From a virus, in the IMG/VR virus record IMGVR_UViG_3300017917_001819, positions 1-37,732 of that record: 37,732 nucleotides of DNA; one strand, 5' to 3'. Both the position numbers and the translations under genes were made by a program. Positions 1 to 37,732 of this stretch are shown piece after piece; the first letter of the stretch is position 1; each line of letters starts with the position of its first letter. Under the pieces are notes generated by a model. The model searched no databases, was not told where the DNA came from, and saw nothing but the letters and a program-made list of their open reading frames with translations.

Positions 1-345
1 CTGCTGTGTAAGGCTGTTTTTTGTGATATCTCTCACATCAAAAGTGATTTGATGTTGTACTGCAAAATCTTTAAGTTCTTTTAAAAAATTATACCAATTA
101 GCTCTAGCAGCATCATCTATTTTTTCAACTAGTCCACGATTATAAAAAACTTTCATGTTTTCGCCATCGGCCAAACTAATACTTACTCTACCAAAATTAT
201 CAGATGATTCACTAAATTCAAAATCAAAGAATACTGCTGATTTAGGATCTGCTGTTACATTACCTTCGCTGTCTCCTAACTGTATATTAGAGAATTTGCT
301 GCGTATTTTATTAAACAAATCCTGTGATGTTTTGGGCTTAATCAT
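1..345 (-). CDS. Conserved protein of unknown function, partial (3' end outside window)
   Basis: An open frame runs from an ATG at 345 to the left edge without a stop, giving the first 115 residues. It begins MIKPKTSQDLFNKIRS, followed by an acidic, beta-rich stretch containing ADGENMKVFYNRGLVEKI. There is no signal peptide or membrane span. A late-promoter octamer (350-357) lies 4 nt before the ATG and overlaps the stop of the upstream terminase gene, so this is an independently promoted late gene. The sequence style recalls conserved structural-region proteins of marine T4-like phages, but I cannot assign a role. The true C-terminus is not visible. Confidence 0.75.
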   Translation of the reverse strand, partial: MIKPKTSQDLFNKIRSKFSNIQLGDSEGNVTADPKSAVFFDFEFSESSDNFGRVSISLADGENMKVFYNRGLVEKIDDAARANWYNFLKELKDFAVQHQITFDVRDITKNSLTQQ

Positions 346-349
346 ACTG

Positions 350-357
350 TATTTATT
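350..357 (-). promoter_or_regulatory. T4-type late promoter for the left-edge gene
   Basis: The minus strand reads AATAAATA, 4 nt before the ATG at 345. With T4 spacing (+1 six nt after the octamer) transcription would start at the start codon itself. The element overlaps the gp17 stop codon. Confidence 0.7.
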
Positions 358-1951
358 AAGAACCCAAGTTAGCAAATATAGGCATTGGAGCAGTCCATTC
401 TGTGGTTCTATCAGTCCATCTTTCGAATATTTTAGGATCAAATGTGGCCAAAACCTGCATCATACGAGTCATTAATAGACAAGCACTCACTAGGTCATCG
501 TGCTGTCCTGGTTTACCTTTATAAGAAACACCTGATGCCACAAAATCTTTTAACTCTGATATTAACGGTTTACTGTTAATCTTCATCTTGCCCGATTCTA
601 CTAATTCTTTAAACTTGGCACAAGCCGCTATCTTGTGTTTAGCAGTGGTATTAAATCCTCTTCTAAACTTTCTACGATGTCCTTTTCTTATAGGTTCACT
701 TAAAAATTGTCCATGAATATTCTCTTCTCCCAAATCCATCACTCTTAATAATACTGCTTCTCCTAATGTATTGTTTTCCATACTATAAAATATGCTAGGA
801 GTTTCTGCAGGATTTTTTTCTACGATTGAATCATAGATATGTTTTGTAATAGCTTGAAGTATTCTAACCTGTTGATTGGCTGGAGTAGTATTGTGATGCC
901 ATTCTCCGACCTGTTCAAAACTTGGCAATTCAAATACCTGTATAGCAGCAAAGTCTCCACCGGTACCCAAACTAGGATCCAATGCCACCATGTAAGAGTT
1001 GCCTGGAGAAGGTGTCTTCCACCAACGCACTTGTCCCATATTAATTAATGGATCTTTTCCTTCTAACTCTACTAATTTTATACTAGAGATTAATGTTTCA
1101 TCAAAGATTAAGAATTCGCACTCATGCTCTCGACGGAATCTTTCTTCTCCAATTCTACTTTTTTCTTGTTCAGCCCATTTTTCATCTCGGTCTGGATGTT
1201 CTGACCAGTGAGCTTTCATAGCATAGAAACCATTGGTTCCTACCACAGTATCATTGCCATAATCATCGTATCTTTTGCAAGCTTCTTTCCAAATTAAAGC
1301 GAACTGATCTTCATCTGAGTTTGGAGTAGAAGTAATTAAACACTTACCCCCTGTACTCAATGTAGGAGATAGAGAAGTCCAGAATTCTTTAGCCTTTTCA
1401 GGCGGTTGAACGAATGCAAACTCGTCACAATATATCAAAGAAAGTGACATACCTCTACCAGTATTCTCAGTGGTTGTAGTTGCCATGATTTTAGATCCAT
1501 TATCAAATTCTATAGAGTTTCTGTTGTATTGTGTAACACCTGCTTTGATCCATGCCGGTAACATTTCATAAGCATATCGTACCCTACTCATGATATCTGA
1601 TGCTCCTTGATATTTGTGAGCTGCAATCAGTATCTGTGAATCAGGCTTAAACATAGCATACCATAATAGATATCCAGAAGCACAGGTGGTCTTACCTGTT
1701 TGTCTTGGCAGCATGGCGATGCTAAATCTGTGATTGTTATAACTTTCTATTAATCTTTCTTGATATGGATATGGCTCGAATCTCATCTCTCCTTTAGTAG
1801 GATGTTGTATCCTCATAAATTCTTTCATAAAGAAAAGAGGACCAGTTTTTGGATCCATACACTGCTCAAGTTTTAATACTTGATCGGCTGTGTATTTGTG
1901 TTTTTTATGAGCCTTTTTTACCTGCTCGCTATCTAATGATACGTATGCCAT
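356..1951 (-). CDS. gp17: Terminase large subunit, packaging ATPase-nuclease (gp17)
   Basis: This is the DNA-packaging motor, which translocates DNA into the prohead and cuts the concatemer. Visible motifs are a Walker A loop LPRQTGKTT (residues 81-89), Walker B LIYCDEFAF with Asp176-Glu177, and the ATPase coupling motif LITSTPN (205-211). The C-terminal RNase H-like nuclease has ALDPSLGTGGD (Asp325) and the late acidic pair in GQHDDLVSA (Asp485-Asp486). At 531 residues it is somewhat shorter than T4 gp17 (about 610). A TTAAATA element lies 6 nt before the ATG, with no Shine-Dalgarno. In T4 it is adjacent to gene 16; here four genes separate it from the small-terminase candidate. All key residues appear intact. 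Confidence 0.97.
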   Translation of the reverse strand: MAYVSLDSEQVKKAHKKHKYTADQVLKLEQCMDPKTGPLFFMKEFMRIQHPTKGEMRFEPYPYQERLIESYNNHRFSIAMLPRQTGKTTCASGYLLWYAMFKPDSQILIAAHKYQGASDIMSRVRYAYEMLPAWIKAGVTQYNRNSIEFDNGSKIMATTTTENTGRGMSLSLIYCDEFAFVQPPEKAKEFWTSLSPTLSTGGKCLITSTPNSDEDQFALIWKEACKRYDDYGNDTVVGTNGFYAMKAHWSEHPDRDEKWAEQEKSRIGEERFRREHECEFLIFDETLISSIKLVELEGKDPLINMGQVRWWKTPSPGNSYMVALDPSLGTGGDFAAIQVFELPSFEQVGEWHHNTTPANQQVRILQAITKHIYDSIVEKNPAETPSIFYSMENNTLGEAVLLRVMDLGEENIHGQFLSEPIRKGHRRKFRRGFNTTAKHKIAACAKFKELVESGKMKINSKPLISELKDFVASGVSYKGKPGQHDDLVSACLLMTRMMQVLATFDPKIFERWTDRTTEWTAPMPIFANLGS

Positions 1952-1956
1952 GGCTA

Positions 1957-2220
1957 TTATTTAAGTTTGTACCAATCCGTCACGTTGGTATATGAAGTAG
2001 CCCCAAAGCGATCCATATGACCTATTTCTAAGCTGTGTATCACAGCTTCTACATAATCATTCCAGTAATCTACAAACTGTTTCATTCTAGGATACTTAGG
2101 AGGCACATCCATGGTTTGCCACCAAAATTCTTGTAATATATTTTGGTAATCTGGCATTTTGTATACCACTCTTATAGAAGTATATCTCAATCCGACAGAA
2201 TATTCTCCAAAGAAATTCAT
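1957..2220 (-). CDS. Small protein of unknown function (87 residues)
   Basis: A compact aromatic-rich protein with many Tyr, Trp and Phe residues (for example ILQEFWWQTMDVPPKY). There is no membrane span or recognisable motif. The ATG at 2220 is chosen because CTAAATA lies 5 nt upstream, the same geometry as neighbouring late genes. An internal ATG (MPDYQNIL) is a possible alternative, giving about 66 residues. The stop is 5 nt before the gp17 ATG. Its place between structural genes and gp17 suggests a minor virion or packaging protein, which is inference only. Confidence 0.7.
   Translation of the reverse strand: MNFFGEYSVGLRYTSIRVVYKMPDYQNILQEFWWQTMDVPPKYPRMKQFVDYWNDYVEAVIHSLEIGHMDRFGATSYTNVTDWYKLK
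1958..1964 (-). promoter_or_regulatory. Late promoter for gp17
   Basis: TTAAATA on the minus strand, 6 nt before the gp17 ATG and within the 3' end of the preceding gene. The predicted leader is about 1 nt. Confidence 0.6.
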
Positions 2221-2225
2221 AAAAA

Positions 2226-2232
2226 TATTTAG
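2226..2232 (-). promoter_or_regulatory. Late promoter for the 87-residue gene
   Basis: CTAAATA on the minus strand, 5 nt before the ATG at 2220. The predicted leader length is zero. Confidence 0.6.
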
Positions 2233-2249
2233 TGAGTTATTTGGTAAAA

Positions 2250-2648
2250 TTAAGCTACTGTAAATGAGCTAGCTGCTGTAACAGTAGATCCACTAATGTC
2301 AATCGATCCAGAACCAAGCACAGTTGAGTAGTCGTCGTTTGGATTTAAACCAACTCTTCTAACTCTTGTTTGCATATCAGCAGCAGTGGCGTTCTTATCC
2401 ATTACTAAATGAATTGTGCCTGCACTTGAATCAGTAACAAGATATGCTAAAGGATTAAGTTCTTTTAGAATCATTTCTACAGCACCGTCGATTAAATCTG
2501 AACCACTAGTAGTAGATTCATCTTCAGTTCTTAAATCAATAGCAGAACCATCTGCTTTTTTTACTGTTAATAAAAAAAGATTAGCATTAACCTGATATAG
2601 GTCACCTGCATTTGCTTTTACACCTGTTACTCTTGATACTGTTGCCAT
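2250..2648 (-). CDS. Probable minor structural protein, unknown (132 residues)
   Basis: The protein is rich in Ser, Thr, Asp, Gly and beta-branched residues, with a low-complexity C-terminus (SGSIDISGSTVTAASS). This suggests a small beta-structured virion protein. There is no enzyme motif, signal peptide or membrane span. It has its own promoter, GTAAATA, 6 nt before the ATG at 2648. Its neighbours are the terminase genes and acidic helical proteins. I do not recognise a named family. Confidence 0.75.
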   Translation of the reverse strand: MATVSRVTGVKANAGDLYQVNANLFLLTVKKADGSAIDLRTEDESTTSGSDLIDGAVEMILKELNPLAYLVTDSSAGTIHLVMDKNATAADMQTRVRRVGLNPNDDYSTVLGSGSIDISGSTVTAASSFTVA

Positions 2649-2653
2649 ACGTG

Positions 2654-3700
2654 TTATTTACCTTCTTTATGTTCTTTGTCTTTAAGAGCTTTCTTCATAG
2701 GCTCTGTTTTATTACCATCTTTGTCAAAATCTAAATAGTCTGGTTTTGCTTTGGCAGCTTCTTGATATGTCTTTTTAAAACTCTCATATTGAGCTTTTAG
2801 ACTATTAGATAATTGTTCTTCAGTAATTTCCTCTTCTTCAGTTTTAATTGCCATAGCATTGTCTCCACCGGCTGCTTTAACATAAGCACCTTTTTCACGA
2901 TTTAAATCTGTGCCATTTGGAACTGCTGCTTTAATATCGCTGTATTTTTCTTTTGGAGTGTTGGCATAATCTTCATCTGCTTGTACTTCAGCAGGTTGAT
3001 TGATCATATCCTGACTCACTGGTTGTACTCCTGCTAATTTTAATAGTTGCATCATCATTGCTGCTTCTTCTGGATTGTCAGTTGCAATTACAACAGACTC
3101 GTTCATTTTATCTTTTTTCATTTCTTTTCCTTCGTTTTCTTTTTCTTGTTTTTGTACTCGGTCCCATACATGAGCTTGTGATTGTCCGTGTTTTTTAATA
3201 AATTCTTCTCTAGTCATGTCCACAGCATCTGATTCCATATCCATCAACCAATCTTTTACTTTGCCTTCTTCCATTTCGTTTTCTTGTCTTACACCTGCTG
3301 CTGACATAAATGTTGCATTGTCAAATCTTGGATTACTTTTAGCAAATACCCCAGCTAATAGTTGGGCAGTTTCTGCACGTTTGATTGGATCTTCAATCTG
3401 TTTCACAGTGTCAGCAAACATTTGAAAGTGTTGACGAGTCATTGTTTCGTCTATCTCGCCTTCATTTTTTTCAATGCCTTTAGCAATGTCGTGAGCTTTT
3501 TTAATTGTAGATTTTTCTAAAGGTGGTTTATCTCCGGTTGCTTTCATTGCAGCAGCCATTCCAATTGCATACGGATTTTTTGCCTTTTCAGCAACAGCAC
3601 CATTAGTTTTTGCAACACTGGCAATTGCATCTTTGACATCCACGTTAGGATTGCTCTCTTGAATCTGTTTAAGTCTAGTTAAGATATCAATCATGTCCAT
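2654..3700 (-). CDS. Acidic, largely helical protein with C-terminal DxDxDG motif
   Basis: 348 residues, highly charged, mostly predicted helix and disorder. Residues 1-150 are helical. The middle carries a Lys/Glu-rich linker (EKENEGKEMKKDKM). The segments ADNPEEAAMMMQLLKLAGVQ, DEDYANTPKEKYSDI and DLNREKGAYVKAAGGDN resemble stretches I know from structural-region proteins of marine T4-like phages. The C-terminus reads DYLDFDKDGNKTEPMKKA, a calcium-loop-like DxDxDG. It has no late promoter of its own. The start has AGGA about 10 nt upstream (GCAGGAAAATAATTTTATG), and the upstream gene stops 4 nt before, so translational coupling is likely. A second ATG lies two codons in. The function is unknown; a scaffold-like or virion role is plausible. 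Confidence 0.8.
   Translation of the reverse strand: MDMIDILTRLKQIQESNPNVDVKDAIASVAKTNGAVAEKAKNPYAIGMAAAMKATGDKPPLEKSTIKKAHDIAKGIEKNEGEIDETMTRQHFQMFADTVKQIEDPIKRAETAQLLAGVFAKSNPRFDNATFMSAAGVRQENEMEEGKVKDWLMDMESDAVDMTREEFIKKHGQSQAHVWDRVQKQEKENEGKEMKKDKMNESVVIATDNPEEAAMMMQLLKLAGVQPVSQDMINQPAEVQADEDYANTPKEKYSDIKAAVPNGTDLNREKGAYVKAAGGDNAMAIKTEEEEITEEQLSNSLKAQYESFKKTYQEAAKAKPDYLDFDKDGNKTEPMKKALKDKEHKEGK
2655..2661 (-). promoter_or_regulatory. Late promoter for the 132-residue gene
   Basis: GTAAATA on the minus strand, 6 nt before the ATG at 2648. It overlaps the last codons of the upstream gene. Confidence 0.65.
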
Positions 3701-3704
3701 AAAA

Positions 3705-4331
3705 TTATTTTCCTGCTGGATCTGGGTTACCTTTTACTGGACCTTTGTGTGCTGGCTTGATTGGTGATCCAGAATTTTTCTTATCACTTTCGTTTTTTTG
3801 CACTTCTTGTTCCACTTTAGGTTTAGCAGCAAATTCTATTTCTTTTCTAGCTTTTAATAATTCTTTTAATAAACTTTGATTAGCTCGATCTCCATATACT
3901 TCGTCTGCTTTTACTTTTGGAGCATCTTTGTATTCTATATCTTGTAACATAGATTTAAATTCTGATTTTTTCTCAGCTTTCGCTTTCATTTCTTCTTGAT
4001 ACTCTTCTGTGGGCTCACCAGGTTTTCTCACAACGATTTGATTAGGATGTAATCTCATGCTGTCAGCAACCAATGCTCTCATCTCAAATACTGATGCTGG
4101 ATACATTGTAGTCAATTCAAATATTGTTACTGCTTGATTTTTTAAATGTGGAAAATCTAATGGCATTTCCTGGATAGGAGTTTTTTTGCCTTTTGACAAA
4201 GTCTTAACTTCGTATTTTTTTAAAGCTGACTCTAATTTAGAGCCAAAATCTTCGCTTAAATCACCAGCTACTTTGATTTTGTAGTTGTATTCTTTGGTTG
4301 ATTCTGCTAGATAGTGTTTAAAGTTTGTCAT
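3705..4331 (-). CDS. Conserved late-region protein, unknown (208 residues)
   Basis: Residues 1-110 look like a small folded alpha/beta domain, beginning MTNFKHYLAESTKEYNYKIK and containing KNQAVTIFELTTMYPASVF. The second half is a Lys/Glu-rich helix and a disordered Pro/Gly/Lys tail (GPVKGNPDPAGK). There is no enzyme motif. The promoter CTAAATA lies 7 nt before the ATG, and the gene is followed at 4 nt by the acidic 348-residue gene. It sits between the small terminase and gp17, so an assembly or packaging role is possible, but I cannot name it. Confidence 0.8.
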   Translation of the reverse strand: MTNFKHYLAESTKEYNYKIKVAGDLSEDFGSKLESALKKYEVKTLSKGKKTPIQEMPLDFPHLKNQAVTIFELTTMYPASVFEMRALVADSMRLHPNQIVVRKPGEPTEEYQEEMKAKAEKKSEFKSMLQDIEYKDAPKVKADEVYGDRANQSLLKELLKARKEIEFAAKPKVEQEVQKNESDKKNSGSPIKPAHKGPVKGNPDPAGK

Positions 4332-4338
4332 AATGCAG

Positions 4339-4345
4339 TATTTAG
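4339..4345 (-). promoter_or_regulatory. Late promoter for the 208-residue gene
   Basis: CTAAATA on the minus strand, 7 nt before the ATG at 4331, inside the 3' end of the upstream gene. Confidence 0.65.
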
Positions 4346-4863
4346 TCTTTTTTAAGCAGTTTCTTCATTAACTCGTTACGATCGCTAATGATCATACCTT
4401 CGCTTTCAACAGGCTCGTTTATGTCATCATTACCAGTTTTGTCTATTTTTAGTTTTTTAAGCTGTAATTCCACCATTTTTAGCTTTTTGTCTATTTTTTG
4501 AGATTTGGCATCAATAGCATTACGCAACATTGAGCTGGCAACTTCAAAAATACGACCAGAATATCTGCTGTCCACGTTCATGCCTAGATCCATTAGATTT
4601 TTATAACTCTCTTCTGCTTCCAATGCCAGTTTATCTAACTCTAAATCACTGAGTTCTCCCAAACCTTTAACCTGAGGCAGTGCTGCTGCAATTTTATCAA
4701 ATTCTTGGTAAGTTTTTTCCAATGCTTTGGCAGTTTGAGGATCTACGTTTTTGGGTATGGTGGGTTTGTCTTTTTCATCTCGAGATTTCTCTTTGGCATC
4801 CACTTTGGCAAATGCTTCTTTGACATTTGGTAAATTGAGTATCTCTTCTAATTTGCGTGTCAT
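4342..4863 (-). CDS. gp16: Probable terminase small subunit (gp16)
   Basis: In T4 gp16 forms the ring that recognises DNA and stimulates gp17. This 173-residue protein (T4 gp16 is 164) has a flexible charged N-terminus. A central helical region contains ALPQVKGLGELSDLELDKLA and MNVDSRYSGRIFEVASSMLR, followed by a long Lys-rich coiled coil (DKKLKMVELQLKKLKID). This layout matches the central coiled coil of T4-like small terminases, and the RYSGRIFEVA segment resembles the gp16 type I know from marine T4-like phages. A promoter AGTAAATA is 6 nt before the ATG. It is not adjacent to gp17, which is unusual. Without a profile search I hold this at moderate confidence. Confidence 0.7.
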   Translation of the reverse strand: MTRKLEEILNLPNVKEAFAKVDAKEKSRDEKDKPTIPKNVDPQTAKALEKTYQEFDKIAAALPQVKGLGELSDLELDKLALEAEESYKNLMDLGMNVDSRYSGRIFEVASSMLRNAIDAKSQKIDKKLKMVELQLKKLKIDKTGNDDINEPVESEGMIISDRNELMKKLLKKD

Positions 4864-4869
4864 TGTGAA

Positions 4870-4876
4870 TATTTAC
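4870..4876 (-). promoter_or_regulatory. Late promoter for gp16
   Basis: GTAAATA on the minus strand, 6 nt before the gp16 ATG, inside the 3' end of gp4. Confidence 0.65.
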
Positions 4877-5310
4877 TATCTGCGTTTGCCCTGGTGGAAT
4901 AATTGTTCTTCACTCAGCACTCTAAATGTAATTCTATTCTGTCGAGCATAAGCAGAAGCAGCCTCCCACTTGGCTCTATTGATGATAACCTGTGTTTGTC
5001 GACCAACGCTTTTACCAGCTCGTTCCATAGTGGCTTGATTCATCGGTTTAACTTCAATTAATTCTGCATGTTTGCTGCCATTTTTATCCACATACACTAT
5101 GAAAAAATCTGGCACATAGATAGTGTATTTGCCTGTGAGTGGATGACGATAGGGAATTTTGATTGATTCACTAGCCCACTGATAAACATTTGGATGCTCA
5201 TCACATAATCTCATGAATGAGTGTTCCCAACCACTTCTATAGGTTGGCGATTTGGTTCCTACATATTTGGCAGGATTCTTCATTACGAATTTTCCTCTAG
5301 CGAATTTCAT
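4876..5310 (-). CDS. gp4: Head completion nuclease-like protein (gp4, also called gp50/65)
   Basis: 144 residues. In T4 this protein finishes packaged heads and is needed for joining heads to tails. It has a TnsA/PD-(D/E)XK nuclease-like core. Visible elements are KYVGTKSPTYRSGWEHSF (helix with Glu29), VPDFFIVYVD with Pro67-Asp68, and ELIEVKP with Glu86 and Lys88, so the catalytic constellation is intact. The size is close to T4 gp4 (150). Its ATG follows directly on the TAA of the upstream 125-residue gene (TAAATG), so translation is probably coupled. No separate promoter is seen. Confidence 0.92.
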   Translation of the reverse strand: MKFARGKFVMKNPAKYVGTKSPTYRSGWEHSFMRLCDEHPNVYQWASESIKIPYRHPLTGKYTIYVPDFFIVYVDKNGSKHAELIEVKPMNQATMERAGKSVGRQTQVIINRAKWEAASAYARQNRITFRVLSEEQLFHQGKRR

Positions 5311-5688
5311 TTATGCTTTGATGTTTCTAGATACAATATCTCTACTGGTTCTACTGTTTCTCACACCTAATCGACTGCTTTTGTATCTATTGGTATTTAG
5401 AACCACAGTGAGTAATTCATTTAATTGAGCAGGTTCTGCTTTGGTTAAAATATCTAAAATTTGTCCCACAGGAACAGAATCTATTTTGGCCTGTTGTAAA
5501 ATAACGTAGGCTGTTTCTTCAGCTGGTTGCCTATCAAATCCTCTTTTTACAAAAAAAGAAACAGCAGTATCATAATCGTTGGCATTGAATTGAAACGGTT
5601 CAACGTATTGTGTTTGTGTAAGATCATCGATGGTTTTTTGTAATCTATCTTTTTCTTTTTGTGGTAGATTGGTATAAAAGTCTGACAT
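5311..5688 (-). CDS. Small conserved virion-region protein (125 residues)
   Basis: A helical protein beginning MSDFYTNLPQKEKDRLQ, with FFVKRGFDRQPAEETAYVIL and a basic C-terminal tail (RYKSSRLGVRNSRTSRD). It resembles a small conserved protein found in the same neighbourhood in marine T4-like phages; I do not know its function. The ATG overlaps the stop of the upstream tail-tube-initiator gene (TAATG), and AGGA lies 6 nt upstream. It therefore belongs to one unit with gp54-like and gp4. A baseplate or tail-completion role fits the context but is inference. Confidence 0.8.
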   Translation of the reverse strand: MSDFYTNLPQKEKDRLQKTIDDLTQTQYVEPFQFNANDYDTAVSFFVKRGFDRQPAEETAYVILQQAKIDSVPVGQILDILTKAEPAQLNELLTVVLNTNRYKSSRLGVRNSRTSRDIVSRNIKA

Positions 5689-7082
5689 TATAATCCTGCT
5701 CTTTCTGCTACGATGCCTACCTCGTTATTTTTTCTATCAATTTTTATAAAACCATCGCTGACTAATTTTGTAGTATCAGTTAGTGCTCTACTCCTATACA
5801 CGTTCTTAACATCGTTAGTTGATGCTGCATATTCCACTTCGCTTTGAGTGATGGTTAGACCTTTTCTCGATCCAACTTGTTTATAATAAATTCCTGCAGC
5901 CACTTTGTCTCTTGCAACTAGATTACTTTGAATAAGATTAAAAGATTCTGTAGGTGTAAGATACAATTGAGTGTTAAGAACAGGATTTGAAATCACTCTG
6001 TTGTTTGGATTTTTTCCATCGCTCAAACTTTTTGATCCTGCCAAGGCAGCAGCAGCGGCACCAGCCACAGCCACAGTACCAATAGAAAAACTGCCCACAG
6101 GATTGGTTATTGTGCCTGCTTGTTTGCCAATATCAATAACACCTTCTTTCACTATGCCTTTTAATTCTTCCTTCGCTGCTTCTTTAGCTTTGATTTTTTT
6201 AGCGTTATTATATGTGTTGATACCTGTTAATATAGTGCCTAGACTGATGTTGCCATTAGCAACATCACCAATAACAGATCCTATTCCTTCCACAATACCA
6301 CCAGGTCCAAAGATAGAAGTTGTGCCTCGTCCCAATACACTCAGAGGAGATGGTTCTTTATCATAATGCAATGTTGCAAATCCAGGCACAGACACCCCAT
6401 CAACTCTACCAGCACTGTATAACACAGTTTCATAAAAGAGCTGCATGGTATTGGTCATAAGTCCACCGCCATCTGTTTGATCTAAATTGTCGTGGCTAAA
6501 AGAACCAATAATCGGATTAACTAGAGTAAATCCTGTAAAAGTTTTTTTATGTAACACAAATATTTGAACTGATTTTAAGAAAGGCTTGCCTCTTTTTTGT
6601 GCATTGTCCATACCAAATTGAGTGGCTGATCTATTCTTTTTATACATGTCATCCTTGGCTATGTCTACTATTCCTGTATTGTTTACAGATAAAGAATCTG
6701 CAATATTATATTCGTAATAGGCTTTCCAAAAAGCATTCACAGTGTCAGCATGATCATCATGAAAAACGATATTAACAGGATTGTATTTTATTCTTGTGCC
6801 CACGTAAACTTTTTTATTGTATTGTAATCTTTCTTCTAAATTCATATCATATTTTGGCAATTCACAAGACTTAACTAACATATTAAGTTCTAATCTTTCT
6901 TCGTTGCTAAATGGACGAGCAGGTATGGTATTATCAATAGTGAATACCACATGAAATAAAAATTTTTGTTTAGGAAGTAATTTAAAATTGTCGTCTAGAT
7001 ATAATCTACTGGCATGTTGAAAGTCTTTCATTCCTGGAAGACCATCACTAAATCCTTTTAAAAAATTATTAATGCTTGGCAT
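5688..7082 (-). CDS. Baseplate tail-tube initiator/cap protein (gp54-like; gp48 is the alternative)
   Basis: In T4, gp48 and gp54 cap the baseplate and start tail-tube polymerisation. Residues 1-230 look like a tube-type domain: KQKFLFHVVFTIDN, MLVKSCELPKYDMN, then RIKYNPVNIVFHDDHADTVN, a pattern shared with gp19-like tube proteins. Residues 330-352 are a hydrophobic Ala-rich segment (SIGTVAVAGAAAAALAGS). At 464 residues it is longer than T4 gp54 (320). It has a perfect TATAAATA 6 nt before the ATG and is separated from gp19 by a terminator, so it starts its own unit with the 125-residue gene and gp4. I cannot settle gp54 versus gp48 by eye. Confidence 0.75.
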   Translation of the reverse strand: MPSINNFLKGFSDGLPGMKDFQHASRLYLDDNFKLLPKQKFLFHVVFTIDNTIPARPFSNEERLELNMLVKSCELPKYDMNLEERLQYNKKVYVGTRIKYNPVNIVFHDDHADTVNAFWKAYYEYNIADSLSVNNTGIVDIAKDDMYKKNRSATQFGMDNAQKRGKPFLKSVQIFVLHKKTFTGFTLVNPIIGSFSHDNLDQTDGGGLMTNTMQLFYETVLYSAGRVDGVSVPGFATLHYDKEPSPLSVLGRGTTSIFGPGGIVEGIGSVIGDVANGNISLGTILTGINTYNNAKKIKAKEAAKEELKGIVKEGVIDIGKQAGTITNPVGSFSIGTVAVAGAAAAALAGSKSLSDGKNPNNRVISNPVLNTQLYLTPTESFNLIQSNLVARDKVAAGIYYKQVGSRKGLTITQSEVEYAASTNDVKNVYRSRALTDTTKLVSDGFIKIDRKNNEVGIVAERAGL

Positions 7083-7088
7083 ACTCTA

Positions 7089-7096
7089 TATTTATA
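7089..7096 (-). promoter_or_regulatory. Late promoter, perfect TATAAATA, for the gp54-like gene
   Basis: An exact T4 late consensus on the minus strand, 6 nt before the ATG at 7082 and directly downstream of the gp19 terminator. The predicted leader is 1 nt. Confidence 0.85.
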
Positions 7097-7100
7097 GTCA

Positions 7101-7128
7101 CAAAAAAAGCGCCGTTAAAGGCGCTTCT
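7101..7128 (-). terminator. Intrinsic terminator after gp18-gp19
   Basis: The stem AAGCGCC (7107-7113) pairs with GGCGCTT (7120-7126) around a 6-nt loop. On the minus strand it is followed by a run of T (TTTTTTTGTGAC). It lies 25 nt after the gp19 stop. Its 3' flank is nearly identical to that of the gp23 terminator. Confidence 0.9.
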
Positions 7129-7150
7129 TTTGCTATAAACGAAATAAAAA

Positions 7151-7777
7151 TTATATACCACCGCCTGTAGATAATGAACCAATAGTTCTTGTTACCGCTG
7201 TGCCGATTCCTGTGCCTTGTGGAGTTTGTACTGCATTGTCGTATCTAATACTAAGTGTGATAGTTACTGGATCGCTGGTATTGTAAGCCAATGTGTTGTA
7301 GTTTACTGATTCAACATAAGAGCCATAAAGTTCCCAAGTTTCTAGTATACCAGGTGTTGAAGCACCGTTACCTCCATCTAGCATTTCAATTCTAGATGTG
7401 AATTTGTAATCGATACCAGAAGCTGCAGAAGCCTGTTCAAAGAAATCGAATTGTTTCTGAATTTGTTCTCCAACCAATTTGCTAACTGAATTGTTTACAT
7501 CATCTCTCAATGTTAATGTAATTGGTTCCCAAGTGTGTTTACCAGCTGCATAAACTTTAGAGTTGTAAACATCTAGAGTAACAGTATCAAAAGTTAAATT
7601 TGGTCTTGTTACGTCCATTACTTGTTTTGTAATTTCTGATCTTGGAGTGGATACACCAAAGTTTTCAAGAATTACTCTAAAACGATATTGAAGTTTTGGC
7701 ATCAACAAACCTTGTGACGCTGAACTTTGATCGTTTGCTAATGGTACTGTAAATTTACTTAATGTTGAAATTGCCAT
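7151..7777 (-). CDS. gp19: Tail tube protein (gp19)
   Basis: This protein stacks as hexamers to form the inner tube through which DNA passes. At 208 residues it is slightly longer than T4 gp19 (163). It is beta-rich with the family pattern of a hydrophobic strand (LQYRFRVILENFG), a conserved central RPNLTFDTVTLDVYN, then WEPITLTLRDD, and a C-terminal ITLSIRYDNA. It starts 3 nt after the gp18 stop with TTGGAG 8 nt upstream, so it is translated from the gp18 transcript. That transcript ends at the terminator 25 nt downstream. Confidence 0.93.
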   Translation of the reverse strand: MAISTLSKFTVPLANDQSSASQGLLMPKLQYRFRVILENFGVSTPRSEITKQVMDVTRPNLTFDTVTLDVYNSKVYAAGKHTWEPITLTLRDDVNNSVSKLVGEQIQKQFDFFEQASAASGIDYKFTSRIEMLDGGNGASTPGILETWELYGSYVESVNYNTLAYNTSDPVTITLSIRYDNAVQTPQGTGIGTAVTRTIGSLSTGGGI

Positions 7778-7780
7778 ATA

Positions 7781-10700
7781 TTATACTCCAAGTTTCGCTA
7801 TTTCGCCTGTGTTTTTAATTCTCAACGGTATGTAGATAAACTCTACCGATTTCACAGGTTCAATCGCTATGTCTACATATAGTTCGTTTTTGTCTATTCT
7901 AGTAGCAGTGTTATTGGTTTCATCACACACTACTAAGAAGTCATATAAGGCTCTCTGACCCACTAATTCTAACAAGAATGATTCAATAGCTGATTTGATT
8001 TCATTTCTTGTTAAAGTATCGTTAGGTTCAAAAATAAACGGTTTAGCTATTTTATCTAGTTGTGTTCTTAGATAAACAGTTAATCTTGAAACGTTAATTC
8101 TATCTAGAGCTGAACTTGCTGTGGCTTTAGTTAAGTTACCAAAGTTAACAATACCAGTTCCTGAGAAGAATGTAATTGGATTTATTTTAGCAGTATGCAT
8201 GCTGTCTCTCACTGATTCAGTCAAAGATACTGTTTGGAATTCTCCTGTGGTAGAATCAATATATCCTACAGCAGTAGCATTATCAATAATACCTCTTCTT
8301 GTACCAGCTGGCGCAAACCATGGGTAACCCACGTTGTCGTTGTTCGCTAATACTCTCAAGATCATGTGACTTGGAGGTACTATGATAGATTTTCCTAAAT
8401 TGTCTGTGGTTCTTCCTGATGGATAAAATACTCCCATATACTCACTTGAAGTAACTAAACCATCTTCACCATTGTCTGCAGCATTTGCAGAATTGTTAGC
8501 CCAGTTTGTGATTGCTGTTGCTGTGCTAGACAATCTCATAGGAGTATCTCCTACCACGAATGAAGTGTAGTTTCTGTCAGCATTTAGATTCACCATTTCA
8601 GAAATTACTTCTGGGTATCCAGGACAAGCAATAATATTAAAACCTCTTTGGTCTTCTCTAATTGCTTGGTTAGTGCTGATTTCTGATTTTAATTGTTGCA
8701 CAATTACTTTTCTCACAGCTTTTCTACCGAATGTGCCTGAACCATCGGCATTGTTAGCACTCTTAGTTACCCATCTGTCTGGGAAATAAGCTGCAACAGA
8801 TTCATTGCTGCCGTATCTTATGTTACCTTTGCCACTAGATCCAGATCCTGGATATTTGGCAGTTGTAATATAATTGTTTTTGTATTCTTTTACGTTATAA
8901 CCAGAACGTCTAGTGTTCCATAACAACATACCTTTTGGATATAGAGCTGGATCTGGAGCATCTGGATCTAAGAAGTTATCAGTTAGAAGATCTTTGATAC
9001 TAGCAGCATCGCCAGTTCCACCTTCTGAGTCTGAATCTGTTCTTGTTGAAGCTTTATTCCATCTTGCATCAGCAAATAGAATTCCGCTTTCTGTGGTTTG
9101 ATCTGTTTTATCAACCAACACATAATCTGCACCATCAGTTAAACTTGTATCATATCGATAAAGTTTTGGATAGTTTTCTAAATCACTGGTATCAATCCAT
9201 AGATCACCATTTACTAAAGTAGTGCCATCTGATTGTGTAGTAGGTTTAGTTGCTGAGAATTGAGGACCATTTGGATCAGAATTTGTTAAACTAACTCCAT
9301 TCAGTGATCCGTTTTTATAACCAACCCATGTAGTACCATTGTGTATCATGATATCTGCATCGTAGTTGTTGTTGTACCATAGAGTACCGTCTGTTGGTTC
9401 ATTGCTAGGAGCAGTTACCGAAGCTGTGTAGCTCAAACGTTTCCAGTTAGAAGCCATCACTGTTGCAGGACCTGTGGAATCTTCTGTAGCACCAGCTGGT
9501 ACATCATACAAATTGTCTACTAGTGTAGAAGAATTTGCAGTGTATGTTCCGTAGCTGTGAGCAGCCGATCCGCCAAATCCAGCATCAGCCAATGCTGTGC
9601 CTGAACTTACGTCCCACATTCTAAATTCGCCACCTAGAGCGTGAGTAATTTTTATGTAATCATCGCTGGTAATTTCTGCACTAATATTTGTGAATCCAGC
9701 ACCATTAATAGCAGCAACAAAATCTGTATTTGCTGTACCACCAAGTGTTACTGTTTCTGATTGCTCTTCAAGAGCAGCTTGGCCTTTTAATGACTCAGCA
9801 ATCTTGATTGAATGTCCGGCAGTGAAAGTTGCTCCTGCAGTTTTAGATGTAATAACAGTTTTGCCACCTTCATATCTAAATACTTGGAAGTCTCCTAAAT
9901 TATCTGTAGAGTCAAAAGCACCAAGAATTGATTGTTCAGTTGTGTTATACTGAGTATAAAGTGTGCCTGCTGTAATTCCGCTTCCTCCATTGCTAGGATC
10001 AATTCCATATATTGCCGCATGGTTGTTGGCATAGAACGGAGCATCAACCACTGACCATGATTCAGAACTAGAATTATAAATTTTTACTGAAACATCAGCA
10101 CCAGCATTTGGTGTTGTGGTTTTAAACCATACAGAACCTGTTGGTCTATTTTCTTCAGCAGTTTTCCATAATGGTCTATTAACGTGTGATGATTGTACAA
10201 ATTTTGCATTGGCACCAATTGCAGATTTCCATGCTGCACTGCCCACTTGTACCCAAGTGTTAGAACTTGTTTTGTAGTAAATTTTATTTGTAACATGAGT
10301 GGTATTGATAGCATAAGAGCCAAGAGTACCAATTGATGTTAAAGGAGCACCTGTAGATACACCACCCACTAAATTATCCACTGATGTGATATAGATTGGA
10401 GTGATTGTTGTGAATGCTTGATCTGTTTGTGACCATTCAAAAATACCCGGCACTGTAGAATTAAGATCTAACCAGTAAGCACCGTTGCTTGGAGATGCAC
10501 TTGGAGCAGTTGCAGAGCTCACTAGTTGACCTAGATCAACATTTGCTCTTAATACGAATGCTCTGTTTGCAATACCTAAAAATGAATAAGCTGCTTGTAA
10601 ACCATATTCGTTTAATTCATAACCATTTAACGAATTGCCTGATGAATCTGTGTAGAATTTTGGATCACCAAAAGTCTCTGTTAATTCTCTTTGAGAAGAG

Positions 10701-10879
10701 ATCAAATATACTGTGTTTGCATTAGCAGTTTTAGTGCCTGATGCTGTTGCTGTTCCTGCTCCGTTAGTTTTGTCTTGAGCAGTTGCTACAATTATTAAAG
10801 GGGTAGTGCCCGCGTCTGATGGTACGTAGAAACTTTCATTTATTACTGTAACTTCTACGCCTGGTGATGTTAATGCCAT
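7781..10879 (-). CDS. gp18: Contractile tail sheath protein with large insertion (gp18)
   Basis: 1032 residues against 659 in T4. The N-terminus (MALTSPGVEVTVINESF, to about residue 120) and C-terminus (about 600 to the end, with ARWNKASTRTDS, the strand RLTVYLRTQLDKIAKPFIFE, and final FIYIPLRI) are typical sheath core. Residues 120-600 are a beta-rich insertion with repeated hairpins such as NGAYWLDLN, GSVWFKTTTPN, GTLWYNNNYDADIMIHNG and GDLWIDTSD, which probably decorate the outside of the tail. I chose the ATG at 10879 rather than a non-ATG start six codons upstream, because AAGGAG (10888-10893) is correctly spaced for it. It is transcribed from its own late promoter with a 26-nt leader, and gp19 follows. 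Confidence 0.95.
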   Translation of the reverse strand: MALTSPGVEVTVINESFYVPSDAGTTPLIIVATAQDKTNGAGTATASGTKTANANTVYLISSQRELTETFGDPKFYTDSSGNSLNGYELNEYGLQAAYSFLGIANRAFVLRANVDLGQLVSSATAPSASPSNGAYWLDLNSTVPGIFEWSQTDQAFTTITPIYITSVDNLVGGVSTGAPLTSIGTLGSYAINTTHVTNKIYYKTSSNTWVQVGSAAWKSAIGANAKFVQSSHVNRPLWKTAEENRPTGSVWFKTTTPNAGADVSVKIYNSSSESWSVVDAPFYANNHAAIYGIDPSNGGSGITAGTLYTQYNTTEQSILGAFDSTDNLGDFQVFRYEGGKTVITSKTAGATFTAGHSIKIAESLKGQAALEEQSETVTLGGTANTDFVAAINGAGFTNISAEITSDDYIKITHALGGEFRMWDVSSGTALADAGFGGSAAHSYGTYTANSSTLVDNLYDVPAGATEDSTGPATVMASNWKRLSYTASVTAPSNEPTDGTLWYNNNYDADIMIHNGTTWVGYKNGSLNGVSLTNSDPNGPQFSATKPTTQSDGTTLVNGDLWIDTSDLENYPKLYRYDTSLTDGADYVLVDKTDQTTESGILFADARWNKASTRTDSDSEGGTGDAASIKDLLTDNFLDPDAPDPALYPKGMLLWNTRRSGYNVKEYKNNYITTAKYPGSGSSGKGNIRYGSNESVAAYFPDRWVTKSANNADGSGTFGRKAVRKVIVQQLKSEISTNQAIREDQRGFNIIACPGYPEVISEMVNLNADRNYTSFVVGDTPMRLSSTATAITNWANNSANAADNGEDGLVTSSEYMGVFYPSGRTTDNLGKSIIVPPSHMILRVLANNDNVGYPWFAPAGTRRGIIDNATAVGYIDSTTGEFQTVSLTESVRDSMHTAKINPITFFSGTGIVNFGNLTKATASSALDRINVSRLTVYLRTQLDKIAKPFIFEPNDTLTRNEIKSAIESFLLELVGQRALYDFLVVCDETNNTATRIDKNELYVDIAIEPVKSVEFIYIPLRIKNTGEIAKLGV

Positions 10880-10887
10880 TTTTAGTT

Positions 10888-10893
10888 CTCCTT
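10888..10893 (-). promoter_or_regulatory. Ribosome binding site that fixes the gp18 start
   Basis: AAGGAG on the minus strand, 8 nt before the ATG at 10879. It rules out a longer N-terminus. Confidence 0.85.
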
Positions 10894-10910
10894 GCAAGTA
10901 TAACTAGACT

Positions 10911-10918
10911 TATTTATT
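10911..10918 (-). promoter_or_regulatory. Late promoter for gp18-gp19
   Basis: AATAAATA on the minus strand, 31 nt before the gp18 ATG. The predicted 26-nt leader carries a strong Shine-Dalgarno. Confidence 0.8.
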
Positions 10919-10957
10919 GTTCTGCACGGTTTTTACGGCGTTATCTCGGTAATTTTG

Positions 10958-10974
10958 GTGCCTATATAGGGCAC
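10958..10974. repeat. Short inverted repeat beside the HNH promoter
   Basis: GTGCC (10958-10962) and GGCAC (10970-10974) flank TATATAG directly before the plus-strand GTAAATA. It could be an operator or a chance palindrome; neither strand shows a T-run. Confidence 0.35.
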
Positions 10975-10981
10975 GTAAATA
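10975..10981 (+). promoter_or_regulatory. Late promoter for the HNH gene
   Basis: GTAAATA on the plus strand, 5 nt before the ATG at 10987. The predicted leader length is zero. Confidence 0.65.
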
Positions 10982-10986
10982 ACGCT

Positions 10987-11337
10987 ATGAAAAGACCCCT
11001 TTGCAAAACCTGTAGGAATAAACCCAGAGCCTATGGCTATCGTAAAGGCATCAAAATCTACTGGCGCAGTCAGTGTGATACCTGTATACGCAAACAAAAA
11101 AATCTAAAAGTCAATGGTCCTGCTCGTTGGTTTGTTTCTGGGTATCGTAAAAAAGCTCGTTGTGAATTGTGTGGATTTAAAGCTGCAAATGAACAACAAA
11201 TGGACGTGTTTCATGTGGACGGCAACAGGAATAACACCAGTGTTTATAACTTAAAAACTATCTGTGCTAACTGTCAAAGATTAAAAAGTACCCAAGATTT
11301 GGGATGGTCTATTGGTGATTTAGAAGTAGATGATTAA
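10987..11337 (+). CDS. HNH homing-type endonuclease with N-terminal zinc ribbon
   Basis: 116 residues. The N-terminal half has two CxxC pairs (Cys6/Cys9 and Cys30/Cys33), which suggest a zinc ribbon. The C-terminal half is an HNH domain: CELC (Cys59/Cys62), FHVDGNRNN with His76 and Asp78, YNLKTICANC with Cys93/Cys96. All HNH ligands and the His appear intact. I place the start at 10987 because GTAAATA lies 5 nt before it; the open frame extends upstream, but that part is AT-rich non-protein-like sequence overlapping the gp18 promoter. It sits in the opposite direction to gp18 and its last 29 nt overlap the end of gp1. Similar free-standing HNH proteins occur in marine T4-like phages. Confidence 0.88.
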   Translation: MKRPLCKTCRNKPRAYGYRKGIKIYWRSQCDTCIRKQKNLKVNGPARWFVSGYRKKARCELCGFKAANEQQMDVFHVDGNRNNTSVYNLKTICANCQRLKSTQDLGWSIGDLEVDD

Positions 11338-11890
11338 TCATGTGATCTACTTGTATCTTTAAATCTGCTAAACTTCCAGAATTGTCTATTTCGTAATCAA
11401 ATGTTTGTCCAATCCAATCCCACTCGCTTTGATGCACTGTTTTTTCTTGCATTTCTTCTTTTGTAGGTATAGGTCCTCTTCTAATTAGAACAACTTTGCC
11501 TTTTAATGCTCTAATAGTTTCTATTTCATTAACAAATCTTGTGTCACTGAGTACTATTTTTCCTCCGTTATAACGAGCAATAAATGAATCGATCCAAATA
11601 CTGTCATGAAAATGTCCTCGCATAATTTCTGTGCCCCAATATTGTAAAATATATCGAGGAGTTACAGGTTTGTTAAGTTTATTACTCCAATACGGGTCGA
11701 TTCTTTCTCTCCACATTCTGCTCTCCTGTGTGGCTCCTTCGAGTAGTGCTCTATCCCAACCAAATATTGCACTCACAGCATCTTTTAATGATTTTGCAAA
11801 ACTGTCTCTGTGGAATCCGTGATTATTAACCAAACATTCTGCCACAGTATCTTTACCAGATCCTATTAATCCTACCAATCCTATCAGCAT
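11309..11890 (-). CDS. gp1: Deoxynucleoside monophosphate kinase (gp1)
   Basis: In T4 this enzyme phosphorylates dGMP, dTMP and hydroxymethyl-dCMP for phage DNA synthesis, using ATP. The P-loop is GLIGSGKDT (residues 7-15), followed by FAKSLKDAVSAIFGWD and the substrate-domain motifs TPRYILQYWGTEIMR and VLSDTRFVNEIE, all typical of the family. 193 residues (T4: 241). A nucleotide-metabolism enzyme inside the virion gene block is out of functional context, though it lies among other inserted genes here. No late octamer precedes it; TAATATAATTCT lies just upstream of the ATG. Its 3' end overlaps the convergent HNH gene by 29 nt. Confidence 0.93.
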   Translation of the reverse strand: MLIGLVGLIGSGKDTVAECLVNNHGFHRDSFAKSLKDAVSAIFGWDRALLEGATQESRMWRERIDPYWSNKLNKPVTPRYILQYWGTEIMRGHFHDSIWIDSFIARYNGGKIVLSDTRFVNEIETIRALKGKVVLIRRGPIPTKEEMQEKTVHQSEWDWIGQTFDYEIDNSGSLADLKIQVDHMINHLLLNHQ

Positions 11891-11899
11891 AGAATTATA

Positions 11900-12076
11900 T
11901 TACAGGTTTTTTATTCTTTTTGCAATCTCTTGTTTGACTTTTTTTACGGTTTTTAATATTTGTTCTCGCATTGCAGATTTATCAGCCACTTTACTCATAT
12001 TTTCCAATGCGGTTACTAGATCTTCTAGCTCTTGAAAGGATAGATCACGAATTTTTTTGATGCCTGTGTTAGCCAT
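11900..12076 (-). CDS. Small basic helical protein, unknown (58 residues)
   Basis: Starts MANTGIKKIRDLSFQELED and ends in a Lys-rich helix (KTVKKVKQEIAKRIKNL); it is probably a helical hairpin or short coiled coil. I use the ATG at 12076; a reading starting at an upstream TTG adds only two residues. The promoter-like TTAAATA lies 9 nt upstream. It sits between gp13 and gp1. There is no membrane span. The function is unknown; a small structural or nucleic-acid-binding protein is possible. Confidence 0.7.
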   Translation of the reverse strand: MANTGIKKIRDLSFQELEDLVTALENMSKVADKSAMREQILKTVKKVKQEIAKRIKNL

Positions 12077-12085
12077 AATCAAATA

Positions 12086-12092
12086 TATTTAA
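12086..12092 (-). promoter_or_regulatory. Probable late promoter for the 58-residue gene
   Basis: TTAAATA on the minus strand, 9 nt before the ATG at 12076. The predicted leader is about 4 nt. Confidence 0.5.
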
Positions 12093-12129
12093 TCTGAAGT
12101 TTTAAAGAATTAAAAGATAATAAAAAGAA

Positions 12130-12888
12130 TTAACCGATAATAAAACTAGTTGCTTGACCACCGTCCATATTAAGAACAATTTCTTGATCTAATTTTTCCA
12201 TCAGTGCCATGCCTTCTTGTTTTAATGTTTCGCCATTCAATGTGGTACCACCTTGTGGACCATTGATAGTACCAAACTTACTTCTTGCTTCTCCCAGCAT
12301 CACTTTGCAAATTGCTAGAGTATAATCTCTAACCCATGGTTTGGTATAAATGTCATTCAATAAAACGATATCTGGTCTATAGTTATCTGTGTGTAGAAGA
12401 ACTCTCTCAGTGTCAATTCTTGGACGTTGTGTTATGGTTAGAGTATGAGTGGCATTGTCGTAATGAAATTGAATAAAAGATCCAAACATTTTTCCTACCA
12501 ATTCTTGATAAGATGCAAAAGCATAATAGGTAGCCAATCCACCTGTGGCACCTGCTCTCAATAGATAGGTATTGGTGTAGGCCAAATTAAATGGTTCAAA
12601 TAGTGTTCCGCCTTGACCATCACCTCGAGTACCCACTGTGGCTCTGCCTATTTCTCTAACATTGATAATTTCATCTGGTAAGATATATTTGTTCTGATTT
12701 TCTTTAAGATCTAAAAATGCATAACTTTCTTCCACTGAATTATTAGATCTCTGTCTAAATCTGTTTAGGGCTCTTTCCAGTGCGATTTGATAGTGTTTTG
12801 GGTCTAATTCTACCTCAATCATGCCGTCTCCCAGCATGGTTTTCACATAATCAAATACTTGTTGCTGTGCTGTTTGTAATTCTGACAT
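12130..12888 (-). CDS. gp13: Neck protein gp13 (head completion)
   Basis: 252 residues. With gp14 it closes the filled head and forms the site for tail joining. Residues 1-60 are helical with the family pattern FDYVKTMLGDGMIEVELD and YQIALERALNRFRQRS. The middle is beta-rich (TLTITQRPRIDTERVLLH) and the C-terminus helical, with TKPWVRDYTLAICKVMLGEA. The start at 12888 is fixed by AATAAATA 5 nt upstream; an in-frame upstream ATG (12918) lies beyond the promoter and would put the N-terminus in the promoter. It is transcribed away from gp14, whereas in T4 genes 13, 14 and 15 run in one direction. Confidence 0.88.
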   Translation of the reverse strand: MSELQTAQQQVFDYVKTMLGDGMIEVELDPKHYQIALERALNRFRQRSNNSVEESYAFLDLKENQNKYILPDEIINVREIGRATVGTRGDGQGGTLFEPFNLAYTNTYLLRAGATGGLATYYAFASYQELVGKMFGSFIQFHYDNATHTLTITQRPRIDTERVLLHTDNYRPDIVLLNDIYTKPWVRDYTLAICKVMLGEARSKFGTINGPQGGTTLNGETLKQEGMALMEKLDQEIVLNMDGGQATSFIIG

Positions 12889-12893
12889 ACGTA

Positions 12894-12901
12894 TATTTAT
12901 T
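12894..12901 (-). promoter_or_regulatory. Late promoter for gp13 (divergent with gp14)
   Basis: AATAAATA on the minus strand, 5 nt before the gp13 ATG. Only 14 bp separate it from the oppositely oriented gp14 octamer. Confidence 0.8.
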
Positions 12902-12915
12902 GCTAAAACTTTTTC

Positions 12916-12923
12916 CATAAATA
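12916..12923 (+). promoter_or_regulatory. Late promoter for gp14-gp15-Nudix
   Basis: CATAAATA on the plus strand, 7 nt before the gp14 ATG at 12931. The predicted leader is about 2 nt. Confidence 0.8.
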
Positions 12924-12930
12924 TGGCTAT

Positions 12931-14100
12931 ATGCCAAGATTGTCAATATACAAGCCAGAAAAAGGCAACGATTACAAGTTTTTTGATCGCAATATAAATG
13001 AGATGTTTCAGGTGGGCGGAACCGACATTTTCCTACACAAATACATAGGAATATACGATCAGGGCGAAGAAGGCACTAAAGACGGTGATGCCAGCCCCTC
13101 ACAGCCGCATTATAGTGGTGATAGTTTAAATGATAGAACCATACAAGATCTGTTATTTTTAGAAAACAGAGACAGAAAATATGACAAAGATGTGTATGTT
13201 ATTAGAGGTATCTATAACGTGCAAGACACAGATTTTAATCTCAGCCAATTTGGTATGTTTTTAGCCAATGACACACTATTCTTAACAGTGCATCTTAATG
13301 ACGTTGTGGAAAGATTAGGAAGAAAACCCATGAGTGGAGATGTGGTAGAATTCCCTCATTTAAAAGATGATTACAGCCTAGATGCCAGTATACCCATTGC
13401 ACTAAAAAGATTCTATGTTATCGAAGATGTGAATAGATCAGCTGAAGGATTTTCTCCTACATATTGGCCACATCTATTAAGATTAAAATTAAAAACTCTG
13501 GTAGACAGTCAAGAATTCCGTGATATAATAGGAGATGCTACCACAGAAGGTTCTCTTGCAAGTTATATGAGTACCTATAATAAAGAAAAAGAAATCAACG
13601 ATGCTATTATTAATCAAGCAGAAGCAGATGCTCCTAAATCAGGATTTAATTACAAACAATTTTATGTTACACCAATCGATGAGAGAGGCAATGTACGATT
13701 AGAAGGAGTAAATTCAGAAGAATCTGTATCATCTGATCAACCTATTAATGCTGTGATAGACACTCCAGCTAGTAGTCATTATGGATTCTATTACAATGGC
13801 GATGGTATACCACCCAATGGATATGTGGCAGGTGCAGGAACCAGTTTCCCAACATCAAATGTTAATAAAGGAGATTATTTCTTAAGATTAGATTTCTTAC
13901 CTAATAGATTGTTCCGTTTTGATGGAGTGAGATGGATTAAAGTGGAAGACAGTGTGAGATTGACTACTACAAATAACAATACTAGAAATACATTTAAAAC
14001 CGGTTTTGTTAATAACAGCAGCACGGCTACAATTAATGGATTAACGGTAGAACAGAGACAGTCACTGACAGATGCTCTAAAACCTAAGGCGGATAATTAA
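12931..14100 (+). CDS. gp14: Neck protein gp14 with C-terminal extension
   Basis: 389 residues against 256 in T4. With gp13 it completes the head-neck connector. The N-terminal 270 residues carry the family pattern: NEMFQVGGTDIFLHKYIG, the strand DKDVYVIRGIYNVQDTDFNL, then SGDVVEFPHL and FYVIEDVNRSAEGFSP. The extension (from about 275) contains a hairpin module, GDYFLRLDFLPNRLFRFDG followed by RWIKVED (about residues 312-336), which recurs in gp18, gp15 and the fibres. It starts the plus-strand unit gp14-gp15-Nudix. The last base of its stop is the first base of the gp15 ATG (TAATG), indicating coupled translation. Confidence 0.9.
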   Translation: MPRLSIYKPEKGNDYKFFDRNINEMFQVGGTDIFLHKYIGIYDQGEEGTKDGDASPSQPHYSGDSLNDRTIQDLLFLENRDRKYDKDVYVIRGIYNVQDTDFNLSQFGMFLANDTLFLTVHLNDVVERLGRKPMSGDVVEFPHLKDDYSLDASIPIALKRFYVIEDVNRSAEGFSPTYWPHLLRLKLKTLVDSQEFRDIIGDATTEGSLASYMSTYNKEKEINDAIINQAEADAPKSGFNYKQFYVTPIDERGNVRLEGVNSEESVSSDQPINAVIDTPASSHYGFYYNGDGIPPNGYVAGAGTSFPTSNVNKGDYFLRLDFLPNRLFRFDGVRWIKVEDSVRLTTTNNNTRNTFKTGFVNNSSTATINGLTVEQRQSLTDALKPKADN

Positions 14101-15485
14101 TGCTTCATTTTTACGACGGTCAAATTAGAAAATTTATGACTCAGTTCATTCGAGTGCTGAGTAATTTTTCTATTGAATTGGGCAAAAGTACAAATGGACA
14201 GATACAATTAAGACAAGTGCCTGTAACCTATGGTGACATGACTCGACAAGTGGCCAACATTATTAGAAATAACAGCGAAAATGCTCTACAATCTGCTCCT
14301 AAAATTGCTTGTTACATAGCATCATTAGAATATGATAGAGAAAGAATGCAGAATCCTTATCACATAGAAAAACAACATCTTAAAGAAAGAAATTATAATG
14401 AAACCACTGGAGAATATGATAATACTCTAGGTGCTGGATATACCATAGAAAAAGTAATGCCAAGTCCTTTTAGATTAACAGTTAAAGCAGACATTTATAC
14501 TACCAATACTGATATGAAATTACAGATATTAGAACAGATTCTATATCTTTTTAATCCAGATTTTGAAATTCAAAAAAGTGACAACTATATCGATTGGACC
14601 AGTTTAAGTTATATTGAATTACGTGACATAGTTTTTAGTTCTAGAACTATTCCTGTGGGTGCTGAAGTAGAGATTGATGTGGCATCTATGACTTTTAGTA
14701 TGCCTATATGGTTATCTCCTCCTGTTAAAGTTTCTAAACTAGGAGTGATACAAAAAATTATTATGAGTATCTATGATGACGACGGAGGTATTACTAAAGG
14801 GTTAATAGATGGTACCTTGCTATCAAAATCTTATGTAACTCCTAACAATTATGCTCTATTATTAACAGGCAATCAGTTGAGAATGTTAGGCAGTACAGGA
14901 ACCAATGTAAGCACTGGGGGTGATGGATTCTATACGGGTGCTCGAGCAGAAACAACACTGGATCCTTTTGAAACATTTGGTCCTCCAATCAACTGGAATA
15001 TACTATTAACTCAATATGGAAGAATTACAAATGGATTAAGTCAAGTTAAATTGACACAAGAAAACGGTAATGAAGTTGTAGGCACTATATCAACATCTCC
15101 GCTGGATGAAACAATTTTATTATTCAATATTGATAGTGATACAATACCAGCCAACACTATACCGTCTGTGAATAAAATTATAAATCCTTTAACATTTGAT
15201 GCTAGTGCTGCTCCCACTGATGGTACAAGATATCTTATCACAGCAGATATTGGCGATAGCACACAATACTGGCAGGGCGGATTGAATGCTCAAGCTAACG
15301 ATATTGTACAATACAGCAGCTCTACCGACTCATGGAGCGTGGTGTGGTCAGCAGCCAATTTTGATTCCTCAGTGGAATACGTTACCAATCTTAACACAGG
15401 TATTCAATACAAATACAATGGCACGAACTGGGTTAAGAGCTACGAAGGTGTTTATATTGCAGGTAAGTGGACACTTGTGCTATAA
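14100..15485 (+). CDS. gp15: Tail completion / sheath stabiliser gp15, long form
   Basis: 461 residues; T4 gp15 has 272. It forms the hexameric ring capping the tail tube and sheath and binding the neck. The N-terminal 235 residues match the family: MLHFYDGQIRKFMTQFIRVL, RQVPVTYGDMTRQVANII, then LQILEQILYLFNPDFEIQ and SMTFSMPIWLSPPVKVSKLG. Residues 236-461 are an added beta-rich C-terminal part ending in a hairpin module (GIQYKYNGTNWVKSYEG). The start overlaps the gp14 stop by one base. It is followed after 7 nt by the Nudix gene. Confidence 0.92.
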   Translation: MLHFYDGQIRKFMTQFIRVLSNFSIELGKSTNGQIQLRQVPVTYGDMTRQVANIIRNNSENALQSAPKIACYIASLEYDRERMQNPYHIEKQHLKERNYNETTGEYDNTLGAGYTIEKVMPSPFRLTVKADIYTTNTDMKLQILEQILYLFNPDFEIQKSDNYIDWTSLSYIELRDIVFSSRTIPVGAEVEIDVASMTFSMPIWLSPPVKVSKLGVIQKIIMSIYDDDGGITKGLIDGTLLSKSYVTPNNYALLLTGNQLRMLGSTGTNVSTGGDGFYTGARAETTLDPFETFGPPINWNILLTQYGRITNGLSQVKLTQENGNEVVGTISTSPLDETILLFNIDSDTIPANTIPSVNKIINPLTFDASAAPTDGTRYLITADIGDSTQYWQGGLNAQANDIVQYSSSTDSWSVVWSAANFDSSVEYVTNLNTGIQYKYNGTNWVKSYEGVYIAGKWTLVL

Positions 15486-15492
15486 TAATTAA

Positions 15493-15921
15493 ATGCAAGA
15501 CAATATCATATGTTCTGGTGCTCTTTTTTATGCTATAAGCACGAAAAGATTTCTTTTTTTACAAAGAAATGATTCTAAAACCAAAGGCATGTGGGGATTA
15601 GTTGGCGGCAGAACCAAATATACAGAAAGTGCATTTGAAGGATTAAAAAGAGAAATCACTGAAGAGATTGGCATAACCACTACTTTTAAAAAAGTAATAC
15701 CGTTAGAATTATTCACCAGCAACGATCAAAAATTCTTTTTTAATACCTATGTGATTTGTGTAGGAGAAGAATTTTTACCAAAATTAAATCATGAACACAA
15801 TGGCTATGCTTGGTGTGCTTTTGAATGCTGGCCAAAAAATCTTCATGCAGGATTGAGAAACACTCTCAATAATAAAAGTATTAAAGGAAAATTACAGACT
15901 ATATTGGATCTTATAGTTTAA
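15493..15921 (+). CDS. Nudix hydrolase
   Basis: 142 residues. The complete Nudix box GX5EX7REUXEEXGU is visible at residues 39-61: Gly39, Glu45, Arg53-Glu54, Glu57-Glu58, Gly60. The preceding FLFLQRNDSKTKGMWGLVGG is the usual substrate-side strand and loop and resembles the GDP-mannose mannosyl hydrolase/MutT-like branch, but the substrate cannot be read from sequence. It follows gp15 by 7 nt with no promoter of its own, so it is probably co-transcribed with neck genes. Its last 4 nt overlap the end of the convergent 68-residue gene. Possible roles are nucleotide-pool cleaning, RNA cap removal or sugar-nucleotide hydrolysis. Confidence 0.92.
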   Translation: MQDNIICSGALFYAISTKRFLFLQRNDSKTKGMWGLVGGRTKYTESAFEGLKREITEEIGITTTFKKVIPLELFTSNDQKFFFNTYVICVGEEFLPKLNHEHNGYAWCAFECWPKNLHAGLRNTLNNKSIKGKLQTILDLIV

Positions 15922-16124
15922 TTGTTTCTAATCCAAGGATACCAATAGGCAGTGACCATGTCTATGCATTGGTAGGTGATATTCCAAGAACATTCCATCC
16001 ACTCTAATTCGTAAGTGTATTCTTGAAAGTTGCCCGCGTTAGGATATATGTTACCATTGAAACCACGTGGGTACGATGGTTGTGTCTCTCTAGAACTTGT
16101 AAAAAAGTCCAGTGGATTAAACAT
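15918..16124 (-). CDS. Small aromatic-rich protein, unknown (68 residues)
   Basis: Starts MFNPLDFFTSSRETQPSYP, followed by FNGNIYPNAGNFQEYTYELE and WMECSWN; very rich in Tyr, Trp, Phe and Asn, with two Cys. There is no membrane span. I see no late octamer or Shine-Dalgarno before the ATG at 16124, so it may be read with the upstream 58-residue membrane gene. Its end overlaps the Nudix gene by 4 nt. The style is of small conserved marine T4-like phage proteins; function unknown. Confidence 0.7.
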   Translation of the reverse strand: MFNPLDFFTSSRETQPSYPRGFNGNIYPNAGNFQEYTYELEWMECSWNITYQCIDMVTAYWYPWIRNN

Positions 16125-16154
16125 GATGTACTTATCTAAAACAACTCAACAATA

Positions 16155-16331
16155 TTAGTTGCTTATTTCGTAAAAACTATCCACTGCAGTCAGCACAGCC
16201 AACACCAAAAGCATTATCAACATTATACCCGCTAGTGCTGCATACACTGGCTCATATTCATGGTAGTGTTTGATAATTTTTTGTTTGGTCTTGCTTAACC
16301 AATCATTTTCTTGATCATTATACGGTTGCAT
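16155..16331 (-). CDS. Small single-span membrane protein (58 residues)
   Basis: I translated this frame directly: it starts MQPYNDQENDWLSKTKQK, continues with a helix (IIKHYHEYEPVY), then one hydrophobic span of about 20 residues (AALAGIMLIMLLVLAVLTAV) and a short tail DSFYEISN. The N-terminus is polar with no signal-peptide character, so it is probably anchored N-in. GAGG lies about 8 nt before the ATG (TTGAGGTTAGAAAAATG). It follows the GCAA-loop hairpin that ends the 129-residue gene. Such a protein could act at the inner membrane (lysis, superinfection control), but the sequence alone does not show this. Confidence 0.75.
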   Translation of the reverse strand: MQPYNDQENDWLSKTKQKIIKHYHEYEPVYAALAGIMLIMLLVLAVLTAVDSFYEISN

Positions 16332-16350
16332 TTTTCTAACCTCAATTGAT

Positions 16351-16376
16351 CACTGAGCCCGTTGCCGAGCTCAGTG
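16351..16376 (-). other. GCAA-tetraloop RNA hairpin after the 129-residue gene
   Basis: In minus-strand RNA the halves CACUGAGCUCG and CGGGCUCAGUG form an 11-bp stem with one U-G wobble, closed by a GCAA (GNRA) tetraloop. On the plus strand the wobble becomes a C/A mismatch and the loop is UUGC, so the minus-strand RNA is the favoured fold. There is no T-run after it, so it may stabilise an mRNA 3' end or be a processing site rather than a classical terminator. Confidence 0.8.
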
Positions 16377-16393
16377 TCTCGTTTTCTTGGGTA

Positions 16394-16783
16394 TTAGTTT
16401 TTAGCTACACCGTTAGTGAAAACTGAATAGAATTTCTGAACATTGTCTTGAAATTCTTTTACGTTCTTTTGAATAGTTTCAGGTTTAAAACTTTCCTGAA
16501 CTTTGTCATTGAACTTCTTCACGTTCTCAACTAAGATTTGAGCTTGTTCTGTGTAGTTCTGACCATTAGTCACGAAGTCATTGAATTTCTTTGCTGTATC
16601 AATGATATCTTCTGCTGTGATTACTGGCACTTTGAACTCGGCAACCACTTGGCTACCATCTTTCTTTAAGCTCGCTTCGTATTCAGCGTGTTTGATTGTG
16701 TAGTTAAATTCAGCGATATCTTTCGCTAAACCTAGTAGATCGGCACGTATTTCGTAACCGCTTTTTGATTTAATGTTTGACAT
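16394..16783 (-). CDS. Helical, probably abundant protein of unknown function (129 residues)
   Basis: The N-terminal half contains EIRADLLGLAKDIAEFNYTI. The C-terminal half is amphipathic helix with two related units, VKKFNDKVQESF and VKEFQDNVQKFY, recalling phasin-like or apolipoprotein-like helices. There is no signal peptide or membrane span. Expression signals are the strongest in the window: perfect TATAAATA, a 47-nt CA-rich leader, AAGGAG 8 nt before the ATG, and a stable hairpin 18 nt after the stop. I infer a protein made in large amounts late in infection. Function not recognised. Confidence 0.8.
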   Translation of the reverse strand: MSNIKSKSGYEIRADLLGLAKDIAEFNYTIKHAEYEASLKKDGSQVVAEFKVPVITAEDIIDTAKKFNDFVTNGQNYTEQAQILVENVKKFNDKVQESFKPETIQKNVKEFQDNVQKFYSVFTNGVAKN

Positions 16784-16830
16784 AACTTAAACTCCTTTCT
16801 GTGTGTGTGTGTTTGTGTTTTTGTTGTGTC
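16784..16830 (-). promoter_or_regulatory. CA-rich unstructured leader with strong Shine-Dalgarno
   Basis: The predicted 47-nt leader is almost purely A and C over 30 nt, followed by AGAAAGGAG (Shine-Dalgarno at 16792-16797) and the ATG at 16783. CA-rich leaders resist folding and favour translation. Confidence 0.65.
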
Positions 16831-16835
16831 AACTG

Positions 16836-16843
16836 TATTTATA
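16836..16843 (-). promoter_or_regulatory. Late promoter, perfect TATAAATA, for the 129-residue gene
   Basis: Exact consensus on the minus strand, 52 nt before the ATG at 16783. Confidence 0.88.
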
Positions 16844-16896
16844 ACACGAAAACAGGAATCTGTCAATATGCGTGGTGAAATTGTGTGTTTTTACCA

Positions 16897-19617
16897 CTAA
16901 TTTAGCGTTCTTTTAACTCTAGGTCTAGGCCAAACAGCACCCGAAGAAGGCCTTGGTTTATAGTTTATTTTAGGATATACACTGCCATCTACTTCACGCT
17001 CTTTTTTGTAGTAAAGATACAGATTAGGAGCTCCTTGTAAATCTTTACCATCTGTAGGACCACCTGATGTGGCAGTTAATTGATCGGATTTTGCAATAGC
17101 AGTTATATATTCTTTAGCACGCTCTTGATTCATTTCTGGATAAATTTCTAATGCACAAGCAAGTACACCTGTTACTTGAGGAGAAGCCATACTGGTTCCA
17201 GAATATTTGCCCAAATAATAGGTCACTCCACCAGGAGCTCGAGCGTCATTTACTCCACTAGGCAATGAACTGATAATATATGTTCCTGGAGCCCATATAG
17301 TCACAGCAGGTCCGCAATCACTGTATAAAACTTTTTGATCTGGATTCACACTGTCCACTGATCCCACAGTGATAGCTGGCAGATCGTAAGTGCCACCGGT
17401 GGTATCATCGAGAGCTGTTGGGCTAGTTCCTCTCATATAGTAATAAGGACTGGCCACGCTGCCGGGATATCTATTAGCCATTTCAAATGTATTGTTCCAA
17501 TCAGGACCACCAGGTATTTCGTGTTTCCACCTTCCATTACCTGCTGCACCTACCATGATTATGCCTTCATCATAAGCATCTTCGATATCTACGTCCATCA
17601 TGCTTACTCGAGCAGGTATACGCTGTCCTGCTATAAATCCCCAAGCATTTAGTTGAGCTGTAGTGAAAGAAGTTCCTGACACAGTTTTACGATTATTCAC
17701 ACCCAATTGTAGATCTATTTGATCTGGGGTAGCTTCATAGAACACCCATTCATTCACCATACCTGGACTGCCTAAAGTACCTGTAGAGCTACCATTTCCT
17801 TCCATTCGAATTCTATAAGTTCTATTAGGAGCCGACCCTTCAACGCCATAATAAATTCTCTGTACAGAGTTATCATCAGCACACCACATGATTTTAGGTA
17901 TGTTGGGGTTAGAAGCACTCAAATTAGAATAGTTTGAAGATCCTGAACCAAATGTTACATAATGGTTAGTACCTACATAAATGGTAGAGTAGGTAACTCC
18001 TAAAAATCTAATATTGAAAGGCAAAGTTAATATCCAATAACCGTCGTCATTATTACCCACTGTCGGTGTGGTAGAACTAGTTAAACTGGCTGCACCCAAT
18101 AAACTACTAGCTAGTGTGGTCACTGTAGCAGCATCTATTATGGTTGGATCGTTATCTATTAAGATATCCATATCAAACGCATATACAGGACCGGTAACTT
18201 CAGCATTACTGATTGTAGTACTGTACACTATTGAATAATTACCTAGTTGAGCTAGGGTTGCTGTTTCATCTATTATGTTTGTGGCTGTGCCGCCGTTTGA
18301 TGACACAGTTGGTCCTACAGTGTACGTATTAACCACAGTGTTGTCGCTCTCTCTTCTGATTGTTATTGTGGTAGTAAGAGTAGTTACTCCACTGCTGCCA
18401 CCAGCTGATACATCACTCTGAACTCTTACACCTGCATTCACTGTATCAGTGCTCATTCTAACAGTGTAACTGCTTGCTGGCTGTGTTACAGCAGAAATAC
18501 TAGCATGATAATTAGAATCTCTAGTCCATGAAGAAGGATTTGAAATAAGTGCTCCTTCTCCTTGATCTGCTGTGCCTGTTGTGGTAATTCTATTTCCGTT
18601 ATTTTCAAAATTAACCAATGTGGCCAATCTTGTGGATGCTGTGCATACTCCGCTAAATCCATTGTAAGAGGTAGTTCCGCCTGTTGGAACATATCTAGTG
18701 CCCCTATAAGTCACTGCAGTGATGTCAGTGAGAGACCATTCTCCAGGAAATATACTCATTCCCCAACTGTTATTCACTATAGTGGGATTTTTCCTACCTG
18801 TGGCAGCATTTACAGATTTATTTTTATGAAATTCTCTTATGTAATCAAATACATATTGGAAATAAGGATACGTATTACCAGCATCGTAATAGATATTATA
18901 AATGTTAGCATCTCTAGCCCAACCTTGAGTATTTCCTGCTACAGTACCTGACACATGTGTAGAGTGAGAACCTGTACCATATGAGTAGGTTCCTGCTGCG
19001 GTTCCTCTCACTGCAGGATTATGTTGTTCCCAATTGTACTGAACAGTTCTATTAGAACCACTAGAACCATCTACATTAGAATTATATTCTGGATGACCCC
19101 ATACTATACCATTTTCATCACAAATTACACAATCTACATTTCTACCTGTTTGTGTTAATTTTATTGTACCACTCACTGCAGGAGTACCTGATCCTGTGCC
19201 TTCATATCCTGTACCACCCCATCCAGATCTCTGAGTTCCTTCTGTGCATCTTAATAGAGCAAAATTTTTCATGGCTTGGCTGGTACTGCTGGATTTATCC
19301 CATGCATCGCTAGACTGTTCTGTTGCATACAATCCAGCTTTAATTCCTAATTCATCGGGGTGTAATTCTACTGATTTAACTCTAGAATCTGTTCTTAATT
19401 GTGTGGCTTCCCAATCAGTCAATCTATAAACTGTGGCACGACTTATAGGTTTACGTTCTAAACATTCTATTTCTCTAGTGAGTTCAAGTCCTTCTGGTGT
19501 GCTGTCTAAAGTTTCTAATTCATTGTATAAAGATTCTAAATCTTCATAATTATGAACCATAACACAATATTTTTTAGTATTAACATATGGTGCTGACGTC
19601 GACGCTCTATCAGACAT
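16897..19617 (-). CDS. Subtilisin-family (S8) serine protease with large internal insertion
   Basis: 906 residues. Residues 15-90 resemble an I9 propeptide (VYRLTDWEATQLRTDSRVKS then VELHPDELG). The catalytic triad is present: Asp167 in VDCVICDENG, His218 in GSHSTHVSGT, Ser809 in YSGTSMASPQVTGV; the oxyanion Asn is Asn694 in VGAAGNGR. A segment of about 390 residues (roughly 290-680) is inserted between the NNSWG strand and the AAGNG strand. It seems to hold a beta-sandwich (375-500) and a nidogen-like unit (LPFNIRFLGVTYSTIYVGTN). The C-terminal tail is Pro/Arg-rich (WPRPRVKRTLN). There is no signal peptide. TTGGAGG lies 6 nt before the ATG and the upstream fibre gene ends 1 nt away, so it is co-expressed with fibres and may be virion-associated, processing fibres or attacking host surface proteins. 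Confidence 0.9.
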   Translation of the reverse strand: MSDRASTSAPYVNTKKYCVMVHNYEDLESLYNELETLDSTPEGLELTREIECLERKPISRATVYRLTDWEATQLRTDSRVKSVELHPDELGIKAGLYATEQSSDAWDKSSSTSQAMKNFALLRCTEGTQRSGWGGTGYEGTGSGTPAVSGTIKLTQTGRNVDCVICDENGIVWGHPEYNSNVDGSSGSNRTVQYNWEQHNPAVRGTAAGTYSYGTGSHSTHVSGTVAGNTQGWARDANIYNIYYDAGNTYPYFQYVFDYIREFHKNKSVNAATGRKNPTIVNNSWGMSIFPGEWSLTDITAVTYRGTRYVPTGGTTSYNGFSGVCTASTRLATLVNFENNGNRITTTGTADQGEGALISNPSSWTRDSNYHASISAVTQPASSYTVRMSTDTVNAGVRVQSDVSAGGSSGVTTLTTTITIRRESDNTVVNTYTVGPTVSSNGGTATNIIDETATLAQLGNYSIVYSTTISNAEVTGPVYAFDMDILIDNDPTIIDAATVTTLASSLLGAASLTSSTTPTVGNNDDGYWILTLPFNIRFLGVTYSTIYVGTNHYVTFGSGSSNYSNLSASNPNIPKIMWCADDNSVQRIYYGVEGSAPNRTYRIRMEGNGSSTGTLGSPGMVNEWVFYEATPDQIDLQLGVNNRKTVSGTSFTTAQLNAWGFIAGQRIPARVSMMDVDIEDAYDEGIIMVGAAGNGRWKHEIPGGPDWNNTFEMANRYPGSVASPYYYMRGTSPTALDDTTGGTYDLPAITVGSVDSVNPDQKVLYSDCGPAVTIWAPGTYIISSLPSGVNDARAPGGVTYYLGKYSGTSMASPQVTGVLACALEIYPEMNQERAKEYITAIAKSDQLTATSGGPTDGKDLQGAPNLYLYYKKEREVDGSVYPKINYKPRPSSGAVWPRPRVKRTLN

Positions 19618-19618
19618 C

Positions 19619-20599
19619 TTAAACCTCCAATTGTACTGCGGTCAATGTAACTGTGATTGATGCAGTGGAACCACTCTTGTTAGTCACTGCTAATGATATG
19701 TTTGTGCTAGGGCTAGATTCATTACTGAATCCTATTGCTCCTGGACTGATTAATATTGTTTGTGATCCTGTGGTAATTACTTCTGCTATTACTCCAGAGC
19801 CTGGTGTAGGATCTGCTCCTTCTGCTCTACTAGCATCTGCTGTTCTAGCAGCAGTACTGACATAGACTCTTACCCATGCCGCCGCTGATGTAGCAATTTT
19901 ATATAACGCATAACCTTTGTATCCAGTAATAGTTAAGTCGCCAGTGGCACCGTTGGCCAAACTAGATGTTGTTCCTGCAAGACTAGCTCTGCTGGCCATA
20001 CTTCCACCACCACCGCCTGTGGCTGTGATAGTTAATACATCTCCTGACACTGCTGTGGTGATACCTGTACCACCTGCAATTTTTAAAGTTTCTCCGTTGT
20101 TCAGTGTAGTACCTGTGGAGTCATCTCCCACAAAAGTCATAGTAGCTTGTGGTACACCTGTAATAGTTAATACATCTCCTGACACTGCTGTGGTGATACC
20201 TGTACCACCTGCAATTTTAATAGTTTCTCCTGAATTCAATGTTACTCCTGTAGAATCATCTCCTACCACAGTCAATATATTTGATCCACTAGCCGTACCC
20301 GTAATAGTTAATATGTCACCGCTCATGGAAGTAGTAACAGTACCTGCACCTTTTATTTGTATAGTTTCACCATCAGATATTCTTGTGCCGGTGCTGTCAT
20401 CTCCCACAAATGTTAATCCTTGGGCTGCTGATAAACCTGCAGCTGAAAAATAAGCCAATGATGTCCATGCTGTTGAACCATTACCTATTTTAATTTTGTA
20501 TGTGTCTGTTTCAAAACCAATTTCTCCTTGACTTAATGTAGGATTGGTTGAAGTCCAGTTTGCTGCTGTGTCTCTTCTTACTTGTATTTTATTTGCCAT
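19619..20599 (-). CDS. Short tail-fibre protein with VGDDSTG repeats
   Basis: 326 residues. Residues 1-50 (KIQVRRDTAANWTS then GEIGFETDTYKIKIGNG) are the N-terminal motif typical of phage fibre and tropism-determinant proteins. Three tandem units of about 45 residues follow ([32 protein letters not shown]), two of which share a 56-bp exact DNA repeat. A C-terminal beta domain starts around residue 200. The start follows the stop of the 1409-residue fibre directly, and the protease follows after 1 nt: a three-gene unit. It probably forms a trimeric adsorption fibre or an accessory to the long fibre. Confidence 0.85.
   Translation of the reverse strand: MANKIQVRRDTAANWTSTNPTLSQGEIGFETDTYKIKIGNGSTAWTSLAYFSAAGLSAAQGLTFVGDDSTGTRISDGETIQIKGAGTVTTSMSGDILTITGTASGSNILTVVGDDSTGVTLNSGETIKIAGGTGITTAVSGDVLTITGVPQATMTFVGDDSTGTTLNNGETLKIAGGTGITTAVSGDVLTITATGGGGGSMASRASLAGTTSSLANGATGDLTITGYKGYALYKIATSAAAWVRVYVSTAARTADASRAEGADPTPGSGVIAEVITTGSQTILISPGAIGFSNESSPSTNISLAVTNKSGSTASITVTLTAVQLEV
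20028..20083 (-). repeat. 56-bp exact direct repeat, copy 1
   Basis: Identical to 20163-20218, offset by 135 bp (45 codons), within the short fibre gene. It encodes part of the VGDDSTG-type unit. Confidence 0.9.
20163..20218 (-). repeat. 56-bp exact direct repeat, copy 2
   Basis: Second copy of the repeat at 20028-20083. The in-frame spacing allows gain or loss of one 45-residue unit by recombination. Confidence 0.9.
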
Positions 20600-20600
20600 A

Positions 20601-24830
<4,230 letters not shown>

Positions 24831-24907
24831 ACGAATGGATCCTCTCTATAAAACTATTTCAACGAGCATATGCTCGCAGAGCTCTATTACATTGTGAGCC
24901 AAACAGT
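24831..24907 (-). promoter_or_regulatory. 77-nt leader of the long fibre gene with two hairpins
   Basis: Starting at the predicted 5' end are an imperfect hairpin (ACACTGT and ACAATGT arms, one mismatch) and a 14-nt perfect palindrome CGAGCATATGCTCG (24863-24876). The Shine-Dalgarno GAGAGGAT lies 9 nt before the ATG. Confidence 0.6.
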
Positions 24908-24912
24908 GTAGA

Positions 24913-24920
24913 TATTTATG
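24913..24920 (-). promoter_or_regulatory. Late promoter for the long fibre-short fibre-protease unit
   Basis: CATAAATA on the minus strand, 82 nt before the ATG at 24830, just after the upstream terminator. Confidence 0.8.
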
Positions 24921-24927
24921 CTATAAA

Positions 24928-24954
24928 CGAGAAAAGGGCCTTGCGGCCCTTTTC
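24928..24954 (-). terminator. Terminator after the 476-residue fibre gene
   Basis: GAAAAGGGCC (24931-24940) pairs with GGCCCTTTTC (24945-24954), a 10-bp perfect stem. The minus-strand RNA has a GCAA tetraloop and ends in a short U-run. It lies 25 nt after the stop. Confidence 0.88.
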
Positions 24955-24979
24955 AACTACTTAGGAAGTATTTTACTTA

Positions 24980-26410
24980 TTAGTTCTTAGCTTGAACGAA
25001 ACAATTTATCATTCCAATTCCTTCATCGGATTTGCTTTCTAAAGCTCTACCAATTACGTGGAAAGGATTAATAGATTCGCCAGTTTTAGCAGCTCTAGCA
25101 GTACCTTTTATGCTAGATGATACCAATCTGTCACCTTTGTTAACAACACCAGTAACTCTCACAGGAGTTCTACCAGTCATTGCCACAAAAGGATGTGAAT
25201 CGTTGTTACCAGCACCTGCATTCATCATGTAGGCTGGTTTTGAAGAAATAACTCCAAACACTTGGTCTGAAAGGTCTTCTCCTGTTTCTGTGATCTCTTG
25301 AGCACCACCCAACATAACCACTGCACCTTCAGTCATTGGAGCATCTGCTGCAAATCTTTCCGCGATATCCGCGTACTGAGCTGAAGTTGCTGTAGCGTTG
25401 ATAACTCTACATCTAATGTCCACTAGTGAAAAATCATCATTAGGTAGTGATGTTCCTTCGTTATGAGTAGATCTTGCTGCTGTGAAACAACCACCTGATG
25501 CTGCAGGAAATATTGTGGATGCATCATCTGCGTATGCATCATCCCAAATCCAGTAGATATCTTGATCAGTAGGTGCTGATCCAGTACCTCTATGAATATG
25601 AATTCCTGAGAATCGAGGCATTTGACTTGCTTGCGACACGTTAGAGTTGATAGCAATCAAGTTATCTGCCACTTCGTATGTTTGTGTGTTAAGAATGGTT
25701 TGTGTACCTGACACTGTCAAGTTACCATTAATGGTCACCGCTCCATTAAAATCTGCTGTGGAAGTAGTGGTTAATGTGCTGAATCTACCTGTACCTGCAG
25801 TGGTTGCACCAATGTTCATGTTATTGATGTTACCAGTTGAGGTTGGGTTGATAGTAACTGCTCCAGCTGGTGCAATTGATACTGTGCCTGTGCCAGTTGG
25901 TGATAATGTCACTGTTTGGTTTGAGGTAATGGCTGAAATGTTACCTGCCAAAGTGGAAGTAACACCTGCAGTACCCAAAGTCAGTGTGCTGGCAGGAGCA
26001 ATTGATACTGTGCCTGTGCCAGTTGGTGATAAAGTTACTGCTTTGTTAGATCCTGTCAATGACAAGTTGCCAGACAATGTGGTATTGCCTGTTACATTTA
26101 ATGTGCTACTTAATGCTGCTGCATTTGCAATTGTGGTTGTAGCACCAGTCACAGTCACAACATCAGTGCTGTCAGTCATGATCGCAATAGATCCTGAACC
26201 TGTGTCAGTCACTGTTACAGCAGAGTTACCTGCTTGAATTGAATATTGACTTAGTACTGATAAACTATCGTCTACGTATTTTTTTGTTGCCACATCACCT
26301 GGATTTGTTGGTGTAGTGGTCGATAACCCTGTTATCGTATTTGTTGAAGCGTCAATTACGACATCACCTACTGATAATCCGTTATTGACTCTAAAGTTTC
26401 TTATTGTCAT
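24980..26410 (-). CDS. Tail fibre / adhesin with conserved C-terminal domain (476 residues)
   Basis: The N-terminus MTIRNFRVNNGLSVGDVVID is followed by ATKKYVDD, a common trimer-fibre motif. Residues 80-230 are repeats of the type VTLSPTGTGTVSIAPA, with a 35-bp DNA repeat. The C-terminal 150 residues (QYADIAERFAADAPMTEGAV, FGVISSKPAYMMNAGAG, TGRTPVRVTGVVNKGDRL) form a domain I know from many marine phage fibres, sometimes linked to self-processing appendages; I cannot show cleavage here. It is a single-gene unit with its own promoter, 5'-terminal palindrome, GGGAG 10 nt before the ATG, and terminator, which suggests high expression. Confidence 0.88.
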   Translation of the reverse strand: MTIRNFRVNNGLSVGDVVIDASTNTITGLSTTTPTNPGDVATKKYVDDSLSVLSQYSIQAGNSAVTVTDTGSGSIAIMTDSTDVVTVTGATTTIANAAALSSTLNVTGNTTLSGNLSLTGSNKAVTLSPTGTGTVSIAPASTLTLGTAGVTSTLAGNISAITSNQTVTLSPTGTGTVSIAPAGAVTINPTSTGNINNMNIGATTAGTGRFSTLTTTSTADFNGAVTINGNLTVSGTQTILNTQTYEVADNLIAINSNVSQASQMPRFSGIHIHRGTGSAPTDQDIYWIWDDAYADDASTIFPAASGGCFTAARSTHNEGTSLPNDDFSLVDIRCRVINATATSAQYADIAERFAADAPMTEGAVVMLGGAQEITETGEDLSDQVFGVISSKPAYMMNAGAGNNDSHPFVAMTGRTPVRVTGVVNKGDRLVSSSIKGTARAAKTGESINPFHVIGRALESKSDEGIGMINCFVQAKN

Positions 26411-26443
26411 GGTTCCATATCTCCCGCATGATTGTTATTATTT

Positions 26444-26465
26444 TGCAATAGAACGTTCTATTGCA
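26444..26465. repeat. 22-bp perfect palindrome at the predicted mRNA 5' end
   Basis: The two 11-bp arms TGCAATAGAAC and GTTCTATTGCA are directly adjacent. The predicted transcription start (about 26464) falls at its first base pair, so the mRNA would begin with this hairpin. Confidence 0.85.
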
Positions 26466-26469
26466 TCAG

Positions 26470-26477
26470 TATTTACC
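26470..26477 (-). promoter_or_regulatory. Late promoter for the 476-residue fibre
   Basis: GGTAAATA on the minus strand, 59 nt before the ATG at 26410; predicted leader 54 nt. Confidence 0.75.
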
Positions 26478-26507
26478 TAAATTCGGTATTTTTTATAAGT
26501 TACAGTT

Positions 26508-29500
26508 TTATACTGCAGCCAATGAGTACTGTACGATAGCAGATGATGTTCCACCAGTGCTGATCGCTTGTACATTCACTGTGCCAGCTGTGTATGTAGC
26601 ACTTAGTGTTACTGAGTCAGATCCACCTGTATTAACAATACCGTAGGTATTGATGTAAGCAGTGGTTCCGTTGTGTATCACATGAGCTTTCATACAAGAG
26701 TATTCACTGTTAGCAGCATCAGTCACTTGAACATATAATTCAGCTGATCTGTAGTTGGTAGCATTGAAACTCATAATAGTGGTTGCAGAACTTTCAAAAC
26801 TAACTGATTCAGTTAATGTTCTAGCCACACCACCTGTTTGCACAGCACTGTTATCAAAACCTTCGATAGCAAATATTCTAGCACCTGAGTGAGGAGCAGA
26901 AGTAAATGTTATGTTGTTAGAAGAAACTGTGTAGTTTTCTGTAGGTTCTTGATAAACGTTGTCAATATACACCATCACGTTGTTAGCGCTGGCTGGTGCT
27001 GCTGAGAAGAATCCATTAAATGTAGATGTTGATCCATCTCCTGTTGCTGTAACTTTGTTGATAGCAACTGTAGAACCAGTTCCCATGGTGAACTGTATCC
27101 ATGTAGAACCATCTTGTGATCCTTCATAGTATCCAGTTTGTGTATTGAATCTTATAACACCTGTGGCAGCTGCGGGTCTCTCAGCAGTGGTACCATTTGG
27201 TAATCTAATAGCAGTTGTGATTGAACCTGTGTCTAATATGTAAGCTGGAGTGCTAGTACCAATACCAATTTTATCAGCTGATGCATCCACATATAACAAG
27301 TTAGTAACTGTGTCTCCTGAAATTTGTGTGTCTACGTCAGCAGCATTTTGGTTAATAGCAATTTTACTAGTTGCAAAACCATTGATACGTAATTCACCTG
27401 TAAAGTTATTGATATAAGAGTTTGTGCCATCGTGATATAGTCTTAGATCTTGACCAGCACCGATTCTTAAGTTTGCGTTGTCTGATTCTATATCTACACC
27501 GTTGGTGCTGTTTACAGCAACGAAGTTTCCGTTGTCTCGAAGTATTCCTCCGATTGGAGTACCATTAATGGATCCTCCATTGATATCGACAGAATTAATT
27601 CTAACTCGTCCTGTACCTGAACCCACCAATACTAAATCGTCGTTAGTAGTTGTAGCACGTATTTCGTTTTGAAAAAATTCTATTCTGCCGTTGGTTAATG
27701 TAGAAGCAGTGATACTGTTAGCACCTGTAATATTAAAATTACCCATCTCCAACGAACCTTGCATTACGGTAGCCGGTAATTTTGCTTGTCCTGTAACTAT
27801 TACAAACCCACCGCCTGCTGGTGATAATACTAAATCATCATTAGATCTTGTGGCATAAATGTTGTTTTGTGTGATGCTAACTCCACTTGAAGATAGTGTG
27901 CCTGCAGACACTGTGCCTGTTGCAGTAACGCTGGTTGTGCCCACGTCATCTACACCAGTAATGTCATTGCCCCCTAATGCTAGGTTAGCAGTCATTGTGG
28001 TTGCACCAAGACTAGCTGTGGTCAATCGAACAACACCTGTACCTGAACCAGATAATACTAAATCATCGTTGGATCTTGTGGCAGAAATATTGTTTGTACC
28101 AATAGTAATACCGTCTGTTGCTAATGATGTACCATTAACTGTGCCGGCTCTAAAAGTTGCATATGAATCAATAGTAACGTTACCTGCTGTATTTCCTGTT
28201 TCTGATGCTGTGTTAGCAACCACAAATTCGTCAGCTGATTCATCCCAAAGGAAAGATACGTTGCTTAAAGATCCTCGGTTGAATAATAAACCTTGGTCAT
28301 ATGTGTTACCTGCTCCACCTGAATTGTTTTTTGCCAAAATAATAAGTGGATCTTCAATTGTTAAAGTTGATGATTCAATTGTTGTGGTAGTACCGTTAAC
28401 AGTTAAGTTACCGCCCACTGTTACGTTGCCTGATGTGTCCACAGTAGTGAAGTAACCTGCTGCTCTAGTGGTTCCTCCGATGGTCACATTGTTTATGTTT
28501 CCTGTTGTGGTTCCTGTGATGCTGATTGTGCCATTACCTGTTAAGTTAGTAAATGATCCTGCTGCTGGAGTAGATCCACCGATTGCAGTGTTATTAATTG
28601 TGCCACCAGTAATGGTTGCATTAGATGAATTGAAAGTGTTGGCGGTAGCTGTACCATTGATGTTCAATCCATCGTTTATCTGTATCGCTGTTGAATCTGC
28701 AGAGCTGATCTCGTTGGTCACTATGGTTGGGGCAGTCATGGTTGTGAAGGTACCCGCTGCCGCTGACGACCCACCAATCGTTGTGCCATCGATTGTGCCC
28801 GCGTCGATGTTCGCTTTCGTGATGTTGACAGTTCCTGTTCCGTTTGGAGTTAGATTGATGTCGGCGTTCGCACCTTGGTTGATCACGATGCTGCCTGAAT
28901 TGGTTCCAGCGTTGGTGTCCAGCGTCAAGTTACCAGTTCCGTTAGTAGTAATTGAAGCAGCATTATTAGGTACTCCCACCTTTACTGTGTCTGTCTGTAA
29001 AAACACGTCACCGGTGCCGTTGGGTGCAATTGCAATATTTTGATTGGCTCCATCTTGTATGGTGATCGTTCCTGAATTGGTTCCGTTGTTAGTGGATAAT
29101 ATTAAATCCACAGCGTCGTTGGTTGTAATAGTGATATCACCAGATGAATCTCCCACTCTGATCGTGTCAGCGTTAAGATTTACATTACCTGTACCGTTTG
29201 GTGTGATGTTGATATCACCGTTGGTAACACTAGTTATGATAGATTGAGATTGTACATCCAAATCTCCGCCCAATTGTGGAGCTGGATCTTGCACCACTGC
29301 ATCAATACCTTGGTCTGTTAAATTCTTCCATGTGCCGTTACTGTAACCTTCAATGAAACCTTGATCGGTGTTGTATCTGATATCTCCGTTGGCTGATGTG
29401 CCTCTTTGAGCATCTGTACCTGATGGTAATCTTAGAGCTCCTGTGCCGCTGACATGTAATTGTCTTGATGGTGTTGCTGTACCAATACCCACGTATGAGT

Positions 29501-29603
29501 TGGTAACATCTAATACTAATAAATTTGTTTCGAATGCTAAATCAACGCCAGACCTTAATAGGTTGGCTTTTAACATCTGTCCTGAAATACGTCCGATAGC
29601 CAT
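26508..29603 (-). CDS. Long tail fibre with shared anchor (1031 residues)
   Basis: The N-terminal anchor is [20 protein letters not shown] with VGIGTATP (1-55). A GDIRYNTDQGFIEGYSNGTW hairpin follows. The shaft has repeats (TPNGTG, TNSGTITI, GDSSGDITI, about 110-295), triple SATRSNDDLVLSGSGTG-type repeats, and YNTFNSSNATITGGTI-like beta helices. From about 798 come the tip modules: LPNGTTAERP with VIRFNTQTGYYEG, then TGDGSTSTF to IEGFDNSA, and a final 95-residue domain (930-1031) like the triplicated domain of the 1409-residue fibre. It has a 31-nt leader and GAGGA 7 nt before the ATG. No terminator is visible after the stop. Confidence 0.88.
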   Translation of the reverse strand: MAIGRISGQMLKANLLRSGVDLAFETNLLVLDVTNSYVGIGTATPSRQLHVSGTGALRLPSGTDAQRGTSANGDIRYNTDQGFIEGYSNGTWKNLTDQGIDAVVQDPAPQLGGDLDVQSQSIITSVTNGDINITPNGTGNVNLNADTIRVGDSSGDITITTNDAVDLILSTNNGTNSGTITIQDGANQNIAIAPNGTGDVFLQTDTVKVGVPNNAASITTNGTGNLTLDTNAGTNSGSIVINQGANADINLTPNGTGTVNITKANIDAGTIDGTTIGGSSAAAGTFTTMTAPTIVTNEISSADSTAIQINDGLNINGTATANTFNSSNATITGGTINNTAIGGSTPAAGSFTNLTGNGTISITGTTTGNINNVTIGGTTRAAGYFTTVDTSGNVTVGGNLTVNGTTTTIESSTLTIEDPLIILAKNNSGGAGNTYDQGLLFNRGSLSNVSFLWDESADEFVVANTASETGNTAGNVTIDSYATFRAGTVNGTSLATDGITIGTNNISATRSNDDLVLSGSGTGVVRLTTASLGATTMTANLALGGNDITGVDDVGTTSVTATGTVSAGTLSSSGVSITQNNIYATRSNDDLVLSPAGGGFVIVTGQAKLPATVMQGSLEMGNFNITGANSITASTLTNGRIEFFQNEIRATTTNDDLVLVGSGTGRVRINSVDINGGSINGTPIGGILRDNGNFVAVNSTNGVDIESDNANLRIGAGQDLRLYHDGTNSYINNFTGELRINGFATSKIAINQNAADVDTQISGDTVTNLLYVDASADKIGIGTSTPAYILDTGSITTAIRLPNGTTAERPAAATGVIRFNTQTGYYEGSQDGSTWIQFTMGTGSTVAINKVTATGDGSTSTFNGFFSAAPASANNVMVYIDNVYQEPTENYTVSSNNITFTSAPHSGARIFAIEGFDNSAVQTGGVARTLTESVSFESSATTIMSFNATNYRSAELYVQVTDAANSEYSCMKAHVIHNGTTAYINTYGIVNTGGSDSVTLSATYTAGTVNVQAISTGGTSSAIVQYSLAAV

Positions 29604-29639
29604 GTTTAAATCCTCGAGTTTTTTGTAACTGTTACCAGT

Positions 29640-29647
29640 TATTTATT
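29640..29647 (-). promoter_or_regulatory. Late promoter for the 1031-residue fibre
   Basis: AATAAATA on the minus strand, 36 nt before the ATG. The 16 nt AATAAATAACTGGTAA are identical in the promoter of the 622-residue fibre. Confidence 0.8.
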
Positions 29648-29668
29648 TTTTCTGCTTGTAAAACCGGT

Positions 29669-29676
29669 GTTAAATA
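29669..29676 (+). promoter_or_regulatory. Probable late promoter for the 184-residue gene
   Basis: GTTAAATA on the plus strand, 18 nt before the ATG at 29695, divergent from the fibre promoter. Confidence 0.55.
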
Positions 29677-29694
29677 CCCGTAATAACAACATAT

Positions 29695-30249
29695 ATGCCA
29701 AGTCATTTAATAGCAGTAATGGGAGAATTAGGCGCAGATGCTATAGATTCTGCTGTGCTAAAGAGTTCCAATGTATTAATAGTATCAGGCATGCAAAAAC
29801 AGCATGATATTGCAGATTATGTATGCACCAATTCTGCAGAAGATTTGGACGTTTTAATGAAAGAACGCAATGACAAAACAACCATTGTGGCTCCTAGAAA
29901 TCTCTATGCCAAATATGTGTGGGAAAAAGGCATAGAATGTGTACCAGAGTTTGAAGACCTAAAAGATTATCAGTGGAATCCTAACACTTGTTCTCAACAG
30001 TTAATGAGTCTTGCACTGGCTTGTTGGATTGGCAGTCCTGTGATTGCGGTATTTGATTATCTATTAGATCCTAAAAAAGAAACACCAGCATTTAGAGCAC
30101 TGCTAACACTGTATCCAGGCACCCGATTTTTATATGTTAGAGCTGCTAAAGGTAACAAAATCAAATTGTTTGAAAAAATGCCAAATTTTTCACACATGGA
30201 TCAAAAAGAATTTTTAAATTTTTACAAAAAATATGCAGAATCAAAATAA
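29695..30249 (+). CDS. Unknown alpha/beta protein between fibre genes (184 residues)
   Basis: Starts MPSHLIAVMGELGADAID, then alternates strands (VLIVSG, TTIVAP) and helices, ending in a Lys-rich helix. It contains an ACWIGSPVIAVFDYLLD stretch. The pattern suggests a small Rossmann-like or other alpha/beta enzyme fold, but I see no P-loop or known catalytic motif. It is the first of two plus-strand genes opposed to the flanking fibres; the next gene overlaps its end by 17 nt. A role in fibre assembly or modification is only suggested by place. Confidence 0.75.
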   Translation: MPSHLIAVMGELGADAIDSAVLKSSNVLIVSGMQKQHDIADYVCTNSAEDLDVLMKERNDKTTIVAPRNLYAKYVWEKGIECVPEFEDLKDYQWNPNTCSQQLMSLALACWIGSPVIAVFDYLLDPKKETPAFRALLTLYPGTRFLYVRAAKGNKIKLFEKMPNFSHMDQKEFLNFYKKYAESK

Positions 30250-30601
30250 AATAGGATTATTAAAATATCATGTGGTTATAGAATGGCTGCCTACTTGTCG
30301 TAATAGATCACCCAAAACTCTTCAACATCGTCCAGATCTTGTGCATAAAATGAATGAATATGTTAAAAAAATAATTTCAATCTGTGAAAGTTATAAAAGT
30401 CCTATACAAGTGGATCAAAGTTATAATATGTTAGGTGTACGCACTTGGTGGCAAGAAGGAAAAGATTTATATCATTTTTTAATGACTCAAGAGCAAAACA
30501 AATTAAATGTAATTCCAGAAATAGGAGTATTAAATCAATTAACAGGCAAACTTGTGATGTTTAAATTCTCCGTGGATAAAAACGGTATTACTCTATATTA
30601 A
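30233..30601 (+). CDS. Unknown protein (122 residues), coupled to the 184-residue gene
   Basis: A mixed-fold protein with YHVVIEWLPTCRNRSPKT, helix MNEYVKKIISICESYK and a C-terminal strand pair (KLVMFKFSVDKNGITLY). No recognised motif. It overlaps the upstream gene by 17 nt in another frame, so translation is probably coupled, and its 3' end overlaps the convergent 622-residue fibre gene by 9 nt. It may function together with the 184-residue protein. Confidence 0.72.
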   Translation: MQNQNKIGLLKYHVVIEWLPTCRNRSPKTLQHRPDLVHKMNEYVKKIISICESYKSPIQVDQSYNMLGVRTWWQEGKDLYHFLMTQEQNKLNVIPEIGVLNQLTGKLVMFKFSVDKNGITLY

Positions 30602-32461
30602 ATCGTCAGCAAATCCGCTGATCACTACTATTCTAGCACCAATGTGTGGAGCTTCGTCTGTGATAGTTATTGAAGAGGTTGAACCATCTGTGATATAGTT
30701 TAAATCCGGTTCTTGCATAACACTGTCTATATAAACAATTAAATTTTCTGGTGCCGTGGTTACATTGGCAGATATAAAAGTTTGTGTGCTGCCATCACCG
30801 GTGAACACATCTTTCAATACTGTTTTTGATGTGGCTTCTGTTTTTAATGCTGTCCATGTGCTGCCATCTAGACACACTTCGTATTTGCTGGTTTCACTGT
30901 TAAATCTTATAGCGCCTGCTTGTCCTGTGGGTCTTTGTGCAGTGGTACCTTTGGGTAATATTAATCCTGCTGTGCTGGACAGTACAAAATTTCCGGTACC
31001 AGCAGTTGCCATTTCAAAATCTGCATTAGATGCTGTTTGTGTAATTTTATTTCCTGAAAAAGAAAAAGTACCTAAAACATTACCTGGTGAGTTGACCCAC
31101 GCAGAGCCATTATATTTTAATACATCGTCGGATACAGGAGATGTTAGAGTTACATCAGTTAATCTTTCTAAATAGGTTGTGCTGCCCAATTTTACAAAGA
31201 ACGATCCTGATCCGCCCGAGCCTGCATTGATTACTGTTCCCACCAGTAATTTTAATCCTGTGGTAGGTATAGTTTTAGTTAGACCACCAGTTGAAGGTTT
31301 GTAATAGATATCATCATTGTCAAGCCAAGTTTCTCCATAGGCTGTACCATTGGTCGTAATACCATGTATAACACCATGAATAGTTACTCGACCGAAACTG
31401 CCAGACGCAATAGATTCTGTGGCCAATCCAATGATCAATTCTGAATTGGTTATATTAGCAATTGTGGGAGCAAACGTGATCACACCCGAAGCACCCACTG
31501 TGCCGGTTTTATAAACCAATCGCAGTGGACTGTCTGTGATAGCAGCAGATGCCTTACCATACACAAATAATTCTTCACCAATCTGCTGAGTGACGTTGCC
31601 TCCACCCATACCAGCATTCCATGAGCCTGTGGTTTCATCATACCATAATCGACCTGCTGCTAATGTGGTAGCAGAACCGTTGCCCATTTGTATGTAGGTG
31701 TTAGCCGTTAGTGAGCTGTTAGCAGTTAATGCACCAGACACGTTCACAGCATCATTGATCTGTATAGCACTAGAATCTGTGGAAGATATTGAATTAATAT
31801 CAATATCTTTATTACCGGTAATGGTTACAGTATCTCCTGATACTGCAGTGCTAATATTATTGCCTCCGGCAATTTTTAATGTCTCATTGACATTTATAGT
31901 AGAACCTGTAGAATCATCTCCCACAAATGTCATGTTCAATGCCGATGTTGCAATTGAAATAGCACTGTTCATAGATTGTAATGTAACAAAATCTTGATTG
32001 TCCACAGGATCGGCACCTGCTAATCTTGTATACGCTGTGTCATCGATATTGGTCACTGTGCTGCCATCAGACGTGGTAGTTACTATTTTGAATTTGTCTG
32101 CACCTTCATCCCAATAAAAGGCTGCGTTATTGCCTGAAGTTTGTCTTTTAATCATTATACCAGCATCATTACCCACACTGCCACCACTGTTCAATAATAA
32201 TATGTTGTCCTCAATTTCCATGTTAGTGGTGTTGACCACTGTGGTAGTACCAGTAACTGTTAAGTCACCTGTAATTTCAACTGAATTTTGGAATCGTGCA
32301 GTGCCGTTCACATCCAGAGCAAAGTTGCCTGGTGCGGCTGTGCGTATGCCCACTCTAGAATTGGACACATCTAGATATAATAGATTGGTTTGAAATGCTA
32401 GATCCGTACTACGAGTCAAATTTGACTCAAGCATTTGACCTGGAATTCGTTGTATAGACAT
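30593..32461 (-). CDS. Tail fibre with shared anchor (622 residues)
   Basis: The anchor is MSIQRIPGQMLESNLTRSTD with VGIRTAAP (1-50), followed by a beta module common to fibres (EITGDLTVTGTTTVVN, AFYWDEGADKFKI), one VGDDSTG unit, a central beta domain (about 250-470) and the C-terminal tip: LPKGTTAQRP, AIRFNSETSKYEVCLDG, FTGDGSTQTF and IGARIVVISGFAD (about 502-622). This tip is homologous to the whole 137-residue protein at 33441-33854. AATAAATA lies 12 nt before the ATG. The 3' end overlaps the convergent 122-residue gene by 9 nt. Confidence 0.88.
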   Translation of the reverse strand: MSIQRIPGQMLESNLTRSTDLAFQTNLLYLDVSNSRVGIRTAAPGNFALDVNGTARFQNSVEITGDLTVTGTTTVVNTTNMEIEDNILLLNSGGSVGNDAGIMIKRQTSGNNAAFYWDEGADKFKIVTTTSDGSTVTNIDDTAYTRLAGADPVDNQDFVTLQSMNSAISIATSALNMTFVGDDSTGSTINVNETLKIAGGNNISTAVSGDTVTITGNKDIDINSISSTDSSAIQINDAVNVSGALTANSSLTANTYIQMGNGSATTLAAGRLWYDETTGSWNAGMGGGNVTQQIGEELFVYGKASAAITDSPLRLVYKTGTVGASGVITFAPTIANITNSELIIGLATESIASGSFGRVTIHGVIHGITTNGTAYGETWLDNDDIYYKPSTGGLTKTIPTTGLKLLVGTVINAGSGGSGSFFVKLGSTTYLERLTDVTLTSPVSDDVLKYNGSAWVNSPGNVLGTFSFSGNKITQTASNADFEMATAGTGNFVLSSTAGLILPKGTTAQRPTGQAGAIRFNSETSKYEVCLDGSTWTALKTEATSKTVLKDVFTGDGSTQTFISANVTTAPENLIVYIDSVMQEPDLNYITDGSTSSITITDEAPHIGARIVVISGFADDLI

Positions 32462-32473
32462 AGTTTTACCAGT

Positions 32474-32481
32474 TATTTATT
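32474..32481 (-). promoter_or_regulatory. Late promoter for the 622-residue fibre
   Basis: AATAAATA on the minus strand, 12 nt before the ATG at 32461. It shares the 16-nt context with the 1031-residue fibre promoter. Confidence 0.78.
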
Positions 32482-32506
32482 AGTTTTTTCGAGGAATTAT
32501 ACTACC

Positions 32507-32514
32507 AATAAATA
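32507..32514 (+). promoter_or_regulatory. Late promoter for the 304-residue gene
   Basis: AATAAATA on the plus strand, 9 nt before the ATG at 32524, divergent from the 622-residue fibre promoter. Confidence 0.78.
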
Positions 32515-32523
32515 CGTGATAAT

Positions 32524-33438
32524 ATGTCCATAGAACTCAGTATAAAACAAGTCATAGAAGAGCAAGTGCAGAAAGTTACTCGTGCTTACATAGATAGAAT
32601 TAACAGCGACAATTACACTATTAATCAAAAATTACAGTGGACTGAAAAAAAATTAGAAGAAGCACTCAGTAAATTAGCCAGTCATAATAATATTATCAGT
32701 GACAGAGAATTATCCGGAGACAAAATAGATGGTGGAATTATAACCAATTTTGCTAGTACCGGTATTGACGACGATGCTTCTAAAAAAAGAATCACTGTGT
32801 CTGATAATAAGATTGTGATAGAAAACGATTTAGAGATTAAAGGCAAAATAACATGTGCCACACTATATTATACCAGTGCCAAAGCTGACAATTTAGATGT
32901 ATTGAATTCTGTAAGGATTGACAACAATGAAGTACTATGGAAAGATCGACTGGGCAATTCTGTAATCAAATCTAAATTACAAGAAGTAGGTGTATTAAGT
33001 GAATTAAATGTTGCAGATACTCTTTATGCTTATAAGAATAAAGTAGGAATAAACACAAATAATCCTGCAGGTACTTTTTCAGTATCTAGTGATTCTATTC
33101 AAACTATTATTGATACCAAAGGGTCAGTAGCATACGTAGGCACTGCTAATTCGGATGATTTTAGTATAGGATCAGGCAGTGAACCTACACTTTTTATTTC
33201 TGGAGATAATCGAGTTGGTATTAAAATAAGAAAACCCAAAGCTGATTTAGATGTTGCAGGACCAATAAGATTTCAAGGACAAATTCATCAATATTCTAAT
33301 GAAGCTCCGTCAGTTGGTACATATAATCAAGGAGATATTGTTTGGAATACTCGACCATCGAGAGGATCAGTATTAGGTTGGGTTTGTGTTAAATCTGGAG
33401 CTCCAGGTAATTGGACTCCGTTTGTATCTATAGAATAA
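32524..33438 (+). CDS. Fibre-like structural protein with N-terminal coiled coil (304 residues)
   Basis: Residues 1-55 form a charged coiled coil (VIEEQVQKVTRAYIDRI, EKKLEEALSKLASH). A beta-rich shaft follows (ENDLEIKGKITCATLYY), then two units with KVGINTNNPAG and RVGIKIRKPKADLDVAG, a motif also found near the anchors of the other fibres. The C-terminal tip GDIVWNTRPSRGSVLGWVCV with NWTPFV is of the G-x-x-W hairpin kind. It is the only fibre-like gene on the plus strand and ends 2 nt from the convergent 137-residue gene. It may be a short fibre or whisker-like protein. Confidence 0.82.
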   Translation: MSIELSIKQVIEEQVQKVTRAYIDRINSDNYTINQKLQWTEKKLEEALSKLASHNNIISDRELSGDKIDGGIITNFASTGIDDDASKKRITVSDNKIVIENDLEIKGKITCATLYYTSAKADNLDVLNSVRIDNNEVLWKDRLGNSVIKSKLQEVGVLSELNVADTLYAYKNKVGINTNNPAGTFSVSSDSIQTIIDTKGSVAYVGTANSDDFSIGSGSEPTLFISGDNRVGIKIRKPKADLDVAGPIRFQGQIHQYSNEAPSVGTYNQGDIVWNTRPSRGSVLGWVCVKSGAPGNWTPFVSIE

Positions 33439-33440
33439 AA

Positions 33441-33854
33441 TTATATTGAATCAAAGCCGTGTATTACACTCAGTGTAGCACCAGCATCAAGGACACTAGT
33501 GGTTGCTACAGAAATATTTGTGCCTGAAATTGAATATTTTCCGTCGTGTTGAAAAACACCTTCTATAAAAACTAATACATTTTGATCTGCTGTTGGAGTA
33601 AAAGATAGAGGACCATATGTTAGTGTTGATCCATCCATTGTGAAAGCATCTCTAGTAATTGTGCTAACTCCACCTGCTCCACCTTGTAATTGTTTCCAAA
33701 TAGTACCGTTGTAATATTCTAATTGATTCAGTGAAGTGTTATATCTCAACATTCCGGCCACTGCTGATGTGGGTTGAGCTGCTGTGGTGCCTTTCGGTAA
33801 TATAACAGAATTTCTACTGCCATTTAAAGATATGTTCTTTAATGACCTACCCAT
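33441..33854 (-). CDS. Small fibre-tip protein (137 residues)
   Basis: LPKGTTAAQPTSAVAG, MLRYNTSLNQLEYYNG, then FTMDGSTLTYGPLSFTPTAD and IHGFDSI correspond end to end to the C-terminal tip domain of the 622-residue fibre and an internal part of the 1031-residue fibre. Here the tip is a separate protein with a short N-terminus (MGRSLKNISLNGSRNSV). AGGAT precedes the ATG, and the upstream gene stops 4 nt away, so it is coupled to the 104- and 277-residue genes. Confidence 0.8.
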   Translation of the reverse strand: MGRSLKNISLNGSRNSVILPKGTTAAQPTSAVAGMLRYNTSLNQLEYYNGTIWKQLQGGAGGVSTITRDAFTMDGSTLTYGPLSFTPTADQNVLVFIEGVFQHDGKYSISGTNISVATTSVLDAGATLSVIHGFDSI

Positions 33855-33858
33855 GTTA

Positions 33859-34173
33859 TTATAATCCTATAGTTGATATTGTGGCGTTAAATTGTCCTGA
33901 TGAATCTGGAGCAGCAATATAAATTTTATCTCCAGATGATAATATTAGTTTTTCAGAATCAATAATATATGTGTCTTGAGCTCGAATTGTAAGATTGTTA
34001 TAAATTTTATAATTTTCACTAACAGAGCCAGCCGATGGAACCACATAAACATCTACGTTGCCGTCTGAATTAGATTTATTAGTAATATAAATCACAGTAA
34101 CCGCAACATCACCGGATGCTGTGTATGCTGGTGTACCTGTTCCTGTTCCTACTTGATAATTTGTAATAGCCAT
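33859..34173 (-). CDS. Small beta-rich virion protein (104 residues)
   Basis: Almost entirely beta: MAITNYQVGTGTGTPAY, AVTVIYITNKSNSDGNVDVY, TIRAQDTYIID, SSGDKIYIAAP. It resembles small decoration or fibre-associated proteins of marine phages. AGGAT lies about 7 nt before the ATG. It is the middle gene of a tightly packed trio (277, 104 and 137 residues, gaps of 4 nt). The exact role is unknown. Confidence 0.75.
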   Translation of the reverse strand: MAITNYQVGTGTGTPAYTASGDVAVTVIYITNKSNSDGNVDVYVVPSAGSVSENYKIYNNLTIRAQDTYIIDSEKLILSSGDKIYIAAPDSSGQFNATISTIGL

Positions 34174-34177
34174 ATCT

Positions 34178-35011
34178 TTATCCTAGAGCAATTGCCAGTG
34201 CAGTTGCTTTCTTCTTACTTATCAATTCTCCTACTGTTCCCGACGGATTTTTAAAATATATGCCTGTGTCTCCGCCACCTATAGTCTTGTGATATATTTT
34301 AGTATAGGTTGGTGTACCAGCCGGATCTGAGGCTGTTGAAGCAAATGTTAAAATATTGTTAACAACTACACTGCCTGTACCGTTAGCAGATAGAGTTAAA
34401 TTACCGTTAGTTGTATTAACAGCTATTGAATCAATATTTGTTAAATTTTGATCAAGATTCAGTGTGACACTGTAAGCGCCTGTAACCGAACTAACATTTT
34501 GTCCACCTGCTATGGTTAAGGTATCGCTGTCTGTTATAATTTGTGTGGAACCAGAATCAGCTGCAACATTAAAACTGGCCATCGCCCCAGAAGCAATATT
34601 ATCATCGACATATTGTTTGGTAGCAGCATCTGAACTGTCCGATGGTGTCGCTACTCTTATATTTGCCAAAGTAGCTGATGTTAATGGACTTGTGCCTGCA
34701 GAATCTGTAGTGGTAGCCGCTACAAAAACATCTGCACTTTCATCCCAAAATAGTACAGCGTTGTTTCCTGCTATACCTCTGTTAACGTACATACCACCAT
34801 CTAGAGTAGTACCTGAATTGTTTCTGTTTAATTCTACAAAAGTATCTTCTACTGATAAAGTAGATGTGTTAATGGTTGTTTGATCTCCATCAACAATTAA
34901 ATCTCCTCGCACTCGAACTGTTTTTGAATCTAGATCAATCTCATTGATACCTGCAGCACCTGCTCCAGCTTTTATTGTGTAATCCCCTGATGTGCGTAGT
35001 GTTTTTGCCAT
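34178..35011 (-). CDS. Fibre-like protein (277 residues)
   Basis: Starts MAKTLRTSGDYTIKAGAG and contains LIVDGDQTTINTSTLSVED with NNAVLFWDESADVFVA, the same beta module as in the 622- and 1031-residue fibres. DAATKQYVDD and a divergent VGDDSTG-type unit (FNVAADSGSTQI, DTLTIAGG) follow. The C-terminus (KTIGGGDTGIYFKNPSGTVG and ELISKKKATALAIALG) is typical of marine phage fibre tips. AATAAATA lies 10 nt before the ATG. First gene of a three-gene unit. Confidence 0.85.
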   Translation of the reverse strand: MAKTLRTSGDYTIKAGAGAAGINEIDLDSKTVRVRGDLIVDGDQTTINTSTLSVEDTFVELNRNNSGTTLDGGMYVNRGIAGNNAVLFWDESADVFVAATTTDSAGTSPLTSATLANIRVATPSDSSDAATKQYVDDNIASGAMASFNVAADSGSTQIITDSDTLTIAGGQNVSSVTGAYSVTLNLDQNLTNIDSIAVNTTNGNLTLSANGTGSVVVNNILTFASTASDPAGTPTYTKIYHKTIGGGDTGIYFKNPSGTVGELISKKKATALAIALG

Positions 35012-35021
35012 ATGTCACTTG

Positions 35022-35029
35022 TATTTATT
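35022..35029 (-). promoter_or_regulatory. Late promoter for the 277-104-137 unit
   Basis: AATAAATA on the minus strand, 10 nt before the ATG at 35011; predicted leader about 5 nt. Confidence 0.8.
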
Positions 35030-35035
35030 ACTGCA

Positions 35036-35061
35036 CAAGGGAGAGCCAAAACCCTCCCTTG
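35036..35061 (-). other. Hairpin after the 145-residue gene
   Basis: CAAGGGAG (35036-35043) pairs with CTCCCTTG (35054-35061), an 8-bp perfect stem with a 10-nt loop. No T-run follows on the minus strand, so it is a weak terminator or an RNA 3'-end stabiliser. It lies 18 nt after the stop. Confidence 0.75.
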
Positions 35062-35078
35062 CACCGTTAATGCCGTTA

Positions 35079-35516
35079 TTAGATAACGTCGATAACACCC
35101 TGTCCAGATACTGGTGTAGAGTCTGCTCCACCCGTTTCTGAGCCCAATGAGTATTTCACCCATCCTGATGTACCGTCGGTAAATCCGTTTGTAGAGTTTA
35201 CACGATAGTGTACAGTGTTGTTGTAGAATTTTTCTACGTAAGCCACTGTAGAGTCATCCAGTATTACTCTCACGCAAAATTGACCTTCAGTCAAATATGC
35301 TGGAGCAACTGCTCTTAAATTTAAAACAGCATCAGTTGAATCGCTCTGTTGATGTATTTTAAATCTTCTAGAAGATCTTTGGCTGATGATAAAAGAATTA
35401 TCATTTTGCTGTAAAGATCCACCTGTTTGATAGTAAGCAGTAACTTCAATCTTGCCTGCTGTACCTTCTGGTGTTGATAGATCACTAAATCGTGATTTGT
35501 TTAAGGGTCTTCCCAT
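35079..35516 (-). CDS. Structural protein with strongly regulated leader (145 residues)
   Basis: Starts MGRPLNKSRFSDLSTPEG; beta-rich, with QRSSRRFKIHQQSDSTDAVL, CVRVILDDSTVAYVEKFYNN and VHYRVNSTNGFTDG. It resembles small virion proteins beginning MGRP in marine T4-like phages, possibly head- or fibre-associated; I cannot place it more exactly. It lies two genes downstream of gp23. Expression signals are unusual: a late promoter, a 99-nt leader with four hairpins, AAAGGAG 7 nt before the ATG, and a hairpin after the stop. Confidence 0.82.
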   Translation of the reverse strand: MGRPLNKSRFSDLSTPEGTAGKIEVTAYYQTGGSLQQNDNSFIISQRSSRRFKIHQQSDSTDAVLNLRAVAPAYLTEGQFCVRVILDDSTVAYVEKFYNNTVHYRVNSTNGFTDGTSGWVKYSLGSETGGADSTPVSGQGVIDVI

Positions 35517-35615
35517 TTGTTTTCTCCTTTGTTTAGGAGTCCAATGCCGGTTCTACCAGCTACGCGGTGGTTATCCGCATAAGTCCCCACACCATTGTGG
35601 AGCACAATTTGAACT
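35517..35615 (-). promoter_or_regulatory. Structured 99-nt mRNA leader, possible translational switch
   Basis: In minus-strand RNA order the hairpins are: AUUGUG/CACAAU with a 3-nt loop (35594-35608); GCGG/CCGC with loop AUAACCA (35564-35578); GCUGG/CCGGC with loop UAGAA (35546-35560); and CUCCU/AGGAG with loop AAACAA (35524-35539). The last one pairs the Shine-Dalgarno. The loop ACCA can pair with UGGU upstream (pseudoknot), and GGGG upstream can pair with the anti-Shine-Dalgarno CUCC, so alternative folds exist. The leader has no clear open frame. Its sequence AGCUGGUAGAACC resembles a tRNA D-arm, but no tRNA fold closes. Confidence 0.6.
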
Positions 35616-35620
35616 GCTTT

Positions 35621-35628
35621 TATTTATT
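35621..35628 (-). promoter_or_regulatory. Late promoter for the 145-residue gene
   Basis: AATAAATA on the minus strand, 104 nt before the ATG at 35516. Confidence 0.8.
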
Positions 35629-35657
35629 GAGATTTTAGAAAAATTAAATGATGCGAT

Positions 35658-35685
35658 AAAAGGGCGATGCACGTCTACACCGCCC
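35658..35685 (-). terminator. Terminator after the 77-residue membrane gene
   Basis: GGGCGATG (35662-35669) pairs with CACCGCCC (35678-35685); in minus-strand RNA GGGCGGUG/CAUCGCCC gives 8 bp including one G-U, followed by UUUU. It lies 19 nt after the stop. Confidence 0.8.
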
Positions 35686-35704
35686 CCAGTTACTACTACA
35701 TCAA

Positions 35705-35938
35705 TTACTTCTTGTTATAGATGCCATATAGAACATAGATTGCTACCAGTCCTACAAGACCTTCTGCTGAGAAGCCTTTGATGATTGCGGTGATCGTACC
35801 AATGATACTGCCAGTAGACAAGAACGGTATTGCTTGTCCTTTGAACAGAATCTCTAACACGATTCCAAGGGCGATTAGGCTCACACCCACTTCTGCAAGT
35901 GTTGCAGCCCACGCTTTTACTTGTTTCAAGATATCCAT
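35705..35938 (-). CDS. Small two-span membrane protein beside gp23 (77 residues)
   Basis: A short helix (MDILKQVKAWAATLAEVG), a first hydrophobic span (VSLIALGIVLEILF), a short polar turn, a second span around GSIIGTITAIIKGF and a third hydrophobic stretch (GLVGLVAIYVLYGIY), ending NKK. This gives two to three spans. There is no signal peptide. AAAGGAG lies 9 nt before the ATG, and the gene has its own promoter and terminator, so expression should be high and separate. Size and topology allow a holin-like, membrane-assembly or virion membrane role; none is proven. An overlapping 80-residue frame is rejected as a shadow. Confidence 0.8.
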   Translation of the reverse strand: MDILKQVKAWAATLAEVGVSLIALGIVLEILFKGQAIPFLSTGSIIGTITAIIKGFSAEGLVGLVAIYVLYGIYNKK

Positions 35939-35989
35939 ACTTTGGATCTCCTTTCACATTGTTGCGACGAACATAATTGTCCGTAGAAA

Positions 35990-35997
35990 TATTTAAA
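35990..35997 (-). promoter_or_regulatory. Late promoter for the 77-residue membrane gene
   Basis: TTTAAATA on the minus strand, 51 nt before the ATG at 35938; predicted leader 46 nt with AAAGGAG (35948-35954). Confidence 0.65.
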
Positions 35998-36092
35998 TGG
36001 TATCTAAGGGAGTTAAAACACTAGATTTGCTTTGTGAGTCGTATGACGGTGAAAAAAATTAATTATATGAGTATAGAATAATCTATGGTCAC

Positions 36093-36123
36093 AAAAAAAG
36101 GCGCCATTTCTGACGCCTTTTTT
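36093..36123 (-). terminator. Terminator after gp23
   Basis: AAAAAAGGCG (36094-36103) pairs with CGCCTTTTTT (36114-36123) around a 10-nt loop, followed by T-rich sequence on the minus strand. The distal flank GTCACAAAAAAA is shared with the gp19 terminator. Confidence 0.92.
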
Positions 36124-36145
36124 CGAAAATTCTCTAATCTCTCGA

Positions 36146-37321
36146 TTATTTGAATTTTAAAGTTGTTGAGTCGATCGTTACTGTACCTAAGTAGTCTTGA
36201 GCATTACCAAGAGATGACGCAGTGTTTGATAACTCTACGTAACCGTATCTTGTTAAGAAGCCCACTACTGGTTCAAAAGTAGACGGATCTAGCACAACGC
36301 CAGAAGACATCAACGGTATGTAAGGACAGTAGAACGCAGCAGCATCAGCTTCTGAAGTTCCTTTGTATCCTACTAATACTGAAGAGTTGTCTGAAGCGTA
36401 AGCGTTAACGTACACTCTCATAGCTGAGTTTAAAGTTCCAACAAATTTAGTGTTAGTTGGAGCTTCAAATGTACCTTCAGTTGATCTTGCGAACGCTGAA
36501 GTTGTAGCTGATTGAAGTATAGTTAAAGCAGTTGGTGATACCACCGCCCAGTTACCTGCACCTCTTCTAGTTCTTTGTGCAATTGTGTTAGCAACTCTGT
36601 TGATCAAGATTGCAAGTGCCGCATGCTCATCGCCTACGAAAGTTGCAGTTCCAGATACAGCTGATTGGTCGAATGCTTGCTGGTTAGCAGATCCTGCCAA
36701 TGTTAATAACGAACCGATGATTTCTTGGTCAATTTCAGCAGTAATTTCTTGTGCTAAAGCGGCCATGATTTCAGCTTCGATATCGATACCTTGCTGTGCC
36801 TGAGCGTCTTGAGCAGCTTCAAAAGTCCATCTTGCAGATAGTTTTCTTGATTTTGCTTCAACAGCTTGTTTTAAGATCTGGATGCTTAATTTTTTTCCAG
36901 GAGTACCTTCTAAAGAAGCAGTTGATCCTGCTTTTGTAGAAGAGTTGTCACCTGAATAAGCTTCAGCGATCTTGAATGGAGATAACGCTTCTTCACCAGC
37001 AGTTGTTGTAGTTGTACCGCTAGATGCTTCAGCATATCTTATTCTTAAAGTGTGGATTTGTCCCACTGGACCAGTCATAGGCTGTACACCAACTAACTCG
37101 TTAGCGATAACGGTTGGTAGTACCCGTCTAATTACTGGAAGTATTACTCTGTTTAATGTAGCAACGTTGCCGGCACTTGTAGCACCTGCAGTAGCAGACT
37201 CAGATAATGCTCTTCTAGTGTTTTCTAGAACGATATCTAAAGTCTTTTTTCTGTTACCACTTAAACCTTCGGTCAATGCGGCTTTTGTTTCGCCCCATTT
37301 TGATTCAAATAGTTCTGACAT
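36146..37321 (-). CDS. gp23: Major capsid protein (gp23)
   Basis: 391 residues, HK97-type fold; forms the hexamers of the head. The family motifs are ILPVIRRVLPTVIANELVGV followed by QPMTGPVGQIHTLRIRY, RKLSARWTFEAAQDAQAQQG, EIDQEIIGSL, and RRGAGNWAVVSPTALTIL. The N-terminal 60 residues are helical (LFESKWGETKAALTEGL) and are probably removed by the gp21 protease, as in T4. It is shorter than T4 gp23 (521), suggesting a reduced insertion domain. GGGA lies about 11 nt before the ATG. No late octamer is adjacent, so it is read with gp22; a strong terminator follows. Confidence 0.96.
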   Translation of the reverse strand: MSELFESKWGETKAALTEGLSGNRKKTLDIVLENTRRALSESATAGATSAGNVATLNRVILPVIRRVLPTVIANELVGVQPMTGPVGQIHTLRIRYAEASSGTTTTTAGEEALSPFKIAEAYSGDNSSTKAGSTASLEGTPGKKLSIQILKQAVEAKSRKLSARWTFEAAQDAQAQQGIDIEAEIMAALAQEITAEIDQEIIGSLLTLAGSANQQAFDQSAVSGTATFVGDEHAALAILINRVANTIAQRTRRGAGNWAVVSPTALTILQSATTSAFARSTEGTFEAPTNTKFVGTLNSAMRVYVNAYASDNSSVLVGYKGTSEADAAAFYCPYIPLMSSGVVLDPSTFEPVVGFLTRYGYVELSNTASSLGNAQDYLGTVTIDSTTLKFK

Positions 37322-37347
37322 TTGATCGTTTCCCTTTTTGTTTAGTG

Positions 37348-37732
37348 TTATATACCCGCCAATTTACGGATATTTGTTAAATCAGCATCTTCTCTTTGTG
37401 ATCTGTCACCTTTTGCTTCAGAAATTACTTTCTTAGCAGTAGATACAGTTGACTTATCGTCCATCACTGGAGTAAGATACTTCGCATAAGCAGTTTTAAG
37501 GTCTTTTGTTTGAACTGATTCAAGCAATTGACTCATAACTTCTGCTTTATCTTTGCTCAACGGTTTGAGCAACTCAACCATCGTTTCCTTGCGTTCCATC
37601 AAATCTTTGGATCTAGCAATTTCTTGCTCCTTAGATTCAATCACCGCTTGTTTCTCTTCGATGGATTTCTTAGCTTCCTCTATTTTCAGCATCTGCTCAT
37701 CAACTACTTTTAATAGTCTAGCAGTTTCACTC
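37348..37732 (-). CDS. gp22: Prohead core scaffold protein (gp22), partial (5' end outside window)
   Basis: The frame is open to the right edge; the residues before the first internal Met read ETARLLKVVDEQ, so that Met is not the start. The visible C-terminal 128 residues are a Lys/Glu-rich coiled coil (KIEEAKKSIEEKQAVIESKE) followed by PLSKDKAEVMSQLLESVQT and KTAYAKYLTPVM, typical of gp22 of marine T4-like phages. It forms the internal core of the prohead and is degraded by gp21 before packaging. It lies directly upstream of gp23, as in T4, with a 26-nt gap. Confidence 0.9.
   Translation of the reverse strand, partial: SETARLLKVVDEQMLKIEEAKKSIEEKQAVIESKEQEIARSKDLMERKETMVELLKPLSKDKAEVMSQLLESVQTKDLKTAYAKYLTPVMDDKSTVSTAKKVISEAKGDRSQREDADLTNIRKLAGI

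Follow-up and report, generated by a model that had tools for sequence, protein, structure and literature searches.

A freshwater-2 RNA (RF02980) before a putative virion protein gene of T4-like phages: probable control of translation initiation

The leader of a 145-aa protein gene in a viral DNA of 37,732 nucleotides (IMG/VR record IMGVR_UViG_3300017917_001819; the whole stretch is called the window here) is a clear member of an already catalogued motif, Rfam RF02980 or freshwater-2. Our best explanation, to which we assign a probability of about 60%, is that the freshwater-2 leader is a 5′ element of a late mRNA, lies before the gene of an MGRP-family virion protein behind the major capsid gene, and controls translation initiation. 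Comparison with relatives supports the family assignment, three hairpins (H1 to H3), covariation of the H2 loop with the start codon and, for the window's group, two further pairings. Two points are new beyond Rfam and a preliminary description made by eye from the sequence: the proposed pairing of the H2 loop with the start codon outside the window's group, and the finding that this group alone has a hairpin closing the Shine-Dalgarno (SD) sequence (CUCCU/AGGAG) together with a competing stem, P1. The element is thus ordinary as to family and informative as to function.

The locus contained the following features, listed in the order of the minus strand.
36146 to 37321, minus strand: gene 23, major capsid protein, the upstream neighbour (PHROG 138, E 1e-98)
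35705 to 35938, minus strand: small gene of 77 aa between gene 23 and the leader (ORF)
35621 to 35628, minus strand: T4-type late promoter box AATAAATA, read from the sequence
35615 down to 35517, minus strand: leader, preceding the 145-aa gene
35609 to 35615, minus strand: P1 5′ strand, AGUUCAA, complementary to 35544-35538
35514 to 35602, minus strand: RF02980 freshwater-2 RNA, full model 1-84, last part on the AUG (cmscan)
35585 to 35602, minus strand: hairpin H1, CUCCACA/UGUGGGG (fold and arm-swap test)
35561 to 35581, minus strand: hairpin H2, UAUGCGG/CCGCGUA, loop AUAACCA at 35574-35568 (alignment fold, pair types)
35546 to 35560, minus strand: hairpin H3, GCUGG/CCGGC, conserved loop sequence UAGAAC at 35555-35550 (pair types)
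35538 to 35544, minus strand: P1 3′ strand, UUGGACU, with a two-base overlap with the anti-SD (complementarity)
35524 to 35539, minus strand: SD-sequestering hairpin, CUCCU (35539-35535) with AGGAG (35528-35524) (fold; clade-specific)
35079 to 35516, minus strand: 145-aa MGRP-family gene, start codon 35516-35514 in AUGGG context; most likely a virion structural protein, by homology

The preliminary description had placed the start of the leader after a late promoter, and the box at 35628-35621 fits this; from its position and the T4 rule we infer a transcript +1 near 35615. A scan for sigma-70 promoters and simple terminators yielded nothing exceeding chance, and the 77-aa gene was without a PHROG match. 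The interval separating this small gene from the late promoter holds a hairpin, GGGCG...CGCCC, with UUUU after it (35685-35662, minus strand); the site is terminator-like, and its long loop caused it to be overlooked by the simple terminator scan.

The leader had not been recognised as a known motif in the preliminary description; cmscan identified it as RF02980 with 73.2 bits against a gathering cut-off of 49.9, the sole match across the whole window. The model covers the AUG of the 145-aa gene, so the RNA lies directly 5′ of a protein gene, and the Rfam label of the family is cis-regulatory. The leader and the Rfam model have in common the sequence, the three hairpins and the SD/start region; the alignment to the model and the relatives gave the layout of H1 to H3 with CUUAUGC...GCGUA and the UAGAAC loop, followed by AAAGGAGAAAAcAAAUG. 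The Rfam model, however, begins at H1, leaves the stretch from H3 to the AUG unpaired, including the SD tail, and contains neither P1 nor the SD hairpin, the loop:start-codon pairing or a stated function. The family reportedly comes from a 2017 survey by Weinberg et al. Among the papers searched, none named freshwater-2 or RF02980. No function was assigned to RF02980 in the sources consulted, and the late promoter, the capsid-gene setting and the start-codon covariation lead to a testable hypothesis of a translational operator. If true, T4-like phages would have an operator on a structural gene; the cases covered by one review (gp32, gp43, RegA; PMC3014915) are those of replication and of early or middle genes.

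Four consecutive hairpins had been read by eye, and folding bore them out: the minus-strand leader formed four adjacent stems with a minimum free energy of -34.4 kcal/mol (z = -3.1), and none of 200 dinucleotide shuffles was as good. The plus-strand fold of the same interval was unremarkable (z = -1.5). Conservation and covariation of the stems in relatives, proposed earlier as a check, were examined with 220 distinct copies from uncultured T4-like phages in IMG/VR, retrieved from the protein and with DNA patterns. In H1, the own 3′ arms paired far better than swapped ones (z = -14, 53 copies). Both H2 and H3 emerged from an alignment fold on their own; at 4 pairs both bases had changed, and the H2 pairs and the two inner H3 pairs were kept in every aligned sequence. 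In H2 a single pair varies freely (GC/UA/AU), on top of a near-invariant UAUGC/GCGUA stem, while 4-6 standard pair types occurred at each varying stem position of H3. The H3 loop read UAGAAC in 202 of the 220 copies and GAGAAC in the other 18, a count limited by the retrieval pattern, which demanded one of these two forms. Most copies were retrieved with patterns that fix UUAUGC, GCGUA and GAAC, so that part of the constancy seen there stems from the retrieval itself; in a protein-retrieved sample free of pattern bias, which covers the window's relatives only, the UUAUGC and GCGUA letters were also unchanged. Taken as comparative evidence, these data strongly support H1 to H3 by covariation. 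Two other candidates were set aside: a short reading frame within H2 (AUG CGG ...), whose frame was not preserved in relatives as judged by eye, and a pairing of the 5′ end of long leaders with the bases before UUAUGC, which was worse than in permuted sequences.

The genomic setting was constant across the family. Of 213 relatives, 212 had a TAAATA box no more than 60 nt upstream of UUAUGC. The distance from the promoter box to UUAUGC was 13-42 nt. In 123 of the 128 loci that hold gene 23, this gene was encoded upstream of the leader and on its strand. The downstream genes encoded MGRP- or MAR-type proteins and started with AUGGG (163 copies) or AUGGC (57 copies); the first DNA retrieval pattern had left the start codon unconstrained, and looking for variants with a different second codon gave no full-motif copy. 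Among 18 larger contigs, 16 carried one copy, one carried two and one carried none. Tandem arrangements were also seen: in L104 two leader copies (443-539 and 1636-1723) both stand before MGRP genes, and L633 has two pattern matches in tandem, near 1454 and 3173. A search of 84,980 bacterial and archaeal genomes yielded a single genuine match (L552), on a contig binned as marine Rickettsiales MED657, which we take as a weak hint of the host.

Outside the window's group, the sequence of the H2 loop followed that of the start region. CCC[A/G] was present in the H2 loop of 92 of the 163 AUGGG copies and in 1 of the 57 AUGGC copies (Fisher test, about 2e-15), and GCC[A/G] in 21 of the 57 AUGGC copies and none of the 163 AUGGG copies (about 2e-14); the copies in these cells are related by descent, and a vote by protein cluster and a gp23 tree were used as well. 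With one vote for each of 49 protein clusters, the ratio of GCC to CCC was 7:1 with AUGGC and 0:23 with AUGGG (p = 3e-6). In the KIAKAQ cluster, the sole AUGGC member has GCCA and its AUGGG sisters have CCC. Independent pairs on the gp23 tree gave about 2.6 changes in the same direction, 0 in the opposite one and 1.4 unchanged; with so few pairs the sign test was not significant. A 4-bp match between the loop and its own start was found in 137 of 188 copies outside the window's clade, compared with 30 when the fifth base was swapped and 38% when the loops were shuffled. For the AUGGC copies alone the comparison was ambiguous (27 own-start matches against 25 with the base swapped), and about half of them were without a better own match. 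The data suggest, with moderate confidence, that in most family members a pseudoknot of only about 4 bp joins the H2 loop to the start codon, AUGG[G/C]. A 4-bp loop:start match was present in none of the 32 copies of the window's group; the window loop, AUAACCA, gives only CCA:UGG.

In the window's group, the ribosome binding site would be closed in another way. The pairing of CUCCU with AGGAG had been noted before, and it held up as a clade-specific feature: in the window its central pair has an ensemble probability of 0.98, the minimum free energy state being the one with a closed SD, and over the group the mean predicted probability that the SD is unpaired was 0.19, versus 0.55 with shuffled tails (p = 2e-8). 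This probability was 0.76 in the short-tail class, the CUACU and CUUCU classes showed no difference from shuffles, and most family members lack the hairpin. Covariation is not to be expected in the SD pairing itself, as the ribosome holds AGGAG constant. On the gp23 tree most of the 32 copies share a single branch (3 changes), and thus the loss of the start-codon contact and the gain of the SD hairpin were close to a single evolutionary event and not a repeated one.

A stem unlisted before, P1, would join the 5′ end of the transcript to the tail and compete with the SD hairpin. It was kept in the window's group as three sequence versions (AGUUCAA/UUGGACU, AGUCAAA/UUUGGCU and CAGAGCC/GGCUCUG), with a permutation p of 2e-4 that is not corrected for relatedness. 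As a family-wide stem P1 was rejected (p = 0.14 after thinning to 80%, not significant), its support being confined to the window's clade. In the window P1 takes up two bases of the anti-SD. In the CAGAGC subgroup it takes up almost the whole of it, and there an open SD is the predicted default (0.73-0.85 in L016, L022, L035 and L037, in which P1 and the SD hairpin exclude each other more fully than in the window). In the window itself the exclusivity is partial (2 nt), with both stems supported in its clade; the combinations of the P1 and SD folds differ by no more than 0.5 kcal/mol (-31.3 to -31.8), and the probability of P1 is 0.11. The closed SD with a rare P1 in the window and the open default of those four copies count against our best explanation. 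Of the competing folds, P1 is the one with support; the two alternatives first put forward were not conserved: UGGU in the H1 region and ACCA in the H2 loop occur together in 4 of the 32 group copies, and a GGGG or GGAG in the H1 3′ arm, the proposed partner of the anti-SD, in 7 of the 32. Of the translational switch suggested at the same time, the sequestered SD is real and a leader controlling translation is the best-supported reading; what fell away were those listed alternatives.

The 145-aa MGRP product is most likely a virion protein because gp102, its homologue in phage PA5oct, carries the annotation of a structural protein, detected by ESI-MS/MS. Its model has a predicted all-beta fold (pLDDT 77) and resembles putative surface proteins of two jumbo phages, Atu_ph07 and fHe-Yen9; there was no confident PDB match, and a weak similarity to an SH3/Tudor-like barrel (Z about 3) was set aside. 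MGRP homologues were found in three isolated jumbo phages, Phosso, PA5oct and Atu_ph07. The DNA of isolated phages gave no match to the leader beyond one 21-nt chance match, and RF02980 was not found above its cut-off in PA5oct, GAP32, Atu_ph07, Phosso or Vibrio 2.275.O; the isolated jumbo phages related by gp23 are without the motif. That isolated jumbo phages have MGRP genes without the motif counts against our best explanation. The short leaders of the Phosso and Atu_ph07 MGRP genes (L709 and L711) contain CCCAU, complementary to AUGGG, which could be chance.

We propose the following mechanism. H1 to H3, with their invariant core (the UUAUGC/GCGUA stem and the UAGAAC loop), would serve as a scaffold. 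A pseudoknot of the H2 loop with the start codon AUGG[G/C] would form in most of the family; in the window's group this contact would have been lost, and the anti-SD hairpin would close the ribosome binding site instead. That hairpin would share two to five bases with P1, which would tie the transcript 5′ end to the tail, such that formation of P1 would weaken the SD hairpin (on) and opening of P1 would leave the SD closed (off). The trigger would be a protein that reads the conserved core; the MGRP protein is the likeliest candidate and would then act as a repressor of its own gene. Repressible switching by these locks in vivo, triggered by a core-reading protein, is what we infer from the above. 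At about even odds, freshwater-2 RNAs may be operators of virion genes in which the loop covers the start codon and the codon after AUG co-evolves with it (CCCA:UGGG, GCCA:UGGC), one lineage having swapped in an SD-sequestering hairpin that competes with a 5′-end stem; there would be one scaffold with two interchangeable locks.

As a guess, the state of the leader may be set by the product through feedback, or by some factor linked to head assembly; this is preferred because only one virion gene carries the element and by analogy with gp32 and gp43 of T4. A point against feedback by the product is that many MGRP proteins share only about 20% identity, whereas the RNA core is conserved. The same observation suggests a reader more conserved than the product, and would suit a regulator other than the MGRP protein, of phage or host (a RegA-like repressor, a ribosomal protein or an sRNA), that binds the core and so determines how much MGRP protein is made, or when, in relation to the capsid protein. 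As a rule, however, one gene per phage has the element, unlike the regulon of a global regulator, and we consider this alternative rather doubtful.

Two unrelated devices that occlude initiation on one conserved core argue for translational control rather than mere stability. A 5′-terminal stability element, in which H1 and the later hairpins shield an abundant late mRNA from RNase E-type decay and the start-region pairings are incidental, would fit the short members, where H1 starts within a few nucleotides of the inferred +1, and a virion protein is plausibly needed in quantity. It leaves unexplained, however, the invariant sequences of H2 and H3, the loop:start covariation and an SD-closing tail found in one clade only, and appears unlikely. 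The compact, highly conserved core with an expression platform hiding the SD or start codon would also be expected of a small-molecule or ion riboswitch acting on translation, but all 220 copies precede an MGRP/MAR-type, virion-protein-like gene and never a metabolic or transport gene, and each phage has about one copy. Protein feedback suits such a setting better, and a riboswitch appears highly improbable.

Our preferred reading, translational control of a virion gene, has its closest known parallels in other leaders. In T4 gene 32, a 5′ pseudoknot 67 nt upstream nucleates cooperative binding of gp32 and autogenous repression (PMC3014915). Both are phage mRNA leaders with a pseudoknot controlling translation of their own gene, as proposed here, but in freshwater-2 the start codon would lie inside the pseudoknot, the sequence is unrelated, and the gene is a virion gene and not a replication gene. 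Gene 43 of T4 and RB69 is autoregulated by gp43 through an operator hairpin, for which pairing of an anti-SD or of the start codon is not described (PMC3014915); a hairpin before the start with a conserved loop, read by a protein in our model, is common to both, whereas gene 43 has one hairpin and is an unrelated gene. Leaders of ribosomal proteins such as rpsO/S15 also contain a pseudoknot in a translational operator (PMC3014915), a likeness of principle only, as rpsO is a bacterial gene with a different structure.

Elsewhere in the window, a 906-aa protein (16897-19617, minus strand) with a subtilisin-like GTSMASP motif was noted by eye among tail/fibre-like genes.
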